A DNA stretch of 64,000 bases from Bacteroidota bacterium (GTDB taxonomy: Bacteria > Bacteroidota > Bacteroidia > Chitinophagales > Chitinophagaceae), in contig JAKPSI010000011.1 of NCBI GenBank assembly GCA_029555415.1, positions 1-64,000 of the forward strand, in the 5' to 3' direction. Position numbers and translations under genes: made by a program. The notes beneath the pieces were generated by a model. It was not told the origin of the DNA and did no database searches. It saw only the letters and a list, made by a program, of their open reading frames with translations. Position 1 is the first letter of the stretch. The number at the start of each line of letters is the position of its first letter. Below are positions 1 to 64,000 of the stretch, in pieces.

Positions 1-996
1 TGCTTTTTTATAAGCTTCCATGGCTAACTCATAACCGGCAAAAGCACAGGTCATGATCAACAGGCTGGTCTTGGGCAGGTGGAAATTGGTGACCAGTGAA
101 TCCGCAATACTAAAATCATAAGGAGGATGGATAAACATATTGGTCCAGCCTTCAGAAGGTTTCAGCAGTTTCTGCGCGGTAAATGATGATTCGATCGCAC
201 GCATGGTCGTTGTGCCTACGGAACAGATACGGTGACCGTATTCTTTCGCGCGGTTCACGATCTTGGTAGCGGTCTCATCGATGTGATAGTATTCCGCATC
301 CATTTTATGCTTGCTCAGGTCTTCCACTTCAATGGGGCGGAAGGTACCGAGACCGGTATGCAGGGTGACTTCCGCGAAACGGATGCCTTTGATCTCCAAA
401 CGTTTGATCAGCTCGCGGCTGAAGTGCAGACCCGCGGTGGGTGCGGCTACAGCGCCTTCATGCTTCGCGTATACGGTCTGGTAACGCTCTTTATCTTCTT
501 CGTCGGGTTTGCGTTTGATATATTTCGGAAGCGGTGTTTCACCGAGTTTCTCGAGTTGTGCGCGGAAATCCTCCTCACTGCCTTCCCACAGGAAGCGGAT
601 CGTACGGCCACGGCTGGTCGTGTTATCGATCACTTCCGCTACCAGATCTTCCTGATCGCCGAAGTAGAGTTTGTTACCCACACGGATCTTACGGGCGGGG
701 TCCACGATCACATCCCAGAGGCGATTGGGCTTGTTCAGCTCGCGCAGCAGGAATACTTCGATCTTGGCACCGGTCTTTTCCTTGCGGCCGTACATACGGG
801 CCGGGAACACTTTTGTGTTATTCACCACGAACACATCCTTGTCATCAAAGTAATCCATGATGTCGCGGAAGTGCTTGTTCTCGATCTCGCCGGTGTGACG
901 GTGAACCACCATCATACGTGCATCTTCACGGCGTTTGGTCGGATTCTGGGCAATAAGGTTAAGGGGCAGGTCGAATCGGAATTGTGAAAGCTTCAT
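1..996 (-). CDS. queA: S-adenosylmethionine:tRNA ribosyltransferase-isomerase QueA (3' end cut by window)
   Basis: QueA transfers and isomerises the ribosyl part of SAM onto preQ1 at the wobble position of tRNA, the penultimate step to queuosine. The minus-strand frame starts [20 protein letters not shown] and is open to the window edge (332 codons). It contains the family motif [12 protein letters not shown] and ends in [14 protein letters not shown], which corresponds to the QueA C-terminal region, so roughly 15-20 residues are missing. The ATG at 994-996 is chosen because the protein aligns with the usual QueA N-terminus from its first residue. A -7 box at 1139-1146 implies a leader of about 140 nt holding a palindromic element. 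Confidence 0.96.
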
Positions 997-1021
997 GCGT
1001 ATGCTTGATTTTATAATGATC

Positions 1022-1098
1022 GCATGACTCAAACCGGTAGAGGAGGTCCGGAGGTGGGGTCGCCAAATCCGGTCTTACGGCACCGGGCCTGGTCATGC
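1022..1098. other. Palindromic, CCGG-rich element in the queA leader
   Basis: The segment is bounded by a perfect 7-bp inverted repeat, GCATGAC (1022-1028) and GTCATGC (1092-1098). CCGG recurs several times between the arms, including CCGGT...ACCGG pairs. It lies between the queA -7 box and the queA start, so a minus-strand transcript could fold it into a closed multi-stem structure. I do not recognise it as a known riboswitch; it is neither a clear preQ1-I aptamer nor SRP RNA. Confidence 0.4.
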
Positions 1099-1138
1099 TG
1101 CCTGTTCAGGGTTGTGAACAAACAGGTTATAAAGCGGG

Positions 1139-1146
1139 CAAAGGTA
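1139..1146 (-). promoter_or_regulatory. -7 box of the queA promoter
   Basis: On the minus strand this reads TACCTTTG, a full match to the Bacteroidota -7 consensus TAnnTTTG. It is followed by a C-rich start region. No TTG sits at the ideal 17-20 nt spacing, so only the -7 element is claimed. Predicted transcription start is about 1133. Confidence 0.5.
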
Positions 1147-1240
1147 CTGAATTAAGGGCAAAATCCCGATTAGTTGTGCAGATTCTTTCAACAGCCGGCA
1201 GGGCCGGCTAAACGGCTGGTTTCCACGAGAATTTTATGCT

Positions 1241-1268
1241 TTTGTTCGCAATGCAGCATCTACATTTG
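1241..1268 (+). promoter_or_regulatory. Promoter of the TraB/GumN-domain gene
   Basis: A TTTG at 1241-1244 is followed after 16 nt by TACATTTG at 1261-1268, close to the Bacteroidota consensus TTG-N17-20-TAnnTTTG. Transcription would begin near 1274. This is about 20 nt before the ATG at 1296 and after the in-frame ATG at 1236, so the promoter position decides the start codon. Confidence 0.65.
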
Positions 1269-1295
1269 TTATACACCTTAACCTTGGCCCTCTTT

Positions 1296-4200
1296 ATGAA
1301 ACAATTCCTGTTCCTGACCTTTTTCACAGGCTCCTTTTTCATTTCAATTTCACAGCCCACGGCAGCTCCCCGAAAGTATCCCAGTGTATTGTGGGAGATC
1401 ACGGGTAATGGCCTGAAACAGCCATCCTACCTCATGGGTACAATGCATGTAAGCAATAAGCTCGCCTTTCACCTGCCGGATTCCTTTTACCGCGCACTGC
1501 GCAGTGTGAAAATGGTGGCGCTGGAAACCAATCCAGAGACCTGGCAGGATGATATGGATGATTATGAATTCGGCGATTTTTCAATTGAGGATAAATCCGG
1601 CAGCTATGAGAATTTTCAGTCCATACCCTCCGAATACCTCAGCATCAAAACACTGAAATTCTACAACTACAACCGGAAGATCGAAAGCGCGCTTTCCGGC
1701 ACACCTCAAACCATCAATAGCCTATTATACCGAAGCAATGGAAATGAATCAGAGGACTTTGAGGAAGATACTTATCTCGATATGTACATCTATCAGTGCG
1801 GCCGCAAGCTGGGCAAGGCTGTGGCAGGATTGGAGAACTATGGTGAAAGTATGAAACTGATGGAGCAGGCCAACCGCGATGCCGCCAATGAAAAGAACAA
1901 GAAGGAGCGCAGTTACGATGATCAGGATGAACGTTATTCATTCAATAAACTACAGGATGCTTACCGCAGTGGTAACCTGGACCTGCTCGATTCCATCAAC
2001 CGGTATAACAGCCGCTCCGATGCCTATGACGAAAAATTCATTTACCGCCGTAATGAGATACAGGCTAATTCCATCGACTCCATTCTGCATGCAGGTAATT
2101 CACTTTTTGCCGGTGTAGGTGCTGCGCATCTGCCCGGTAACAGGGGTGTGATCGAATTATTGCGCAAAAAAGGATACCGCCTGCGTCCCGTTAAAATGGG
2201 GGAACGCGACAGCAAGGATAAAGAAGTGCTGGAAAACCTCAGGGTACCCGTTAAATTCAAAAGCTTCACGGCGTCAGACAGCCTGTATCGTGTGGAGGTT
2301 CCGGGCAACATGCACAAAGCGGGGGATGACGGCGCGCTGGATCAGCAACAGTATTCTGATATGGCGAACGGAAGTTATTATCTGGTAACAAGGATCATGA
2401 CGAATGCCTGGATGTGGGGCCAGTCTGAACAGGAAGTGTATCACATGATCGACAGTCTGCTGTATGAGAATATTCCGGGAAAGATCATCAGCCGCAAGGA
2501 TATCTCAAAAGCAGGATACCGTGGCATGGAGATCAGTAACCGCACACGCCGTGGCGATCATCAGCGTTATCAGATATACATCACACCCTTTGAGGTACTC
2601 TTTTTCAAAACAGGTGGTAACGGCAATTATATCCTCAATGGTACTGAAGCGGATCAGTTCTTCAACAGTATCGTGCTCCGCCCTTATCCGGTGGCGACGG
2701 CACTTTCAACATGGAGCAGTTTCTCGCCTGCATCCGGTGGTTTCAAAGTGGATATGCCGCATGTGCCTTATCTGGGTAATGACGGCAGCTGGATCTGGGA
2801 TGCGTCAGAACCCGCATCCGGGACCCATTTCCGTGTGATCCGTAGCGATATCCATAATTACAATTTTGCGGAAGAAGACACCTTCGATCTCAGTCTGATG
2901 GAAGAAAGCTTCCGGTCCTCTGATTTCATCGATACCTCCATTTCACATCTGCATGGGAACTGGAATGGTTATCCGTCGCTGGAAAGCAGATTCCGTGACA
3001 AGCGTGGAAATATTTACCGTGCAAAGTTCATCATCCAGGGACCTCACTATTATACGCTGGTAGCGCATGCGAAAGAAAACAATAAAGAGATGGACCGTTT
3101 CTTCAGTTCATTTGCCCTCACGCCCTTCCGGTATGCATCTGCTACGTCCAGAAAAGATACAGCACTCGCCTATACCGTGACCAGCCCCGTTTTCATCGAC
3201 CGGAGTAAGACAGCCATCAATCTTGGGAATAACGGTTTCTATGGTTATAAACAAAATGATGAGGATAAGCCTGATCCGGTAGCCGATGGACAGTTCCGGA
3301 ACAGAGTGGTCATGAATGATACCACGGGGGAAAAGATATTCCTGACACTCAGTCGCTTTCCGGAGTATATGTATTTTGAAGATACCGCTTCGTTGGATAC
3401 TGAAGCGGAACTGTTGTCAAGGCGCGACAGCAACTGGATCATCAAATACCACCGGACTTATGAACTGCCCGGCAATATCCGTGTGAGGGAAGTCAAACTG
3501 GGTGGTAAGGAAAGCAGCCGCATCATATGGAGACGTTCATTTTACCGCAAGGGGGTGATGCATACCCTGTATACACAAACGGACACCCTGACCAGCCCAA
3601 GTGCATTCGTAAAGAACTACTATGATACTTTCCGTCCTGCTGATACACTCAAGGCAGGAGATCCGTTCGTCAGTAAATGGAAACTTTTTTACAACGATTT
3701 CATGAGTAATGACAGCGTTCGGCATAAACGAGCGGTCAAAGGCGCCGGCCTGGTATTGCCTGATTCAACGGATCTTGAAGCGCTGAAACAGGTGATCCGG
3801 ACACTGAACTGGAAAGAAAAAGATTATCTGGAAACCAAGGAAACGCTGATCATGAAACTGGCTTACCTCACCGCGCCTGCAGCTTCTGAACAACTGAAAC
3901 AAGTCTATCAGGCTGCAGGCGATACGGTCCAGTTACAATATATAGCCCTTGAATCGTTGCTCCAGCAAGGCACACCTTACGCGTACGGAATTTTCGGAAA
4001 GATCATGCAGACGGACCCGCCTGTTTTCGATGAAGAAATGAGTACAGGTCTTCCTGTTTCTTTTGAAGGCTCCTTTCTCGATCAGTTGTCTGATTCCCTC
4101 TCATTAACGAAGAAGATCCTGCCGCAGTTACTGCCCCTCATCGATCTGGATGATTACAAAAGCGATATCATGTCGCTCCTCGTCACCATGGTGGATAGTA

Positions 4201-5093
4201 ACCTTGTTGCCGCATCAGATTACAATGACTATGCGGACCGCTTTTTACTGGAAGCCCGGCAGGAACTGAAGAAACAGGGTGTGTTGGAAAGGAAGAAACT
4301 GATCGAAAAAGCCGAGAAACTGAAAAAGAAAAAAGAAGGAGATGATGAGGATCCGGATGTGAGCGATGATGAAGGGAATGATGATCTGTTCCTGTATGCG
4401 CGGCTGTTACGTCCGTTCGTTACCGTAAAGCCTGCGGTCCGTACATTCTATGATCAGCTGTTGGCGTCAGGCGATAAACAACTGCGCTATCAGGTACTGA
4501 AACTGATGGTGAAAAACAGAATGTCTTATCCCGACAGTTTGCTGAAGCAATTCATTGCTTTGGATGAATACAGATACAAAGTGTTTACGGATCTGCGTGA
4601 GATGAATAGATTGTCCCTGTTCCCTGAAAAATTCATGACACCTGCCGCCATGAGCCTGAGTTGTCTGTATGACAGGTCAGGATACAGCGAAAAGCCGGAT
4701 TCCATTATTTTCCTGGATAGTCTGCGGAGTTCGGTCAGAGGAAAGGATGGATGGGTCTGGTTCTATAAATACAAATCCAGGAAAGATGATATCAACTGGA
4801 AGATTGCTGTCGTTGGACTGCTTGCTCCCGATCCGCATATTTTCATTTATCCGGATGAAGAGTCGCTGGAAGAAAATCCGATCGTGTACAAAGGCGGAAC
4901 ATTATACGCCAGAGAAACACCGGGATTTGACATGACTGAAATGACCGATACGCAATTGAAAGCTGAAGAGCCCGTCAGGCCACAGTTGGAACGGATACTG
5001 AAAAAGATCCAGTTCCTGCGTCACAGAAGTGCCAAAGAGTTCTATGAGGAAAATGAAAATGGAGGACGAACTGATTATTTCAATTTCAGATGA
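1296..5093 (+). CDS. Secreted TraB/GumN-domain protein, very long
   Basis: The product is 1265 residues. A signal peptide begins MKQFLFLTFFTGSFF and precedes a TraB/GumN-type domain (about residues 20-325). That domain is recognisable by YLMGTMHVSN, an ALETNPETW segment and the closing GVGAAHLPG motif followed by GVIELLRKKGY. TraB/GumN proteins are thought to be metal-dependent peptidase-like folds; many in this phylum are uncharacterised secreted proteins. The remaining roughly 900 residues match nothing I know; they include a Lys/Glu/Asp-rich stretch encoded near 4.3 kb. The 1296 start gives a clean signal peptide and a short leader after the promoter. The gene ends overlapping the convergent ABC gene by 8 nt. 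Function is unknown. Confidence 0.85.
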   Translation: MKQFLFLTFFTGSFFISISQPTAAPRKYPSVLWEITGNGLKQPSYLMGTMHVSNKLAFHLPDSFYRALRSVKMVALETNPETWQDDMDDYEFGDFSIEDKSGSYENFQSIPSEYLSIKTLKFYNYNRKIESALSGTPQTINSLLYRSNGNESEDFEEDTYLDMYIYQCGRKLGKAVAGLENYGESMKLMEQANRDAANEKNKKERSYDDQDERYSFNKLQDAYRSGNLDLLDSINRYNSRSDAYDEKFIYRRNEIQANSIDSILHAGNSLFAGVGAAHLPGNRGVIELLRKKGYRLRPVKMGERDSKDKEVLENLRVPVKFKSFTASDSLYRVEVPGNMHKAGDDGALDQQQYSDMANGSYYLVTRIMTNAWMWGQSEQEVYHMIDSLLYENIPGKIISRKDISKAGYRGMEISNRTRRGDHQRYQIYITPFEVLFFKTGGNGNYILNGTEADQFFNSIVLRPYPVATALSTWSSFSPASGGFKVDMPHVPYLGNDGSWIWDASEPASGTHFRVIRSDIHNYNFAEEDTFDLSLMEESFRSSDFIDTSISHLHGNWNGYPSLESRFRDKRGNIYRAKFIIQGPHYYTLVAHAKENNKEMDRFFSSFALTPFRYASATSRKDTALAYTVTSPVFIDRSKTAINLGNNGFYGYKQNDEDKPDPVADGQFRNRVVMNDTTGEKIFLTLSRFPEYMYFEDTASLDTEAELLSRRDSNWIIKYHRTYELPGNIRVREVKLGGKESSRIIWRRSFYRKGVMHTLYTQTDTLTSPSAFVKNYYDTFRPADTLKAGDPFVSKWKLFYNDFMSNDSVRHKRAVKGAGLVLPDSTDLEALKQVIRTLNWKEKDYLETKETLIMKLAYLTAPAASEQLKQVYQAAGDTVQLQYIALESLLQQGTPYAYGIFGKIMQTDPPVFDEEMSTGLPVSFEGSFLDQLSDSLSLTKKILPQLLPLIDLDDYKSDIMSLLVTMVDSNLVAASDYNDYADRFLLEARQELKKQGVLERKKLIEKAEKLKKKKEGDDEDPDVSDDEGNDDLFLYARLLRPFVTVKPAVRTFYDQLLASGDKQLRYQVLKLMVKNRMSYPDSLLKQFIALDEYRYKVFTDLREMNRLSLFPEKFMTPAAMSLSCLYDRSGYSEKPDSIIFLDSLRSSVRGKDGWVWFYKYKSRKDDINWKIAVVGLLAPDPHIFIYPDEESLEENPIVYKGGTLYARETPGFDMTEMTDTQLKAEEPVRPQLERILKKIQFLRHRSAKEFYEENENGGRTDYFNFR

Positions 5094-6786
5094 TCCCTTT
5101 GGGGATGGATGCGATCAGGTTCTGTGTGTATGCGGTGACCGGATGCAGGTATACCTGATCCGCATCACCGCTTTCAACGATCTTTCCTTTATTCATGACC
5201 ATGATCCGGTCACTGATATAACGTACCACGGAAAGATCATGTGAGATGAAGATAACGGTGAACCCGAATTCCCGTTTCAGGTCATTCAGCAGATTCAATA
5301 CCTGGGCCTGTACACTTACATCCAGTGCGGAAACGGATTCATCACAAACAATGAAGGATGGATTCAGGGCCAGTGCACGCGCGATCACGATACGCTGACG
5401 CTGACCACCACTGAATTCATGCGGATAACGGCCGGCCATGGAAGCGGGCAGATTCACTTTCTCCAGCAGGTCCGCCACCAACTCCCGCCGCTCTTTTTCA
5501 CTGCCTCCGATGCCATGTACTTTCATGGGTTCGGCGATGGCGGAGCCGATGGACAGTCGCGGATTCAGGGAAGAGTAGGGGTCCTGGAAGATGATCTGGA
5601 TGTCTTTTCTCAGCGCGTTGAGTGCATCGCCTTTCAGTGCGGACAGGTTCTGGTCGTTATAAATGATGCGGCCCGATGTGGGTTCGATCAGTCGCAGTAA
5701 AGTGCGGCCCAGCGTGGTTTTTCCGCAACCACTTTCTCCTACCAACCCGAGCGTTTCACCTTTTTGTACGGAGAAACTTACATCATCAACCGCCTTCATC
5801 CAGGCAGTGGGTTTACCGAAAAGATTTCGCTTCAGCGGGAACCATACAGAAAGGTTCTCTGCACTCAATAATGTTGATGAAGAACCAGCAATATCAGTTT
5901 TTGAAATTTGGTTGGCTGCTGATGCTGGTGCGGAGCCAGGCTCAAGGAAATCGCTCACGACCGGCAATCGCTTACCCCGCTTGTGATTCACCGGTCTGCA
6001 CGCGATCAGTGCTTGGGTATAAGGATGCTGCGGGTTACTGAAAATTTCCTTCACACTGTTCTGTTCCACGATCGATCCTTTATACAGCACAATGGCGCGG
6101 CCCGCGATCTCAGCCACCACGCCCAGGTCATGCGTAATGAAAATGACACCCATACCGGATTGCTGCTGCAGTTCTTTGATCAGTTGCAGGATCGTTTTCT
6201 GCACCGTAACATCCAGCGCGGTGGTCGGCTCATCACAGATGAGCAGATCTGGTTCACAGCACATGGCCATAGCGATCATCACACGTTGTTTCTGGCCGCC
6301 GCTGATCTGGTGCGGATATCTGTTGAATACGCCGGCCGGGTCGGGGAGTTTCACGCGGGTGAACCATTCCAGCGTTTTTGCTTTGGCTTCGGCTTTATTG
6401 AGCCCGCGGTGAAGGCGAATCGCTTCCATGACCTGATCGCCGCAGGTCAATACAGGGTTAAGCGAGGTCATGGGTTCCTGGAAGATCATCGCGATCTTGT
6501 TGCCGCGGATCAACTGGAGTGTGTATTTGTCTTTTTGAAGCAGGTCTTCTGCCTGTTCGCCATCCGGCGCGAAAAGGATCTTGCCACTGCGGTATACAGC
6601 AGGAGGTGCGGGCAACAGTTGCAGGATGGAAAGGGATGTGATGGATTTGCCGGAACCGCTTTCACCAACAAGGGCGACCACTTCGCCGCGTTCAACGGTC
6701 AGTGAAATATGTTGCAGTGCCTGCACGCTGCTGTGCTCCGATATGAAGTCGATACTGAGATCCTCTATCCGGAGCAGGGGCTGCAT
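5086..6786 (-). CDS. Fused peptide-type ABC transporter ATPase (DppD-DppF-like)
   Basis: Two complete ATP-binding domains lie in one 566-residue chain. The first has Walker A GESGSGKS, signature SGGQKQR and Walker B LLICDEPTTALD. The second has GESGCGKTT, SGGQRQR and a Walker B reading FIVCDESVSALD, with Ser where related proteins often have Pro. Each domain continues into a short C-terminal region of the oligopeptide/dipeptide importer type. Such fusions power uptake of peptides, nickel or similar solutes. No permease or binding-protein gene is adjacent, so the partner must be encoded elsewhere. Substrate cannot be read from the sequence. Confidence 0.93.
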   Translation of the reverse strand: MQPLLRIEDLSIDFISEHSSVQALQHISLTVERGEVVALVGESGSGKSITSLSILQLLPAPPAVYRSGKILFAPDGEQAEDLLQKDKYTLQLIRGNKIAMIFQEPMTSLNPVLTCGDQVMEAIRLHRGLNKAEAKAKTLEWFTRVKLPDPAGVFNRYPHQISGGQKQRVMIAMAMCCEPDLLICDEPTTALDVTVQKTILQLIKELQQQSGMGVIFITHDLGVVAEIAGRAIVLYKGSIVEQNSVKEIFSNPQHPYTQALIACRPVNHKRGKRLPVVSDFLEPGSAPASAANQISKTDIAGSSSTLLSAENLSVWFPLKRNLFGKPTAWMKAVDDVSFSVQKGETLGLVGESGCGKTTLGRTLLRLIEPTSGRIIYNDQNLSALKGDALNALRKDIQIIFQDPYSSLNPRLSIGSAIAEPMKVHGIGGSEKERRELVADLLEKVNLPASMAGRYPHEFSGGQRQRIVIARALALNPSFIVCDESVSALDVSVQAQVLNLLNDLKREFGFTVIFISHDLSVVRYISDRIMVMNKGKIVESGDADQVYLHPVTAYTQNLIASIPKGII

Positions 6787-6808
6787 GCAGGTGATGATTT
6801 TGTGCGGC

Positions 6809-7579
6809 TCAGAATTTCAGGTGGCGGACGGTCATGCCGTCGTTGATCAGTTGCTTGAGTGAATCGATCCCGATCTTCAGGTGATTCTCCACATAATTCG
6901 CGGTCACTGATTTATCACTTTCTTCCGTCTTTACACCCTCGGGGATCATCGGCTGATCACTCACCAGCAGTAAGGCGCCGGTCGGGATCTTATTGTAAAA
7001 ACCTACCGTGAAGATGGTAGCGGTTTCCATATCGATGGCATAGGCCCTGACCTTTTGCAGGTATTCCTTGAACACTTCATCATGTTCCCACACCCGGCGG
7101 TTGGTGGTGTACACCGTACCGGTCCAGTAATCCACTTCATAATCACGGATGGTGGTGGATACCGCTTTTTGCAGCGCGAACGCAGGCAGGGCGGGCACTT
7201 CGGCCGGGAAATAGTCATTGGATGTACCCTCGCCGCGGATGGCCGCGATCGGAAGGATGAGATCACCGAGTTTATTGCGTTTTTTCAAACCTCCGCATTT
7301 GCCGAGGAACAGCACCGCTTTGGGCTGAATGGCCGTGAGCAGGTCCATGATCGTAGCGGCAGTGGGACTTCCCATCCCGAAGTTGATGATGGTGATATTG
7401 TTGGCCGTCGCGCATTGCATGGGTTTGTTCTCACCCATGACACGGACATTGTTCCATGCCGCGAACATGTGCACGTAATTACTGAAATTGGTGAGCAGGA
7501 TGTATTCACCAAAATTTTCCAATTGCTCCCCGGTATAGCGGGGCAGCCAGTTCTGTACGATTTCTTCTTTGGTCTTCAT
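6809..7579 (-). CDS. amn: AMP nucleosidase (nucleoside phosphorylase fold)
   Basis: The enzyme hydrolyses AMP to adenine and ribose 5-phosphate, balancing adenine nucleotide pools. The 256-residue protein has the phosphorylase-fold segments INFGMGSPTAATIMDLL and FLGKCGGLKKR. It also has the purine/ribose-binding AIDMETATIF motif, where the Glu contacts ribose and the Asp-x-Glu-x-Ala pattern is typical. This matches the short form found in Bacteroidota, which lacks the extra N-terminal domain of the E. coli enzyme. Its ATG abuts the divergent reading frame at 7580. It is separated from the ABC gene by 22 nt, so the two may be co-transcribed. Confidence 0.9.
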   Translation of the reverse strand: MKTKEEIVQNWLPRYTGEQLENFGEYILLTNFSNYVHMFAAWNNVRVMGENKPMQCATANNITIINFGMGSPTAATIMDLLTAIQPKAVLFLGKCGGLKKRNKLGDLILPIAAIRGEGTSNDYFPAEVPALPAFALQKAVSTTIRDYEVDYWTGTVYTTNRRVWEHDEVFKEYLQKVRAYAIDMETATIFTVGFYNKIPTGALLLVSDQPMIPEGVKTEESDKSVTANYVENHLKIGIDSLKQLINDGMTVRHLKF

Positions 7580-7624
7580 ATGTTAGCTGAATATTTGGCT
7601 AATTTAGACTTTTTATTCCGACTG

Positions 7625-8062
7625 ATGATCAAAGTCAATTATCCGCCACCGTCATTCCGCATCAAAACGGAGAACGGCCGTGATCTCATCTTCGATGAGA
7701 TCCGGCGCAAGTGGATCGTGCTGACCCCGGAAGAATGGGTGCGGCAGAATTTCATCAGTTTCATACAGCAGGAACTGAAGTATGCTTCCACGCTGATCGC
7801 CGTGGAAAAAGAACTGCAGTTGGGCGAACTTAAAAAACGCTTCGATATACTCGTATATGATTCTTCCCATCAGCCCTGGATGATGGTGGAATGCAAGGAG
7901 CCCGGAGTTAAACTGGATGACTCTGTTTTATCGCAGGCCCTCCGCTATCATCTGGCCACACCGGTGCAGTTCATCGTGATCACCAATGGCAATGATACCT
8001 ATGCGTTCAGTTGCGGGAAAGGTGTGTTGGCGGAGATCGGCGAATTTCCGCAGCAGCCCTAA
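7625..8062 (+). CDS. Stand-alone HsdR N-terminal-like (type I restriction R fold) protein
   Basis: The 145-residue protein starts MIKVNYPPPSFRIKTENGRD. It contains the PD-(D/E)XK-like core KRFDILVYDSSHQPWMMVECK, followed by a LSQALRYH segment and VIVITNGND-like strand (here QFIVITNGND). This corresponds to the HSDR_N_2-type domain of restriction R subunits without helicase or specificity regions. The family is widespread as a lone housekeeping-type gene in Bacteroidota. No hsdM or hsdS is nearby. The ATG at 7625 is preferred over the in-frame ATG at 7580, which adds MLAEYLANLDFLFRL and touches the divergent amn start. The end overlaps the convergent neighbour by 4 nt. Confidence 0.85.
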   Translation: MIKVNYPPPSFRIKTENGRDLIFDEIRRKWIVLTPEEWVRQNFISFIQQELKYASTLIAVEKELQLGELKKRFDILVYDSSHQPWMMVECKEPGVKLDDSVLSQALRYHLATPVQFIVITNGNDTYAFSCGKGVLAEIGEFPQQP

Positions 8063-8781
8063 TACTGCTTCACGGGTTTCTGGAAGATATTCCTGTCAAT
8101 AGTTATGTTCACTTCAACTTTGTCAAACAGCAGTGTTTGTGAAAGTTGCCCGTTCACATACGCTTCCTGTTTCATGAAAAAAAGTACACCGCCTACCCAC
8201 TGCGGCATGGAAGGGACGATCTGCGTTTCTGAAGCCTTCCCGTCTATGGTTTTGATGAGGCTCATTTGTACGGGCATGTATGTCGTTGTGTCGATATAGA
8301 ATTTTATGAACATGTTTCCGGTGCTGTCATAAAGGTCGATCCGGTAAGCATCTTTCTCTCTGATTTTTTTTACACCGCTATAACCTAATCGGGTGCCATT
8401 CTCACGGTATTCGATCAGGGGCCCACCCATGGAGACCATTCCTTTTTGTTCCATTAATTCAGGTTCATCCATATCCCGGATTGTGTCCGGACCCAGCCTG
8501 AAATCAGTTACCCATCCTGTGCCCTGATCATATCCGCTTATGAATTTATGATCTCCGATGTCGACCATATTGTAGATCGACTTACCGGTCTGCACTACAA
8601 GCAGCATGGGGAATGACTGTTCACCGGCGATCGTTTTGCCCGTGATCTTTACGGTTTTGATCTTTTTGAATCCGGCATAGCCACCCAAATGTGCGGCATA
8701 CTGATCGGTGATGGATTCCGCCTGCTGGGCGAATGCGCTGGCTGAGATGGTCAGCAGCATGATGAAGAGGGTCCATTTCAT
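8059..8781 (-). CDS. Secreted LolA-like / outer-membrane lipoprotein-sorting-type protein
   Basis: A 240-residue protein with a clear signal peptide (MKWTLFIMLLTISASAFAQ). The mature part is made of beta strands and has KIKTVKITGKT near the N-terminus and a central YRIDLYDSTGNMFIKFYID segment. This resembles the half-barrel fold of LolA/LolB-like proteins often annotated as outer-membrane lipoprotein-sorting proteins in this phylum. The upstream in-frame start at 8853 would place 24 residues before the signal peptide and run through the gdhA terminator, so the ATG at 8779-8781 is used. Its true ligand is unknown. Confidence 0.75.
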   Translation of the reverse strand: MKWTLFIMLLTISASAFAQQAESITDQYAAHLGGYAGFKKIKTVKITGKTIAGEQSFPMLLVVQTGKSIYNMVDIGDHKFISGYDQGTGWVTDFRLGPDTIRDMDEPELMEQKGMVSMGGPLIEYRENGTRLGYSGVKKIREKDAYRIDLYDSTGNMFIKFYIDTTTYMPVQMSLIKTIDGKASETQIVPSMPQWVGGVLFFMKQEAYVNGQLSQTLLFDKVEVNITIDRNIFQKPVKQY

Positions 8782-8795
8782 AAAAATAAAGGTCG

Positions 8796-8826
8796 TAAAA
8801 AAGCCCCGACTGCAAAAGCCGGGGCT
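8796..8826 (-). terminator. Intrinsic terminator of gdhA
   Basis: On the minus strand AGCCCCG (8820-8826) and CGGGGCT (8802-8808) form a 7-bp GC-rich stem with an 11-nt loop, followed by a run of T. It lies 26 nt after the gdhA stop and just upstream of the next gene start. Confidence 0.85.
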
Positions 8827-8852
8827 GTATAAGCAATTGGTGCGGTTGTTCA

Positions 8853-10271
8853 TTACGGGAAGATACCCAGCTCAGCGTAGGCGGTACCTACTTTGTTGAT
8901 CGCAACCACATAAGCGGCGGTACGCATGTCAGGGATCGAAGGATTGTTCTTCCATTCGTCCATCACTTCGTTGGTAGCGTTGATCATCGTTTCTTCCAGA
9001 CCACTGTATACCAGGTCCACTTCATCCGGACCATGCATGATGAACTCCCTTTCTTCGGTGCTCACTTTCTTGCCGGTCAGTTCTTCCATCTGACCCAGGA
9101 TATGTGTATTGAGGTTCTCTGTGAAACGTTTTTCCAGACGGCCATAACGTACGTGGCTCAGGTTCTTCAGCCATTCGAAGTAGGACACCGTTACACCACC
9201 CGCGTTCAGGAACATGTCCGGAACCACAAGGATGCCTTTCTTGATGAACACTTCATCTGCTTCCGGTGTCAATGGGCCATTCGCGGCTTCACCGATGATC
9301 TTCGCTTTCACACGCGGCGCGTTTTCGCCATTGATCACATTCTCCAGTGCGGCTGGGATCAGGATGTCGCATTCCAGTTCCAGTGCATCCGTATTCTTCG
9401 GCAGGTTTGTCGCGCCGGGGAAGTTCAGAATGGAACCTGTGGCTTTGCGGTGCTGGAATACTTCGTCCACATTCAGTCCGTTCGGATTGTGAATGCTTCC
9501 TTCGTATTCTGCCAGGCCGATGATGATAGCGCCTGCATCTTCAAAGAATTTAGCGGAGTGGTAACCTACGTTACCGAGGCCTTGTACCACAACTTTCTTT
9601 CCTTCCACACCAACGGTCAGGCCGAGACGTTTCATCACATCAGGCATGTTGCATACTTCGCGCAGGCCGAAGAATACACCGAGGCCGGTAGCTTCGCGGC
9701 GACCGCGTACACCACCTTGTGTAACAGGTTTACCGGTCACGCAACCAGCCGCATCGATCTCGCTGGGGTGCATGGCGGAATAAGTATCGAGGATCCAGGA
9801 CATTTCGCGTTCGCCGGTACCGTAGTCAGGTGCGGGAACATCGATGCCGGGGCCGATGAAATTCTTCTTGATCAGTTCCGCAGTATAACGGCGGGTGATC
9901 TTTTCCAGTTCGTAAGCGGAATATTTGCGGGGGTTGATCTTGATACCGCCTTTTGCACCACCAAAGGGTACATTCACAATGGCGCATTTGAAGGTCATCA
10001 GCGCTGCGAGGGCCATTACTTCGTCCTGGTTCACTTCCGCGGCAAAACGGATACCTCCTTTACAGGGCGTTTTATGCTGTGAGTGCTGTACGCGGTACGC
10101 TTCGATCACTTCAATGCTGCCGTCATCCCTTTTTACCGGGAAGCGGATCTGGAATACGCCGTTGCATTCCTTGATCTGTTCAAGGATGCCCCGTTCCCAG
10201 GTGGTGAATTTGGCTGCGCGTTCAAAGCTCTTTTCTACAGAGCCAAAGAAGCTGTAATTTTTCTGAGACAT
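8853..10271 (-). CDS. gdhA: Glutamate dehydrogenase (Glu/Leu/Phe/Val dehydrogenase family)
   Basis: The enzyme interconverts glutamate with 2-oxoglutarate and ammonia. The 472-residue protein carries the substrate-site motif TPCKGGIRFAAEV, the FGGAKGGI loop and PAPDYGTGEREMSWI. A Rossmann domain begins VVVQGLGNVGYHSAKFFEDAG and is followed by IIGEAANGPLTPEAD and LNAGGVTVSYFEW. These place it in the hexameric Glu dehydrogenase group. Length is slightly above the usual 420-450. It has its own terminator and is separated from ccmD by another, so it is probably monocistronic. Cofactor preference (NAD or NADP) cannot be decided by eye. Confidence 0.95.
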   Translation of the reverse strand: MSQKNYSFFGSVEKSFERAAKFTTWERGILEQIKECNGVFQIRFPVKRDDGSIEVIEAYRVQHSQHKTPCKGGIRFAAEVNQDEVMALAALMTFKCAIVNVPFGGAKGGIKINPRKYSAYELEKITRRYTAELIKKNFIGPGIDVPAPDYGTGEREMSWILDTYSAMHPSEIDAAGCVTGKPVTQGGVRGRREATGLGVFFGLREVCNMPDVMKRLGLTVGVEGKKVVVQGLGNVGYHSAKFFEDAGAIIIGLAEYEGSIHNPNGLNVDEVFQHRKATGSILNFPGATNLPKNTDALELECDILIPAALENVINGENAPRVKAKIIGEAANGPLTPEADEVFIKKGILVVPDMFLNAGGVTVSYFEWLKNLSHVRYGRLEKRFTENLNTHILGQMEELTGKKVSTEEREFIMHGPDEVDLVYSGLEETMINATNEVMDEWKNNPSIPDMRTAAYVVAINKVGTAYAELGIFP

Positions 10272-10300
10272 GGTTCTTGTTTAGGTTTAGCAATCGTTAT

Positions 10301-10327
10301 AAAAAAAACGCAGGTGATCCCCTGCGC
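10301..10327 (-). terminator. Terminator of the ccm group
   Basis: The minus strand reads CGCAGG (10321-10326) then CCTGCG (10309-10314), with a 6-nt loop and eight T residues after it. It sits immediately downstream of the ccmD stop. Confidence 0.85.
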
Positions 10328-10331
10328 CTTA

Positions 10332-10550
10332 TTAGTTTCCGTTCTCGAGCTTGCTGATCTTGCGGTCGAGACGCACGATATAAAGTATCAGGCCGGCCAG
10401 AATGGTGAGCATCACTGCCACCACCACATAGATCCTGCCGTTGCTGCGCATCATATCGGCCATTTCCACTTTTTTCACATCCTGTGCCTGAGCCATGAAC
10501 GTGATGAAGAGGCCTGTTATTGCGAGGAGGAGTTGTTTGAGACGCTTCAT
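10332..10550 (-). CDS. ccmD: CcmD-like small membrane protein
   Basis: A 72-residue protein with a hydrophobic N-terminal segment ending FMAQAQ that looks like a cleavable signal. One transmembrane helix follows (VVVAVMLTILAGLILYIV), then a short charged tail RLDRKISKLENGN. Size, topology and its position overlapping the ccmC stop by 4 nt (ATGA-type coupling) match the CcmD-family proteins of Bacteroidota, which help release holo-CcmE from the CcmABC exporter. The family is weakly conserved, so the assignment rests mainly on context. Confidence 0.75.
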   Translation of the reverse strand: MKRLKQLLLAITGLFITFMAQAQDVKKVEMADMMRSNGRIYVVVAVMLTILAGLILYIVRLDRKISKLENGN

Positions 10551-11239
10551 GATAATATCTTTTTATCGTTGAGTAATTTCAGTCTGATCTTCAGGGTAGT
10601 GATCCACACACCCAGCAGGGTCCAGCCGATCACGGCAGGGTAGAATATCAGGCGCATTCTGCCGTCGATGTCCGATGTGTTCAGCGCGGGATTACCTTCC
10701 TGACCCGGGTGCAGGCTTGGCAGGATACGCGGGATGATCCAGATAGAGGGGAAGAGCATCGCGTAAGCGAAAATGTTGTATACGGAACTGATACGGGCAC
10801 GTTTGTCCATATCATTGATCGAATCACGTAATACCATATAAGCGAAGTACACCAGTAATCCGATCGCCGCGCCGATCAGTTTGGGTTCGCGCGCGATAGC
10901 GCTGAAGGACTGGAAAGCGGGATTATTCGGGTCAGCCCAGGTGTAACTCATCCAGATGGCACCGGTTCCATAACCGAGCATCCCGAATACGATGCCGACT
11001 GCCGCATACTGGCGGGCGTTGACATCATATTTAAGGTCGAAATGGCGCAGGTACATGATCGCATTGTACAGCGAAACGCTGAACAGGATCATCATCGCGA
11101 ACCACATACAGACATGGAAGTAAAGGTTGCGGATCGTTTCCTGCAGGGCCGGTACATGTGGGACATCCAATAAGATACCGGCTATGAAAGTGTAGACGAG
11201 CAGGCAAACGCATGCAATTTTCCACCAGATTTTTCGCAT
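10547..11239 (-). CDS. ccmC: Cytochrome c biogenesis protein CcmC (heme handling)
   Basis: CcmC presents heme to CcmE at the outer face of the cytoplasmic membrane. The protein has six hydrophobic segments and the tryptophan-rich WWD-type stretch YGTGAIWMSYTWADPN. A conserved His lies in NLYFHVCMWFAMM and a second His in the SLHPGQEG loop. I use the ATG at 11237-11239 (MRKIWWKIACVCLLVYT). A GTG seven codons upstream (11260) is possible. It is followed by ccmD with a 4-nt overlap. ccmA and ccmE are not in the window. Confidence 0.9.
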   Translation of the reverse strand: MRKIWWKIACVCLLVYTFIAGILLDVPHVPALQETIRNLYFHVCMWFAMMILFSVSLYNAIMYLRHFDLKYDVNARQYAAVGIVFGMLGYGTGAIWMSYTWADPNNPAFQSFSAIAREPKLIGAAIGLLVYFAYMVLRDSINDMDKRARISSVYNIFAYAMLFPSIWIIPRILPSLHPGQEGNPALNTSDIDGRMRLIFYPAVIGWTLLGVWITTLKIRLKLLNDKKILS

Positions 11240-11266
11240 ATAATTTTTTTCAGCACTCACAGGGTG

Positions 11267-11308
11267 TCAATGAATTTTCATTGATGTTATAAAGGTGAGG
11301 CAAAATTA
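11267..11308 (-). promoter_or_regulatory. ccmC upstream region: -7 box and 18-bp palindrome
   Basis: The minus strand reads TAATTTTG at 11301-11308, a match to TAnnTTTG. Just downstream, TCAATGAA and TTCATTGA (11267-11284) form a perfect 18-bp palindrome where a dimeric regulator could bind the start of the transcript. No good TTG lies at the expected -33 distance. Confidence 0.4.
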
Positions 11309-11376
11309 AGGTGCTCCGGGTAATCCCTGAATATTTTTTATGGGCATACTTTAATGCGTACCATCTACATGAATGA

Positions 11377-12033
11377 TCAGTCCTTCCACAGAAAGGGGAA
11401 CAGGATCACGGATAACATGATCACCAGAACGTCCAGTGCAACGAGCAGCAGGATCGTATCAGTGGGGATGGTCAGCAACGGAGCGATCGCTGCTTTGGAA
11501 AGGCGCATCAGCAGTAACAGCTGGGGAATGATGATGGGGAAGCCGAGAACGGCCATGATTGCGGCATTCTGTTGTGCCTTGGCGGCAATAGCGGCCAGAA
11601 AAGTGAAGACCAGACTCAGGCTCCATCCTCCCAAAACAACCAATCCGATAAATGCCGCAGTTTTCTCGATCGGATTGCCGAGGAATAAAGTGAACAGTAC
11701 CAGGCTCAGCAGTCCCATGACCAGCATGAGCAATGAATTGAACAGTAGTTTGGCAAGGACGAAGTCGCCGGGACTTGCCACAGAATAGAAGTACAGCATG
11801 CGGCCCCGGCTTTCCTGAAGAAAACTCTTGGCAACGGCATTGATACAGATGAAAAGCTGAATGACCCAGAAGAGTCCGTTCCAGACCTTGCTTTCCGGTT
11901 CTTCCACTGCCATGTACAAAACGAAAATGGTGGCACCGATATACAGCAGGATGCCATAGAAGCTGTATTGCTGTCTGACTTCCAGCAGCAGGTCTTTTCT
12001 GAACAGGGTGTATATGCGGCGGAGTGACTGCAT
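11377..12033 (-). CDS. ccmB: Heme exporter protein CcmB
   Basis: CcmB is the membrane subunit of the CcmAB ABC complex in cytochrome c maturation. The 218-residue protein starts MQSLRRIYTLFRKDLLLEVR, an amphipathic N-terminus typical of CcmB. Six hydrophobic helices follow, with the family segments SRGRMLYFYSVASPGDFVLAK and NAAIMAVLGFPIIIPQLLL. The frame is open upstream to 12078, but those codons overlap tdk and the ATG at 12031-12033 gives the normal CcmB N-terminus. The gene follows tdk with 1 nt between them, so it is probably transcribed with tdk. Confidence 0.88.
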   Translation of the reverse strand: MQSLRRIYTLFRKDLLLEVRQQYSFYGILLYIGATIFVLYMAVEEPESKVWNGLFWVIQLFICINAVAKSFLQESRGRMLYFYSVASPGDFVLAKLLFNSLLMLVMGLLSLVLFTLFLGNPIEKTAAFIGLVVLGGWSLSLVFTFLAAIAAKAQQNAAIMAVLGFPIIIPQLLLLMRLSKAAIAPLLTIPTDTILLLVALDVLVIMLSVILFPFLWKD

Positions 12034-12034
12034 T

Positions 12035-12601
12035 TTATTTATCGTGATAACATTTACGGCAACGGGGCTCATACACATCGGTCGCGCCCAGCATCACCAG
12101 ATCTTCATTCGGTACTTTCCGGTAAGTATAGTTAGCGATACTGCCGCATTGCTGACAGATCGCATGGAGTTTGGTCACATAATCCGCCTTGGCCAGCAGG
12201 AAGGGCATCTGGCCGAAAGGTTTGCCCATGTAATCCATGTCCAGTCCGGCAACGATCACCCGGATGCCGCGGAAAGCCAGTTCATCACAAACGGAAGGGA
12301 GCTGGTCGTCAAAGAATTGCGCTTCGTCGATGCCGATCACATCCACATCCTGGGCCATTAAAAGGATCTTCTGTGAATTATCGATCGGCGTGGAAAGGAT
12401 GGCGTTGGTATCGTGGGAAACGATCTTTTGTTCGTCATAACGGACGTCGATCGCAGGCTTGAAGATCTCCACTTTCAGGTTCGCGATCTTCACCCTTTTC
12501 AGGCGCCGGATCAGCTCCTCGGTCTTGCCGCTGAACATCGATCCGCAGATCACTTCGATCCACCCTTTTCGTTCACCCCGGAGATTCGGTTCAATAAACA
12601 T
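12035..12601 (-). CDS. tdk: Thymidine kinase (type II)
   Basis: The enzyme phosphorylates thymidine with ATP in the salvage pathway. The 188-residue protein has the P-loop [16 protein letters not shown], the Walker-B-like [10 protein letters not shown] with the catalytic Glu, and a lasso region. Zinc-binding CxxC pairs are CQQC and CRKC near the C-terminus. All catalytic features of type II thymidine kinases are present and the length is normal. It leads the group tdk-ccmB. Confidence 0.96.
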
Positions 12602-12681
12602 TGTTAAGATTTTGCGACGCTAAAATGTTCCTGACTTTATTGGCAAACTGTTTGTATTTTTAAGCAGGCCTCACAGGGTGC

Positions 12682-12689
12682 CAAAAGTA
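12682..12689 (-). promoter_or_regulatory. -7 box likely serving tdk
   Basis: The minus strand reads TACTTTTG, matching TAnnTTTG, with a leader of about 75 nt to the tdk start. Its upstream part would lie inside the divergent gene beginning at 12695. Confidence 0.4.
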
Positions 12690-12694
12690 ATATA

Positions 12695-13396
12695 ATGGAA
12701 CGAATAGAAGCGCTGATCCTGAAATTAAAAGAACTGGCGGACCAGAAGGCCGCGCCTGAGAGGATGCTGCCTGTGGTCCAGCAACTGTACCAGGAACTTT
12801 CCGTGGGTTCCACAGCTTCCCAGCGCACGCTCGGGACCTCCAAAGTGGCTGTGGTCATGCCTTCCATGCCTGCCCACAATCCCGCTTACGAAAAATATGC
12901 CCCCCGGCCTGCTGATAAACAACCTGCAAAACCTGCCCAGCAGGAGGTGAAGGAAACTGTTCTGGTCGATAATGGATCACTGTCACTGTTACAAAAGAAC
13001 GGACAGCTGGATATGGTGTTCGATCCGATGAGTGAGATCCCCACACTGTCCCATCAACCCCGTGCAAAAGAGGTGAATGAACAGTCTTCCGAGGGCGAAT
13101 CCCTGAATGATAAGCTCAAACAGGGCAAGACCGAACTGGTGGAAGTGTTAAAAGAAACACCGGTGAAGGACCTCCGGAAAGCGATCGGCATCAACGACCG
13201 TTTCCTGTTCATCAGTGAATTATTCCGGGGCGATGAAGCGATGTATGAGCGCAGCATCAAAACGATCAATAGTTTCTCCATCTTCCCCGAAGCGGAATAC
13301 TGGATCAACCGGGAATTGAAAACCAAGCTGGGGTGGACAGCCGACCATACCGCGGTGCAGCATTTCGATCAGCTGGTCAAAAGACGTTTCTCCTGA
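12695..13396 (+). CDS. Conserved Bacteroidota hypothetical protein
   Basis: I do not recognise a named family. The 233-residue soluble protein has three parts: an N-terminal helical segment (MERIEALILKLKELADQK); a low-complexity Pro/Ala/Gln-rich linker (about residues 60-110); and a C-terminal helical domain with KDLRKAIGINDRFLFISELF and AEYWINRELKTKLGW. The C-terminal part looks like the best conserved region. No signal peptide or membrane helix is present. It is divergent from tdk. Its 3' end overlaps the waaA 3' end by 28 nt in the convergent orientation. No function is proposed. Confidence 0.8.
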   Translation: MERIEALILKLKELADQKAAPERMLPVVQQLYQELSVGSTASQRTLGTSKVAVVMPSMPAHNPAYEKYAPRPADKQPAKPAQQEVKETVLVDNGSLSLLQKNGQLDMVFDPMSEIPTLSHQPRAKEVNEQSSEGESLNDKLKQGKTELVEVLKETPVKDLRKAIGINDRFLFISELFRGDEAMYERSIKTINSFSIFPEAEYWINRELKTKLGWTADHTAVQHFDQLVKRRFS

Positions 13397-14625
13397 ATAT
13401 AGTGCAGGATCTTTTCCGTAGCACCGCTTTGCGCGTGTACAAATCCGCCTGCAGCAAGGCTTCCGGCATTTCTGAGCGCTTCATCTTCATATAACTTCCT
13501 GATCATACCTGCCAGTTGAACGCCATCGTGGCCGGGTTCATTGATTACGAACGCTCCGCCGGCTTTGATGAGCCCGACCGCTTCATTGAAACTTTCATGA
13601 TTGGGGCCGAATAAAACGATCTTATCATACACGGCCGCTTCCAGCACATTGTGAATGCCGGACCTGTTATAGCCTCCGCCCACATAGGTCAAACCAGCGT
13701 ATTGATATAATCTGGAAAGCATGCCGATATTATCGATGATGAGCACTTTCTTTCTTTCATCCTCCCGTTGCATTGATGAAAAGCGGATCGCACCCGGGAA
13801 CATCGTTTCGATACTATTCAGATGAGATACGTCTATTTCATGTGGTGCGATGATCAGCTTCAACGGGAGATCACTCAGCTGACTTATTGCATTGGCCAAT
13901 CCTTTTTCATCATCAGGCCAGGTACTGCCAGCCACGATCACGAAGTGGTCTTTCACGAAAGCATCCAGTCCGGGAATGCTTCCCGCTTCCGAAGCGATCT
14001 TCAGTACCCTGTCGAACCGTGTATCTCCGCAAAGACTGGCATTGGTGCTGAGTCCGTGCGTCTGCAGCAATTGCAGCGACAATGGATCCTGAATGAAAAT
14101 GTGATCGAAACGGGAAAGCATCTTGCGTCCGATCGATCCGTACCAGCGAAAGAAGAAAGCGCCTTCATAGAAACGGGCAGAGATCAGCAGGAGCGGGATC
14201 TTCCGGTACGCGACCTTTTTGAGATAGTAGAACCAGAATTCGTATTTCACGAATATCACCAGCTCGGGCTGCACGATATCAAGGAATCGTCCGGCATTCC
14301 GGGGGCCATCCATCGGCAAGTAGAATACCCAGTCGGCCCCTTTGTAGTCTTTCCTGACCTCATAGCCGGAAGGAGAGAAGAAAGTCAGCAGGATCTTGTA
14401 GCCGGGATGCTTTTCCCTCAGAGCTTCAAGCACCGGCCGGCCCTGTTCAAACTCGCCCAGGGAAGAACAATGCATCCAGATCACCCGTTGGCCGGAACCG
14501 ATCGCATCCTTCAGCCGGGGGAAAATATTTTTGCGGCCGGATACCCATTTTGCCGCTTTGGCGTTAAAGAGCGGCGCCAGGCGGGTCCCTGCTGCGAAGA
14601 AGAAGAGGAAAATATTGTAGAAAAT
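13369..14625 (-). CDS. waaA: 3-deoxy-D-manno-octulosonic acid (Kdo) transferase, with a non-canonical start codon
   Basis: WaaA adds Kdo from CMP-Kdo to lipid IVA at the inner membrane. Recognisable are WMHCSSLGEFEQGRPV with the catalytic Glu, VKYEFWFYYLKK, GDTRFDRV, VAGSTWPDDE and YVGGGYNRSGIHNVLEAAVY. The first conventional start (GTG at 14484) would delete an upstream in-frame region that is clearly WaaA: a hydrophobic anchor followed by LFNAKAAKWVSGRKNIF. That frame is open back to a stop near 14692 but contains no ATG, GTG or TTG. Candidate starts are ATT at 14625, used here and giving 418 residues, or ATT at 14652. Either gives the normal family length of about 420. A frameshift or base error cannot be excluded. 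Confidence 0.9.
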   Translation of the reverse strand: MFYNIFLFFFAAGTRLAPLFNAKAAKWVSGRKNIFPRLKDAIGSGQRVIWMHCSSLGEFEQGRPVLEALREKHPGYKILLTFFSPSGYEVRKDYKGADWVFYLPMDGPRNAGRFLDIVQPELVIFVKYEFWFYYLKKVAYRKIPLLLISARFYEGAFFFRWYGSIGRKMLSRFDHIFIQDPLSLQLLQTHGLSTNASLCGDTRFDRVLKIASEAGSIPGLDAFVKDHFVIVAGSTWPDDEKGLANAISQLSDLPLKLIIAPHEIDVSHLNSIETMFPGAIRFSSMQREDERKKVLIIDNIGMLSRLYQYAGLTYVGGGYNRSGIHNVLEAAVYDKIVLFGPNHESFNEAVGLIKAGGAFVINEPGHDGVQLAGMIRKLYEDEALRNAGSLAAGGFVHAQSGATEKILHYIQEKRLLTS

Positions 14626-14656
14626 GACCCCCAGGAGATTGATTTTTATAATGCTA

Positions 14657-14703
14657 CAAATGTAAAAGTAAACGGATAAACTACCCGTATTTTAGTATTT
14701 TTG
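14657..14703. promoter_or_regulatory. Divergent -7 boxes for waaA and the glycan operon
   Basis: The minus strand has TACATTTG at 14657-14664, facing waaA. The plus strand has TATTTTTG at 14696-14703, about 25 nt before the aminotransferase ATG. Both match TAnnTTTG but neither has a clear TTG at -33. The waaA box predicts transcription starting at about 14651, so the waaA leader is very short or absent. Confidence 0.5.
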
Positions 14704-14728
14704 CCCACTTTTTAACCAATACCAACAG

Positions 14729-15868
14729 ATGCGACCCATTCAAATGGTAGATACAGGTACCCAGTACCGGAAGATCAAAGAGGAAGTTGACAGTGCAGTG
14801 TTGTCGGTAATGGAAAGCTCGGCATTCATCAACGGTAAAGCAGTTCAGGAATTTTCGGCTAATCTGGCCGCATATCAGCAAGTCAAACATTGTATCCCCT
14901 GTGCCAACGGAACCGATGCATTGCAGATCGCGATGATGGCACTCGGATTACAGCCCGGTGATGAGGTCATCACACCTTCCTTCACTTATATCGCCACCAC
15001 GGAAGTGATCGCGTTACTGCGGCTCACACCCGTATTCGTGGAAGTGGATCCCAAAACGTTCTGCATGGATCCCGCATCACTCGAAAAGGCCATCACCTCA
15101 CGTACCAAAGCGATCGTTCCTGTTCATCTGTACGGACATCCCGCGCCGATGGAAGAGATCCTTGCCATTGCGGAGAAACACGGCATTTATGTGATCGAGG
15201 ATGACGCGCAGGCCATCGGTGCACGCTATCGTTTCAGTGATGGCAGCTGGAAGAAGACCGGTTCCATGGGCCATATCGGTGCCACTTCATTCTATCCTTC
15301 CAAGAATCTGGGCGCTTTTGGTGATGGGGGTGCACTGTTCACGAATGATGACGTGCTGGCTGCTGAAATGAAGATGATCGCCAATCACGGACAAAGCAGA
15401 CAATATTATCACGACCGGGTCGGATGCAACAGCCGCCTCGATTCTATACAAGCCGCGATCCTGGATATCAAACTGAAACATCTCGATGAATATAACGCGG
15501 CCCGCCGTGCGGCTGCAGCTTATTACGAACGCGCTTTTGCAGGTCAGTCAAAGATCACGACACCCACATGTGCCGCGTATGGTGAACACGTGTATCATCA
15601 GTACACGATATTGCTGGAGGGTGTGGACCGGGAAGGATTGCGCGCTTACCTCGCGGAACATAAGATCCCATCCATGATCTATTATCCGGTACCAGGTCAT
15701 AAGCAGAAGATGTTCGAATCATTCGGAACCGCAGAACAGGTGATGCCGGTAACGGATGGGCTCACCACTCGGGTGCTGTCGCTCCCCATCCATACGGAAC
15801 TGGATGAAGAGCAACTGGCATTCATCACGGGTAAAATATTATCTTATATAAACCAAACCTCATTATGA
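14729..15868 (+). CDS. DegT/DnrJ/EryC1/StrS-family sugar aminotransferase
   Basis: A PLP-dependent enzyme that would transfer an amino group to a keto sugar nucleotide. The 379-residue protein has ANGTDALQIAMMALG, ITPSFTYIATTEVI, VIEDDAQAIGA with the PLP-contacting Asp, and the Schiff-base Lys in FYPSKNLGAFGDGGA. Sequence style and the presence of two UDP-sugar dehydrogenases downstream are compatible with a WbpE-like UDP-3-keto-hexuronate aminotransferase. However, no WbpB-like oxidase is present here, so the substrate is open. It is the first gene of the glycan-precursor operon, and its stop overlaps the next ATG by 4 nt. Confidence 0.9.
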   Translation: MRPIQMVDTGTQYRKIKEEVDSAVLSVMESSAFINGKAVQEFSANLAAYQQVKHCIPCANGTDALQIAMMALGLQPGDEVITPSFTYIATTEVIALLRLTPVFVEVDPKTFCMDPASLEKAITSRTKAIVPVHLYGHPAPMEEILAIAEKHGIYVIEDDAQAIGARYRFSDGSWKKTGSMGHIGATSFYPSKNLGAFGDGGALFTNDDVLAAEMKMIANHGQSRQYYHDRVGCNSRLDSIQAAILDIKLKHLDEYNAARRAAAAYYERAFAGQSKITTPTCAAYGEHVYHQYTILLEGVDREGLRAYLAEHKIPSMIYYPVPGHKQKMFESFGTAEQVMPVTDGLTTRVLSLPIHTELDEEQLAFITGKILSYINQTSL

Positions 15869-17175
15869 ACATCACAGTAGTCGGAACAGGATATGTAGGT
15901 CTTGTTACAGGTACTTGTTTCGCGGAAACCGGGAATAAAGTGACCTGTGTTGATATCGATGCAGGAAAAGTTGAAAAGCTTTCACGTGGCGAGATCACCA
16001 TTTATGAACCCGGGCTGGAGAAGATCTTTCTCCGTAACCTGAAAGAAGAACGTTTGTTCTTCACGACCGATCTGGCGGAAGGCATCAAAGACGCTTCGAT
16101 CATCATGCTGGCTTTACCTACACCTCCCGGTGAAGATGGTTCAGCGGATCTCCGTTACATCCTGGGAGTGGCGCATGACCTCGGAAAACTGCTGAAAGAT
16201 TATAAAGTGATCGTTGATAAGAGTACGGTGCCTGTAGGTACCAGTGCCAAGGTATTTGATGCGGTACGCGCCAATTATAAAGGCGAATTCGATGTGGTCT
16301 CCAATCCTGAATTCCTGCGGGAAGGTGTAGCGGTGGAGGATTTCATGAAACCCGACCGTGTGGTGATCGGTGCAAGTTCAGACCGTGCCCGTAAACTGAT
16401 GGGTGAGTTATATGCACCATTCGTGCGTCAGGGCAATCCGATCATCTATATGGATGAGAAGTCAGCTGAACTGTCGAAGTACGCGGCCAATTCATTCCTT
16501 GCTACGAAGATCTCTTTCATGAATGAGATCGCGATCCTCTGCGAGCGCTTCGGTGCGGATGTGGATATGATCCGCCGTGGTATCGGCAGCGATGAGCGCA
16601 TCGGTAAACGATTCCTGTTCTCCGGTATCGGATACGGCGGCAGCTGTTTCCCCAAGGATGTACAGGCGCTTGTTAAATCATCCAATGAAGTGAACTATGA
16701 TTTCCGCATCCTGAACGCGGTGATGGAAGTGAATGATCACCAGAAGATGCATCTTATTCCGGGCATACAGAAATATTTCAACGGCGATCTTAAAGGAAAG
16801 CATTTCGCGTTATGGGGGTTGGCGTTCAAGCCCAACACGGATGATATCCGTGAAGCACCGGCGCTGGTCCTGATCGAACATCTGCGCAAAGCAGGTGCTA
16901 CGGTTTCTGCTTTCGATCCGGAAGCCATGAAGAACGTGAAACATACCATCGGTGAAGTGATCACTTATGCCGACAATCAGTATGATGCACTGAAGAATGC
17001 TGACGCGCTGATCATCGCCACGGAATGGAATGAGTTCCGGACGCCTGATTTCGCAAAAGTAACGGCCCTGCTGAAGAACAAAGCGATATTCGATGGCCGC
17101 AATCTGTTCGATCTGGCCACCATGCGTGATATGGGCTACCATTACGAAAGTGTTGGAAGACCATCTGTAAATTAA
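15865..17175 (+). CDS. ugd: UDP-glucose 6-dehydrogenase
   Basis: Oxidises UDP-glucose to UDP-glucuronate with two NAD. The 436-residue protein starts with a Rossmann motif VVGTGYVGLVTGTCFAETG and has the catalytic-thiol motif GYGGSCFPKDVQAL. The segments STVPVGTSAKV and WGLAFKPNTDDIREAP are also typical of the family. UDP-glucuronate is the substrate of the decarboxylase encoded immediately downstream, so these two genes form a UDP-glucose to UDP-xylose route. It is translationally coupled to the aminotransferase upstream. Confidence 0.96.
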   Translation: MNITVVGTGYVGLVTGTCFAETGNKVTCVDIDAGKVEKLSRGEITIYEPGLEKIFLRNLKEERLFFTTDLAEGIKDASIIMLALPTPPGEDGSADLRYILGVAHDLGKLLKDYKVIVDKSTVPVGTSAKVFDAVRANYKGEFDVVSNPEFLREGVAVEDFMKPDRVVIGASSDRARKLMGELYAPFVRQGNPIIYMDEKSAELSKYAANSFLATKISFMNEIAILCERFGADVDMIRRGIGSDERIGKRFLFSGIGYGGSCFPKDVQALVKSSNEVNYDFRILNAVMEVNDHQKMHLIPGIQKYFNGDLKGKHFALWGLAFKPNTDDIREAPALVLIEHLRKAGATVSAFDPEAMKNVKHTIGEVITYADNQYDALKNADALIIATEWNEFRTPDFAKVTALLKNKAIFDGRNLFDLATMRDMGYHYESVGRPSVN

Positions 17176-17198
17176 TTAACCAATAAACCTCATTGATT

Positions 17199-18182
17199 AT
17201 GGAACGTAAACGTGTATTGATCACTGGTGCTGCCGGTTTTCTGGGTTCTCATCTGTGCGACCGTTTCATCAAAGAAGGATACCATGTCATCGGGATGGAC
17301 AATCTCATCACCGGTGATCTCAATAATATCCAGCATCTTTTCAACCTGGAACAGTTTGAGTTCTATCATCATGATGTGAGCAAGTTCATCCATGTTCCGG
17401 GCCGCCTGGATTATATCCTCCATTTTGCTTCGCCCGCCAGTCCGATCGATTATCTGAAGATCCCGATCCAGACGCTGAAGGTAGGAGCGATGGGAACACA
17501 TAACTGCCTGGGTCTTGCCAAAGCCAAGAATGCCAGGATGCTGGTTGCATCCACATCTGAAGTATACGGAGACCCGCTGGTGCACCCGCAAACGGAAGAA
17601 TACTGGGGGAATGTGAATCCGGTCGGTCCCCGTGGTGTGTATGATGAAGCGAAACGCTTCATGGAATCCATCACCATGGCATATCATACTTTCCATCAGG
17701 TGGAGACACGCATCATCCGCATCTTCAACACCTATGGACCGCGTATGCGGTTGAATGACGGCCGTGCGTTACCTGCTTTCATCGGACAAGCCCTGCGCGG
17801 AGAAGATCTCACTGTATTCGGCGATGGTTCTCAGACGCGCAGTTTCTGTTATGTGGATGATCTGGTGGAAGGGATCTATCGCTTGCTGCTGAGTGATTAC
17901 GCGCAACCGGTCAACATCGGCAACCCGAATGAAATTTCACTGCTCGATTTCGCGAAGGAGATCCTTGCACTGACAGGCGATAAAGTAAAGATCATTCACA
18001 AGCCACTGCCGGTAGATGATCCGAAGCAGCGCCAGCCGGATATCAGCAAAGCCCGCAAGCTGCTGCAATGGGAGCCCAAAGTGGACCGCAGCACAGGCTT
18101 GAAGATCACGTATGAATATTTCAAGAATCTCCCGTCTTCAGAGTGGGAGAAGAAGCCCAAAGAGTTCAATAGTCAGAAATAA
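17199..18182 (+). CDS. uxs: UDP-glucuronate decarboxylase (UDP-xylose synthase)
   Basis: An extended short-chain dehydrogenase that converts UDP-glucuronate to UDP-xylose through a 4-keto intermediate. It has the [10 protein letters not shown] nucleotide-binding motif, [22 protein letters not shown], the catalytic VYDEAKRF (YxxxK) and [13 protein letters not shown]. These are all characteristic of UDP-xylose synthases. The ATG at 17199 is used; a TTG two codons upstream is less likely. It sits 23 nt after ugd. In characterised systems UDP-xylose inhibits UDP-glucose dehydrogenase, so feedback on the neighbour is plausible. Confidence 0.94.
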
Positions 18183-18199
18183 ACAGTTAAACCTATCTT

Positions 18200-19489
18200 A
18201 TGTATCAGGAATTAATCGACAGGAAAGCAAAACTCGCGGTGATCGGTCTCGGATATGTGGGCCTTCCCATCGCGCTGGAATTCGCCCGTAAGCTTTCTGT
18301 CATCGGCTTCGACATCAATCCTAAAAGGATCGCGTTGATGCAGCAGGGTATCGACCCCAGCAATGAACTGGAAAGTTCAGCATTCGAAGGATGCGATATC
18401 GTTTTCACGGATTCACTGGATGTGCTTCGCGAAGCGAAATTCTTCATCGTGGCCGTTCCCACACCTGTGGACGAACATAATGTCCCGGACCTTGTACCTG
18501 TTGTAAAGGCTTCGGAAACGATCGGTAAAGTTGTGAAGAAAGGAGACTACGTTGTATACGAATCCACCGTTTATCCCGGATGTACCGAAGAGGATTGCGT
18601 TCCGGTGATCGAAAAACTTTCCGGTTTGAAAGCTGTTTCTGATTTTAAGATCGGCTATTCACCCGAACGGATCAATCCGGGCGACAAACAGCATACCCTG
18701 GCAACGATCATTAAAGTGGTGTCAGGTTGTGACGCGGGATCGCTGGAAGAGATCGCGAAAGTTTATGAACTGGTGGTGAAGGCAGGTGTACACCGTGCCT
18801 CCTCTATCAAAGTGGCAGAAGCCGCCAAGATCATTGAGAATACACAACGCGATCTCAACATCGCATTGATGAATGAGTTGTCCATCATCTTTGATATGAT
18901 GAACATCAATACTTTCGAAGTACTGGAAGCGGCAGGTACGAAATGGAACTTCCTGAAATTCCAGCCCGGTCTCGTAGGCGGGCACTGTATCGGTGTGGAT
19001 CCTTACTATCTTACTTACAAAGCCAATGCGCTGGGTTATGACGCGGAAGTGATCCTGGCCGGACGGAATATCAATGATAATATGGCCGGCTACGTGGCGA
19101 AGAAAGTAGTGCAGCATATCATCGCGAATTCTGGTGATGTGAAATCATCCCGTGTACTTGTGAAGGGTGCTACCTTCAAGGAAAATGTGAGTGATATCCG
19201 TAATTCCAAAGTGGCGGATGTGGTGAAGGCCCTGAAATCATTCTATGTGAATGTGGATGTGGAAGATCCATATGCTGATTCTGATGAACTGCATCATGAA
19301 TACGGATTCTCACTTGTGAAGGAGACAGGTAAGGATTATGATGCCGTGATCGTGACCGTTCCGCATCGTGAATATATGTCATTGGATGACGCGCATTTCA
19401 GCAGCATTACCAAGCCGAATGCAATGATCGCCGACCTGAAAGGGATCTACAGAAATAAGATCGTTAACCGCACATACTGGAGTTTGTAA
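18200..19489 (+). CDS. UDP-N-acetylhexosamine dehydrogenase (TviB/WbpO/WecC-like)
   Basis: A second nucleotide-sugar 6-dehydrogenase, 429 residues, with GLGYVGLPIALEFARK, YESTVYPGCTEE, IGYSPERINPGD and the catalytic VGGHCIGVDPYYLTY motif. These differ from the ugd motifs and point to UDP-GlcNAc or UDP-GalNAc as substrate, giving a hexosaminuronic acid. TviB/WbpO-like enzymes act on GalNAc or GlcNAc forms; the exact sugar cannot be told by eye. Together with ugd the operon could supply two different uronic acid donors. Confidence 0.9.
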   Translation: MYQELIDRKAKLAVIGLGYVGLPIALEFARKLSVIGFDINPKRIALMQQGIDPSNELESSAFEGCDIVFTDSLDVLREAKFFIVAVPTPVDEHNVPDLVPVVKASETIGKVVKKGDYVVYESTVYPGCTEEDCVPVIEKLSGLKAVSDFKIGYSPERINPGDKQHTLATIIKVVSGCDAGSLEEIAKVYELVVKAGVHRASSIKVAEAAKIIENTQRDLNIALMNELSIIFDMMNINTFEVLEAAGTKWNFLKFQPGLVGGHCIGVDPYYLTYKANALGYDAEVILAGRNINDNMAGYVAKKVVQHIIANSGDVKSSRVLVKGATFKENVSDIRNSKVADVVKALKSFYVNVDVEDPYADSDELHHEYGFSLVKETGKDYDAVIVTVPHREYMSLDDAHFSSITKPNAMIADLKGIYRNKIVNRTYWSL

Positions 19490-19490
19490 T

Positions 19491-20054
19491 ATGTCATTCA
19501 TTGAAACAGGTATACCGGGACTGATCGTGTATGAGCCGGATGTTTTTCCGGACAGTCGCGGCTATTTTTATGAGGCTTTCAGCCAAAAGCGTTTGTCACA
19601 GGCCGGTATCAGTCTTGATATTGTCCAGGAAAACCAGTCCTTTTCAACCTATGGTGTGATCCGCGGTCTGCATTTCCAGCTTGAACCCCATTGTCAGGCC
19701 AAACTGGTGCGTGTGATCCAGGGAAGGATACTGGATGTGGCAGTGGACATCCGTAAAGGGTCTCCCACCTACGGAAAAAGCTTCAGCATTGAACTTTCAC
19801 TGGAGAATAAACGTCAGTTGTTCATCCCTAAAGGTTTTGCGCATGGATTCTCGGTGTTATCAGAAACAGGCATCCTGCTGTATAAATGCAATAAATTCTA
19901 TAATAAAGAAAGTGAAGGCGGTATTCTCTATAACGATCCTTCTCTCAATATCGATTGGGGTATCCCTGAAAGTGATGTCGTTATCTCCGACAAGGATAAA
20001 GAATTGCCTTTGCTTTCAGTATGCGAACATAATTTTGTGTACGAAGCATCATGA
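19491..20054 (+). CDS. rfbC: dTDP-4-dehydrorhamnose 3,5-epimerase
   Basis: Cupin-fold epimerase of dTDP-L-rhamnose synthesis. The 187-residue protein has IRGLHFQLEPHCQAKLVRV with the catalytic His, ILDVAVDIRKGSPTYGK, IPKGFAHGFSVL and LLYKCNKFYNKESEGGI. Length and motifs are normal. It begins 1 nt after the dehydrogenase stop and its end overlaps rfbD by 4 nt. rfbA and rfbB are absent from the window, so dTDP-glucose and its 4-keto form must be made from a second locus. Confidence 0.95.
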   Translation: MSFIETGIPGLIVYEPDVFPDSRGYFYEAFSQKRLSQAGISLDIVQENQSFSTYGVIRGLHFQLEPHCQAKLVRVIQGRILDVAVDIRKGSPTYGKSFSIELSLENKRQLFIPKGFAHGFSVLSETGILLYKCNKFYNKESEGGILYNDPSLNIDWGIPESDVVISDKDKELPLLSVCEHNFVYEAS

Positions 20055-20923
20055 GCAGTCTCCCCAAAATACTGGTCACAGGTTCCAACGGCCAGTTGGG
20101 CAAAGAGCTGAGAGTGCTTGCACCGTTATTCCCCCAATTTGAATTCGTCTTCCTTTCCCGGGAAGACATGCCTGTCCATCATTTTGAACTGGTCCGTAAT
20201 ACATTCAGGGCCTGGCATCCGGAATATTGTATCAACTGTGCCGCTTATACCGCGGTCGATAAAGCAGAATCAGAGAAAGAGTTGGCTTTTCAGGTGAATG
20301 GGGAAGCGCCGGGAGTGCTGGCCGCTGTTTGCCATGAAATGCAATGCAGGTTCATTCATATTTCTACGGATTATGTTTTTGATGGGAATGGAACGCATCC
20401 TTATGAAGTGAATGATCCGGTAGGGCCGCAAAGTGTGTACGGTGCGTCAAAACTGGAAGGGGAGAAAAGGGTAGCCGCTGCCGATCCTGATGCGATCATC
20501 ATCCGCACTTCCTGGGTTTATTCCGCATTCGGAAAGAATTTCGTCAAGACCATGCTCAAACTGATGAACGAACGAAAGGAGATCTCCGTGGTCAATGATC
20601 AGCTCGGGGCACCCACCTGGGCGGCCGATCTCGCTGAAGTGATCATGCATATCATCGCAGGTGATAAATGGATCCCTGGCATTTACCATTATAGTCATGC
20701 GGGTCTCATCAGCTGGTTTGATCTTGCAAAGGCCATTGCTGAAATGACGGGGGCGTCCTGTACAGTGAACCCTGTCCCGACCACACAATTCCCCACACCC
20801 GCAAAAAGACCCGCTTATTCCGCAATGGATACTTCGAAGATCATTGAAGTGTACGGGGTCATAACGCCAGACTGGAGGTCACAACTGTCTATAGCACTGG
20901 AAAAAATAAAAAAGCACCTGTAA
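20051..20923 (+). CDS. rfbD: dTDP-4-dehydrorhamnose reductase
   Basis: Final NADPH-dependent reduction to dTDP-L-rhamnose. The 290-residue protein has VTGSNGQLGKEL, INCAAYTAVDKAE, HISTDYVFDG and the catalytic YGASKLEGE (YxxxK). A substrate loop IIRTSWVYSAFGKNFVKTM and LGAPTWAADLAEV follow. It is coupled to rfbC by a 4-nt overlap. The last codons lie inside a bidirectional terminator hairpin, ending the operon. Confidence 0.95.
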   Translation: MSSLPKILVTGSNGQLGKELRVLAPLFPQFEFVFLSREDMPVHHFELVRNTFRAWHPEYCINCAAYTAVDKAESEKELAFQVNGEAPGVLAAVCHEMQCRFIHISTDYVFDGNGTHPYEVNDPVGPQSVYGASKLEGEKRVAAADPDAIIIRTSWVYSAFGKNFVKTMLKLMNERKEISVVNDQLGAPTWAADLAEVIMHIIAGDKWIPGIYHYSHAGLISWFDLAKAIAEMTGASCTVNPVPTTQFPTPAKRPAYSAMDTSKIIEVYGVITPDWRSQLSIALEKIKKHL

Positions 20924-20931
20924 GGTGCTTT
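20911..20931. terminator. Bidirectional terminator between rfbD and the convergent gene
   Basis: AAAGCACCT (20911-20919) and AGGTGCTTT (20923-20931) form a 9-bp stem with a 3-nt loop. The T-run is strong on the minus strand and weak on the plus strand. The rfbD stop codon lies in the loop. Confidence 0.8.
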
Positions 20932-20957
20932 CGTGTTTTATAAAGTGATTGTTCTTT

Positions 20958-21626
20958 TTATTGCACTAATGTGATCTCTGTCTTACCGAAATTCGATTCT
21001 GTTTTCACCACACCGAAACCCGGTGCATACCATTCGGTCACACTTGCTTTAATGGGAATGCCGATGCCGGCGATCTTTGTCGTGATCTTGCTTTTATAAG
21101 AGATCCTGAAGCACTCCCAGGTACCTGCAGGGGTCGTAACACTTTCTTTCGCTTCCACTTTACGGTCCGTTACGGTGATCTCCATCGTTGAATTCATATT
21201 CCCGTTCTGCTTCATATCCATTTTGAATGTACCGTCATTCAGCACATCGCCTTCTTTCATACCAACGGGATATTCCAGAAATGCGGCATCGGATGTTCCG
21301 GTGGCAGTGGTTTGCTGTTCGCCTGAAATGAACATTTTCATATCCATTTGCAGGACTCCGCCATTGCATTTGATCACATTGGTAGCCTGATTGATGCTCT
21401 TGCCTTTTTCATTGAAGAATTCAGAACTGATGGTCGCACTGGTGGTGCCGCCGGCTTGCTGCACATTCGAGATGTTGTAGACATTCTTTCCGGTTTCCTT
21501 GCCTTTCCGGTTACTGATCGTCATTTCCACATGCTTGTTGTTCTGGAAATAATAGAACTTACTGCAATCCTGAGCATTGATGATACTGACTGCCAGGATC
21601 AGCAGGAGGAGGAGGGATGATCTCAT
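20958..21626 (-). CDS. Secreted TapB-like / DUF3108-like protein
   Basis: A 222-residue exported protein with signal peptide MRSSLLLLLILAVSIINAQ. The mature part is beta-rich, with GTWECFRISYKSKITTKI and the terminal VTEWYAPGFGVVKTESN. This pattern is typical of the TapB/DUF3108-like beta proteins common in Bacteroidota, in which a soaked-up or bound ligand is suspected but unproven. The open frame extends far upstream, but the signal peptide fixes the start at 21624-21626. It is divergent from the large T9SS cargo gene. Confidence 0.75.
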   Translation of the reverse strand: MRSSLLLLLILAVSIINAQDCSKFYYFQNNKHVEMTISNRKGKETGKNVYNISNVQQAGGTTSATISSEFFNEKGKSINQATNVIKCNGGVLQMDMKMFISGEQQTTATGTSDAAFLEYPVGMKEGDVLNDGTFKMDMKQNGNMNSTMEITVTDRKVEAKESVTTPAGTWECFRISYKSKITTKIAGIGIPIKASVTEWYAPGFGVVKTESNFGKTEITLVQ

Positions 21627-21918
21627 GGTGTAAAGGTTTAGGCCACAATTTAAGCATGTGGATCTTATTTCTGGCCTGACTTTAGTTGGGCAGGCAACGT
21701 GGTTTCCCGGTACCCCGATTCCGGACATACCGGGCCCGGTTTTTGAAATATTTCCTTTTAAAAACCGTTGTACCCTTGGCGGCCGGTTTTTCCACACCTT
21801 TAAACGAAAGCTAAAATTCTGAGTCTGAGTGCAGTGGAATGAACAGGGACCGTTTAAAACAGTAAATTTACAGCGCAACCGGCCCTGCTTTTCATCGGGT
21901 GCAGGCATCATTGCAAGT

Positions 21919-24354
21919 ATGAACTACCAACTGAAAATCCTGGTTTTGTGCGTCGTATTCGGTCTGGGGCAATTCATGGCCCGCGGTCAGGCACAATCCT
22001 GCCCTGTAAATATCAATTATTCCACCGGGGATCTTTCATTCTGGTCGGCCCGTACAGGTCTCATGAGCGGCGCACAGATCAGTTATCCCGCTCCTAATAC
22101 CGGCGTATCGCTGATCGGTGAGTATACGATCGGAGGGGATGGAATCCAGGTGATCTCATCTTCGTTCAATGATTATTATGGCGGCTTCCCGACCATCCCG
22201 ACGATCAACGGATATGCTTACAACTATTCTGTCAAAATAGGTTCAACGGCTACTTCCTTCGATCTGCATTCACAAACACCGAATCCCGGGGGCTTCACCC
22301 GCGCGATCTCTTATGTGATCAATGTGCCGCCCGGTTCCACCACTGTGCCCTATACCATGACCTATGCTTACGCGATGGTGCTGGAGAACGGAACACATAA
22401 CTCCAATGAACAACCGCTTTTCAAAGCCACCCTTGAAACCTCAGCAGGCATTATTACCTGTGCTTCCCCTCAATATTATCTTCCTACTTTCAATAACACA
22501 GGAGGAGGCTCTACCGGTGCAACGCTGGATACCATGGCCGCATTGGCCAATGGCTTCTCGGTCAGTCCCAAGCTATTCCTTTCACATGCCGGACAAGGCG
22601 GTGGTGGCGGTGTCTATCTCCAGGATGTATGGACCAAGGGCTGGACGGAAGTGACATTCGATCTTTCGCCCTACCGCGGTCAGCAGGTCACACTCACTTT
22701 CGAATCCGATAACTGTTTGCCCGGCGCACACTTCGCTTATGCCTATGTTGCTTTAAGGAATACCTGCGCGGGACTGGAGATCAGCGGGCCAACCACTGTT
22801 TGTTCCAATACGAATCAGACTTATTCGGTTCCTGCACTGGCCAGCGCTTCTTATACCTGGACCGTACCCGCAGGCTGGACCATCATTTCAGGTGCCAATA
22901 CGAATATCATTACCGTACAGGCCGGTTCAACCGGAGGTCAGATCATCGCACATGAGGTGAATGGCTGCGCGGATCTTCTGGATACGATCAATGTCCGCAC
23001 TACAGCGCCAACACTGGCGGGGGATGTGAACAGCGATAATATCGTTTGTTCCGGAAATAACAGTACCACAATGACCTTAAGCGGAGAACGGGGGACCATC
23101 CTGAACTGGATCTCCTCCAATGATGGTGTGATCTGGGCCACACTCGGAAGCATCACCAGTAATACCTATACCGCGAATAACCTGACAACGACCACACATT
23201 TCGCGGCATTGGTACAGAACGGGCTATCCTGTTCTGTCGATACCAGTCTCAGTGCGATCGTTACCGTAAATCCTAAAAGTGCCGGCGGAACGATCACACC
23301 TGCAGCAACCAATATTTGTGCGGGACAAACTCAGAACAATCAGCTCAGTCTGACCGGACATACCGGCAGTGTGGTCAACTGGCAGTCTTCACCCGATGGG
23401 ATCAGCTGGACAGGACTCAGTCCCGTTGTTACGACTCCTTCTTATAATGTGAGCAGTGTGAACAGTTCGGTTCGCTTCCGGGCGATCATCAAGAGTGGTG
23501 TTTGTCCTGCAGATACCAGCGCTCCCGCAGTGATCACCTATTTCAATACGCCATTCCCGGCGGCTTCCATCAATCCCGCTGCCGCATCCATTTGTTATGG
23601 AAAGTCCGCAGCACTGAATGCAACCATCACCACCGGTACCAGTTACACCTGGTCAAATTCAGGATCTTTAAGTAATACAGGTCCCGGCACGGTAACAACA
23701 CTTCCATATGTGATCCATGCAACGGCTTCACCGCTTCGTTCCGCAGTTTATGTACTGACGGTGACAAATGCCGGATGTCCGAATAATTTCACGGATACAT
23801 TCAAAGTGACCGTGGCACCCAGGATCATCGTATTTGCCGGTCATGATACATCTATTGTTTCCAACCAGCCATTGCAACTGAATGCTACCTCCAGTGACCC
23901 CGCAGCGAATATTTTCACCTGGACACCCGGTACGGGACTGAGTTCTACCGTGATCTATAATCCGGTGGCAACTCTGGATATGTCTCTGGGAGAATCCATC
24001 ACCTATCTGGTCAGGGCCACCAATTCATTCGGATGTTACGGGGAGGATGATATCAAAGTGACGATCTTCAAAACCGGACCGGATATCTTCATTCCTGGTG
24101 CCTTTACCCCGAACAATGACGGAAAGAATGATGTGATCCGCCCGATCTGTGTAGGGATCACCCAACTCAACTATTTCAGGGTCTATAACCGCTGGGGTCA
24201 GCTGGTCTTCAGTACTTCCCGGATGGGAGAGGGTTGGGACGGCCGGATCGGAGGGGTGCTTCAGTCGGGAGATAATTTCGTGTTCATGGCGCAGGCGGTG
24301 GATTATCTAGGTAAGACGCACTTCAAAAAAGGGAATATCATTCTGATCAGGTAA
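21919..24354 (+). CDS. T9SS cargo with gliding-motility-type C-terminal domain
   Basis: An 811-residue secreted protein. A signal peptide (MNYQLKILVLCVVFGLGQFM) is followed by a lectin- or jelly-roll-like N-terminal region (about residues 25-290) and PKD/Ig-like modules with repeated VxWxxSxDGxxW patterns. The C-terminal domain, about 85 residues, has IPGAFTPNNDGKNDVIRP, YNRWGQLVF and GWDGRIGG. This is the CHU_C / type B T9SS sorting signal that directs export across the outer membrane. It is probably cell-surface adhesive; ligand unknown. The ATG at 21919 gives the signal peptide directly. An earlier in-frame ATG at 21829 does not. Confidence 0.92.
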   Translation: MNYQLKILVLCVVFGLGQFMARGQAQSCPVNINYSTGDLSFWSARTGLMSGAQISYPAPNTGVSLIGEYTIGGDGIQVISSSFNDYYGGFPTIPTINGYAYNYSVKIGSTATSFDLHSQTPNPGGFTRAISYVINVPPGSTTVPYTMTYAYAMVLENGTHNSNEQPLFKATLETSAGIITCASPQYYLPTFNNTGGGSTGATLDTMAALANGFSVSPKLFLSHAGQGGGGGVYLQDVWTKGWTEVTFDLSPYRGQQVTLTFESDNCLPGAHFAYAYVALRNTCAGLEISGPTTVCSNTNQTYSVPALASASYTWTVPAGWTIISGANTNIITVQAGSTGGQIIAHEVNGCADLLDTINVRTTAPTLAGDVNSDNIVCSGNNSTTMTLSGERGTILNWISSNDGVIWATLGSITSNTYTANNLTTTTHFAALVQNGLSCSVDTSLSAIVTVNPKSAGGTITPAATNICAGQTQNNQLSLTGHTGSVVNWQSSPDGISWTGLSPVVTTPSYNVSSVNSSVRFRAIIKSGVCPADTSAPAVITYFNTPFPAASINPAAASICYGKSAALNATITTGTSYTWSNSGSLSNTGPGTVTTLPYVIHATASPLRSAVYVLTVTNAGCPNNFTDTFKVTVAPRIIVFAGHDTSIVSNQPLQLNATSSDPAANIFTWTPGTGLSSTVIYNPVATLDMSLGESITYLVRATNSFGCYGEDDIKVTIFKTGPDIFIPGAFTPNNDGKNDVIRPICVGITQLNYFRVYNRWGQLVFSTSRMGEGWDGRIGGVLQSGDNFVFMAQAVDYLGKTHFKKGNIILIR

Positions 24355-24384
24355 ACTGATCATCCCGGTCTGGGAAGCATGTTT

Positions 24385-24816
24385 TTAGGCCCTTTCCATA
24401 TACCATTTGAGTATCTTATCTGTTTTTCGCTGGGAGAAGATCCTTGTAATGATCTTCTGAAGCCGAATGAAGGCGGTTTCACTTTTAACAACATAGTCAT
24501 AGGCCTGGTGGTGCATACAGTCAACCGCAACTTCGATCTTATCCTGAGCCGATAACATAACGACCGGTATATCCGGATTGATCGCTCTGATCCGGTCAAG
24601 TGTTTCTATCCCATTGATCGCGTTTTCATCGAATCCATCCAGCAGATAATCCAGAATGATCAGATCCGGCTGTGCTGCAAGTGCTTCAATACAAAGTTCT
24701 CCCGAACAAAAGGTGTGGATCGAAAATTCACCGTGTTGGCGAAATTCGATTTCCAGACTTTTGAGATATACCAGATCGTCATCCACTAAAAACACACTGA
24801 TCATTGCTTGGCTCAT
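24385..24816 (-). CDS. Single-domain response regulator (receiver only)
   Basis: A 143-residue receiver domain with the acidic pair VDDD, the phospho-acceptor Asp in LIILDYLLDGF, VVMLSAQD with the conserved Ser/Thr position, and Lys in YVVKSETAF. There is no output domain, so it probably acts by phosphotransfer or protein binding. Its ATG overlaps the stop of the hybrid kinase gene (24813-24816), so it is translationally coupled. It is a likely receiver for the Hpt domain of that kinase. Confidence 0.92.
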   Translation of the reverse strand: MSQAMISVFLVDDDLVYLKSLEIEFRQHGEFSIHTFCSGELCIEALAAQPDLIILDYLLDGFDENAINGIETLDRIRAINPDIPVVMLSAQDKIEVAVDCMHHQAYDYVVKSETAFIRLQKIITRIFSQRKTDKILKWYMERA

Positions 24817-27098
24817 TTCATGTTTTTTTTGATTGTATTAAATTCAATTTCAAGTTCCCTGCAGGCCTGTGTACAGATATTCGCCAGATGTAGAACAAGG
24901 TCAGGGATGCCATCGGACTGCTCCTGTGTTTTAGAATATTCAAGTACTTTTCGTGCCATCGTTTCAAAGTCACTGTTGATGCCCATGATCAGGAATGAAG
25001 GGATCAGTTTATGGACGGCGGTATAAAGGGAACTCCAGTCTTTGTTTTCGAGACTTCGGTTCATTGCGCTGACCAGGGGCGGGGTTTGTTTGAGATAAAG
25101 TTCGATCATCTCCATCATCAGCTCCGGGTTGGATTTTGTACGGTTGTTCAGGTAATCAAGATCGATACATTTTTGCGTAACTTTTAGATTCGGGGTGTTC
25201 CCGATGCCAACTTTGTTTTTTGTAATAATTGGCTTTTTTACAAGTCCGACGATCTTACTGTATAACAGTCGCTCGTCCACCGGTTTTGCGATGTAGTCGT
25301 TCATTCCAACGGCTTTACATTTGGCAAGGTCTACGGATGTTACGTCTGCGGTTAAGGCGATGATGGGGATCTGTGAATGCATACTGTTCCGGATGTATTC
25401 CGTTGTTTCAAATCCGTTCATCTCAGGCATTTGCAGGTCCATCAGCACTATATCAAAGGGTTGCTTTCGGAGTTTTTCGATCGCGATCTTTCCGTTCTCG
25501 GCGATCTCCCTTTCAAAACCGAATTCGTCCAGCAGTGTTTTCATGAGCAGCTGATTCAATTCCATATCCTCAACAACCAGCACTTTTATGTTTTTAATTT
25601 CACGGTCTGGTTCCTTGATCTCATATTCCAGGATCGTTGATGAGTCCGTCTTCAGGAAATCCATGAATATGCTGAAAGTGGAGCCTACGCCCAATTTGCT
25701 TTTGACCCGGATGGACCCTCCCTGTGTTTCAACCAGTTGTTTCACAATGGCCAGCCCGAGGCCTGTGCCACCGAAAATTCTGGACGTTTCACTGGATGCC
25801 TGTTGAAATATTTCAAAGATGGTTTTGATCTTTTCGGCTGATATGCCGATGCCTGTATCCCGGACTGAAAATTCGATGGTTACTTTTTCATCATCTTCAT
25901 ACTTCAATCTGACACTTACGGTAATGGATCCTTTGGAGGTGAACTTAACGGCATTGCTGACCAGATTCAGGATGACCTGATGCAGGCGTACCGGATCACC
26001 CAGTAATACCTCTGGGATCCGTGCATCAAAATCCCGGATGAGTTGCAGGTTTTTTTCCTGGATCTTGGTTTCAAAAACATGAAGCATCGCTGAGATAGAA
26101 AGTGACATTCGGAAAGGCATTTGTTCAAACGTCATTTTTCCCGCATCCACTTTGGCAAGGTCCAGGATATCATTGATGAGCACAATGAGCGCATCTCCGC
26201 TTATTTTGATCGCCGTCAGATATTCCTTTTGAGTGGCATTCAGTTCTGTTTTCAGCACGACCTTCGTGAAACCGATGATCGCATTCATCGGAGTACGGAT
26301 CTCGTGACTCATGTTCGAAAGAAACTGTTGTTTTGCTTTTACTGCATTATTGGCGGTCCTTGTTGCTGATTCCGCTTTGTTCTGTGCTTCCTCAGCAATG
26401 GCCGTAGCTTTCTCAGCAGAGATCCTTGCTTCAGTAAGTTCTTTCTCAAATCTTTTCTGTTCTGTGATCACGCGGGCAACTACCACAGCTCCCAGCACAT
26501 TACCACTATTGTCTTTATAAACAGATCCGTTGAACAGGGTGGGGGTCAGCTTCCCGTCCTTGATCGTGAGGGGGTAATCCGAAACAAAACCATTTGCGAA
26601 TACCTCCCGGTAGCCATCTCTGGCTTTTTCAGGTTCCGTGAAATATTTAGTAAAATTGGTCCCGATGATATGCTCTCTGGGCCGCTCTATTATTCTGGCA
26701 GAAGCATTATTCAGATCGGTGATCTCACCCTTTATACTGATCACGAATAAAGGATCAAGACTCGCTTCGATCAGACCGCGCGAGTATTGAGAATCCTGTT
26801 TTATTGAATCGCTGAGATCATCTTTTTGGGCCTTCTCTTTAATATAGGATCCGTTCCTTTTTTTTACAATAGCTGGCTTAACGGTTTGATCTGCATTTTT
26901 AATGGTTTGAAAAACCGGCTTCTTTTTGTCAAAAGCACGTTTGTTAGCCCTTTCTCTTTCAATATTGTCCTTGCCACGCGGCCCTTTGTGTACGCTCATC
27001 ATTGGTGTATCAGCGATAACTTTCCCCCTGGGGCGGGTATCCGGTATTTTTCGCTGTGACGCTTTTCCCTTTGCTTCCGCGATTGATTTTTTTTTCAT
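24813..27098 (-). CDS. Hybrid sensor histidine kinase (PAS-HisKA-HATPase-REC-Hpt)
   Basis: The 761-residue kinase has a basic low-complexity N-terminus (1-100), a PAS domain (about 105-215) and a coiled coil (about 215-258). The dimerisation helix follows, with phospho-acceptor His265 in SNMSHEIRTPMNAIIG. The ATPase domain has NLVSNAVKF, DTGIGI and GGTGLGLAI. A receiver domain follows with Asp554 in VLMDLQMPEMNG, then an Hpt domain with His696 in TAVHKLIPSF. No membrane segment is visible, so the signal is probably cytoplasmic. It overlaps both neighbours by 4 nt, making a three-gene coupled unit with an AraC-type regulator and a lone receiver. Confidence 0.95.
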   Translation of the reverse strand: MKKKSIAEAKGKASQRKIPDTRPRGKVIADTPMMSVHKGPRGKDNIERERANKRAFDKKKPVFQTIKNADQTVKPAIVKKRNGSYIKEKAQKDDLSDSIKQDSQYSRGLIEASLDPLFVISIKGEITDLNNASARIIERPREHIIGTNFTKYFTEPEKARDGYREVFANGFVSDYPLTIKDGKLTPTLFNGSVYKDNSGNVLGAVVVARVITEQKRFEKELTEARISAEKATAIAEEAQNKAESATRTANNAVKAKQQFLSNMSHEIRTPMNAIIGFTKVVLKTELNATQKEYLTAIKISGDALIVLINDILDLAKVDAGKMTFEQMPFRMSLSISAMLHVFETKIQEKNLQLIRDFDARIPEVLLGDPVRLHQVILNLVSNAVKFTSKGSITVSVRLKYEDDEKVTIEFSVRDTGIGISAEKIKTIFEIFQQASSETSRIFGGTGLGLAIVKQLVETQGGSIRVKSKLGVGSTFSIFMDFLKTDSSTILEYEIKEPDREIKNIKVLVVEDMELNQLLMKTLLDEFGFEREIAENGKIAIEKLRKQPFDIVLMDLQMPEMNGFETTEYIRNSMHSQIPIIALTADVTSVDLAKCKAVGMNDYIAKPVDERLLYSKIVGLVKKPIITKNKVGIGNTPNLKVTQKCIDLDYLNNRTKSNPELMMEMIELYLKQTPPLVSAMNRSLENKDWSSLYTAVHKLIPSFLIMGINSDFETMARKVLEYSKTQEQSDGIPDLVLHLANICTQACRELEIEFNTIKKNMK

Positions 27099-27739
27099 AC
27101 GTTACCAATGGGCTTTAATTCTTTCCCGGTTCTGGGTGTCATGCCCTCCGGTTCTTTTGTAGTTTCTGTGATCAGGTTACCTGACAGCGGTATGAGCGCT
27201 TGTTTACCTTCTTTTAGTTTCCGGAAATGCGTTGGAGTCAGACCCGTTACTTTTTTGAATTGGCCGGACAGATGCGCCACACTGCTGTAATTCAGTTTCC
27301 ATGCGATCTCGGTCATATTCAGATCACTGTACAGTATCATCTCTTTGATGCGTTCAACTTTAAGCGCGATCATGTATTGTTCAATGGGAGTTCCCTGGAC
27401 TTCAGAGAAAATAGCTGCCAGAAAAGTATAGGGGTAGCCCATTTTTCCGCTGAGATATACGGAGAAATTTACCGGAATTGTTTCTTCAGACATTTCTACA
27501 ACCTCCTTGACGATGTCTTTGATCCGGGCTATCTTTTCTGCCCGTTTATCATTCATCAGCTCAAGTCCGTAGCCTTCCAGCGCTTTATTCAGCTGTTCGC
27601 GCTGTTCAGGCAAAAGAGTTTCCATCAATTCCACTTCACCCAGCTCAACAAATATGAAGTGCAGGCCCATTTTATTCAGCACATCTTTTACAGCCATTTT
27701 GCATCGCTGGCTGACCATGTTTTTGATGAATATTCTCAT
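27095..27739 (-). CDS. AraC-family regulator with an HMA-like N-terminal domain
   Basis: A 214-residue protein. The N-terminus MRIFIKNMVSQRCKMAVKDV looks like a ferredoxin-like heavy-metal-associated domain, common in Bacteroidota AraC proteins. In relatives I recall, the metal loop reads MVCxRC; here the first Cys is Ser, so two-Cys metal binding is doubtful. The C-terminal helix-turn-helix region (about 110-195) has YLSGKMGYPYTFLAAIF, IEQYMIALKVERIKEMI and WKLNYSSVAHLSGQFKKVTG. The ATG at 27737-27739 matches the usual N-terminus. It is the first gene of the coupled unit with the hybrid kinase and receiver. Confidence 0.88.
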   Translation of the reverse strand: MRIFIKNMVSQRCKMAVKDVLNKMGLHFIFVELGEVELMETLLPEQREQLNKALEGYGLELMNDKRAEKIARIKDIVKEVVEMSEETIPVNFSVYLSGKMGYPYTFLAAIFSEVQGTPIEQYMIALKVERIKEMILYSDLNMTEIAWKLNYSSVAHLSGQFKKVTGLTPTHFRKLKEGKQALIPLSGNLITETTKEPEGMTPRTGKELKPIGNV

Positions 27740-27937
27740 TTGCACTGGGTTATTATACCACATTCAAATTTCAGCGCAAAACGACCTGTTTTTATTATGC
27801 GTATTTTTTGTTTATTGTATAATTCACACATTTCCTGTCATTTAGAGGGAAGGGTGCTTCTTCCGGCCAGGTGAGTTAGCCAGATCTGGCCATTTTTGAG
27901 TCACAAAAACGTGTGAAATGAGGGGTATTTCAGGCAC

Positions 27938-27963
27938 AAAAAAACCCGGCGGGAAGCCGGGTT
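27938..27963 (-). terminator. Terminator of tRNA-Gln
   Basis: On the minus strand CCCGGC (27956-27961) and GCCGGG (27945-27950) make a GC-only stem with a 5-nt loop followed by seven T residues, just after the tRNA 3' end. Confidence 0.85.
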
Positions 27964-27969
27964 AACTTG

Positions 27970-28040
27970 TTGACCCATATGGATTCGAACCATAAATGAC
28001 TGAACCAAAATCAGTAGTGTTACCATTACACCATGGGTCA
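27970..28040 (-). tRNA. tRNA-Gln (TTG anticodon)
   Basis: The minus strand folds as a full cloverleaf: acceptor TGACCCA/TGGGTCA, D arm GTGT/ACAC, anticodon arm ACTGA/TCAGT with loop TTTTGGT (anticodon TTG), and T arm TATGG/CCATA with loop TTCGAAT. The discriminator base is A. CCA is not encoded. Confidence 0.96.
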
Positions 28041-28053
28041 AACTTTGGGAATG

Positions 28054-28085
28054 CAAAAATAAGGGAAGGGAGTGTTTAAGCCAAA
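28054..28085 (-). promoter_or_regulatory. Promoter of tRNA-Gln
   Basis: The minus strand has TTTG (28082-28085), a 20-nt spacer, then TATTTTTG (28054-28061), matching the Bacteroidota consensus. Transcription would start about 10 nt before the mature tRNA. Confidence 0.65.
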
Positions 28086-28144
28086 GGAATTTTTGTTCTT
28101 TTTTACACCCGTTTACAAGGGAAATTGTCTTTTCATAAGGTATG

Positions 28145-28174
28145 GCTGCAAGCTGTAAGCCTCAGGCTTCAAGG
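28145..28174. repeat. Left copy of the AGCTTGCAGC/GCTTACAGCTTG repeat family
   Basis: GCTGCAAGCTGTAAGCC at 28145-28161 is the inverted counterpart of 28677-28693 (16 of 17 positions) on the far side of the S23 gene. It is followed by a second short inverted unit, AGGCTTCAAGG. Related words occur near 50.7 and 60.7 kb. Confidence 0.7.
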
Positions 28175-28209
28175 GTGAAAAAAACAAGCCTTGGCGGTTT
28201 TAATACTGC

Positions 28210-28238
28210 TTTGACTGGAAATAAGTGGATTAGATTTA
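28210..28238 (+). promoter_or_regulatory. Promoter of the S23-type gene
   Basis: TTTG (28210-28213) is followed after 17 nt by TAGATTTA (28231-28238), one mismatch from TAnnTTTG. The ATG lies 10 nt after the box, so the leader would be only a few nucleotides. Confidence 0.45.
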
Positions 28239-28247
28239 AGAAAAGAA

Positions 28248-28610
28248 ATGAGGGATTTCAAAGGGCTGAAGATCTGGAAAGTTGGATTTGATATTGCGGT
28301 TAATTGCCATAAGATTTCTTCAAAACTACCCTATTTTGAAAGATCGACATTAGGGGCACAGATCATTAAATCGGCATTTTCCATTTCTTCCAATATCGCG
28401 GAAGGAAGCGGTAGGAACAGTACAAAGGAATATCTGCGTTATATAGAGATCGCAACTGGTTCCGCATTCGAACTCGAATCACAGCTTCTTGTCGCTAAAG
28501 AGATCAGTACTGCTCTTTCAATATTGATAGATGAAACGCTAAACTTGCTTAAGGAAGAACAAAAAATGCTTCATGGGTTCACCCTGGCTCTGAAAACATC
28601 TTCGCTATGA
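28248..28610 (+). CDS. Four-helix-bundle protein (S23 / 23S rRNA intervening-sequence type)
   Basis: The 120-residue, all-helical protein has the family core LKIWKVGFDIAV, the central SISSNIAEGSGRNSTKEYLRY motif (with the SNIAEG signature) and ELESQLLVAKEI. Members are encoded within 23S rRNA intervening sequences in Leptospira and relatives, and as lone genes in many Bacteroidota. A distant relative (Avd) assists diversity-generating retroelements. No rRNA, reverse transcriptase or variable repeat is near this copy. It is framed by inverted copies of a dispersed repeat, which raises the possibility of a mobile or repeat-partnered unit. Molecular function is unknown. Confidence 0.92.
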   Translation: MRDFKGLKIWKVGFDIAVNCHKISSKLPYFERSTLGAQIIKSAFSISSNIAEGSGRNSTKEYLRYIEIATGSAFELESQLLVAKEISTALSILIDETLNLLKEEQKMLHGFTLALKTSSL

Positions 28611-28650
28611 AACCAAGATATTCAGGTTAAAGAGGCTAGGTTAGAACGCA

Positions 28651-28693
28651 CTTACAGCTTGTGGCTTACAGCTTGTGGCTTACAGCTTGCGGC
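28651..28693 (+). repeat. Right repeat: three tandem 14-mers
   Basis: CTTACAGCTTGTGG begins at 28651 and 28665, and a copy with one change (CTTACAGCTTGCGG) begins at 28679. The last copy, read as GGCTTACAGCTTGCGGC, is the inverted partner of the left repeat at 28145. The array ends 16 nt before the cphA stop codon. Confidence 0.8.
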
Positions 28694-28708
28694 ATATTAA
28701 AATGCAAT

Positions 28709-31339
28709 TCATTTTGCAACAGCTGTCTCCCGGTCCTTCAACTCCTTGATCTTATCCAACGCCCCCGCCACCACATCACACATGATCGTATACAACGCGC
28801 CTTCCTTCGGATTCGCGTAGATGTATTCCAGTGCTTCATTCTCATTGGCAATAGTGGTTACCGGAATGCCGGGTCTGACGGACTCAATGCCTTCTTTCAG
28901 CAAAGCAATGATCTCATCCGCAGTGCGGCCGCGTAAATTCTTGTCGCAACGGATGATGATCTCATCAAAATATTTCGCGGAGATCTCACCCAGCTCGCGG
29001 ATGTCCTCATCCCTGCGGTCGCCGGTACCACTGATCACACCGATCCTGGATGGGTAATCCAGCTTGCTGACGAAATCACAAAGCAGTTTCAGTCCATGCG
29101 GGTTGTGTGCAAAATCGGCCAGCATCGTGAAATGACGGAACTGGAAGAAATTCAGGCGCCCCGGAGTGAGGGTGGTGGACGGCACGAATGAGTTCAATGC
29201 CGAACGGATATCCTCGATACTGATATCACGGAAGATATATGCCGCCAGTACAGCGGGCAAACAGTTCTGGATATTATGTACCGCTTTGCCTTCATAAGTG
29301 AGCGGAATGTCCTTCACATGGATGACCCGGATCTTCCAGGTCCCTTTCATGATACTGATATAACCATTTTCAAATACAGTGGACACGCCGCCATCAGCGG
29401 AATGTGCTTTGATCCGCGGATTGTTCTCATCCATACTGAACAGCGCGATCTTGCATTTGAGGTCGTTCTTCATTTTATAGACCAGGTCATCATCCGCATT
29501 CAGTACCGCATAGCCATGCGGGAATACGGTTTCCACCACCACCGCTTTCACTTTCGCCATTTGTTCCACTGAATTGATCCCACCCAGACCGATATGATCG
29601 GCTGCTACATTGGTCACGATGCCCACTTCACAATTCTGGAAAGCGAGACCTGATTTCAGAATGCCACCCCGTGCGCATTCAAGCACCGCAAAGTCTACCG
29701 TCGGATCCTTCAATACGAATGCGGAACTCACCGGTCCTGTGCAGTCGCCTTTCATCATCAGCTGATTCTGGATGTAAACGCCATCAGAAGTGGTGTATCC
29801 TACTTTGCGTCCTGCTGTTTTGACGATATGCGCGGTCAGTCTTGTCGTGGTCGTTTTCCCATTCGTTCCGGTTATGGCGATGATCGGGATGCGCCCGGCA
29901 CTGCCTCTGGGGAACAGCATATCCACTACGGGTTCTGCCACGTTACGGGGCAGGCCTTCAGAAGGATCGATGTGCATGCGGAAACCCGGGGCGGCATTCA
30001 CTTCAAGAATGGCGCCGCCATTTTCAGAAACAGGCGTGCGGAGGTCCGTTGCCATTACATCGATACCACAGATATCCAGTCCGATGATCCTGGCGATGCG
30101 TTCGAACATGAAGATGTTGGCCGGATGCACTTCATCGGTCACATCGGTGGATGTACCGCCGGTCGAAAGATTGGCGGTGGGTTTCAGTAACACCAGTTCA
30201 CCCTTTGGGGGAACGGTCTCTAAGGTATATCCCGCGTCATCCAGCATTTTTTGCGTGAATTGATCGATCGTGATCTGGGTCAGTACTTTTTCATGTCCGT
30301 AGCCTCTGCGCGGATCCTTATTCGTTTCGTCGATCAGCCATTGAATGTTGTGTTCGCCGTCGCCGGTCACTGCAGCGGGTGTTCGTAACGCGGCACAGAT
30401 GAATTTGTAATTGATCACCAGACAACGGAAATCAAAACCGGTGATGAATTTTTCCACGATAACGGAACGGCTGTATTGTTTTGCGGCAGCGAATGCCGTG
30501 AGTGCCGTTTCCCAATTGTTGATATTGGTGGTGTTGCCTTTTCCGTGATTACCATCGATCGGTTTGATCACAAGGGGATACCCATATTTTTCAACAGCAT
30601 CTTTCAATCCCTCTTCTGATCGGATCACGGTGCCGCGGGGTACCGGGATCTCCGCATCACCCAGTAAGGCTTTCGTCTCTTCTTTGTCGCAGGCGATATC
30701 CACCGCGATATTGCCGGTCGTGGAAGCGATCGTTGCCCGGATCCTTTTCTGATTCACTCCATAACCCAGTTGAACCAGGCTGTGTTTATTCAACCGGATA
30801 TAAGGGATCCCCCTTTTCACTGCTTCATCTACGATACAACCGGTGGAAGGGCCGAGACGTGTATCCTCGCGGATCTCACGCATCTTTTGGATATCATTCG
30901 CAAGATCATATTCTGAATTGTCGATCAGTGCCTGCGCGATACGTACTGCGGCTCGTCCTGCATATACACCCGCATCTTCTTCCATATAACTGAACACGAC
31001 ATAGTATACGCCGTCTTTTTCTCCCTCAGCCGTACGTGTTCTGCCGAATCCGGTATCCATGCCAGCAAGCGTCTGGATCTCGAGCGCCATATGTTCGATC
31101 ACATGTCCCATCCAGGTGCCTTCATCCACGCGCTGGAAAAATCCACCTCGCGTACCCACACTGCAGCGGTGCTCCACCAGGGATGGTAACAGTTTTTCCA
31201 GCCGCTCCCGGAACCCCGCGATCTTATTCGTGGGCATGTTCTCTTTCTCTTCCAGGTCCAGTTTCATCTGGATCAGTTTCGTACGGCGGACACTCCAGTA
31301 ATTGGGCCCTTTCAGGATCTTGATCTCAAGTATTTTCAT
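28709..31339 (-). CDS. cphA: Cyanophycin synthetase
   Basis: Makes multi-L-arginyl-poly-L-aspartate (cyanophycin), a nitrogen and carbon store, by ATP-dependent alternating addition of Asp and Arg. The 876-residue protein has three parts: an N-terminal domain (1-160) with GTWMGHVIEHMALEIQTLAG; an ATP-grasp domain (about 205-480) with VIKPIDGNHGKG and ILEVNAAPGFRMH; and a Mur-ligase-like domain starting at the P-loop ITGTNGKTTTTR (about 490-500) with LECARGGILKSG. Order and length match CphA1-type enzymes. The degrading enzyme is encoded 3 kb away on the other strand. Confidence 0.95.
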   Translation of the reverse strand: MKILEIKILKGPNYWSVRRTKLIQMKLDLEEKENMPTNKIAGFRERLEKLLPSLVEHRCSVGTRGGFFQRVDEGTWMGHVIEHMALEIQTLAGMDTGFGRTRTAEGEKDGVYYVVFSYMEEDAGVYAGRAAVRIAQALIDNSEYDLANDIQKMREIREDTRLGPSTGCIVDEAVKRGIPYIRLNKHSLVQLGYGVNQKRIRATIASTTGNIAVDIACDKEETKALLGDAEIPVPRGTVIRSEEGLKDAVEKYGYPLVIKPIDGNHGKGNTTNINNWETALTAFAAAKQYSRSVIVEKFITGFDFRCLVINYKFICAALRTPAAVTGDGEHNIQWLIDETNKDPRRGYGHEKVLTQITIDQFTQKMLDDAGYTLETVPPKGELVLLKPTANLSTGGTSTDVTDEVHPANIFMFERIARIIGLDICGIDVMATDLRTPVSENGGAILEVNAAPGFRMHIDPSEGLPRNVAEPVVDMLFPRGSAGRIPIIAITGTNGKTTTTRLTAHIVKTAGRKVGYTTSDGVYIQNQLMMKGDCTGPVSSAFVLKDPTVDFAVLECARGGILKSGLAFQNCEVGIVTNVAADHIGLGGINSVEQMAKVKAVVVETVFPHGYAVLNADDDLVYKMKNDLKCKIALFSMDENNPRIKAHSADGGVSTVFENGYISIMKGTWKIRVIHVKDIPLTYEGKAVHNIQNCLPAVLAAYIFRDISIEDIRSALNSFVPSTTLTPGRLNFFQFRHFTMLADFAHNPHGLKLLCDFVSKLDYPSRIGVISGTGDRRDEDIRELGEISAKYFDEIIIRCDKNLRGRTADEIIALLKEGIESVRPGIPVTTIANENEALEYIYANPKEGALYTIMCDVVAGALDKIKELKDRETAVAK

Positions 31340-31466
31340 GCGGAATGCTTATGCTGGGAAGATAGTATTTTTTCTGTCAGATGGTCACAGGAGTATTCCC
31401 CCGGAACCGGACTCGTTTTCCCGGTCAGAATCGTTATTTTTAGTTCTTCCAACCAAAACGCATGTT

Positions 31467-32768
31467 ATGGCAAACTTCAACCGCCGTTCTTTCCTGAGCA
31501 AAGCCGGCACTTTTTCAGCTACCGCATTCCTGGCCTCTTTCGCGAAACCTGCCTGGTCACGTAACCTGGAAGCCGCGCTGTACAATGCACAGGGTATGTC
31601 TGCAGCCGATCTGGCTTCGGAAGAAGAGTTCTGGTATTATATCCAGCAGTCGTTCACCGTTTCACCATCGCTGATCAATCTGAATAATGGAGGTGTGTCA
31701 CCCGCTCCGAAAACGGTCCAGGACGCCATGAAGCGTTATTATGATTATTGCAATGAAGCCCCCAGTTATTACATGTGGCGGATCCTGGATCAGGGCCGCG
31801 AGCCGTTGCGCCGTAATCTGGCGAACCTGGCAGGTTGTGACCCGGAAGAGATCGCCATCAACAGGAATTCATCGGAAGGGCTGGAGACGGTGATCTTCGG
31901 ACTGCAACTGAAAGCAGGGGATGAAGTGGTATTGTCCAAACAGGATTATCCGAACGTGATCAACGCCTATAAACAAAGAGAACTGCGTGATGGGATCAAG
32001 CTGGTGTGGATCAATCTGGAATTACCCAGTGAGGATGAGAATTATCTGGTACAGCAATATGTGAATGCTTTCTCGGCAAAGACAAAACTGGTGAATGTTA
32101 CGCATATCATCAACTGGAACGGACAGATCCTGCCGGTGAAGAAGATCGCCGCGGAAGCGCATAAGCGCGGGATCGAAGTTTTGGTGGATGGCGCGCATAG
32201 TTTCGCGCATTTCGATTTCAAGGTCCCTGATCTGGATGCGGACTATTTCGCTTCCAGTCTGCACAAATGGCTGTATGCACCGATCGGCAGCGGGATGTTG
32301 TATATACGTAAGAACAAGATCAAAAATATCTATCCGATGTTCGCCACCAGCGATAACCCGCTGAAAGAAGATATCCGCAAATTCGAGAACCTCGGCACCC
32401 GTCCGATGTTCATTGAACAGGCCATCGGCAAAGCGATCGAATTCCATGAAATGATCGGTAGCGAACGCAAAGAAAAACGTCTGCATTACCTGAAGAATTA
32501 CTGGATGGAGAAAGTGAAGAATCTTCCGAAGGTGAAGATCAATACACCGCTGCATCCCAAATTCGGATGTGCCATTGGGAATGTGGGTTTTGAAGGAAAG
32601 AAACCCGGTGAACTCGACAGCTTCCTGATGGATAAATACAAGATACATGCGGTGGGGATCGACTGGGAGAATATCCATGGCGTCCGGGTTACACCCAATG
32701 TGTACACGACCACGAAGAATCTGGATGTGCTCGTTGATGCGATCACCGCTTTTTCAAAAACGATCTGA
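31467..32768 (+). CDS. Tat-exported class V aminotransferase-fold protein (isopenicillin N epimerase-like)
   Basis: The 433-residue protein begins with a twin-arginine signal: NRRSFLSKAGTFSATAFLAS. The PLP fold follows, with LNNGGVSPAPKTVQDAM, INRNSSEGLETVIFG, VLVDGAHSFAHFDF (Asp contacting PLP) and the Schiff-base Lys in FASSLHKWLYAPIGSGML. This group is annotated as isopenicillin N epimerase-like, but substrates are mostly unknown. The ATG at 31467 is used since it begins the Tat signal. It lies between cphA and the permease/cyanophycinase genes. A role in handling amino acids from cyanophycin is an inference only. Confidence 0.9.
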   Translation: MANFNRRSFLSKAGTFSATAFLASFAKPAWSRNLEAALYNAQGMSAADLASEEEFWYYIQQSFTVSPSLINLNNGGVSPAPKTVQDAMKRYYDYCNEAPSYYMWRILDQGREPLRRNLANLAGCDPEEIAINRNSSEGLETVIFGLQLKAGDEVVLSKQDYPNVINAYKQRELRDGIKLVWINLELPSEDENYLVQQYVNAFSAKTKLVNVTHIINWNGQILPVKKIAAEAHKRGIEVLVDGAHSFAHFDFKVPDLDADYFASSLHKWLYAPIGSGMLYIRKNKIKNIYPMFATSDNPLKEDIRKFENLGTRPMFIEQAIGKAIEFHEMIGSERKEKRLHYLKNYWMEKVKNLPKVKINTPLHPKFGCAIGNVGFEGKKPGELDSFLMDKYKIHAVGIDWENIHGVRVTPNVYTTTKNLDVLVDAITAFSKTI

Positions 32769-32792
32769 GTAAAGAATTTAAATTAACTGCTT

Positions 32793-34133
32793 TTGTCCGC
32801 TACACCCACTAACAGAAAGATCAACCTGCTGCAGGCCACATCCATCAATATGATCGACATGGTGGGCATCGGTCCTTTCGTGGTCATGCCATTCGTAGTG
32901 GCACAATTCAGTACGGGTCTGTTCCTGTGGGCATGGATCTTCGGATCGTTCACTGCATTCACCGATGCCATGATCTGGAGTGAACTCGGGGCCCGTTATC
33001 CGTTAGCTGGAGGTACATATAATTTTCACCGCATCGCATTCGGGGAAAAAGGAGGGAAGCTGATGAGTTTCCTGTTCGTCTGGCAGACTTCCATACAAGC
33101 GCCGCTGGTCATGGCCTCTGCCGCGATCGGTTTTTCACAGTATCTCACTTATCTGGTCCACCTGGATACCATGCAGCAGCATCTGGTTTCCGGCGGGTTG
33201 ATCATCTTCGTTTGCTTTCTGCTGTACCGGAATATCGAAACGGTCGGTAAGCTTTCTGTTTTCTTATGGTCGGTCGTGATCCTTACCGTGATCTGGATCA
33301 TCGTCAGCGGGCTCACGCACCGGCAACAGGACATACCCATGTTGCCTTCAGGATCATCTTCTTTCTTTTCATTCGCGTTCTGGGGTGCGGTAGGACATGC
33401 ATCCATCAAAACCGTGTACAGTTATCTTGGTTATTATAATGTTTGCCACCTCGGTGGAGAGATCAGGAATCCGGAAGTGAATATTCCACGCAGTATCATG
33501 ATCTCCATTGCGGGGATCACGGGCCTTTACCTGCTCATGAATTTCAGTGTGATGAGTGTCATACCCTGGCAGTCCGTGAAAGCGGATGATCAGTATCTGG
33601 TCAGCACGTTCATTGAAAAGATATACGGTCATTCTGCAGCGGTCGTGGCCACGGTACTCATCCTGTGGATCGCAATGGCCTCCTTGTTCGCGCTGGTGCT
33701 CGGTTATTCACGGGTGCCATTTGCAGCCGCGACAGACGGGAATTTTTTCCGCGTGTTCGCGAAACTGCATCCGACCAAGAACTTTCCTTATGTTTCACTG
33801 CTGGTCATGTGCGGGATCGGATTCCTGTTCAGCCTGCGCATGAAAATGACGGATGTGATCAACTCGATACTTGCTATGCGGATCATCGTACAGTTCATGG
33901 CACAGGCCGTCGGTGTTGTATTGCTGCGCAAAAAGAACGGCAAGGGATCATTGCCATTCCGGATGTGGCTTTATCCATTGCCGGTCATCGTATCCCTGCT
34001 CATCTGGGCCTTCCTGTTTTATCATACCGGCTGGTATGCGTTGTATGGCACCTGTATCGCATTGTTGGGGCTGGGTGTATTCTTCATTTTCAGATATGCT
34101 ACCCGCAAAAAGGCCTTATCCGCCGCCTCCTGA
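32793..34133 (+). CDS. APC-superfamily amino acid permease (TTG start)
   Basis: The 446-residue protein has about 12 hydrophobic helices. The first contains the unwound-helix motif VGIGPFVVMPFV, typical of the amino acid-polyamine-organocation superfamily, and a loop has LGARYPLAGGTYNF. The start is TTG at 32793, 24 nt after the aminotransferase stop. The first ATG lies at the edge of helix 1 and would remove the conserved KINLLQATSIN lead-in. It probably moves an amino acid across the inner membrane. Next to cyanophycin genes, arginine or aspartate are natural guesses, not shown by sequence. Confidence 0.88.
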   Translation: MSATPTNRKINLLQATSINMIDMVGIGPFVVMPFVVAQFSTGLFLWAWIFGSFTAFTDAMIWSELGARYPLAGGTYNFHRIAFGEKGGKLMSFLFVWQTSIQAPLVMASAAIGFSQYLTYLVHLDTMQQHLVSGGLIIFVCFLLYRNIETVGKLSVFLWSVVILTVIWIIVSGLTHRQQDIPMLPSGSSSFFSFAFWGAVGHASIKTVYSYLGYYNVCHLGGEIRNPEVNIPRSIMISIAGITGLYLLMNFSVMSVIPWQSVKADDQYLVSTFIEKIYGHSAAVVATVLILWIAMASLFALVLGYSRVPFAAATDGNFFRVFAKLHPTKNFPYVSLLVMCGIGFLFSLRMKMTDVINSILAMRIIVQFMAQAVGVVLLRKKNGKGSLPFRMWLYPLPVIVSLLIWAFLFYHTGWYALYGTCIALLGLGVFFIFRYATRKKALSAAS

Positions 34134-34201
34134 GTCGGTTCAAACAGAGTTCCGGTTCATGGTTTTTTCTGTTACTTTTGTTGCGGAGCAAACCTGTTTG
34201 A

Positions 34202-35095
34202 ATGAAGGCACCCAAAGGAAAGATCATCGCGGTCGGCGGCGCAGAAGATAAAGGCACCGATCTGGAAACTGGCGAGATACACCGGAATAATCATAACTTT
34301 TTTGAGTTAGGCATCCTCCGCCGCGTGGTGGAAGAAGCCGGCGGCACCTCCGCACGGATCGAGGTCATCACGACCGCATCCACCATTCCCTTTGAAGTGG
34401 GTGACAATTACATGAACGCTTTCGGAAAGATCGGCTGCACGAATGTGGATGTGATGCATATCCGTAATCGTCAGGACGCCATGGACCGACAGTATATCGA
34501 TCGCCTCATGCAGGCCGATGCCGTGATGTTCAGCGGTGGCAATCAGATGCGCCTGAGTGTAACGGATGGCGGAACTGAATTCCTGGCCATCATGAAGAAA
34601 AGATATCAGGAAGAAAATTTCCTGATCGCAGGAACTTCCGCTGGCGCGATGGCGATGAGCGCGACGATGATCTATGAAGGCAACGCCACCCGCGCGCATC
34701 TGAAAGGGGAAGTGAAAATGACCTCGGGTCTCGGTTTCATCGACAGTGCCATCATCGATTCACATTTTGAGAAGCGCGGTCGTTTCGGCCGGCTCGTGCA
34801 GGCCGTTGCTACGAATCCGAGTTGTATCGGCATCGGTTTGGGAGAAGACACCGGCATGCTGCTCACGGAAGGCAATAAGCTGGAAGCCATCGGCAGCGGA
34901 CTTGTGGTGATCATGGATGGACACGATATCATACATAATAATATCGCGGATATACCGGACGGTAATCCTATCAGTCTGGAGAATCTCAAGGTCCATTTCT
35001 GCGAAAAAGGCAATGGATACCTGATCCGGGAAAGAAAATATTTGCCACTCGCGCGTGAAGGTGCGGTTACACCCAAACAGGTGGATGTGGAATGA
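34202..35095 (+). CDS. cphB: Cyanophycinase
   Basis: Serine exopeptidase (family S51) that cuts cyanophycin into beta-Asp-Arg dipeptides. The 297-residue protein starts KGKIIAVGGAEDKG and has the nucleophile elbow AGTSAGAMAMS, VMFSGGNQMRLS and IDSHFEKRGRFGRL, all characteristic of CphB. The lack of a signal peptide implies a cytoplasmic enzyme. It follows the permease by about 70 nt on the plus strand. The isoaspartyl dipeptidase needed to finish degradation is not in the window. Confidence 0.95.
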   Translation: MKAPKGKIIAVGGAEDKGTDLETGEIHRNNHNFFELGILRRVVEEAGGTSARIEVITTASTIPFEVGDNYMNAFGKIGCTNVDVMHIRNRQDAMDRQYIDRLMQADAVMFSGGNQMRLSVTDGGTEFLAIMKKRYQEENFLIAGTSAGAMAMSATMIYEGNATRAHLKGEVKMTSGLGFIDSAIIDSHFEKRGRFGRLVQAVATNPSCIGIGLGEDTGMLLTEGNKLEAIGSGLVVIMDGHDIIHNNIADIPDGNPISLENLKVHFCEKGNGYLIRERKYLPLAREGAVTPKQVDVE

Positions 35096-35111
35096 TCATT
35101 TAAATAGCTAT

Positions 35112-35777
35112 ATGAAAAAACTGCTCCTGCTTTCAATCGTTCTCATTTCTTTATCATTCATGAAACAAAATAAACAGACCGTTGTGTTCTTCGGTGATTC
35201 CATCACGGAGATGGGCGCGAAGCCCGGTGGTTATATCACACGCATCGACAGTATGAGTAAACTGGAGAATCGCTCCGGTGATTACAATTTCATCGGCGCG
35301 GGGATCGGCGGGAACAAGGTGTATGACCTCTATCTGCGTATGGAAGATGATGTGCTGGCGAAACATCCTGCCGTTGTTTTCATTTACATCGGTGTGAATG
35401 ATGTATGGCATAAAGCCTCGATGGGTACCGGTACGGACCCTGATAAATTTGAAAGATTCTATCAGGCCATCATCAATAAGATCAAAGCCGCAGGTTCCAA
35501 AGTGGTACTCTGCACGCCGGCGGCGATCGGAGAAAAGACGGATTTCAGTAATCAGCAGGATGGGGATATGAACAAATACGCGGGCATCATCCGTTCACTT
35601 GCTGCAAAGAACAGTTTACAATTAGTGGACCTTCGTAAGAAATTCCTGGAGTATAATCTTGCGCACAATCCGGATAATAAAGAAGCCGGTATCCTCACTA
35701 CGGACCGTGTGCATCTCAACGCCGCAGGCAATCAGCTGGTGGCGGATGAAATGTGGAAGATGCTCAAGTCGCTTTAA
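35112..35777 (+). CDS. Exported SGNH/GDSL hydrolase
   Basis: A 221-residue esterase/lipase-type protein. An N-terminal hydrophobic signal ([16 protein letters not shown]) is followed by block I FFGDSIT, block [12 protein letters not shown], block [10 protein letters not shown] and the C-terminal Asp-x-x-His in [12 protein letters not shown]. The complete catalytic set is present. Substrate is unknown; relatives act on carbohydrate or lipid esters. The ATG at 35112 gives the signal peptide and stands 16 nt after cphB. The 3' end overlaps tyrS by 4 nt in the convergent orientation. Confidence 0.9.
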
Positions 35778-37051
35778 ACAGCCGCGATCAGATAATAGTT
35801 CTTCTTTCCTTTTTGCAGCAGCAGGTACCGGCCATGGAGCAGGAGGGAAGCGTCTGCTTTGAAATCAACACCCTCAACTTTTCTGCGGTTGACACTGATA
35901 CCTCCGCCCTGAACCATCTTACGGGCTTCGCCTTTACTGGGGAAGATCCCTGTTTCAGCGAGTAAGGAAACGATATCGATACCTGCCTGTAATTTATCCG
36001 CCGCGATCTCTTTCTTCACGATACCTTCCATGCCTTCGAGATCTTCAATGGAAAGACTTTCAGCCGGAGCATCCGCTTGTGCGAATAATTTGGCGGTAGT
36101 GGCCAGCGCGCTTTCCAGAGCTTCCGCCCCATGGACGAAAGTGGTGATCTCAGCAGCGAGTTTTTTCTGGAGCAGTCTGGCCGCAGGGTCGCTGTCATGG
36201 TCCGCATTCAATGCATCTACCGTTTGCTGGTCCAGGAAAGTGAAGATGCGGATCCATTTCTTGGCATCCTCATCACTGGCGTTGAGCCAGAACTGGTAGA
36301 ACTGGAAGGGACTTGTCTTTTCAGGATCCAACCAGATATTCCCTTTTTCGGTCTTTCCGAATTTGCCGCCGTCAGCCTTGGTGATCAGCGGACAGGTGAA
36401 AGCGAAAGCTTCACCACCTGCTTTGCGGCGGATCAGTTCGGTGCCGGTAACGATATTACCCCACTGGTCGCTGCCGCCCATCTGGAGTTTACATTGCTTG
36501 TTCTGATAGAGCCAGTAGAAATCATATCCCTGAACGAGCTGGTAAGTGAATTCGGTAAAGCTCATACCCGTGTCGCCTTCGATCCTTTTCTTCACACTAT
36601 CCTTGGCCATCATATAATTCACGGTGATATGCTTGCCTACATCGCGGATGAAATGGAGGAAGCTCATGTCTTTGAACCAATCGTAGTTATTGACCATCTC
36701 GGCACTGTTGGGCTTTGAAGGGTCAAAATCCAGGTATTGCATGAGCTGTTTCTTCACGCCTTCCTGGTTCTTGCGGAGGATATCTTCGCTGAGGAGGTTG
36801 CGTTCTTCACTTTTACCGCTGGGATCGCCCACCATTCCGGTGGCGCCACCGACAAGTGCATAAGGTTTGTGACCGGCTTTTTGCAGGTGAACCAGCAGCA
36901 GGATGGGTACCAGGCTGCCGATATGGAGGCTGTCGGCCGTAGGGTCAAAGCCGATATATGCCGAAGTCATTTCTTTTTTCAGCTGATCTTCAGTACCGGG
37001 CATGATATCCTGGATCATACCCCGCCAACGCAACTCTTCGATGAGATTCAT
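35774..37051 (-). CDS. tyrS: Tyrosyl-tRNA synthetase
   Basis: Class I synthetase, 425 residues. The HIGH motif appears as HIGS (about residues 43-46), the tyrosine/ATP site as [21 protein letters not shown], the binding helix as [14 protein letters not shown], and the KMSKS loop as KFGKT. A C-terminal S4-type RNA-binding domain ends the protein ([19 protein letters not shown]). This is the TyrRS type normal for Bacteroidota. A -7 box lies about 43 nt upstream. Confidence 0.97.
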
Positions 37052-37093
37052 ACGATTATATGTTTAAAAGGGCCCCGGAGGGCTTCAGGCCTG

Positions 37094-37101
37094 CAAATGT
37101 A
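37094..37101 (-). promoter_or_regulatory. -7 box of the tyrS promoter
   Basis: The minus strand reads TACATTTG, a full match to TAnnTTTG, predicting a leader of about 37 nt. No T-box-like leader is present; T-box control of tyrS is a Firmicutes trait. Confidence 0.5.
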
Positions 37102-37275
37102 AGGCAGTTTGAACAAGGGCGGAAAGTGGACAATATTTTTCTAATCTGTTCGTTTTCAAGAGTTAGGCTTTTTACCCTGTATCGCTATGATTTTCGGGGT
37201 CTAAAGTATAATTTTACTGAATATCCGAACCTATGTAAGACAGTCATGCATAAATGCTTATCGAAAATTGTCCGA

Positions 37276-38388
37276 ATGAAACCACCAAAGTTATACCTGT
37301 CCCTTTTGTTAACACTTTTGGGCTTACAGGCCACCGCCCAGTTCCGGGTCTATTCAAATGAATTTCTGAATATCGGTGCAGGAGCACGGGGACTTTCCAT
37401 GGGGAGTTCTCAGGTTGCTTCCGTAAGTGATGGCACATCCGGTTACTGGAACCCTGCCGGGCTAGTTGGCGTGAAGGATCACCCTGAGCTGAACCTTATG
37501 CATGCTGAGTATTTTGCCGGCATCGGTAAGTACGATTTTGCAAGCATAGCTATTCCTACAGCTAACAATAAACGTACCATTGCTGTAAGCGGTCTTCGTT
37601 TCGCGATCGATGATATCATGAATACGCTGTACCTGGTGGAGCCGGATGGTTCCGTGAATTATAATAACATTCGTGCGTTCTCTTCAGCGGATTATGCGAT
37701 GATCTTCTCTTTCGCTCAGAAACTGAAAGAGAGCGGAAAGAAGAACGTGCATTTCGGGTTGAATGCGAAAGTGATCCACCGCAACGTCGGGTCTTTCGCG
37801 AAAGCATGGGGCTTCGGCCTGGATGCGGGTATCCAGATCATCCGGAACAAATGGCGTTTTGGTCTGGTCGGCCGCGATATTACCACCACGTTCAACATGT
37901 GGTCGTTCAGTTTTACGGACCGTGAAAAAGAAGTATTGTATTTAACGAAAAATGATATTCCGGTGAAATCTTCTGAGATCACCGCACCACGCCTGGTATT
38001 GGGTGTGGCACGTGAGTTCTCACTGAGTAAGAAGACCACCCTGCTGGCGGAAGCCAATGCTGATCTGACCTTTGACGGTCAGCGGAACACGGTACTGCAC
38101 AGCAAAGCGATGAGTGTGGATCCCAAACTGGGACTGGAGCTCAATGTGAATCATGTTTTTTACCTCCGTGCGGGTGTCAATAATTTCCAGAAAGCCCTGG
38201 CGGATGGCGATACGCTGAACCAGAAAAAGGTCTGGATCTATCAGCCCAGTGCCGGTGCCGGTTTCAAGGTGAATAACCTGACGATCGATTATGCATTCAG
38301 CAACCTCGCCAATCAATCGAATCCTCTTTTTACCCATATATTCTCCCTCCGGATCAATCTGGTGGGTGATAAAAAAAAGAATGATTAG
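37276..38388 (+). CDS. PorV/PorQ-family outer-membrane barrel (PorV2-like)
   Basis: A 370-residue protein with a signal peptide (MKPPKLYLSLLLTLLGLQATAQ). Next comes the family opening EFLNIGAGARGLSMGSSQVA and SGYWNPAGLVGV. The rest is alternating beta strands and turns, as expected for a FadL-like outer-membrane barrel. PorV shuttles T9SS cargo to the sortase PorU. This protein stands 22 nt before a PorU-type peptidase, so a PorV2-PorU2 pair is the best reading. The ATG at 37276 gives the signal peptide; earlier in-frame starts do not. Confidence 0.85.
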   Translation: MKPPKLYLSLLLTLLGLQATAQFRVYSNEFLNIGAGARGLSMGSSQVASVSDGTSGYWNPAGLVGVKDHPELNLMHAEYFAGIGKYDFASIAIPTANNKRTIAVSGLRFAIDDIMNTLYLVEPDGSVNYNNIRAFSSADYAMIFSFAQKLKESGKKNVHFGLNAKVIHRNVGSFAKAWGFGLDAGIQIIRNKWRFGLVGRDITTTFNMWSFSFTDREKEVLYLTKNDIPVKSSEITAPRLVLGVAREFSLSKKTTLLAEANADLTFDGQRNTVLHSKAMSVDPKLGLELNVNHVFYLRAGVNNFQKALADGDTLNQKKVWIYQPSAGAGFKVNNLTIDYAFSNLANQSNPLFTHIFSLRINLVGDKKKND

Positions 38389-38410
38389 TTCCGTACTTAA
38401 ACCTTAATCA

Positions 38411-41400
38411 ATGAAACGAATTTTACTTCTGTTGTTCTTGTCGGTCGGTTTTGTGGCCCGGGCACAGGTGTATAACAACGAATGGATCGATTACAGTAAA
38501 ACTTATTATAAGTTTTACATGAAACCCAGCGCCAGCGATAAGGGGCTGCACCGCATCCCACAGTCATTGCTTGCTGCGAATGGATTGGGGAATGTCCCGG
38601 CAGAGCAATTCCAGCTCTGGCGTGACGGACAGCAGGTTCCGGTCTATACATCCGTTGCTACAGGCATTCTGAGTCCCACGGATTACATCGAATTCTGGGG
38701 TTTGCAGAATACCGGTAAACCGGACAATGTGATGTATCGTCAGCCTGAGTTCCAGTTGAATGATGCATTCAGTCTGCAGACAGATACCGCGACATATTTC
38801 CTGACCGTAGATCCGGTAGTTGCAAATAATCTCAGATTTTCTACAGTTACAAATAATGTTGCCGGTAACTCGTTGCCCCCTGAGACTTTCATGATCTATA
38901 AGGCCAGATATAGTTTTCAAGACCGGATCAATGAAGGTTTCGCAGCGATCGTAGGTGAATATGTTTTCTCTTCTGCTTATGATCAGAATGAGGGCTGGGC
39001 TTCAAGTGCGATAGATAGTGCGGATAACCTGACGAACACCTTGTTCAACCTGAATCCCTACACCGGAACAGGTGCTCCGGCTCCCATCTTCAGGATCAAT
39101 GCGGCAGGAGAGGCCCAGAATCCAAGGCGTTTCAAAGTGATCATCAACAGTGATTCTGTTTATGGTGCATCTATGGACTTTTTTGATTATCACAAAGGAC
39201 AGACCCCATTCAATATTTCAACGCTGGCTAGTGGAAGTGCGGTCATTAAGACCTATAACATGTCTTCTACTAAGCCGGATCGGATGTCTGTGGCGCAATA
39301 TGAACTGGAATACCCCCGGACCTTCAATTTCGCAAATGCCAGCAATTTTGAATTCGAGCTGGCTTCCAGTGCTGCCGGGAATTATGTTGAAATAACGAAT
39401 TTCAATTCAAGCGGAGTGGCACCGGTCCTTTATGACTTGACGAACATGAAAAGATATGTTGCGGAATTTACCGGCAGCGGGCCTTCAGCGATCTATAAAT
39501 TCGCTTTATTACCTTCGCCAACTGCAAGGAAACTTCTGCTGGTCAGTGAACATAGTTCCAATCCGGAACTGGTGACAAGCCTGACTCAAAGGAGTTTCAT
39601 CAATTACTCACTAGCTGCAAATCAGGGGAATTATCTGATCATCAGTAATCAGATACTGAGACAAGGTGCAAGCGGAACCGATCCTGTAGAGAATTACAGG
39701 GCCTATCGTGCTTCGGCTGCGGGCGGAAGTTACAATACGAAAATTTATATGATCGATCAGTTGGTCGATCAGTTCGGTTTCGGGATCAAGAAACATCCCA
39801 TGTCCGTATGGAATTTCATTCGCTGGGCGCGAAGCCACTATTCAGCCCCGCTCAAGAATGTTTTTCTGATAGGCCGTGCGATGGACTATTATGATTATCG
39901 CTCACATGAATCAGATCCAATAGCTGAGTTGCTTGACCTGGTGCCGACATTCGGAAACCCGGCATCAGATAATTTATTTGCCTGTGAACCTGGCAGTGAG
40001 ATCCCTCTGACCCCGATCGGCCGATTAGGTGCGATCACACCAGATGAGGTTACGCTATATCTGTCCAAGGTCAGGGAATATGAACTTGCTCAGGCTACGC
40101 AGTCGCCGCTGATCGCTGATAAAGCCTGGATGAAGAATGTCGTGCATGTGGTCGGAGCCAGTGACCCTGCCCTGCAATCCATCCTGGACAATTACATGAA
40201 CCGCTATTCAGACATGATCGCAGACACGCTTTACGGTGGAAATGTCAACAGGTTCAGCAAGAGTTCCACTGAAGCGGTACAGCAGCTCAGTTCGGACCGC
40301 ATCTCGAATCTTTTCCACGAAGGGATAGGGGTCCTGACCTATTTCGGACACTCTTCAACTACCACGCTGCAGTTCAATCTTGACGAACCCGAAGCTTATA
40401 ATAACCCGGGGAAATATCCGATCTTCATTGCGCTTGGTTGCAATGCCGGGAATTTCTATACCTACAATCCGTTGCGCTTCTCATATAAGACAACATTGTC
40501 TGAGAAGTTCATCTTCGCGCCGGAACGGGGTTCGATCGCTTTCATGGCCAGCACGCACCTGGGTATCGTTCACTATCTTGATATTTACACGACCCGCTTA
40601 TACAATGCGTTGGGAAATACGAAGTACGGACAAACACTTGGTGAAGCCCTCAATGAAGCAATTGCCAGAGTATTTCAGTTGACAACGCAGAATGACTTCT
40701 ACGCACGTTTCCATTGTGAACAGAATACGATCCATGGTGATCCTGCTTTAAAGCTGAATACTTTTGCCAAACCCGATTATGCGATCGAGCAGCCGCAGAT
40801 CAAGGTGACACCATCTTTCATATCCGTCGCCGAAACCAATTTCAGGATCGATGCAAAGCTGTTCAATCTGGGGAAGGCATCTGGCGACAGTGTGATCGTC
40901 GAGATCAAACGAACCTATCCCAACCTGGTAACAGAAGTGGTGTATCGCGATACGCTTCCAGCCATCCGTTATACGGATTCGCTTGCATATTTTGCACCGA
41001 TCGTAGGTACCCGTGATAAAGGACTGAATAAGATCACGATCACGATCGACCCGGAAAATAAGATCCCCGAATTGTATGAAACCAATAACTCGGTGACAAA
41101 GGATGTATTCATTTTCGAGGATGAAGCACGGCCTGTTTATCCTTATGATATGTCCATCGTCAGTCAGCAGAATATCAAACTTCAGGTTTCGACCGCTAAT
41201 CCTTTCAGCACGACGAAGACATACAATGTGGAAATTGATACGACCGAACAATTCAATTCGCCAACTAAAGTGATCAGGACACTCAGCTCTCCTGGCGGCT
41301 GGCTTGAATTCTCTCCGGGTATCACATTTGCCGACAGTACCGTTTATTACTGGCGTGTGGCGCCTGTTCCCACCAGCGGACAGCCGCTTTGGAATGGCGC

Positions 41401-43486
41401 ATCATTCATCTATCTCGCCAATAATGAACCCGGCTATAATCAATCGCATTATTTCCAGCATGCAAAATCCGGGGTAAGCAGAGAACATCTGATCTATCCC
41501 AATACATGGGATTATGATACCGTCATGAATACCGTATTCGTAAAGAATGGTGTTTGGGGAACAGCGATCACAACCGAAGGTCAGCTGACCGTTGCCATCA
41601 ACGATGATCCTTACATGCGTAATACCTGCTATTATGCGAATGTGTTCAATGTGATCGATGGCCGGTCCTTCAAACCATGGGTGAACCAGGTGGTTCCGGG
41701 TGGTGGTCTTTACGGAAGCCTCTCGCCGGGTTGCGCTGCCAGCCGTAAGTGGAACTTTGAATTCAATAATGACTCGGTTGGACGGCGAAAAGCGCGCGAC
41801 TTCCTCCGCCAGATCCCCGCAGGCAATTATGTAGTAATTCGGAACCAGATCTACAATACTTTCGGTGCGAACCAGTATATAGATAAATGGATAGCGGATG
41901 AAACCGTTTATGGCGTCAATAACACGCTTTACAGTGAACTGAAGAATAATGGTGTGAGTATCATCGACTCATTCAATAATGTTCGCGTATTCAGTGCCGT
42001 TTTCAAACGCGGAATGCCCGGATACGGTGTTGCGCAGGTGATCTCCAATGGTAAGTTCGACCCGATCAACCTGCTGGCATCCTGCTCTTCATTCGATTCA
42101 TATGCAGAGACCACATCGCCGGTATTCGGTCCGGCCAAAAACTGGAAAGAACTCAAATGGAGAGGTACCGCAGATGCCGTTGAAGATCTTCCGAAAGTGG
42201 ATGTGATCGGCGTTCGCTCTGATGGTACGGAACAGGCACTGTTCAATAATCTTACCATAGCGCAGCAAGACTTCGACGTCAGTACGATCGATGCAGCAGT
42301 GTTCCCGTATCTGAAACTCAAACTGAAGACACTGGATACAGTGAAATACACGCCTTATCAGCTCAGATACTGGCGTATCACTTATGATCCCGTACCGGAA
42401 GGTGCGATCGCACCGAACATAGCATACCGTTCCAAGGATACCGTGGAAGTAGGTGAACCGATCGATTTCAGTATCGCATTCAAGAACGTCAGTAAAACGG
42501 CATTCGACAGCGTCAAGGTCAAAATGACCGTGCTGGATAAGAATAACGTCACGCACATCATTCCGTTACCGAAAAAACGGACCCTGCCATTCAATAGTCC
42601 GGGACTGGATACACTGAATATCGGTGCCATCATCCCGACCAATAACCTGCCGGGCCATAACACCGTATTTGTGGAAGCGAATCCGGAAGATGATCAGCCA
42701 GAGCAGTTCCACTTCAATAACTTCGCGTTCCGCGATGTTTATGTGAAGCCGGATAGCCTGAATCCTTTGCTGGATGTGACTTTCGATGGAACACATATCC
42801 TGAACAGGGATATCGTTTCTTCAAAGCCTGACATCCTGGTGAAACTGAAGGATGAAGCGAAATGGATGATCCTGGATGACACGAGCCTGGTTACCGTACA
42901 GGTACGATTCCCGAATGGATCACTCCGCAGGTTCTATTTCAATACCGATACATTGAAGTTCAATGCGCCGGGACAAGCCCCGAATCCGGAAAATACCGCT
43001 ACGATCAATTTCCATCCGTTATTCCCGATCGACGGAGATTATGAACTGATCGTTACCGGTAAGGATAAGAGCAACAACGCATCCGGAAAAATGGAATACC
43101 GCGTACAGTTCCAGGTCTTCAATAAAGCGATGATCTCGAATATGATGAACTATCCCAATCCGTTCACGACCTCCACGGCCTTCGTATTTACCATTACCGG
43201 TAATGAAATACCGCAGAATATCAAGATCGAGATCATGACCGTGACCGGAAAGATCGTCCGTGAGATCACCAAACAGGAACTGGGCCCGCTCAGGATCGGA
43301 CGCAACATCACCGAATTCAAATGGGATGGTACCGACCAGTTCGGACAGAAACTGGCGAATGGTGTCTATCTCTACAGGGTAGTGACCAACCTAAATGGAA
43401 AAGAACTGGAGAAGTTCAGGACTGAGGGAGAGAATACTGATAAATATTTCAACAAAGGATACGGCAAGATGGTGCTGATCCGATAA
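38411..43486 (+). CDS. Giant C25 (gingipain-type) peptidase, PorU2-like T9SS sortase
   Basis: A 1691-residue secreted protein with signal peptide MKRILLLLFLSVGFVARAQ. The central peptidase domain has the catalytic His in YFGHSSTTTLQF (His647) and Cys in IALGCNAGNF (Cys677). Downstream are Ig/CARDB-like modules, for example NKIPELYETNNSV and ENPEDDQPEQFHFNN-like repeats near residue 1430. A FlgD-type Ig domain at the end has ISNMMNYPNPFTTSTAFVF and FKWDGTDQFGQKLANGVYLYRV. PorU removes the T9SS sorting signal and attaches cargo to lipopolysaccharide. This one is longer than classical PorU (about 1100-1300 residues), fitting the PorU2 type. It follows a PorV-like gene. Confidence 0.87.
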   Translation: MKRILLLLFLSVGFVARAQVYNNEWIDYSKTYYKFYMKPSASDKGLHRIPQSLLAANGLGNVPAEQFQLWRDGQQVPVYTSVATGILSPTDYIEFWGLQNTGKPDNVMYRQPEFQLNDAFSLQTDTATYFLTVDPVVANNLRFSTVTNNVAGNSLPPETFMIYKARYSFQDRINEGFAAIVGEYVFSSAYDQNEGWASSAIDSADNLTNTLFNLNPYTGTGAPAPIFRINAAGEAQNPRRFKVIINSDSVYGASMDFFDYHKGQTPFNISTLASGSAVIKTYNMSSTKPDRMSVAQYELEYPRTFNFANASNFEFELASSAAGNYVEITNFNSSGVAPVLYDLTNMKRYVAEFTGSGPSAIYKFALLPSPTARKLLLVSEHSSNPELVTSLTQRSFINYSLAANQGNYLIISNQILRQGASGTDPVENYRAYRASAAGGSYNTKIYMIDQLVDQFGFGIKKHPMSVWNFIRWARSHYSAPLKNVFLIGRAMDYYDYRSHESDPIAELLDLVPTFGNPASDNLFACEPGSEIPLTPIGRLGAITPDEVTLYLSKVREYELAQATQSPLIADKAWMKNVVHVVGASDPALQSILDNYMNRYSDMIADTLYGGNVNRFSKSSTEAVQQLSSDRISNLFHEGIGVLTYFGHSSTTTLQFNLDEPEAYNNPGKYPIFIALGCNAGNFYTYNPLRFSYKTTLSEKFIFAPERGSIAFMASTHLGIVHYLDIYTTRLYNALGNTKYGQTLGEALNEAIARVFQLTTQNDFYARFHCEQNTIHGDPALKLNTFAKPDYAIEQPQIKVTPSFISVAETNFRIDAKLFNLGKASGDSVIVEIKRTYPNLVTEVVYRDTLPAIRYTDSLAYFAPIVGTRDKGLNKITITIDPENKIPELYETNNSVTKDVFIFEDEARPVYPYDMSIVSQQNIKLQVSTANPFSTTKTYNVEIDTTEQFNSPTKVIRTLSSPGGWLEFSPGITFADSTVYYWRVAPVPTSGQPLWNGASFIYLANNEPGYNQSHYFQHAKSGVSREHLIYPNTWDYDTVMNTVFVKNGVWGTAITTEGQLTVAINDDPYMRNTCYYANVFNVIDGRSFKPWVNQVVPGGGLYGSLSPGCAASRKWNFEFNNDSVGRRKARDFLRQIPAGNYVVIRNQIYNTFGANQYIDKWIADETVYGVNNTLYSELKNNGVSIIDSFNNVRVFSAVFKRGMPGYGVAQVISNGKFDPINLLASCSSFDSYAETTSPVFGPAKNWKELKWRGTADAVEDLPKVDVIGVRSDGTEQALFNNLTIAQQDFDVSTIDAAVFPYLKLKLKTLDTVKYTPYQLRYWRITYDPVPEGAIAPNIAYRSKDTVEVGEPIDFSIAFKNVSKTAFDSVKVKMTVLDKNNVTHIIPLPKKRTLPFNSPGLDTLNIGAIIPTNNLPGHNTVFVEANPEDDQPEQFHFNNFAFRDVYVKPDSLNPLLDVTFDGTHILNRDIVSSKPDILVKLKDEAKWMILDDTSLVTVQVRFPNGSLRRFYFNTDTLKFNAPGQAPNPENTATINFHPLFPIDGDYELIVTGKDKSNNASGKMEYRVQFQVFNKAMISNMMNYPNPFTTSTAFVFTITGNEIPQNIKIEIMTVTGKIVREITKQELGPLRIGRNITEFKWDGTDQFGQKLANGVYLYRVVTNLNGKELEKFRTEGENTDKYFNKGYGKMVLIR

Positions 43487-43504
43487 TTACCTGATTTCGT
43501 AACT

Positions 43505-43540
43505 CAGCCCCGGCTGCCGAAGGCACGCCGGGGCTTTTTA
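43505..43540 (+). terminator. Terminator of the PorV2-PorU2 pair
   Basis: AGCCCCGGC (43506-43514) and GCCGGGGCT (43527-43535) form a 9-bp stem, followed by TTTTTA, 20 nt after the stop codon. Confidence 0.9.
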
Positions 43541-43546
43541 TTTCAT

Positions 43547-43554
43547 TATTTTTG
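43547..43554 (+). promoter_or_regulatory. -7 box of the Hsp70 gene
   Basis: TATTTTTG matches TAnnTTTG and lies 19 nt before the ATG at 43574, directly after the preceding terminator. The -33 element is not clear. Confidence 0.5.
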
Positions 43555-43573
43555 CGCCTTAACTGAATCAGGC

Positions 43574-45442
43574 ATGGCCACCATCGGGATCAATATCGCT
43601 ACAGGAAGTTTACAGCAACCGGAAATGATCGTCGGGATCGACCTTGGCACAACGAACAGCCTTGTCGCTGTCATCCACCCCGACAGCAAAAAGCCCGTCG
43701 TGCTCAAAGAGCATGATGGCAATGCACTGGTCCCTTCGATCCTTCATATTGATGATGCAGGTAATATCACCGTAGGCGACAAAGCCAGGGAGCTCCTCGT
43801 GACCGATCCTTCCCGCACCATCTTTTCTGTGAAAAGGCTCATGGGGAAGTCTTACAATGACATCAGGAATGCCAGCCATTATTTCTCATACAAGATCATT
43901 GATGATAACACCGATAGCCTGGTGAAAGTGCAGGCCGGTGACCGCTTTTATTCGCCGGTCGAATTGTCTTCCTATATCCTGAAAGAACTCCGCAACCGTG
44001 CGGAACACATCCTGAAAACGCCTGTAACAAGAGCCGTTATCACTGTTCCCGCCTATTTCAACGACGCGCAGCGTCAGGCAACAAGGGATGCGGGTAAATT
44101 GGCAGGGCTCGATGTATTGCGCATCGTGAATGAACCTACAGCAGCCAGTCTTGCTTATGGTCTGGGCCTCGCCGGTAAGAACGATCAGACCCCTCCGCAA
44201 CGTATCGCTGTATATGACCTTGGTGGCGGGACATTCGATATCTCCGTACTTTATATCGCCAACGGTATCTTCGAAGTACTCAGTACCAACGGTGATACTT
44301 TTCTGGGAGGTGATGACGCGGATCGCCTGCTGGCCGGTCACTGGAAAGAATCATTCGGGATCTCTGACGAAGAATTACAGCAGAACAAAAGTCTTTCCCA
44401 GGAACTACGCCTGCTTGCTGAAACCGCCAAAAAACAACTCAGCACACAGGATACATTCACCGGGACCATTGCAGGGGAAACGGTCAGCATCACAAAAACG
44501 GAATTTGAAAAACTCATTAAACCCCTTGTCGACCGTACGATCGCCTGCTGTGAAAATGCATTGCGTGATGCAGGACTCACTGCATCCGATATCGATGAAG
44601 TGGTGATGGTAGGGGGTTCCACCCGGATCCCCTATGTGAAACAGGCCGTCAGTCAGTGTTTCGGAAGACCCGTACATGATGAGCTGAATCCGGATGAAGT
44701 GGTCGCGCTGGGTGCCGCGATCCAGGCGGATATTCTGGCCGGTAATAATAAGGACCTCTTGCTGCTCGACATTACGCCGCTTTCACTTGGCATCGAAACC
44801 ATGGGCAGATTGATGGAAGTGCTGGTGCCCCGTAACAGCAAGATCCCTTCCCGCGCAGGCAGACAATACACCACACAAAAGGATGGCCAGACCAGTATGC
44901 GTATCGCTGTTTATCAGGGTGAACGTGATCTGGTGAAAGATAACCGCAAGCTGGCTGAATTCAACCTCACCGGTATACCCGCTATGCCGGCAGGACTCCC
45001 TAAAGTGGAGATCAGTTTCCTGATCAATGCAGATGGCATCCTGGTCGTGAAAGCAAAAGAACTGCGCAGCGGGGTGGAACAGAGTATTGAAGTGAAACCG
45101 CAATACGGATTAACGGATGCTGAAGTGGAACAGATCCTGATGGATTCCATCCAGCATGCCAAAGCGGATATGCAGACCAGGGCCATCGTAGAGGCGCAAA
45201 CCGAAGGACGGCAAATGATTGAAACCACTTCCCGTTTCATGGAAAGGCATCATGATTTCCTGCAGGAATCAGAAAAACTGTCCACAAAACAAGCCCTGGA
45301 TGAGCTGAAAAATAAGATTGAAGTAGCTGATAAAGATGCCATTCATGCGGCCATTGAAAAGCTGAATGAAATTTCCAAGCCCTATGCGGAAAGACTCATG
45401 GATACCGCGATCGCTGAAGCACTCAAGGGGAAAAAGATCTGA
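43574..45442 (+). CDS. hscA: Hsp70 chaperone, HscA-like
   Basis: The 622-residue chaperone has [46 protein letters not shown] and [14 protein letters not shown] in the ATPase domain. A substrate domain begins [14 protein letters not shown], and a short helical lid follows. The C-terminus lacks the EEVD-like tail of classical DnaK, and the overall style ([12 protein letters not shown], missing long C-terminal linker) fits HscA, which helps IscU deliver iron-sulfur clusters. No hscB, iscU or fdx is adjacent, so Hsp70 is certain but the HscA label less so. It stops exactly where the convergent methyltransferase gene ends. Confidence 0.9.
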
Positions 45443-45970
45443 TCAGTTCTTGTCAGTGTAATCAATTAAAAAATACGGCGGGAATGTGGCGAATGAAATG
45501 AGCTTGCTGCCCGGCAAAGCCCGCTTCAGGACCGGTATCAGCCAGATCGCATGGAACAGGATCTGAATACGGCCGCCCTTGCTCAGTACTTCCTTCATAT
45601 CCGTTGCCAGTCTGCCGGCAGCACGGCTTCCATAGAATGAAAGAGGGATGGAGCATATGATATGGTCCGCTTTCAGCGACTTTGGTAAATGTTCCCTGAA
45701 TGCAAAAGCGTTTTCCCTGAATATCGTGATGCCCGGAAAATCCTTGCGGAGTTGTGCCGCGAAATCATGGTTCAGCTCAAAAGCATGGTAATGGATCTTC
45801 AACTCACTTTTCTTACTGAATACCTTTTCCGTGATCTCGCCTTTGCCGGCTCCGAATTCAAGGATGATGGATTGTTCATGTAAGTTAACAGCAGCGGCCA
45901 TTTTCTCAATGATCCGGTCCGGCGTTTTACGGACAGCACCGGTGCTGAATATTCTTGTCAGATAACTCAT
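45443..45970 (-). CDS. Class I SAM-dependent methyltransferase (phospholipid/rRNA-dimethylase-like)
   Basis: A 175-residue methyltransferase with the SAM-binding motif IILEFGAGKGEITEKVF and a motif-IV-like DHIICSIPLSFYG. The latter corresponds to the NxPY/NIPL region of rRNA dimethylases and PmtA-like phospholipid N-methyltransferases. It is the last gene of a minus-strand operon with membrane enzymes, which favours a lipid or envelope substrate, but the sequence does not settle it. It lies 12 nt after the sulfatase-fold gene. Confidence 0.8.
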   Translation of the reverse strand: MSYLTRIFSTGAVRKTPDRIIEKMAAAVNLHEQSIILEFGAGKGEITEKVFSKKSELKIHYHAFELNHDFAAQLRKDFPGITIFRENAFAFREHLPKSLKADHIICSIPLSFYGSRAAGRLATDMKEVLSKGGRIQILFHAIWLIPVLKRALPGSKLISFATFPPYFLIDYTDKN

Positions 45971-45982
45971 TCTTTGGTCGGA

Positions 45983-47731
45983 TCAATTTGATGAAATATT
46001 CTTCCAGTCTTTACTGCCGTTGGAAAGCGTCAGTGTTCTTTTTATCTTTTTGTTCTCGTCCATGATGTTCAGTTCATACAGACTATCCTTTCTGTACAGC
46101 ATCCCCTGTGGAAATTCACAGCTCATGCCGCTATTGACGTAGAGACTGAAATTCTGCGCTGGCTGATGCAATGAACGGCCCTGCCAGCATCCGGGAATCG
46201 TATAACCCAGCCGGTCCGCAATGCTCGGTGCTACATCCATGAGCGTGGCGGATTCCCGGTTACGGTAGAACGATGTATCCTTATCATAGATCAGCATCGG
46301 TATCTGCAGGATGTTCTGTTGTATACTGCCGGAGTGGCTCCAGCGTCCATCTTCACCGAATAGTTCACCGTGGTCGGCCAGGATATAGACCGTTGATCTT
46401 TCCAGCAGTCCATCCTTTTTCAGCTTTTCAAAAATGCCACGGATCACAAAGTCTGATTGAAAAATGCCGTTATCGTAATTGTTGATCAGTGCCGTCCGCT
46501 TGTCGGTATTGAATCCCATTTTATCCGGCATGAATTTTCGGAAAGCCGGATTCTTTTCACCGATGATATGTGTAGAGAGCAAATGGATGTATACGAAAGC
46601 GTTCTTCTTCAGCGATGCACGCTGGAATTCCTTCAGGGTCTTCAGGTCGTCAAAATTCTGTACCGCCGGGTCTTCCGTGCTTTCATAGAAGTAGTCGCAG
46701 TCATTTTTATAGATCGAGGAAAGACCATACCAGTTGCGGTGATAGCCGGTCAGGAAAGCATACGTTGAGAAACCTTTACGACGGATATATTTCATCAGAT
46801 TCAGTCCTGCAAAACTGAAGTGCTCCCAGTCTTTCGAATCAAATAAACCGGCTACACCCACCAGTGTTGTGGTGGAAGTAGAGAACGCGTGCTCCACTTT
46901 CATCAGTTCCCCCGTTCCGGATAAACTATCCAGGAATGGTGTGGTCTTTCTTGTATATCCGTATGCGGGCAGGTAATCACCACGCAGGCCATCCAGTAGT
47001 ATCACCACCACCGTTCTTGCTGTATCCGGGCCGGCCTCGGTTTTCACGGAATCGATACAGGCCTGATCATGCATTTTATTCTGCAGCCTGCTTTCATCAT
47101 AAACCAATTGCATGGTTTCTGAATCCCACATCGGTCCGTAAACGAATTCCAGTACCGGTTCCCCCGCAAAATGGATCTTCCTTTTGTAATCAAGCAGTGG
47201 TTTGTAAGTGAACACAGCCAGGATCGTCAGGATCAGAGCAAGGGGAATACCTTTCCTGACCAGAAATGTCCTTTTTCTCAGCGGTGCCCAGGCTTCGCGG
47301 AGCTTTCCGGGAGCGGGTTTGACAAGGATATAAAGGAGACTGATCAGTACGAAAAGGAAAATGATCGCCAGATAAAGTATCCATTTCTGAACCGGCAGAA
47401 TGCCTGCAAATTTGTCGAATGACGCGGCATAATTCAGAAACAGATTCGCGGTCATGGCCTTTCCCCAAAAGGAATTACTGCCAATGATCACCAGGTAGAA
47501 AATGAACAGGAACAAAAGGGATCCGTAATTCAGCGCATGAACAAGGAAGTTCCTGACGCGTACCTGTGGTATCGCGGTGAAACAATAATTCAGGAAACAG
47601 ATCAGGACATGAATGGCCAGGATCACCGACAAGTGATAAGCGATCACGGTGAAGGAATAATGGAACCAAAGATGCAGGAGCGTGCTTCCGGTAAGTGAGA
47701 TCAGCAGGGTGGTGATCAGGAATTTTTTCAT
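45983..47731 (-). CDS. Membrane-anchored sulfatase-fold enzyme (phosphoethanolamine-transferase-like)
   Basis: The 582-residue protein has about five N-terminal membrane helices (1-190) and a periplasmic alkaline-phosphatase-superfamily domain. That domain has VVVILLDGLRGDYLPAYGY (first metal ligand), a Thr/Ser-rich nucleophile region FSTSTTTLVGVAG, and ILADHGELFGEDGRWSHSG (second metal group). This architecture matches phosphoethanolamine or glycerophosphate transferases acting on lipid A or envelope glycans. Substrate is not decidable by eye. It overlaps the upstream glycosyltransferase-like gene by 4 nt, so the two are coupled. Confidence 0.85.
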   Translation of the reverse strand: MKKFLITTLLISLTGSTLLHLWFHYSFTVIAYHLSVILAIHVLICFLNYCFTAIPQVRVRNFLVHALNYGSLLFLFIFYLVIIGSNSFWGKAMTANLFLNYAASFDKFAGILPVQKWILYLAIIFLFVLISLLYILVKPAPGKLREAWAPLRKRTFLVRKGIPLALILTILAVFTYKPLLDYKRKIHFAGEPVLEFVYGPMWDSETMQLVYDESRLQNKMHDQACIDSVKTEAGPDTARTVVVILLDGLRGDYLPAYGYTRKTTPFLDSLSGTGELMKVEHAFSTSTTTLVGVAGLFDSKDWEHFSFAGLNLMKYIRRKGFSTYAFLTGYHRNWYGLSSIYKNDCDYFYESTEDPAVQNFDDLKTLKEFQRASLKKNAFVYIHLLSTHIIGEKNPAFRKFMPDKMGFNTDKRTALINNYDNGIFQSDFVIRGIFEKLKKDGLLERSTVYILADHGELFGEDGRWSHSGSIQQNILQIPMLIYDKDTSFYRNRESATLMDVAPSIADRLGYTIPGCWQGRSLHQPAQNFSLYVNSGMSCEFPQGMLYRKDSLYELNIMDENKKIKRTLTLSNGSKDWKNISSN

Positions 47732-48846
47732 ACAGCCTGGTTTTTAGTCTTGCTGAAAAAATTCAGAATGCCCATAGTGGCGATCAGGATGAAATATGGG
47801 AACACGACCATGGTAAAACGGCTATGCCAGTCGTCACACTGGAATGTTGCGCCGAAAGGGTAAAGGATCAGTAAGGATATGACATAGATGACAAGATCCC
47901 TGCCGGAGGAAAGGAAAAGGCGAAGGCCTGCCACAAAGAAAAAATATACCGGGATGATGAATGCCGCAAGTGCTATGTTATGGGGCATACTGTAATAGCT
48001 GCGGGTCAGGTTGAAGAACGAAAGCAGTTTCAATATGGTCAATCTGGCAAAATGAAGCGGATTGTGGATCACATAATACAGCAGATCGTTCACCGGACTG
48101 CTGGTATGGATGATGTCAAGAACAGCGCCTTCCGGTTTCATGGGCACGAAGCAAATGATATGCTCTTCAATGAAAGGTTTCATCGCGTCCATATCGCCTC
48201 CGCCACTGAAGGCTGCATTGAGAAAAAAATACATGCCTCCGAGCAGGGCGACACAAAGCAACGCTGATATCGCGCGCTGTTGTTTTGTTTGTTTTCTGAA
48301 GATGAGGTAAACAAGCGTAGGAGGGATGATGAGCAACCCGTGTGGTCTGGAAAAGACCAGCAGGAAAAGAAAGGCCAGTATGATGAGCGTTCCGCGCATG
48401 CCCTTCTTTCCCTGACTATAGATCAGCCAGGTGTAAATGATCGTCAGGCTGATGAAAATGGAATCCGTATACAGGAACAGATTCCATAACTGTAAGGGTA
48501 TGAATAAAGCCAGCAGGGTGGCACTCAGTACGGCGGTCCGTTTGTCACGGATGCATTCCGCAAGTCTGTAAAAACAAAATAACGCTAAGCCGGATAAAGC
48601 CACTTGCACCAGCGCGGCCCAGGCAACAGGCAGCGACAGGAACCGGCAGGTCCATACCAGCAGAATGACAGGCAGATAAAAGATATACTTCGGTGCGGTA
48701 AAAGTGCCGTGATCATACAGGTAGTTGCCTTCTGTTACGTACTTATCTGCTTCCAGACCTGTATGTACACCGGTGAAAAGGAACAAAACGATATTGACGA
48801 GCAGAAAAACGGCAAGCGGAAGCAGGAAATGATCTTTCCGCAGCAT
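47728..48846 (-). CDS. Multi-pass membrane glycosyltransferase (GT39/ArnT-like)
   Basis: A polytopic protein with about ten membrane helices and an early acidic loop TGVHTGLEADKYVTEGNYLY. Such an acidic residue between helices 1 and 2 is typical of polyprenyl-phosphate-dependent GT-C enzymes. The charged segment ATFQCDDWHSRFTMVVFP lies near the C-terminus. It probably transfers a sugar from a lipid carrier on the outer face of the inner membrane. The ATG at 48844-48846 (MLRKDHFLLPL) follows an A/T-rich leader. An ATG at 48876 is possible; the TTG at 48906 overlaps the -7 box and is rejected. Confidence 0.8.
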   Translation of the reverse strand: MLRKDHFLLPLAVFLLVNIVLFLFTGVHTGLEADKYVTEGNYLYDHGTFTAPKYIFYLPVILLVWTCRFLSLPVAWAALVQVALSGLALFCFYRLAECIRDKRTAVLSATLLALFIPLQLWNLFLYTDSIFISLTIIYTWLIYSQGKKGMRGTLIILAFLFLLVFSRPHGLLIIPPTLVYLIFRKQTKQQRAISALLCVALLGGMYFFLNAAFSGGGDMDAMKPFIEEHIICFVPMKPEGAVLDIIHTSSPVNDLLYYVIHNPLHFARLTILKLLSFFNLTRSYYSMPHNIALAAFIIPVYFFFVAGLRLFLSSGRDLVIYVISLLILYPFGATFQCDDWHSRFTMVVFPYFILIATMGILNFFSKTKNQAV

Positions 48847-48903
48847 TGAATTATGTTGAATTGTGTAGGATCCCATGCCAGCCGCTGATGATTTGCCTTC
48901 CTG

Positions 48904-48911
48904 CAAATATA
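48904..48911 (-). promoter_or_regulatory. -7 box inside the envelope operon
   Basis: The minus strand reads TATATTTG, matching TAnnTTTG, just before the membrane glycosyltransferase gene. It suggests that the last three genes can be expressed separately from ribE and the acyltransferase. Confidence 0.5.
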
Positions 48912-48933
48912 AAGCGAATAATACCGGCCGGGT

Positions 48934-50034
48934 TCAGTTTGCGAATCGTGTTTTCAGGGAAAGGAATCTTTTCTCGAAAAATTCATAGCTCGCTGCGCTC
49001 AGCAGCAGTGTGATGAAGGTCGCCCATACGCCATGGACCAGTGCAGCGGTTTGCCTTGCCGGGATCCATTGCAGCAGGACAGGCCAGCAGTATATTTTTG
49101 AAAGGATCAGTACCGGCCAGTGGTATACATAGATGCCATAGGAATATTTTCCTGCTATCCTTAACCATGGCCTGGAGAGGATCGTAGTGATCAGTTTATT
49201 TTTTCCGGTGATACTCACAGTCACAAGCAGTCCGTATAATGCGCTGATGAGACACAATCCTGTGATGATCATATGCGGAAATCCGGGCTGAACAATCCTT
49301 GATATGATGAAAGCAACGATCTGCAACAACACGAGTATAAGGATCAGTTTCAGCAGTTTCCTGAATGCGGGCTTCCCGGTAAACAGCCATACGGCAATGA
49401 GACCACCAATGGCGAAACCATCAAGTCTTGCGATGGACTGAAAATAAAAGAAACGATAACCGTCTCCCCACATTTCCCATCCGATCAGCCGGGCAGTGAC
49501 CGACGCACCGATCAGCAACAGCAGGAATTTCTCCAAAGAGACCATTCGCCTGAAAAGCAACAGCACAGCGGGCCACAGCAAATAGAACTGCTCTTCCAGT
49601 GAGAGGGACCAGAAATGATTCATCAGCGGGGAAGGGCCCGCAGGTTTAGTGTGGAGGAAGTATAGCCAGTTCTGCACATGCAGCCATACATAACCACTAT
49701 GCGATGAATAATAGTGTACCTGCTCCTGTAATGCCGGCAGCATACCAGCGAAAAGAAAGAACAGGATCACAGTAAAAAAATACAAAGGAAAAATGCGCAG
49801 TACTCTCCGGGCAAAGAAATTCCGCATGTAGCGGGGGCTGTCTTTTGTCCGTAACAGTATATCCGTGATCAGATATCCGGAAAGCACAAAGAACAGGTCC
49901 ACACCAGTGCGGCCATATTCCGCAAAGGGTAACATGTCGAAGTTGTGACAAACAAGTATGCCAATGATCGCGATACCCCTGACACCATCCAGTGCAGGAT
50001 ACCAGGGCCTGGCATGGATGACTTGTTCACGCAT
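48934..50034 (-). CDS. Acyltransferase family 3 membrane protein (OafA-like)
   Basis: A 366-residue integral membrane enzyme that would acylate a glycan. It has the opening PALDGVRGIAIIGILVCHNF with the catalytic His, GVDLFFVLSGYLITDILL, FARRVLRIFPLYF and HFWSLSLEEQFYLLWPAVLL, the standard order for this family. About ten hydrophobic helices follow. It lacks an extra SGNH domain. It stands 12 nt after ribE, an odd partner that suggests operon read-through rather than shared function. Confidence 0.92.
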   Translation of the reverse strand: MREQVIHARPWYPALDGVRGIAIIGILVCHNFDMLPFAEYGRTGVDLFFVLSGYLITDILLRTKDSPRYMRNFFARRVLRIFPLYFFTVILFFLFAGMLPALQEQVHYYSSHSGYVWLHVQNWLYFLHTKPAGPSPLMNHFWSLSLEEQFYLLWPAVLLLFRRMVSLEKFLLLLIGASVTARLIGWEMWGDGYRFFYFQSIARLDGFAIGGLIAVWLFTGKPAFRKLLKLILILVLLQIVAFIISRIVQPGFPHMIITGLCLISALYGLLVTVSITGKNKLITTILSRPWLRIAGKYSYGIYVYHWPVLILSKIYCWPVLLQWIPARQTAALVHGVWATFITLLLSAASYEFFEKRFLSLKTRFAN

Positions 50035-50046
50035 GAGCTGACTTTG

Positions 50047-50628
50047 TTATTGTTGATTGCGGAGGATGTACTTTCCGATGATATCGAACTCCAGATTCAC
50101 CGTGTCGCCTGGCTCAATGAAACGGATATTGGTATGATCGTATGTATAGGGAATGATCGCTACGCGGAAACTGCTTTTCTTCACCCTGAAAACGGTCAGA
50201 CTGATACCGTTCAGTGCGATCGAACCCTTTTCGATCACTAATCCTTTGAACTTTTCAGGCAGTTTGAAATCCAGCTCAATACTTCCCGGTCGTATCCTTT
50301 TGCGGATGCATGATGAAATGGTATCCACATGCCCTTGTACAATATGGCCATCCAGGCGCTGGCCCAGGACCATACTTCTTTCAAGGTTTACGATGCTCCC
50401 CGGTACCCATTTGCCCAGTTCGGTCTTGCGCAGGGTTTCCTCAATAGCGGTGACCCGATGCGTTCCCGAACCGGCTTCTTCAACGGTCAGACAAACTCCG
50501 TTATGGCTGACACTCTGGTCGGTTTTCAGCTCATGGCTGACCGGACTTTCGATCAGGAACTGCCGGTTCCCGTCTTTTTCCGTCACATCCAGGACTTTGC
50601 CTGTGGCTTCAACGATACCTGTAAACAT
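50047..50628 (-). CDS. ribE: Riboflavin synthase (alpha chain)
   Basis: Dismutes two 6,7-dimethyl-8-ribityllumazine molecules to riboflavin. The 193-residue protein has the invariant start MFTGIVEATG and two lumazine-binding repeats. The first contains NGVCLTVEE and the second GHIVQGHVDTIS and NGISLTVF. It is complete and of normal length. No FMN riboswitch is seen upstream; instead a repeat of the AGCTTGCAGC family fills part of the spacer toward rpsU. Confidence 0.96.
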   Translation of the reverse strand: MFTGIVEATGKVLDVTEKDGNRQFLIESPVSHELKTDQSVSHNGVCLTVEEAGSGTHRVTAIEETLRKTELGKWVPGSIVNLERSMVLGQRLDGHIVQGHVDTISSCIRKRIRPGSIELDFKLPEKFKGLVIEKGSIALNGISLTVFRVKKSSFRVAIIPYTYDHTNIRFIEPGDTVNLEFDIIGKYILRNQQ

Positions 50629-50671
50629 CTTCCAAAGTTCTCTTTTTCAGGGCGAAAAGTCAAATTTGGGG

Positions 50672-50707
50672 GGCTTCTTGCGGCTTGTAGCTTTAAGCTT
50701 GCAGCTT
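50672..50707. repeat. Dispersed repeat between ribE and rpsU
   Basis: The segment contains CTTGCGGCTTGTAGC followed by AAGCTTGCAGCTT. AGCTTGCAGC at 50696-50705 is the exact inverse of GCTGCAAGCT at 28145-28154 and 60696-60705. It lies just upstream of the rpsU promoter. Confidence 0.7.
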
Positions 50708-50723
50708 TTTTCTCATTCTGTTT

Positions 50724-50751
50724 TTGATTTGAACAATTACCCCTATCTTTG
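50724..50751 (+). promoter_or_regulatory. rpsU promoter
   Basis: TTG (50724-50726), a 17-nt spacer and TATCTTTG (50744-50751) match the Bacteroidota consensus fully. The 13-mer CTTTGCCATCCTT at 50747-50759 is shared exactly with the rpoB promoter. Predicted start is about 50756, giving a leader of about 33 nt. Confidence 0.8.
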
Positions 50752-50771
50752 CCATCCTTAAAAAAATACCA

Positions 50772-50779
50772 AGGGAGGT
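50772..50779 (+). promoter_or_regulatory. Strong Shine-Dalgarno of rpsU
   Basis: AGGGAGGT lies 9 nt before the ATG. It is the only strong SD I see before a gene in this window; other leaders, such as tuf, rplK and rpoB, lack one. In this phylum the anti-SD is held by bS21 and neighbours on the ribosome, so an SD on the bS21 gene itself points to autoregulation. Confidence 0.85.
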
Positions 50780-50788
50780 ATCAACAAC

Positions 50789-50986
50789 ATGCTTATCATC
50801 GACTCAAAAGATTGCGAAAACATCGACAAGGCACTCAAGAAGTACAAGAAGAAATTCGAGAAATCCAAAGTTCTCCTGAAACTTCGTGAACGCCAGAGCT
50901 ACACGAAACCTTCTGTAAAACGCAGGGGTGAAGTGCTGAAAGCGATCTACAAGCAGCAAATAGCCAGCGGAAAGATCGAACTGTAA
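50789..50986 (+). CDS. rpsU: Ribosomal protein bS21
   Basis: The 65-residue basic protein begins MLIIDSKDCENIDKALKKYK and has KVLLKLRERQSYTKPSVKRR, as in Bacteroidota bS21. It binds the 30S platform next to the 3' end of 16S rRNA. In Flavobacterium johnsoniae bS21 contributes to covering the anti-SD. It has its own promoter, a strong SD and a terminator before xerC. Confidence 0.97.
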   Translation: MLIIDSKDCENIDKALKKYKKKFEKSKVLLKLRERQSYTKPSVKRRGEVLKAIYKQQIASGKIEL

Positions 50987-51011
50987 GTTCTGCTTTCCCT
51001 CCGAAATAACT

Positions 51012-51044
51012 GATAGCTGCCGGTATACCCGGTGGCTATTTTTT
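51012..51044 (+). terminator. Terminator after rpsU
   Basis: ATAGC (51013-51017) and GCTAT (51034-51038) with inner CCGG/CCGG pairing form an interrupted stem, followed by seven T residues. It lies about 25 nt after the rpsU stop and 28 nt before xerC. Confidence 0.75.
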
Positions 51045-51071
51045 TGCCCAAAAGCGTAGCTTTATATCCTG

Positions 51072-51971
51072 ATGCCTGTACAGCAAGAATCCATCCGGTC
51101 ATTCCTGAATTACCTCCGCTTTGAAAAGCGCTACTCCGCGCATACCATTCTTTCTTACGAAACAGATCTCATCGCTTTCTTTGATTATCTCGAAATACAG
51201 TACGGCCCAATGGATCCCGGAGCTGTAGGTGCGATGCTGGTCCGCAGCTGGCTTGCCAAACTCATGGAAGAGGGGATGAGTCCGCGCACGATCCGGAGGA
51301 AGATGTCCGCGCTGCGCAGCTTTTATAAGCACCGGCTCCGCGAAGGACTACAGAAGACCACACCCATGACCGGATTGGTGCTGCCAAAGATCAGCAAACG
51401 GTTACCGGTTTTTGTGAAGGAAGAAGATGTGATGACCTTAGTGGAAACTTTGAATACCGGTACCGAGGACTGGAAATCGATGAATGCACACATGCTCATC
51501 AGTATCTTTTATGCTACAGGTATGCGGTTGAGTGAGCTGATCGGACTGAAAGAAAAACAGATCGATTTTTCACGCGGGTTGATCAAAGTACTGGGAAAGG
51601 GCAATAAAGAAAGGTCCATACCGGCGGCGCCTGAACTGCTGGAAGATATGAAGCGGTATATGGAGAAAAAGCGTCATGATATTGAAGCCCCTGCTGATAC
51701 CTTGCTGGTAACCGAAAAAGGGAAGAAGCTGTACCCGAAATATGCATACCTGCTGGTGAACCACTACCTGGAATCGGCCAAAACCCTTGAAAAGAAAAGC
51801 CCGCACGTACTCCGGCATACTTTTGCCACCCACCTCATGAACCATGGTGCCGACCTGAATGCCGTCAAAGAACTGCTGGGACACAGCAGTCTGGCCTCTA
51901 CACAGGTCTATACCCACAACAGTATCGAAAAGCTGAAGAACGTACACCGCAAAGCCCACCCTAAGGCATAA
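51072..51971 (+). CDS. xerC: Tyrosine recombinase XerC/XerD type
   Basis: Site-specific recombinase that resolves chromosome dimers at dif. The 299-residue protein has an N-terminal SAM-like core-binding domain (about 5-90, with SFLNYLRFEKRYSAHTILSY). The catalytic domain carries Arg in TGMRLSELIGL, Lys in LGKGNKERSIP, His-x-x-Arg in PHVLRHTFATHL, His in LLGHSSLASTQ and the nucleophile Tyr in VYTHNS. The position between rpsU and hpf is conserved in the phylum, which argues for the chromosomal Xer protein rather than a mobile integrase. C or D type is not certain. Confidence 0.93.
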   Translation: MPVQQESIRSFLNYLRFEKRYSAHTILSYETDLIAFFDYLEIQYGPMDPGAVGAMLVRSWLAKLMEEGMSPRTIRRKMSALRSFYKHRLREGLQKTTPMTGLVLPKISKRLPVFVKEEDVMTLVETLNTGTEDWKSMNAHMLISIFYATGMRLSELIGLKEKQIDFSRGLIKVLGKGNKERSIPAAPELLEDMKRYMEKKRHDIEAPADTLLVTEKGKKLYPKYAYLLVNHYLESAKTLEKKSPHVLRHTFATHLMNHGADLNAVKELLGHSSLASTQVYTHNSIEKLKNVHRKAHPKA

Positions 51972-52127
51972 AAAAATTAACGCTTACACAATAAAAAAGA
52001 TAGCCCGAATACTTGGGTTCGCTTCTTTTTTTAAGTAAATTGATATTGATAAAAAGATACAGTATCCCATGAAAATGGTCTCAACTGAGTTCTTTATTTA
52101 TTGTTTCACTGTTTAAAATGTGACATC

Positions 52128-52427
52128 ATGAACGTAAACATTCAAACTGTTCATTTTGATGCGGACAGAAAGCTGCTCGATTACATCAACAGCAGGCTGG
52201 AAAAGCTGAACATCTTCAGTGACCGTATCATCAAAGTGCATGTTTATCTGAAGATCGACAATCTTGTACATGCCGTCAAAGACAAGATCGCCGAGATCAG
52301 GGTGCATGTGCCCCGTCAGAATTTTTTTGTAAAATCCACCAGCAAGTCATTCGAAAGTTCATTCGATGACGCCCTTGAAACCCTAGTAAATCAAATCAAA
52401 AGAAACAAAGAAAGAAAAGCAGCTTAA
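52128..52427 (+). CDS. hpf: Ribosome hibernation-promoting factor (short HPF/RaiA type)
   Basis: The 99-residue protein starts MNVNIQTVHFDADRKLLDYI and has the beta-alpha-beta fold of the S30AE family, with IIKVHVYLKIDN and AEIRVHVPRQNFFVK. It binds the decoding region of idle ribosomes. It lacks the C-terminal dimerisation domain of long HPF. The ATG at 52128 is chosen because the upstream extension is not family-like. A very stable terminator follows directly. Confidence 0.93.
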   Translation: MNVNIQTVHFDADRKLLDYINSRLEKLNIFSDRIIKVHVYLKIDNLVHAVKDKIAEIRVHVPRQNFFVKSTSKSFESSFDDALETLVNQIKRNKERKAA

Positions 52428-52436
52428 AAAAATAAC

Positions 52437-52469
52437 AGGCCCCGACGGTACCGTCGGGGCCTTTTTTTG
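52437..52469 (+). terminator. Perfect-palindrome terminator between hpf and the archaemetzincin gene
   Basis: A 24-bp perfect palindrome (52438-52461), with arms GGCCCCGACGGT and ACCGTCGGGGCC, is followed by seven T residues. The run of T ends 4 nt before the next start codon, so the next gene has no room for a promoter after it. Confidence 0.9.
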
Positions 52470-52472
52470 CCC

Positions 52473-53126
52473 ATGACCTTTTCAACTTCATTCAAATATC
52501 TTTTGTTCTGCATGGTCTGCGCAATGATCTCCTGCGGAATCGTGGCCGATCAAAACCCAATTAAGAAAGAAGCGCATCCGGGAAAAGTTGTTCCCCGTAA
52601 GATCGCGCTTGCCATATTTAACGGTACGGATACCACAATGGCAAATGCAATGGCAGTGGCATTGCGATCGGAATGGACACCGGATGTCGACATCGTTCGG
52701 GTGGGGGATGAACCCGCGTTTGCATTTTACCCTCCCAGAAAAAGATGGATCGCTGATTCGTTGCTGGTTTTCCTGGAGCGGAACAACGGGGGCAGGTATC
52801 TGAAAATGGCAGGGATCAGCAGCAGGGATATCTCAACACGGAAAGGTGAAGTGGAGAACTGGGGCGTTATGGGTTTGGGGTTCTGCCCTGGAGGGGCTTG
52901 TGTTGTATCCTCTTTCAGAGCAAAGCCCGGCACTCAGGGGTTTCTGTTGCGGATGAGAAGTCTGCTTTTTCATGAGCTCGGACATACATTCGGATTGCCG
53001 CACTGTCCTTCAATGGGCTGCATCATGGAGGATGCGAAAGGCAAAATGACTTTGGATGGGGAAAAGTCCTTCTGCTATGCCTGCCGGAAACGCTTGCAGG
53101 ATATGGGCTGGCTGCGGATACGGTAA
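52473..53126 (+). CDS. Archaemetzincin-like zinc metalloprotease, probable lipoprotein
   Basis: The 217-residue protein has an N-terminal signal with a lipobox-like end (MVCAMISC), suggesting lipid anchoring. The metzincin-type site reads HELGHTFGLPHC, followed by CIMEDA and a later CYAC. That gives the archaemetzincin pattern HExxHxxGxxHCxxxxCxM...CxxC, with His ligands and a structural zinc site. The family are putative aminopeptidases of unknown physiological role. The ATG at 52473 gives the signal; a TTG at 52467 falls in the terminator T-run. It sits between hpf and the tRNA cluster. Confidence 0.9.
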   Translation: MTFSTSFKYLLFCMVCAMISCGIVADQNPIKKEAHPGKVVPRKIALAIFNGTDTTMANAMAVALRSEWTPDVDIVRVGDEPAFAFYPPRKRWIADSLLVFLERNNGGRYLKMAGISSRDISTRKGEVENWGVMGLGFCPGGACVVSSFRAKPGTQGFLLRMRSLLFHELGHTFGLPHCPSMGCIMEDAKGKMTLDGEKSFCYACRKRLQDMGWLRIR

Positions 53127-53207
53127 TTCCGTGGATTTCAGGTGTACAACTACCTGAAAACAAGCAAAAAAATCCCCTTCAAAATTTTTCCAATTATCAA
53201 ATTCCCT

Positions 53208-53234
53208 TACCTTTGCCTCCCCAATAATTGGGGG
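53208..53234 (+). promoter_or_regulatory. Promoter and small hairpin ahead of the tRNA-tuf operon
   Basis: TACCTTTG at 53208-53215 matches TAnnTTTG, and TTTTTC lies about 17 nt upstream in place of TTTG. A small hairpin with CCCCAAT and ATTGGGG arms follows at 53220-53234. It is the likely start of the transcript with four tRNAs and tuf. Confidence 0.55.
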
Positions 53235-53292
53235 TAGCTCTTTATTGCATTGTCCGCCCTTGTAAATCAGGCTGGTGGACAGTAAAAAAAAC

Positions 53293-53365
53293 GCCACTTT
53301 AGCTCAGCAGGTAGAGCAACTGATTTGTAATCAGTAGGTCGTTGGTTCGATTCCGACAAGTGGCT
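53293..53365 (+). tRNA. tRNA-Thr (TGT anticodon)
   Basis: Cloverleaf with acceptor GCCACTT/AAGTGGC, anticodon arm CTGAT/ATCAG with loop TTGTA (TGT), and T loop TTCGATT. The discriminator is T. Confidence 0.96.
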
Positions 53366-53376
53366 CTGATTGAGTG

Positions 53377-53459
53377 GGGCAAGTAGCCAAGTGGCCAACG
53401 GCAACAGACTGTAAATCTGTCCTCTTCGGAGTTCGGTGGTTCGAATCCATCCTTGCCCA
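53377..53459 (+). tRNA. tRNA-Tyr (GTA anticodon)
   Basis: Acceptor GGGCAAG/CTTGCCC, anticodon arm CAGA/TCTG with GTA in the loop, and a long variable arm (CCTCTTCGGAG region), as expected for bacterial class II tRNA-Tyr. The discriminator is A. Confidence 0.96.
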
Positions 53460-53479
53460 CATTAGTTCTTTTATTTTAA

Positions 53480-53552
53480 GCGGGAGTAGCTCATTTGGTA
53501 GAGCGATAGCCTTCCAAGCTATAGGTGGCGAGTTCGAGCCTCGTCTCCCGCT
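53480..53552 (+). tRNA. tRNA-Gly (TCC anticodon)
   Basis: Acceptor GCGGGAG/CTCCCGC, anticodon stem TAGC/GCTA with loop CTTCCAA (TCC), and T loop TTCGAGC. The discriminator is T. Confidence 0.96.
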
Positions 53553-53601
53553 CTGGTCGAGTCCCGCCTGAGCAATGTTACAATGGCGTGAGACACGAAA
53601 A

Positions 53602-53673
<72 letters not shown>

Positions 53674-53782
53674 CAAATGGCAGGACGCTGCCGGAAACAG
53701 GAAATACAGGAGCACAGGTTCAACCGGTACTTCTTTATGATAAATAAAAATTGGTTTAAACACAACTAAAAAACAGATAACA

Positions 53783-54973
53783 ATGGCAACAAAAGAGACC
53801 TTCAAGAGGGACAAACCTCACGTTAACGTTGGTACTATCGGTCACATTGACCACGGTAAAACCACTTTAACAGCCGCCATCACGACCATTCTGGCCAAGA
53901 AAGGTTTTGCGGAAGCAAAAAAATACGATGAAATCGATGCTGCTCCTGAAGAAAAGGAACGTGGTATCACGATCAACACGGCTCACGTGGAGTATCAGAC
54001 AAACAACCGCCACTATGCGCACGTTGACTGTCCTGGTCACGCTGACTACGTGAAGAACATGATCACTGGTGCTGCCCAGATGGACGGTGCGATCCTCGTT
54101 GTTGCCGCTACTGACGGTCCCATGCCGCAAACTAAAGAGCACATCCTGCTTGCCCGCCAGGTAGGTGTACCTAAAATTGTTGTGTTCATGAATAAAGTAG
54201 ACCTGGTTGATGACCCGGAACTGCTTGACCTCGTTGAAATGGAGATCCGCGATCTGCTGACATTCTACGGTTTCGATGGTGCTAACACACCGATCATCCA
54301 GGGTTCTGCTACCGGCGCACTCGCTGGCGAAGAAAAATGGGTGAAAGCTGTTGAAGACCTGATGGATGCAGTTGACTCTTATATTCCCCTGCCTCCCCGC
54401 CCGGTTGATCAGCCGTTCCTGATGTCTGTTGAGGACGTATTCTCTATCACTGGTCGTGGTACTGTTGCTACCGGCCGTATCGAAAGAGGTCGTATCAAAG
54501 TTGGTGAACCCGTTGAGATCGTTGGTCTGATCGAAAAACCGCTCGCTTCTGTTTGTACAGGTGTGGAAATGTTCCGCAAACTGCTCGACGAAGGTGAAGC
54601 TGGTGACAACGCCGGTCTGCTGCTCCGTGGTATTGAGAAAACCCAGATCCGTCGTGGTATGGTTATCGTGAAACCCGGTTCTATCACTCCGCACACTGAA
54701 TTCAAAGCTGAAGTATACGTACTGAGCAAAGAAGAAGGTGGACGTCACACTCCGTTCTTCAACAAATACCGTCCTCAGTTCTACTTCCGTACAACTGACG
54801 TAACTGGTGAAGTTGAACTGAACGCCGGTACTGAAATGGTTATGCCTGGTGATAATACCTCCCTGACCGTGAAGCTGATCCAGCCGATCGCGATGGAAAA
54901 AGGTCTGAAGTTCGCCATCCGTGAAGGTGGTCGTACCGTGGGTGCTGGTCAGGTAACTGAGATCATTAAATAA
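53783..54973 (+). CDS. tuf: Elongation factor Tu
   Basis: GTPase that delivers aminoacyl-tRNA to the ribosome. The 396-residue protein has [11 protein letters not shown] (P-loop), [12 protein letters not shown] (switch I), [20 protein letters not shown] (switch II) and MNKVDLVDD. Domains 2 and 3 are complete to the end, [11 protein letters not shown]. The start follows an A-rich leader (AAAAAACAGATAAC) with no SD. It is transcribed after four tRNAs and before tRNA-Trp. Confidence 0.98.
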
Positions 54974-55015
54974 GCAGACACGCTACAAAGCCCTGCATCA
55001 CCGAAAGGTACTGCA

Positions 55016-55131
55016 AGCTTTTAGCCCCTGGCCCTCGCAGGAAGTCTGAGCCGCAAGGCGATACAAAGGAATTTGTCTTTGTAAAATAAGATGCTAAAAG
55101 CTGTCCCGACCTGGTCTGGATAGCTTTTAGC
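55016..55131. repeat. AGCTTTTAGC element in three copies between tuf and tRNA-Trp
   Basis: AGCTTTTAGC occurs at 55016-55025 and 55122-55131, and its inverse GCTAAAAGCT at 55093-55102. The last two form a 10-bp stem with a 19-nt loop ending 5 nt before the tRNA-Trp gene. The copy at 55016 is preceded by TGCA, giving a TGCAAGCTT word like the dispersed repeat family. Confidence 0.7.
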
Positions 55132-55136
55132 TTTCT

Positions 55137-55207
55137 ACGGGCATAGTTCAATGGCAGAATAGCGGTCTCCAAAACCGTTGATGGGAGTTCGAATCTCTCT
55201 GCCCGTG
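55137..55207 (+). tRNA. tRNA-Trp (CCA anticodon)
   Basis: Acceptor ACGGGCA/TGCCCGT, anticodon arm GCGGT/ACCGT with loop CTCCAAA (CCA), and T loop TTCGAAT. The discriminator is G. The order tuf-trnW-secE is conserved in bacteria. Confidence 0.96.
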
Positions 55208-55268
55208 CACACTGGTTTATTCATTCATGGCCGTTCGCGAAAGCCGACGTCCGGCATAAACAAATAGT

Positions 55269-55463
55269 ATGAACAAGATCACACATTATTTCAGGGAGAG
55301 TTCTAAAGAACTGCTTGAAAAAGTAAGCTGGCCTACCTGGTCACAGCTCCAGCAATCCACCATGATCGTGCTGGCGGCTACACTGGTCGTCACCTTCGCG
55401 GTGCTGGCTATGGACTTTGGCGCCGGTAACATCCTGAAATTCATCTACACCCAACTTTTCTAA
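55269..55463 (+). CDS. secE: Preprotein translocase subunit SecE
   Basis: A 64-residue single-span membrane protein of the SecYEG channel. It has the amphipathic segment YFRESSKELLEKVSWPTW, with the conserved KVxWPT motif, and one membrane helix. It lies 3 nt before nusG. Confidence 0.95.
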   Translation: MNKITHYFRESSKELLEKVSWPTWSQLQQSTMIVLAATLVVTFAVLAMDFGAGNILKFIYTQLF

Positions 55464-55466
55464 ACC

Positions 55467-56048
55467 ATGGAAGCAACTGTTACAACAGAAAACGCACCGC
55501 AGAAAGAAACCAAATGGTTCGTACTGCGCGTGGTCAGCGGCAAGGAAAAGAAAGTGAAGGAGTATCTCGATAAAGAGATCTCCCGCGGTGGTTGGAGTGA
55601 GATCGTAAAACAGGTTTTCCTTCCCGAAGAGAAAGTCTATAAAGTGCAGAACGGTAAGAAGGTGATGCGCACCCGTAACTACTATCCCGGTTATGTGATG
55701 ATCGAGATCGTTGAAGGTAAACTCAGCGATGATCTCCGCGAGATCATCCGCAATACCACCAACGTGATCCACTTCCTGGGTAAAGAAAACCCCATTGCCC
55801 TCCGTAAATCCGAAGTCAATAAAATGCTCGGTAAAATGGATGAAATGGCCGAAGCAGGTGGTGTCAACATGATCGAGCCTTTCATCGTAGGCGAAACCAT
55901 CAAGATCATCGAAGGTCCTTTCAACGACTTCAACGGTGTGATCGAAGAGGTGAACGACGAGAAGAAGAAACTGAAAGTGACCGTGAAGATCTTCGGCCGC
56001 TCCACACCTGTGGAACTGAATTACATGCAGGTCGAAAAGATCAGCTGA
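55467..56048 (+). CDS. nusG: Transcription termination/antitermination factor NusG
   Basis: The 193-residue protein has an NGN domain (WFVLRVVSGKEKKVKEYL, YYPGYVMIEI, VIHFLGKENP) and a C-terminal KOW domain (GETIKIIEGPFNDFNGVIEEV). NusG couples RNA polymerase to ribosomes and Rho. A terminator follows, so the usual transition into rplK is broken here. Confidence 0.97.
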   Translation: MEATVTTENAPQKETKWFVLRVVSGKEKKVKEYLDKEISRGGWSEIVKQVFLPEEKVYKVQNGKKVMRTRNYYPGYVMIEIVEGKLSDDLREIIRNTTNVIHFLGKENPIALRKSEVNKMLGKMDEMAEAGGVNMIEPFIVGETIKIIEGPFNDFNGVIEEVNDEKKKLKVTVKIFGRSTPVELNYMQVEKIS

Positions 56049-56072
56049 TCATTTTCAAAACAATTTATACAA

Positions 56073-56102
56073 AGCAATCCTTTTCCGGGATTGCTTTTTT
56101 AA
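56073..56102 (+). terminator. Terminator after nusG
   Basis: AGCAATCC (56075-56082) and GGATTGCT (56090-56097) form an 8-bp stem with a 7-nt loop, followed by a T-run. Confidence 0.85.
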
Positions 56103-56110
56103 TTTTAACC

Positions 56111-57952
56111 ATGCTGAATCGGGTACGCTTCGTTCTGTATTACATGCTGGGCTGGATCATCTTCTCCGGACTGGCACGTATATTCTTCCTCCTGTATGAA
56201 TGGCCGTACAGCCGGCTCACCTCATTCAGATTATTATTGCAGTCGGAATTATATGGGCTGCGCATGGACCTTGCCGTTTCTGCTTACCTCGCGGTGCCCT
56301 TGATCCTCTTTCTGATCGCAGGCCTTTTCATTCCCTTCTTCAACCGCAGAGCGGTCTATCAGGTCTATACCCTCATTTTCCTCATCCTGCAGATCCTGGT
56401 CATTGTTGCCGATGCAGGTATCTATGAAGCATGGGGCACCCGGATCGATTATACACCACTGAAATATCTTTCCAATCCCCGTGAGATGTGGGCATCGGTC
56501 AGTCACCTTCCACTTATATGGATCGGTCTTTCCATGATCGTTTCTTTTTATTTGCTATACCGCGTTACCCGTATCCTCATCAAACGGATCATGCCCTTGC
56601 TTGATGAAAAGAAAAACGCCTGGGCGCAGGCGCTCATCCTCCTTGTGCTGTTCGGCGCTATGGCCATTCCTATCAGGGGCGGGTTCCAGTTGCAACCGCT
56701 CAATCAGAGCAGCGTTTATTTCTGCAATGATCAGTTCGCCAATAATGCGGCCATCAACGCTTCCTGGAATTTCCTGCATTCCATCTATGAGATCCGCAAA
56801 GTGAACAGCAACGCTTACGTTTATATGCCCGATGTGGAAGCCCATGCGGTGGTCGATTCACTCTACCATACTTCCGGCAGCAATATCCCGGTGCTTCGTA
56901 CCGGTGTAACGAAACCCAATGTGATCCTCATCATCTGGGAGAGCTTCACCGAAAAAGCTCTGCATGTGCAGATCGATGGCAAACCGGTCACTCCGAATTT
57001 TGAACAACTCGAAAAAGAAGGGATCTGGTTCAGTAATTGTTATGCAACGGGCGACCGCACAGAAAAAGGACTGGGCGGTATCCTCAGCGGATATCCTTCA
57101 TTACCTCGGGGCGCCATTGTGAAGTATCCGGAAAAAACCGCTAAACTACCCGGTATCGGCAAGCTGCTTTCCGCAAAACAATACCATACGAAATTCTATT
57201 ACGGAGGTGAACCTGAATTCGCCAACATCAAGAGTTTCATGATGGCGCAACAATTCAATGATATCGTCAGCAAGGGTTCATTCAGTAAGGCCGACATGAA
57301 TTCAAAATGGGGCGCGCATGATGGCGTGGTGATGAAAAGGATACTCGCCGATCTGCCCGCGATGCCACAACCTTTCTTCACAGCGTGGCTCACACTCAGC
57401 AGTCATGAACCATTCGAAACACCGGTACCGGTGGTCTTCCATGGTAATGATATCCGCACGCAATTCCTCAACTCACTGCACTATACCGATTCCTGTCTCA
57501 ATGTTTTCATCCGCACGCTGCAAAAAACACCGGAATGGCAGAATACGATCGTGATCATCTCCGCCGATCATGGTCACTACGAGCCGGTCACCGGTAAACG
57601 CGCAGACAATTATCGCATCCCCATTTTATGGCTGGGCGGCGCATTGCAGCAACCGGGAAGGGAGATCAGTAAAGTGACCAGTCAGCTGGATATCGCTGCC
57701 AGTTTGAATGCACAACTGGGGAATACGACAAATCCGTTCACATTCAGCCGTAATGCATTTGACAGCACGGCAAAGCCCTGGTCCTTTTTTCTGTATGATG
57801 ATGGTATCGGTTTCGTGACCGACAGCAGCCGGCTCATGTATGATAACGCAGGCAAAAGAGTGGTATTCGCCGAAGGAAAAACGAATGCCGCGCAGGAACG
57901 GATGGCCAAAGCGCTGATGCAGGTGGTGTATGCCGACTTCCTGAAAAGATGA
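56111..57952 (+). CDS. LTA-synthase-like sulfatase-fold membrane enzyme
   Basis: The 613-residue protein has about five N-terminal membrane helices (1-200). The extracytoplasmic domain has VILIIWESFTEKALH (metal Glu), the nucleophile Thr in CYATGDRTEKGLGGILSGY and VIISADHGHYEPVTG. These are the hallmarks of the LtaS/OpgB-type glycerophosphate transferase group. In Gram-negative bacteria such enzymes may decorate periplasmic or surface glycans; the target here is unknown. It begins 9 nt after the nusG terminator, inside a locus otherwise devoted to transcription and translation. Confidence 0.87.
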   Translation: MLNRVRFVLYYMLGWIIFSGLARIFFLLYEWPYSRLTSFRLLLQSELYGLRMDLAVSAYLAVPLILFLIAGLFIPFFNRRAVYQVYTLIFLILQILVIVADAGIYEAWGTRIDYTPLKYLSNPREMWASVSHLPLIWIGLSMIVSFYLLYRVTRILIKRIMPLLDEKKNAWAQALILLVLFGAMAIPIRGGFQLQPLNQSSVYFCNDQFANNAAINASWNFLHSIYEIRKVNSNAYVYMPDVEAHAVVDSLYHTSGSNIPVLRTGVTKPNVILIIWESFTEKALHVQIDGKPVTPNFEQLEKEGIWFSNCYATGDRTEKGLGGILSGYPSLPRGAIVKYPEKTAKLPGIGKLLSAKQYHTKFYYGGEPEFANIKSFMMAQQFNDIVSKGSFSKADMNSKWGAHDGVVMKRILADLPAMPQPFFTAWLTLSSHEPFETPVPVVFHGNDIRTQFLNSLHYTDSCLNVFIRTLQKTPEWQNTIVIISADHGHYEPVTGKRADNYRIPILWLGGALQQPGREISKVTSQLDIAASLNAQLGNTTNPFTFSRNAFDSTAKPWSFFLYDDGIGFVTDSSRLMYDNAGKRVVFAEGKTNAAQERMAKALMQVVYADFLKR

Positions 57953-57959
57953 GGATACT

Positions 57960-58676
57960 TTACTTCACTTTGAATGCGGTGAAATAATAGTTGTTGGCCG
58001 CTGCAATGAGTTCCAGGTCCAGATAATACGACTGCACGAAATCCGAATAGGCTTTGTATTCATGCGTGGGCACCGCGAATTCATCAAAGAAAATGATATC
58101 ACCTTTCTTCAGGAAAGGAGCGAGGCTGGTCAGTACATATAATGTAGCGGAGTAGAGATCCGCATCCATCATGATGACATTGCGCCGGCTGTTATCGAGT
58201 TCCGGCAGGAAGCCCGGAAGTGTTTGCTGGAATAGTCCCTGGTGGAACGCACCCCGGCTGTCATGGATCTCCGGTTGCTTCTTGCCACTGTTGAATGTTC
58301 CTTTTTTGTACACCCCGAAATCTTCCGGTAAACCGGTGAACGTATCGAATCCGCGGAAGCTGCTTTGCGGGTGATTCAGTTTCTCTAGGAACCAGCGGAA
58401 AGAGAATCCGTCTGCCACACCGAATTCAAGATAGTTGACCGGCTCTGAGAGCAGGGCTTCTTTTTCCAGTACCCACTGGTAAAAAGGATAGCGTTTCTGG
58501 TAATCCCAGCGGCAGGGGAAATCGTTATAGGCGATCTTACGGTTCTTTGCCGCCCAGGCGGAAAAACGGGAGAGGTACAGCAGATTCGCATTCAGCCCGG
58601 AGAACAGGTTAAAGAAAACATGCAGGCGAAGCCAGGTAAAAGCGATCTTGGTATAACGTATGAGGAAAAGGCGCAT
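57960..58676 (-). CDS. TylF/MycF-type SAM-dependent methyltransferase-fold protein
   Basis: The 238-residue protein has NYLEFGVADGFSFRWFLE (SAM motif I), FRGFDTFTGLPEDFG (the acidic post-I region common in TylF-like and CmcI-like enzymes) and VIMMDADLYSATLYVL. Metal-coordinating Asp residues are expected there in macrocin O-methyltransferases. IIFFDEFAVP follows. It probably methylates a sugar or another small hydroxyl compound. It is convergent with the LTA-synthase-like gene and divergent from rplK. Confidence 0.82.
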   Translation of the reverse strand: MRLFLIRYTKIAFTWLRLHVFFNLFSGLNANLLYLSRFSAWAAKNRKIAYNDFPCRWDYQKRYPFYQWVLEKEALLSEPVNYLEFGVADGFSFRWFLEKLNHPQSSFRGFDTFTGLPEDFGVYKKGTFNSGKKQPEIHDSRGAFHQGLFQQTLPGFLPELDNSRRNVIMMDADLYSATLYVLTSLAPFLKKGDIIFFDEFAVPTHEYKAYSDFVQSYYLDLELIAAANNYYFTAFKVK

Positions 58677-58812
58677 CCGAGCGGGATTTTTGCAAAATAC
58701 GGGGTTTCAGGGCAGAAAACGGTCGTTACCGGGGCGAAAACGGCTGTAAATATTTTAGAACCAGTGGCTTAGAATTCTTCCGAAAAAGCTTCGCAAATCG
58801 GCCCCCAGCCCT

Positions 58813-58820
58813 TATCTTTG
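58813..58820 (+). promoter_or_regulatory. -7 box of the rplK operon
   Basis: TATCTTTG matches TAnnTTTG and is followed by a C-rich run (CACCCCCA). The sequence TTC lies 20 nt upstream in place of TTG. Predicted leader length to rplK is about 133 nt. Confidence 0.6.
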
Positions 58821-58870
58821 CACCCCCAATTAGTTCTTTATCATTCACGTAAGCGAAAGCGAAGTGAAAC

Positions 58871-58933
58871 CGCTGTTAGAAAATACAGCGACAGATGGAT
58901 GAATTTGGGAGTTCCGGCAATAAACGCCGGAAC
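58871..58933 (+). promoter_or_regulatory. Two-hairpin leader of rplK
   Basis: CGCTGT/ACAGCG (58871-58876, 58885-58890) and GTTCCGGC/GCCGGAAC (58911-58918, 58926-58933) form two separate perfect stems in the leader. The second stem ends 25 nt before the rplK ATG. It could be the site where a ribosomal protein such as L1 or L11 represses its own operon; this is inference. Confidence 0.45.
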
Positions 58934-58958
58934 GCTTGAACCAATAAATCAAAGAAAA

Positions 58959-59402
58959 ATGGCAAAAGAAATCTCCGGCTTTGTAAAGCTGCAGTGCAAG
59001 GGTGGCCAGGCCAACCCCGCACCTCCGATCGGGCCTGCGCTGGGTTCCAAGGGTATCAACATCATGGAATTCTGTAAGCAGTTCAACGCCCGTACACAAG
59101 ACAAGATGGGAAAAGTGCTTCCCGTATTAATCACTGTTTACACAGACAAGAGTTTTGATTTCATCATCAAAACCCCTCCCGCAGCGATCCAGCTGATGGA
59201 AGCCGCTAAAATTCAGAAAGGTTCCAAAGAAAGCAACCGCGTGAAAGTGGGCAAGGTGAACTGGGAACAGGTAGAGGCAATTGCGAAAGACAAAATGCCC
59301 GACCTGAACTGCTTTACCGTGGAAAGCGCCATGAAAATGGTTGCCGGTACTGCTCGCAGCATGGGCTTGACTGTTGAAGGTAAAGCTCCGTGGGAAAACT
59401 AA
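58959..59402 (+). CDS. rplK: Ribosomal protein uL11
   Basis: The 147-residue protein starts [20 protein letters not shown] and has [17 protein letters not shown] and the C-terminal rRNA-binding segment [13 protein letters not shown]. The longer open frame from 58818 is rejected because it runs through the leader hairpins. It leads rplK-rplA-rplJ-rplL. Confidence 0.97.
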
Positions 59403-59449
59403 ACTTTTGCGTCCTCAGGGTCGCATGAACTTTTTAAAAACGAATTACA

Positions 59450-60145
59450 ATGGCATTCCTCAGTAAAAAAAGAAAAGTTGCCAACGCAAAAGTTGACGGC
59501 AATAAATTCTACAGCTTAAAAGAAGCTTCCGCGCTGGTGAAAGAATCAAACACCACCAAGTTCGACGCTTCTGTTGACCTGCACATCCGCCTGGGCGTAG
59601 ACCCCAAGAAAGCGGACCAGGCCATCCGTGGTACAGTTACACTTCCCCACGGAACAGGTAAAACCAAAAAAGTACTGGTACTTTGTACCCCCGATAAAGA
59701 AGCCGATGCGAAAGCAGCAGGCGCTGACTTCGTTGGTCTCGATGAATACGTGACCAAGATCGAAGGCGGATGGGTTGATGTGGACGTGATCATCGCCACA
59801 CCTTCCGTGATGCCGAAGATCGGTAAACTGGGTAAAGTACTCGGACCCCGTAACCTGATGCCGAACCCCAAGACCGGCACTGTGACCAACGATGTTGCGA
59901 ACGCAGTGAACGAAGTCAAAGGCGGTAAGATCGCTTTCAAGATCGACAAAGCCGGTATCATCCATGCCTCTATCGGACGCGTGAGCTTCGCAGCTGATAA
60001 GATCGCAGAGAACAGCCAGGAGCTGCTCAACGCGATCATCAAAGCGAAACCCTCTTCCGCAAAAGGTATCTACCTGAAAGGCATCAGCATGGCCAGCTCC
60101 ATGAGCCCCGGCATCGCTGTTGACACCAAAGCATTTGTTCATTAA
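59450..60145 (+). CDS. rplA: Ribosomal protein uL1
   Basis: The 231-residue protein of the L1 stalk has the motifs [35 protein letters not shown] and [11 protein letters not shown], and ends with a conserved S/G-rich segment. In E. coli uL1 is the translational repressor of its own operon. Confidence 0.97.
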
Positions 60146-60171
60146 TCGTAAAGTGATTAAAACGTATTAAC

Positions 60172-60687
60172 ATGACTAAAGATCAAAAAAACGAAGTGAT
60201 TGAACTGCTGAAAGGCAAGTTCTCCCAATACAACAACTTCTACGTGGCCGATACAGAAGCGCTCACCGTAGAACAGGTTGGTAAACTGCGCCGCGCATGT
60301 TTCAACAAACAAGTTGAAATGAAAGTGGCCAAGAATACGCTCATCAAAAAAGCGCTCGAGTCTCTCGACAGCGAAAAATATGCAGGCGTATACGATTCAC
60401 TGCACAAAGTGACCGCTCTGATGTTCTCTGAGAACCCCAAAGAGCCGGCACTGATCATCAGCTCTTTCCGTAAGGAAATGAACGGTGACAAACCCGTACT
60501 CAAAGCCGCTTTCATCAACGGTGATGTGTACATGGGTAACGACCAGCTGAAGGCACTGACCCAGATCAAGACGAAGAACGAACTGATCGGCGAAGTGATC
60601 GGACTGCTGCAATCTCCCGCGAAGCGTGTACTCGCCGCCCTGCTGCATAATGCAGAGCAGAAAGGCGAAGCTGCAGCGGCAGAATAA
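60172..60687 (+). CDS. rplJ: Ribosomal protein uL10
   Basis: The 171-residue stalk-base protein has DTEALTVEQVGKLRRACF and EMKVAKNTLIKKALE at the N-terminus. The C-terminal helix that carries L7/L12 dimers ends AALLHNAEQKGEAAAAE. It is followed by an inverted-repeat element before rplL. Confidence 0.96.
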   Translation: MTKDQKNEVIELLKGKFSQYNNFYVADTEALTVEQVGKLRRACFNKQVEMKVAKNTLIKKALESLDSEKYAGVYDSLHKVTALMFSENPKEPALIISSFRKEMNGDKPVLKAAFINGDVYMGNDQLKALTQIKTKNELIGEVIGLLQSPAKRVLAALLHNAEQKGEAAAAE

Positions 60688-60692
60688 TTAGA

Positions 60693-60763
60693 AAAGCTGC
60701 AAGCTAATAGCTTCAAGCCTCAAGGTGTTCCGCCTTGTAGCTTACAGCTTGAAGCCTGGGGCT
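60693..60763. repeat. Dispersed repeat with long stem between rplJ and rplL
   Basis: GCTTCAAGC (60710-60718) and GCTTGAAGC (60747-60755) are perfect inverse 9-mers, with further pairing CAAGG/CCTTG inside. It also contains GCTGCAAGCT (60696-60705) and GCTTACAGCTTG (60740-60751), words shared with the repeats flanking the S23 gene. It lies within the operon, 6 nt after the rplJ stop. Confidence 0.75.
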
Positions 60764-60857
60764 CAAGATATCCCTCCGTCTTAGGGACAAACAAGACAAA
60801 TTTTTTTAATCACTCCGCCGGAGTTAAAACGATGAAGGCGGGAAAAATTTAAACAAC

Positions 60858-61232
60858 ATGGCAGACGTAAAAGCTCTCGCAGAAAGCCTGGTAGGCTTAA
60901 CAGTTAAGGAAGTACAGGAACTGGCTGACTTCCTGAAATCAGAATACGGTATCGAACCTGCTGCAGCTGCAGTAGTAGTAGCTTCCGGTGACGGTGGTGG
61001 CGCAGCCGCTGCTGAAGAAAAAACTTCTTTCAACGTGATCCTGAAAAGCGGTGGCGCTTCCAAGCTGAACGTTGTGAAGATCGTTAAAGACCTGACTGGT
61101 CTCGGTCTGAAAGAAGCGAAAGACCTCGTTGACGGTGCTCCGAAAGCCGTTAAAGAAGGTGTTTCCAAAGCTGAAGCTGAAGACATCGCAAACAAGCTGA
61201 AAGAAGCTGGTGCTGATGTAGAGATCGCTTAA
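60858..61232 (+). CDS. rplL: Ribosomal protein bL12 (L7/L12)
   Basis: The 124-residue stalk protein has an N-terminal dimerisation helix ([20 protein letters not shown]), an Ala/Gly-rich hinge, and the C-terminal factor-binding domain with [18 protein letters not shown] and [15 protein letters not shown]. It is last in its operon and has its own terminator. Confidence 0.98.
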
Positions 61233-61252
61233 TTCAACTGAATCTCATAGGA

Positions 61253-61296
61253 ACCCCGGCCACAGACGTTACAGTCTGTGCGCCGGGGTTTTTTAT
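61253..61296 (+). terminator. Terminator after rplL
   Basis: AACCCCGGC and GCCGGGGTT (61253-61261, 61283-61291) enclose an inner ACAGAC/GTCTGT stem, followed by a T-run. It separates rplL from rpoB transcription. Confidence 0.9.
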
Positions 61297-61306
61297 TTTC
61301 CCGACC

Positions 61307-62248
61307 TCACTCACAGCTCAAATAAGGCGCTATTTTCCTGAATACATCATCGGTGATCAAAGCAACCTGTTTGATGTCTTCAGGCGATCTGAACGCACCA
61401 TGCGCGTTCCTGTAAGCGATCACCGTTTTCGCAAGCTCATAACGGAAGTAAGGATGCGTTTTCAGTTCATCGATCGTTACACTGTTGATCCGGATCTTTC
61501 TGACCGGTCCCGCAGCAAGTTTCAGTTGCGGTCTGATCTTATAAAGAACGGAATCCGCAAGTCCGAATACTTCTCCCAATTGCTCCACCGCATAAAAGCC
61601 ACCCAGCTTTTCACGAAAACTCACAATGCGGTTCGCCAGCTTACTGCCAATGCCCGGTAATGCAATGAATGCAGTGGTATCGGATGTATTGATATCGATA
61701 ACCCGTGTGATCTTTTCATGGGACTCCCTGACAGGGAACGGAGCTGCTGGTTGTTTTGCAGGCTCCCTGCTGACCAGTTGTTCCTGCTCTTTTCCGATCC
61801 GGACCCAGGGCAATAACTTTTCATACAAGGCTGGGGGCAAGCCATAGATCTTTTGCAGGTCTTCCGGCTTCCGGAATGCACCGCCCTTCGACCGGTAGCG
61901 AATGATCGTGGCGGCCGTTTTGGGTTTCACACCCAATTCAACCCAGCCCTGTTCAGAAAGCGTATTAGGGTCAAAATAGTTCAATTTCCGGGTGTCCATA
62001 GGGGCCGCATCATATTCGGTCTTGCGGGTCAAGGTGGATGCCTCCGGGTCGCCCGATCCCTCATTATCCCGGTTTTTCCGGAGCAGGATCCAGGCACTGT
62101 CGGTCCCGGCCGGCACCCCCGGTGGCCGGAGGGGAAGGAGGGAGGGGAGTAAAAAAATGGTCAGAATGAGGAAAATAAGGACCCCGATCCCCATCCGGTC
62201 CCGTTTAGAAAACTGCAGATATTCCCTGACTTTTTGCTTGCTGTCCAT
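61307..62248 (-). CDS. Membrane-anchored helix-hairpin-helix protein (three ComEA-type repeats)
   Basis: The 313-residue protein has a short cytoplasmic N-terminus and one membrane helix (about 20-42). Three helix-hairpin-helix modules follow: VELGVKPKTAATIIRYRSKG; the canonical FIALPGIGSKLANRIVSF; and a weaker IDELKTHPYFRYELAKTV. Each is followed by a G(G/A)F...E(D/Q) segment. ComEA-type modules bind DNA without sequence specificity, and the topology puts them outside the membrane, suggesting DNA uptake or envelope DNA binding. It lies antisense between rplL and rpoB. Confidence 0.88.
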   Translation of the reverse strand: MDSKQKVREYLQFSKRDRMGIGVLIFLILTIFLLPSLLPLRPPGVPAGTDSAWILLRKNRDNEGSGDPEASTLTRKTEYDAAPMDTRKLNYFDPNTLSEQGWVELGVKPKTAATIIRYRSKGGAFRKPEDLQKIYGLPPALYEKLLPWVRIGKEQEQLVSREPAKQPAAPFPVRESHEKITRVIDINTSDTTAFIALPGIGSKLANRIVSFREKLGGFYAVEQLGEVFGLADSVLYKIRPQLKLAAGPVRKIRINSVTIDELKTHPYFRYELAKTVIAYRNAHGAFRSPEDIKQVALITDDVFRKIAPYLSCE

Positions 62249-62342
62249 AGGCTTCCAAATAGCACAAATTTGGCCCCCGGGAAGCCTCGGAACAGCCGTT
62301 TTTTCAACACTTTACGGGGGGTATTTTCTTCATAAACTTTTC

Positions 62343-62372
62343 TTGTTCTTATACGATAAATCCTTACCTTTG
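62343..62372 (+). promoter_or_regulatory. rpoB promoter
   Basis: TTG (62343-62345), a 19-nt spacer and TACCTTTG (62365-62372) fit the Bacteroidota consensus. The following CCATCCTT is identical to the rpsU promoter. Predicted start is about 62377, leaving a leader of about 138 nt before the ATG. Confidence 0.8.
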
Positions 62373-62514
62373 CCATCCTTTATTTTGGCCAAATATATTT
62401 TGACGTTCCAATTCATGTTCAAGTAGTTGAAAATCACAGACTTTTGATTCTTTTGAGTCGATGGTCTGAAAGTGATTGGTGCGTCCTGTATCTTCTAAAA
62501 CCGGTTTTTCGCAT

Positions 62515-64000
62515 ATGTCTTCAACAAAATTGAATCAACGGGTCGACTTTGGTAAGATCAAGCATCTGGCCGAGACACCCGACCTGCTCGAAGTACAGAT
62601 CCAGTCTTTTAAAGAGTTTTTCCAGCTCGAAACGACGCCTGACAAGCGGAACATCGAAGGATTGTTCCGGGTGTTCAAGGAAAATTTCCCGATCACTGAT
62701 ACGCGGAACATTTTCGTACTGGAATTCCTGGACTACTTTATCGATCCCCCGCGTTATACGATCGAAGAATGTATGGAACGTGGTTTGACCTATGCGGTGC
62801 CCCTGAAGGCCAAACTGCGGTTGAGCTGTAACGACGAAGAACACGTCGATTTCCAGACGATTGTTCAGGACGTGTTCCTGGGTAACATCCCTTACATGAC
62901 CCCCCGTGGTACTTTCGTGATCAACGGTGCGGAGCGTGTAGTGGTTTCCCAGCTGCACCGTTCTCCGGGTGTATTCTTCGGACAATCGATCCACCCCAAC
63001 GGAACCAAGATCTATTCCGCACGTGTGATCCCCTTCAAGGGCGCATGGATGGAATTCGCAACGGATATCAACAACGTGATGTACGCGTACATCGACCGTA
63101 AGAAGAAATTCCCGGTCACCACGCTGCTCCGTTCCATCGGTTATGAAACCGATAAGGACATTCTCGAACTGTTCGGTATGGCCGATGAGGTGAAGACCGA
63201 CAAGAAGACCCTGGGCAAATATGTGGGCCGCCGCCTGGCAGCACGCGTACTGCGCACATGGGTTGAAGATTTCGTGGATGAGGATACCGGTGAAGTTGTT
63301 TCCATCGAACGTAACGAGATCGTGATGGAACGCGATACCGTTCTCGATGAAGAAGCCATTGCAACGATCGCTGAGATGGACGGTAAAAGCGTCTTCATCC
63401 AGCGTGAAGATGTTGGTGGTGACTATGCGATCATCTACAACACCCTGAACAAGGATACTTCCAACAGCGAACTCGAAGCCGTTCAGTTCATCTACCGCCA
63501 GTTGCGCGGTGCAGATGCGCCGGATAACGAGACCGCCCGCGGTATCATCGATAAATTATTCTTCAGCGACAAGCGTTACGACCTCGGCGAAGTTGGCCGT
63601 TACAAGATCAACCGCAAACTGAACCTGGATGCGCCGCTTGACCAGAAGACGCTTACACGTGAAGACATCATTCTGATCATCAAATATCTCGTACGCCTTA
63701 CCAATGGTAAAGCCGAGATCGATGATATCGATCACCTGAGCAACCGTCGCGTACGTACCGTAGGCGAACAGCTGTACGCTCAGTTCGGTGTGGGTCTGGC
63801 CCGTATGGCCCGTACCATCCGTGAAAGAATGAACGTGCGTGACAATGAGGTATTCACTCCCGTGGACCTGATCAACGCCCGTACACTTTCTTCCGTGATC
63901 AACTCATTCTTCGGTACTTCACAGCTCTCTCAGTTCCTCGATCAGACGAACCCGCTGTCAGAGATCACCCACAAACGCCGTATCTCCGCACTCGGGCCAG
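62515..64000 (+). CDS. rpoB: RNA polymerase beta subunit (3' part beyond window)
   Basis: The first 495 codons are present. Motifs include [32 protein letters not shown] and, at the very end, the rifampicin-binding cluster [29 protein letters not shown], of which the Asp, His and Arg residues read as the usual sensitive type. The start [13 protein letters not shown] at 62515 gives the normal N-terminus. It is transcribed from its own promoter since rplL is separated by a terminator and an antisense gene. Confidence 0.98.

Follow-up and report, generated by a model that had tools for sequence, protein, structure and literature searches.

The window, by which we mean the whole 64,000-nt stretch of DNA analysed here (contig C116 of a 3.97-Mb draft genome in 139 contigs), harbors a small S23 gene framed by inverted repeats, with related repeats lying elsewhere in the same stretch. 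The individual features are as follows:

28248-28610, plus strand: S23/four-helix-bundle gene, 120 aa (PF05635, TIGR02436, AlphaFold, Foldseek)
28145-28173, plus strand: left (5') arm with the AG-type heptads AAGCTGT, AAGCCTC, and AGGCTTC; inverted repeat of 28665-28693; 14 of 21 matches at lag 7
28651-28693, plus strand: right (3') arm, three tandem 14-mers made of the alternating heptads GGCTTAC / AGCTTGT; tandem repeat, base-paired to the left arm when folded as RNA
50673-50705, plus strand: S23-less array of the window word family (GGCTTGT AGCTTTA AGCTTGC), lag-7 score 15/21
60694-60762, no strand assigned: S23-less hairpin of the window word family, inverted lag-7 arrays 60694-60724 and 60734-60762 around a loop of about 9 nt
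55013-55026, minus strand: weak related word (AGCTTTTAGC type), possibly chance, with 2 mismatches to the 13-mer; another at 55119-55131

The encoded protein matches PF05635 with 94.4 bits (cut-off 33.8) and TIGR02436 with 89.4 bits (cut-off 24), and searches of Pfam and NCBIfam returned no family beyond S23 in the element at E <= 0.001, including no transposase and no Y1 (HUH) protein. Its AlphaFold model is a four-helix bundle (pLDDT 95.2), for which Foldseek gave 2gsc (XCC0516, TM 0.86) and 2rld (TM 0.82) as nearest structures, with five chains listed for each, followed at about 10 % identity by Avd, both in the ribonucleoprotein of a diversity-generating retroelement (8ub7, TM 0.77) and in 4dwl (TM 0.75). 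We know of no recognised nuclease or polymerase activity of S23 proteins, and no nuclease or polymerase was seen coupled to S23 at the loci studied. Upstream, the gene is neighbored by a tRNA (27970-28040, minus strand) and downstream by a cyanophycin synthetase gene (28709-31339, minus strand). An Rfam scan of the window gave tRNAs only and no rRNA gene, and the element is thus not located in rRNA.

The two ends of the element, 28145-28161 (GCTGCAAGCTGTAAGCC) and 28677-28693 (GGCTTACAGCTTGCGGC), form an inverted repeat that agrees in 16 of 17 positions, just as the original prediction had it, and complementarity extends to 83 % over the 29 nt of the arms 28145-28173 and 28665-28693. The tandem 14-mers described at the right end are likewise present (28651-28693, 3.1 copies, 96 % matches); the actual repeat unit is 7 nt, the 14-mer being composed of two related heptads. 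This period is faint at the window locus, with 14/21 matches at lag 7 in the left arm and 21/21 at lag 14 in the right arm, and no stretch of the window reaches 16/21 matches at lag 7. When folded as RNA, 28140-28700 is closed by the arms with a z-score of -3.48, and none of 100 shuffled sequences was as stable. The same words had furthermore been noticed in spacers at 50.7 and 60.7 kb, where we indeed find the array and the hairpin listed above, whereas the related word at 55.0 kb, although present, is weak and with its 2 mismatches within the reach of chance. Allowing up to 2 mismatches, GGCTTACAGCTTG occurs 7 times in the window, compared to a mean of 1.10 and a maximum of 4 in 100 shuffles, and the genome-wide count that had been proposed yielded 25 occurrences at up to 1 mismatch in 3.97 Mb (reversed-pattern control: 2). 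Further tandem-repeat (TRF) hits at 61.2 kb were judged to be chance or coding. The weak 55.0-kb word adjoins a cluster of four tRNA genes at 53293-55207, with a fifth at 55137.

Five PF05635 genes were found in the draft genome, and all five possess inverted short-tandem-repeat arms, each pair with a different word: RGCTTRY types in the window, GGTATTA beside atpD, ATTTTGA, TAATTAA, and AGGTAAY between glgA and glgC (gene names by NCBIfam). Within one S23 locus the arms are in register with each other, variant units included. The window word itself had been expected to be a general companion of S23 genes, and S23 genes elsewhere in the genome lacking it had been named beforehand as the finding that would speak against this; it is absent at the other four. 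As each of them has its own word in the same anatomy, the rule is broader than originally thought. Three of the five proteins (L003, L004, and L005) fall into a divergent branch with only 19-22 % identity to the protein in the window and are framed by the same kind of arms; in the divergent-branch words ATTTTGA and TAATTAA, the AG anchor described below is missing or weak.

An S23 gene is present in 87 of the 117 genomes of the family and in 157 of 198 genomes of the phylum. For loci of this genome and the family, an inverted-arm score of at least 14 was reached in 29/33 cases (one of 34 rows was dropped before counting), and the locus's own arm pair exceeded the 95th percentile of upstream arms paired with the downstream arms of other loci in 22/33 and the 99th percentile in 12/33 cases; some loci of this control have the same site and word. 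In the phylum sample (72 S23 loci after 5 of 77 matches had been dropped), 64 % score at least 14, as compared to 0.77 % for sliding positions (n = 4265) and 1.5 % for other genes (n = 534) in the same regions; at a score of at least 12 the corresponding values are 76 %, 4.4 %, and 6.2 %. It should be kept in mind that the loci from the family and phylum searches are the best-scoring copies per genome and that 40 larger regions were picked by hand from the best matches listed. Beyond the phylum, scores of at least 14 were found in 19/27 non-Bacteroidota and 32/51 Bacteroidota loci from named genomes; this set covers the best 80 of 590 proteins sharing the motif S[IV]P[ST]NIAEG (78 examined, 2 dropped at contig ends) and samples divergent S23 subfamilies unevenly. 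Within these best 80 of 590, arms scoring at least 14 occur in Acidobacteriota, Alpha- and Betaproteobacteria, Chloroflexi, Desulfosarcina, Elusimicrobia, Kaiserbacteria, Lambdaproteobacteria, Polyangiaceae, Nitrospirae, Omnitrophica, Planctomycetota, Poribacteria, WOR-3, and one further bacterium, with the proviso that many non-Bacteroidota loci are MAG contigs whose single taxon assignments may be wrong. Plasmids contribute as well: arms score at least 14 at 7 of 8 loci (Cyanobacteriota and Gemmatimonadota, taken from 11 S23-bearing plasmid records), including Nostoc GGGAACA arrays.

Pooling the distinct S23 loci from Bacteroidota, Cyanobacteriota, and about 15 other groups (without repeated genes and loci with <150 nt of flank, the named-genome part again stemming from the best 80 of 590), 133/193 score at least 14 and 155/193 at least 12, which leaves 60 below 14 and 38 below 12. 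These proportions are also seen after clustering of the proteins: a majority of members scores at least 14 in 103/147 clusters at 70 % and 40/52 at 60 % identity, and a majority has period 7 or 8 in 145/147 and 51/52 clusters, respectively. The framing of S23 genes by element-specific inverted arrays of 7- or 8-nt units is well supported. No relatives were found in viral contigs queried with the window protein, and no 23S rRNA lies beside the 14 scanned S23 loci with weak or no arms. Several S23 copies contain one to six in-frame stops (e. g., G043:C173:2810-3094 and G051:C31:505154-505450), which suggests that they are decaying elements.

The anatomy of these elements is a general one. When periods of 5-12 were tested, 7 was best in 149/193 and 8 in 35/193 S23 loci (184/193 together), as opposed to 7 or 8 in 149/534 other genes, and even among the loci scoring below 12 this applies to 35/38. 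For the 133 loci scoring at least 14, the median arm measures 30 nt, corresponding to about four units, and the median distance between the arms is 411 nt. The gap from the end of the upstream arm to the ATG has a median of 36 nt, and that from the stop codon to the start of the downstream arm a median of 7 nt. On RNA folding, 128/133 of these loci (21 with the arms shuffled) show 50 % or more of the 5' arm paired with the 3' arm. The units share an in-phase AG dinucleotide (0.78 per unit versus 0.29 in shuffled arms); across loci, none of the other positions exceeds 0.44 bit, yet they are consistent inside a locus. The AG is located in the 5' arm in 117 loci versus 8, which characterizes the hairpin, whichever strand it is on, and not the strand of the gene.

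Word and period co-vary with the lineage of the S23 protein. On a FastTree tree of 124 S23 proteins, which has few columns and many weak forks, the period label (7 or 8) changes 11 times compared to 25.3 times when shuffled, and none of 500 shuffles was as low. Matching words among pairs without homologous neighbors amount to 2-4 % below 55 % protein identity and 17 % at 55-65 %, and rise to 57 % (of 14 pairs at non-homologous sites) at 65 % identity or above; across all pairs, protein and word are weakly rank-correlated (0.109; highest of 500 permutations 0.114). Words are even shared between phyla, for example, by Pseudanabaena and Adhaeribacter (TTAGC words), by Limnohabitans and Flavobacterium (TGTATAT), and by a Nitrospirae MAG and a family member (GGCAC octads).

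The elements occupy unrelated gene contexts, among them the operon sites argC-argD, rpoB-rpoC, glgA-glgC, the gap between leuB and a citramalate-synthase-like gene, and the position after atpD. S23 was found in the argC-argD gap at 10 and on the other side of argD at 1 of 30 argD loci, and in the rpoB-rpoC gap at 2 of 30 rpoC loci. An invertible cassette was considered and rejected, as the apparently opposite orientations of S23 were an artefact of contig orientation; with loci oriented by HMM, S23 is co-oriented with the operon in 10/10 argC-argD gaps, in the single case beside argD, and in 2/2 rpoB-rpoC gaps. Occupied and empty states of the same intercistronic site are found between genera and in one congener pair (G007 and G106, argC-argD), the source genus being represented by this genome only. 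Other states occur, too: G062 carries an S23-less array together with the apparent end of an S23 gene at argC-argD, and S23 is lacking at argC-argD of G084 and at rpoB-rpoC of G006, each of which contains a heptad hairpin whose loop measures about 5 nt. The argC-argD word is the same across genera, as expected of old, vertically inherited copies.

Arrays without S23 are dispersed through the genome. On C22, a 400-kb contig on which none of the genome's five S23 genes lies, 50 period-7 arrays reach 16/21 matches (shuffle: 0), in contrast to at most 6 for each other period from 4 to 13; the harmonic 14 gives 33. At a slightly lower threshold, 60 arrays are found, of which 36 match the genome's own five S23 words, whereas sets of five S23 arms drawn 2000 times from the family's other genomes match a mean of 6.7 (maximum 20) and those drawn from a wider sample a mean of 8.2 (maximum 31). 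The remaining 24 arrays include the large TAGTCNN family. Among the 211 arrays that lie apart from S23, 43 are accompanied by a hairpin partner at a distance of at most about 130 nt (in 23 cases with a loop of up to 30 nt), compared to 1 of 250 control positions. Hairpins are thus enriched, but by this criterion the majority of the dispersed arrays do not form one. On a Pseudanabaena plasmid, a solo hairpin is built from the word of the plasmid's own S23 element. Near-perfect S23-less hairpins with short loops, consisting of GGGACTC heptads and GGCTGCGT octads, also occur on the Gemmatirosa plasmid NZ_CP007129 (L358, 39453-39530 and 9781-9855; L359, 48045 and 43656). Period-7 arrays are absent from 200 kb each of three S23-free genomes (G014, G105, and G113) and number 15, 13, and 57 in the same length of the S23-carrying relatives G004, G026, and G054 (one run of N was removed from these counts), the number of genomes compared being small. 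As a counter-example, G006 has no S23 match, yet contains one heptad hairpin, namely that between rpoB and rpoC (L119).

Several known systems resemble these elements in part. RAYTs are relatives of Y1-type (HUH) transposases of about 150-200 aa, and REPs are single palindromes that form several families per genome, each with its own RAYT paralogue. The likeness of REPIN/RAYT to the S23 elements lies in dispersed short inverted repeats with a cognate gene and in the presence of several repeat families in one genome, every family being matched by a protein paralogue of its own; S23, however, is a 120-aa four-helix bundle rather than a transposase, and its repeats are tandem arrays rather than palindromes. 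The original comparison with a REP/BIME-type repeat and its small protein thus holds with respect to a dispersed repeat that has a protein partner (36/60 arrays) but fails with respect to the palindrome, the repeats being tandem arrays of 7 or 8 nt. Of the readings considered, the likeliest has S23 as the partner of the repeat, in the way that RAYT is of REP. Avd of diversity-generating retroelements, which is a pentamer and belongs to an RNA-protein complex, is similar in fold (at about 10 % identity), and neither a reverse transcriptase nor a variable repeat is among the named S23 neighbors. The heptameric repeats of cyanobacteria are known as STRR and, like the S23 arms, are intergenic tandem arrays of 7-nt units. 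The Xanthomonas GGGAATC and Beggiatoaceae TAACTGA repeats are arrays of this type as well, in Xanthomonas with typically about four units and 70-75 inverted pairs per genome (PMC4692102, PMC4679880). No S23-family partner is proposed for them in the available parts of these papers, the main texts of which contain neither "S23" nor "four helix", and we found no report of a pairing of S23 genes with heptad arrays in the open-licence literature, which mostly excludes subscription papers.

Another close system is that of the S23-bearing intervening sequences (IVSs) of 23S rRNA, for example in Leptospira and Coxiella, which have the same protein family, a stem whose loop contains the S23 ORF, and a similar size; according to the accessible part of PMC4990558, the Coxiella IVS measures 428 nt and has a 28-bp stem. 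In contrast, the elements described here reside in intercistronic or intergenic sites and not inside an rRNA gene, their stem is an array of 7- or 8-nt repeats with an element-specific word, and S23-less arrays are found genome-wide. As they neither share the rRNA location of the IVSs nor have the transposase and palindrome of REPIN/RAYT, we set them apart from both, although a cautious reader may prefer to regard them as being of the S23/IVS kind.

The reading that we favor, with a probability of about 0.6, is that the feature in the window represents one copy of a compact stem-loop element with S23 in its loop and with S23-less derivatives dispersed in the genome. Such an element would comprise about 450-600 nt, with the S23 gene in the loop and a stem of two inverted arrays of about four 7- or 8-nt units, and every element would have its own word, of which only the AG dinucleotide is common to most. 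It presumably moves as a unit, also between phyla. S23, a four-helix bundle with Avd of the retroelement ribonucleoprotein among its nearest solved relatives, would recognise the repeat of its own arms, either as RNA or as single-stranded DNA, and the S23-less arrays and hairpins dispersed in the genome would be derivatives with a present or former dependence on S23 in trans. The S23-bearing rRNA intervening sequences may be elements of the same kind seated in a loop of the rRNA. As for the earlier suggestion that the repeats explain how S23 genes enter 23S rRNA, the shared stem, the ORF in the loop, and the size only point that way.

A more far-reaching version, which we offer tentatively and would not be surprised to see fail, is drawn from the fold neighbors, such as the pentameric Avd, and from the AG-phased units. 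TRAP binds RNA at spaced NAG triplets, and S23 proteins might, somewhat similarly, be rings that read one AG-anchored 7- or 8-nt unit per subunit. They could then be the specificity factors of a very widespread class of mobile stem-loop elements, of which the S23-framed ones would be the complete form, the dispersed heptad or octad arrays and hairpins (including cyanobacterial STRRs and Xanthomonas heptamers) the derivatives, and the rRNA intervening sequences a form that has settled in rRNA loops.

S23 proteins, whose function is a long-standing question, came to light when the intervening sequences of 23S rRNA were described. The finding connects this question to a second old puzzle, i. e., the 7-nt tandem repeats across bacterial genomes, and renders both testable, as each S23 has a predicted binding site of its own and mismatched pairs provide natural controls. 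If the partnership is true, a large class of intergenic repeats would acquire a partner protein, and the way in which IVSs enter rRNA would become a special case of a general element.

Heptad hairpins might instead spread by other means, such as replication slippage and hairpin repair, with S23 cassettes merely inserting into their loops, in which case S23 would account for its own position and not for the repeats. This explanation, which we consider improbable, would fit the S23-less hairpins with short loops at sites that S23 occupies in other genera (L082, argC-argD; L119, rpoB-rpoC) and those found elsewhere (43/211 arrays), and it is in line with partially available sources: rRNA IVSs took the place of tetraloops of rRNA helices (PMC4990558), and a preference of slippage for 7-nt units has been suggested (cited in PMC4679880). 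It is at odds with word and period tracking the S23 lineage, unrelated sites and different phyla included, with the lack of such arrays in the three S23-free genomes, and with the fact that the dispersed words of a genome are predicted by its S23 words.

Somewhat more doubtful still is the notion that the arms function in mRNA processing or autoregulation only, i. e., as a regulatory stem in operon transcripts whose cleavage by RNase III, or binding by S23, releases the S23 cistron from its neighbors, with the elements now being immobile and vertically inherited. Both neighbors are on the S23 strand at 100/127 loci as compared to 294/498 control genes, elements being mostly intercistronic and co-oriented, which suits such a role, as do the argC-argD site and word kept across genera, the arm pairing in 128/133 folds, and the in vitro cleavage of the Coxiella rRNA IVS by RNase III (reported in the accessible part of PMC4990558). 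The dispersed S23-less arrays of the same word and the near-identical elements in unrelated contexts and phyla would, however, be left unexplained. Chance or composition, i. e., accidental inverted repeats beside small genes in low-complexity intergenic DNA, might be suspected from the faint 7-nt period at the window locus and from a score of 12 being reached by approximately 4 to 6 % of the controls (positions or genes), but is highly implausible and already contradicted by the controls, of which merely 0.8 % and 1.5 % score at least 14, by period 7 standing alone among 4-13 on C22 (50 versus at most 6, shuffle 0), and by the recurrence of the pattern in independent samples from other phyla.

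Two further observations concern individual elements. The TAGTCNN heptad family (C22 of the source genome G000; L120-L139) has no matching S23 among the five found, and its cognate gene may have been lost or may lie in an assembly gap; a TAGTCGG array adjoins the GGTATTA-framed S23 element after atpD. On the Pseudanabaena galeata plasmid NZ_CP112875 (L213, 44768-48118), cas6 and cas4 of a CRISPR locus flank an S23 element whose TTAGCTT arrays are long.
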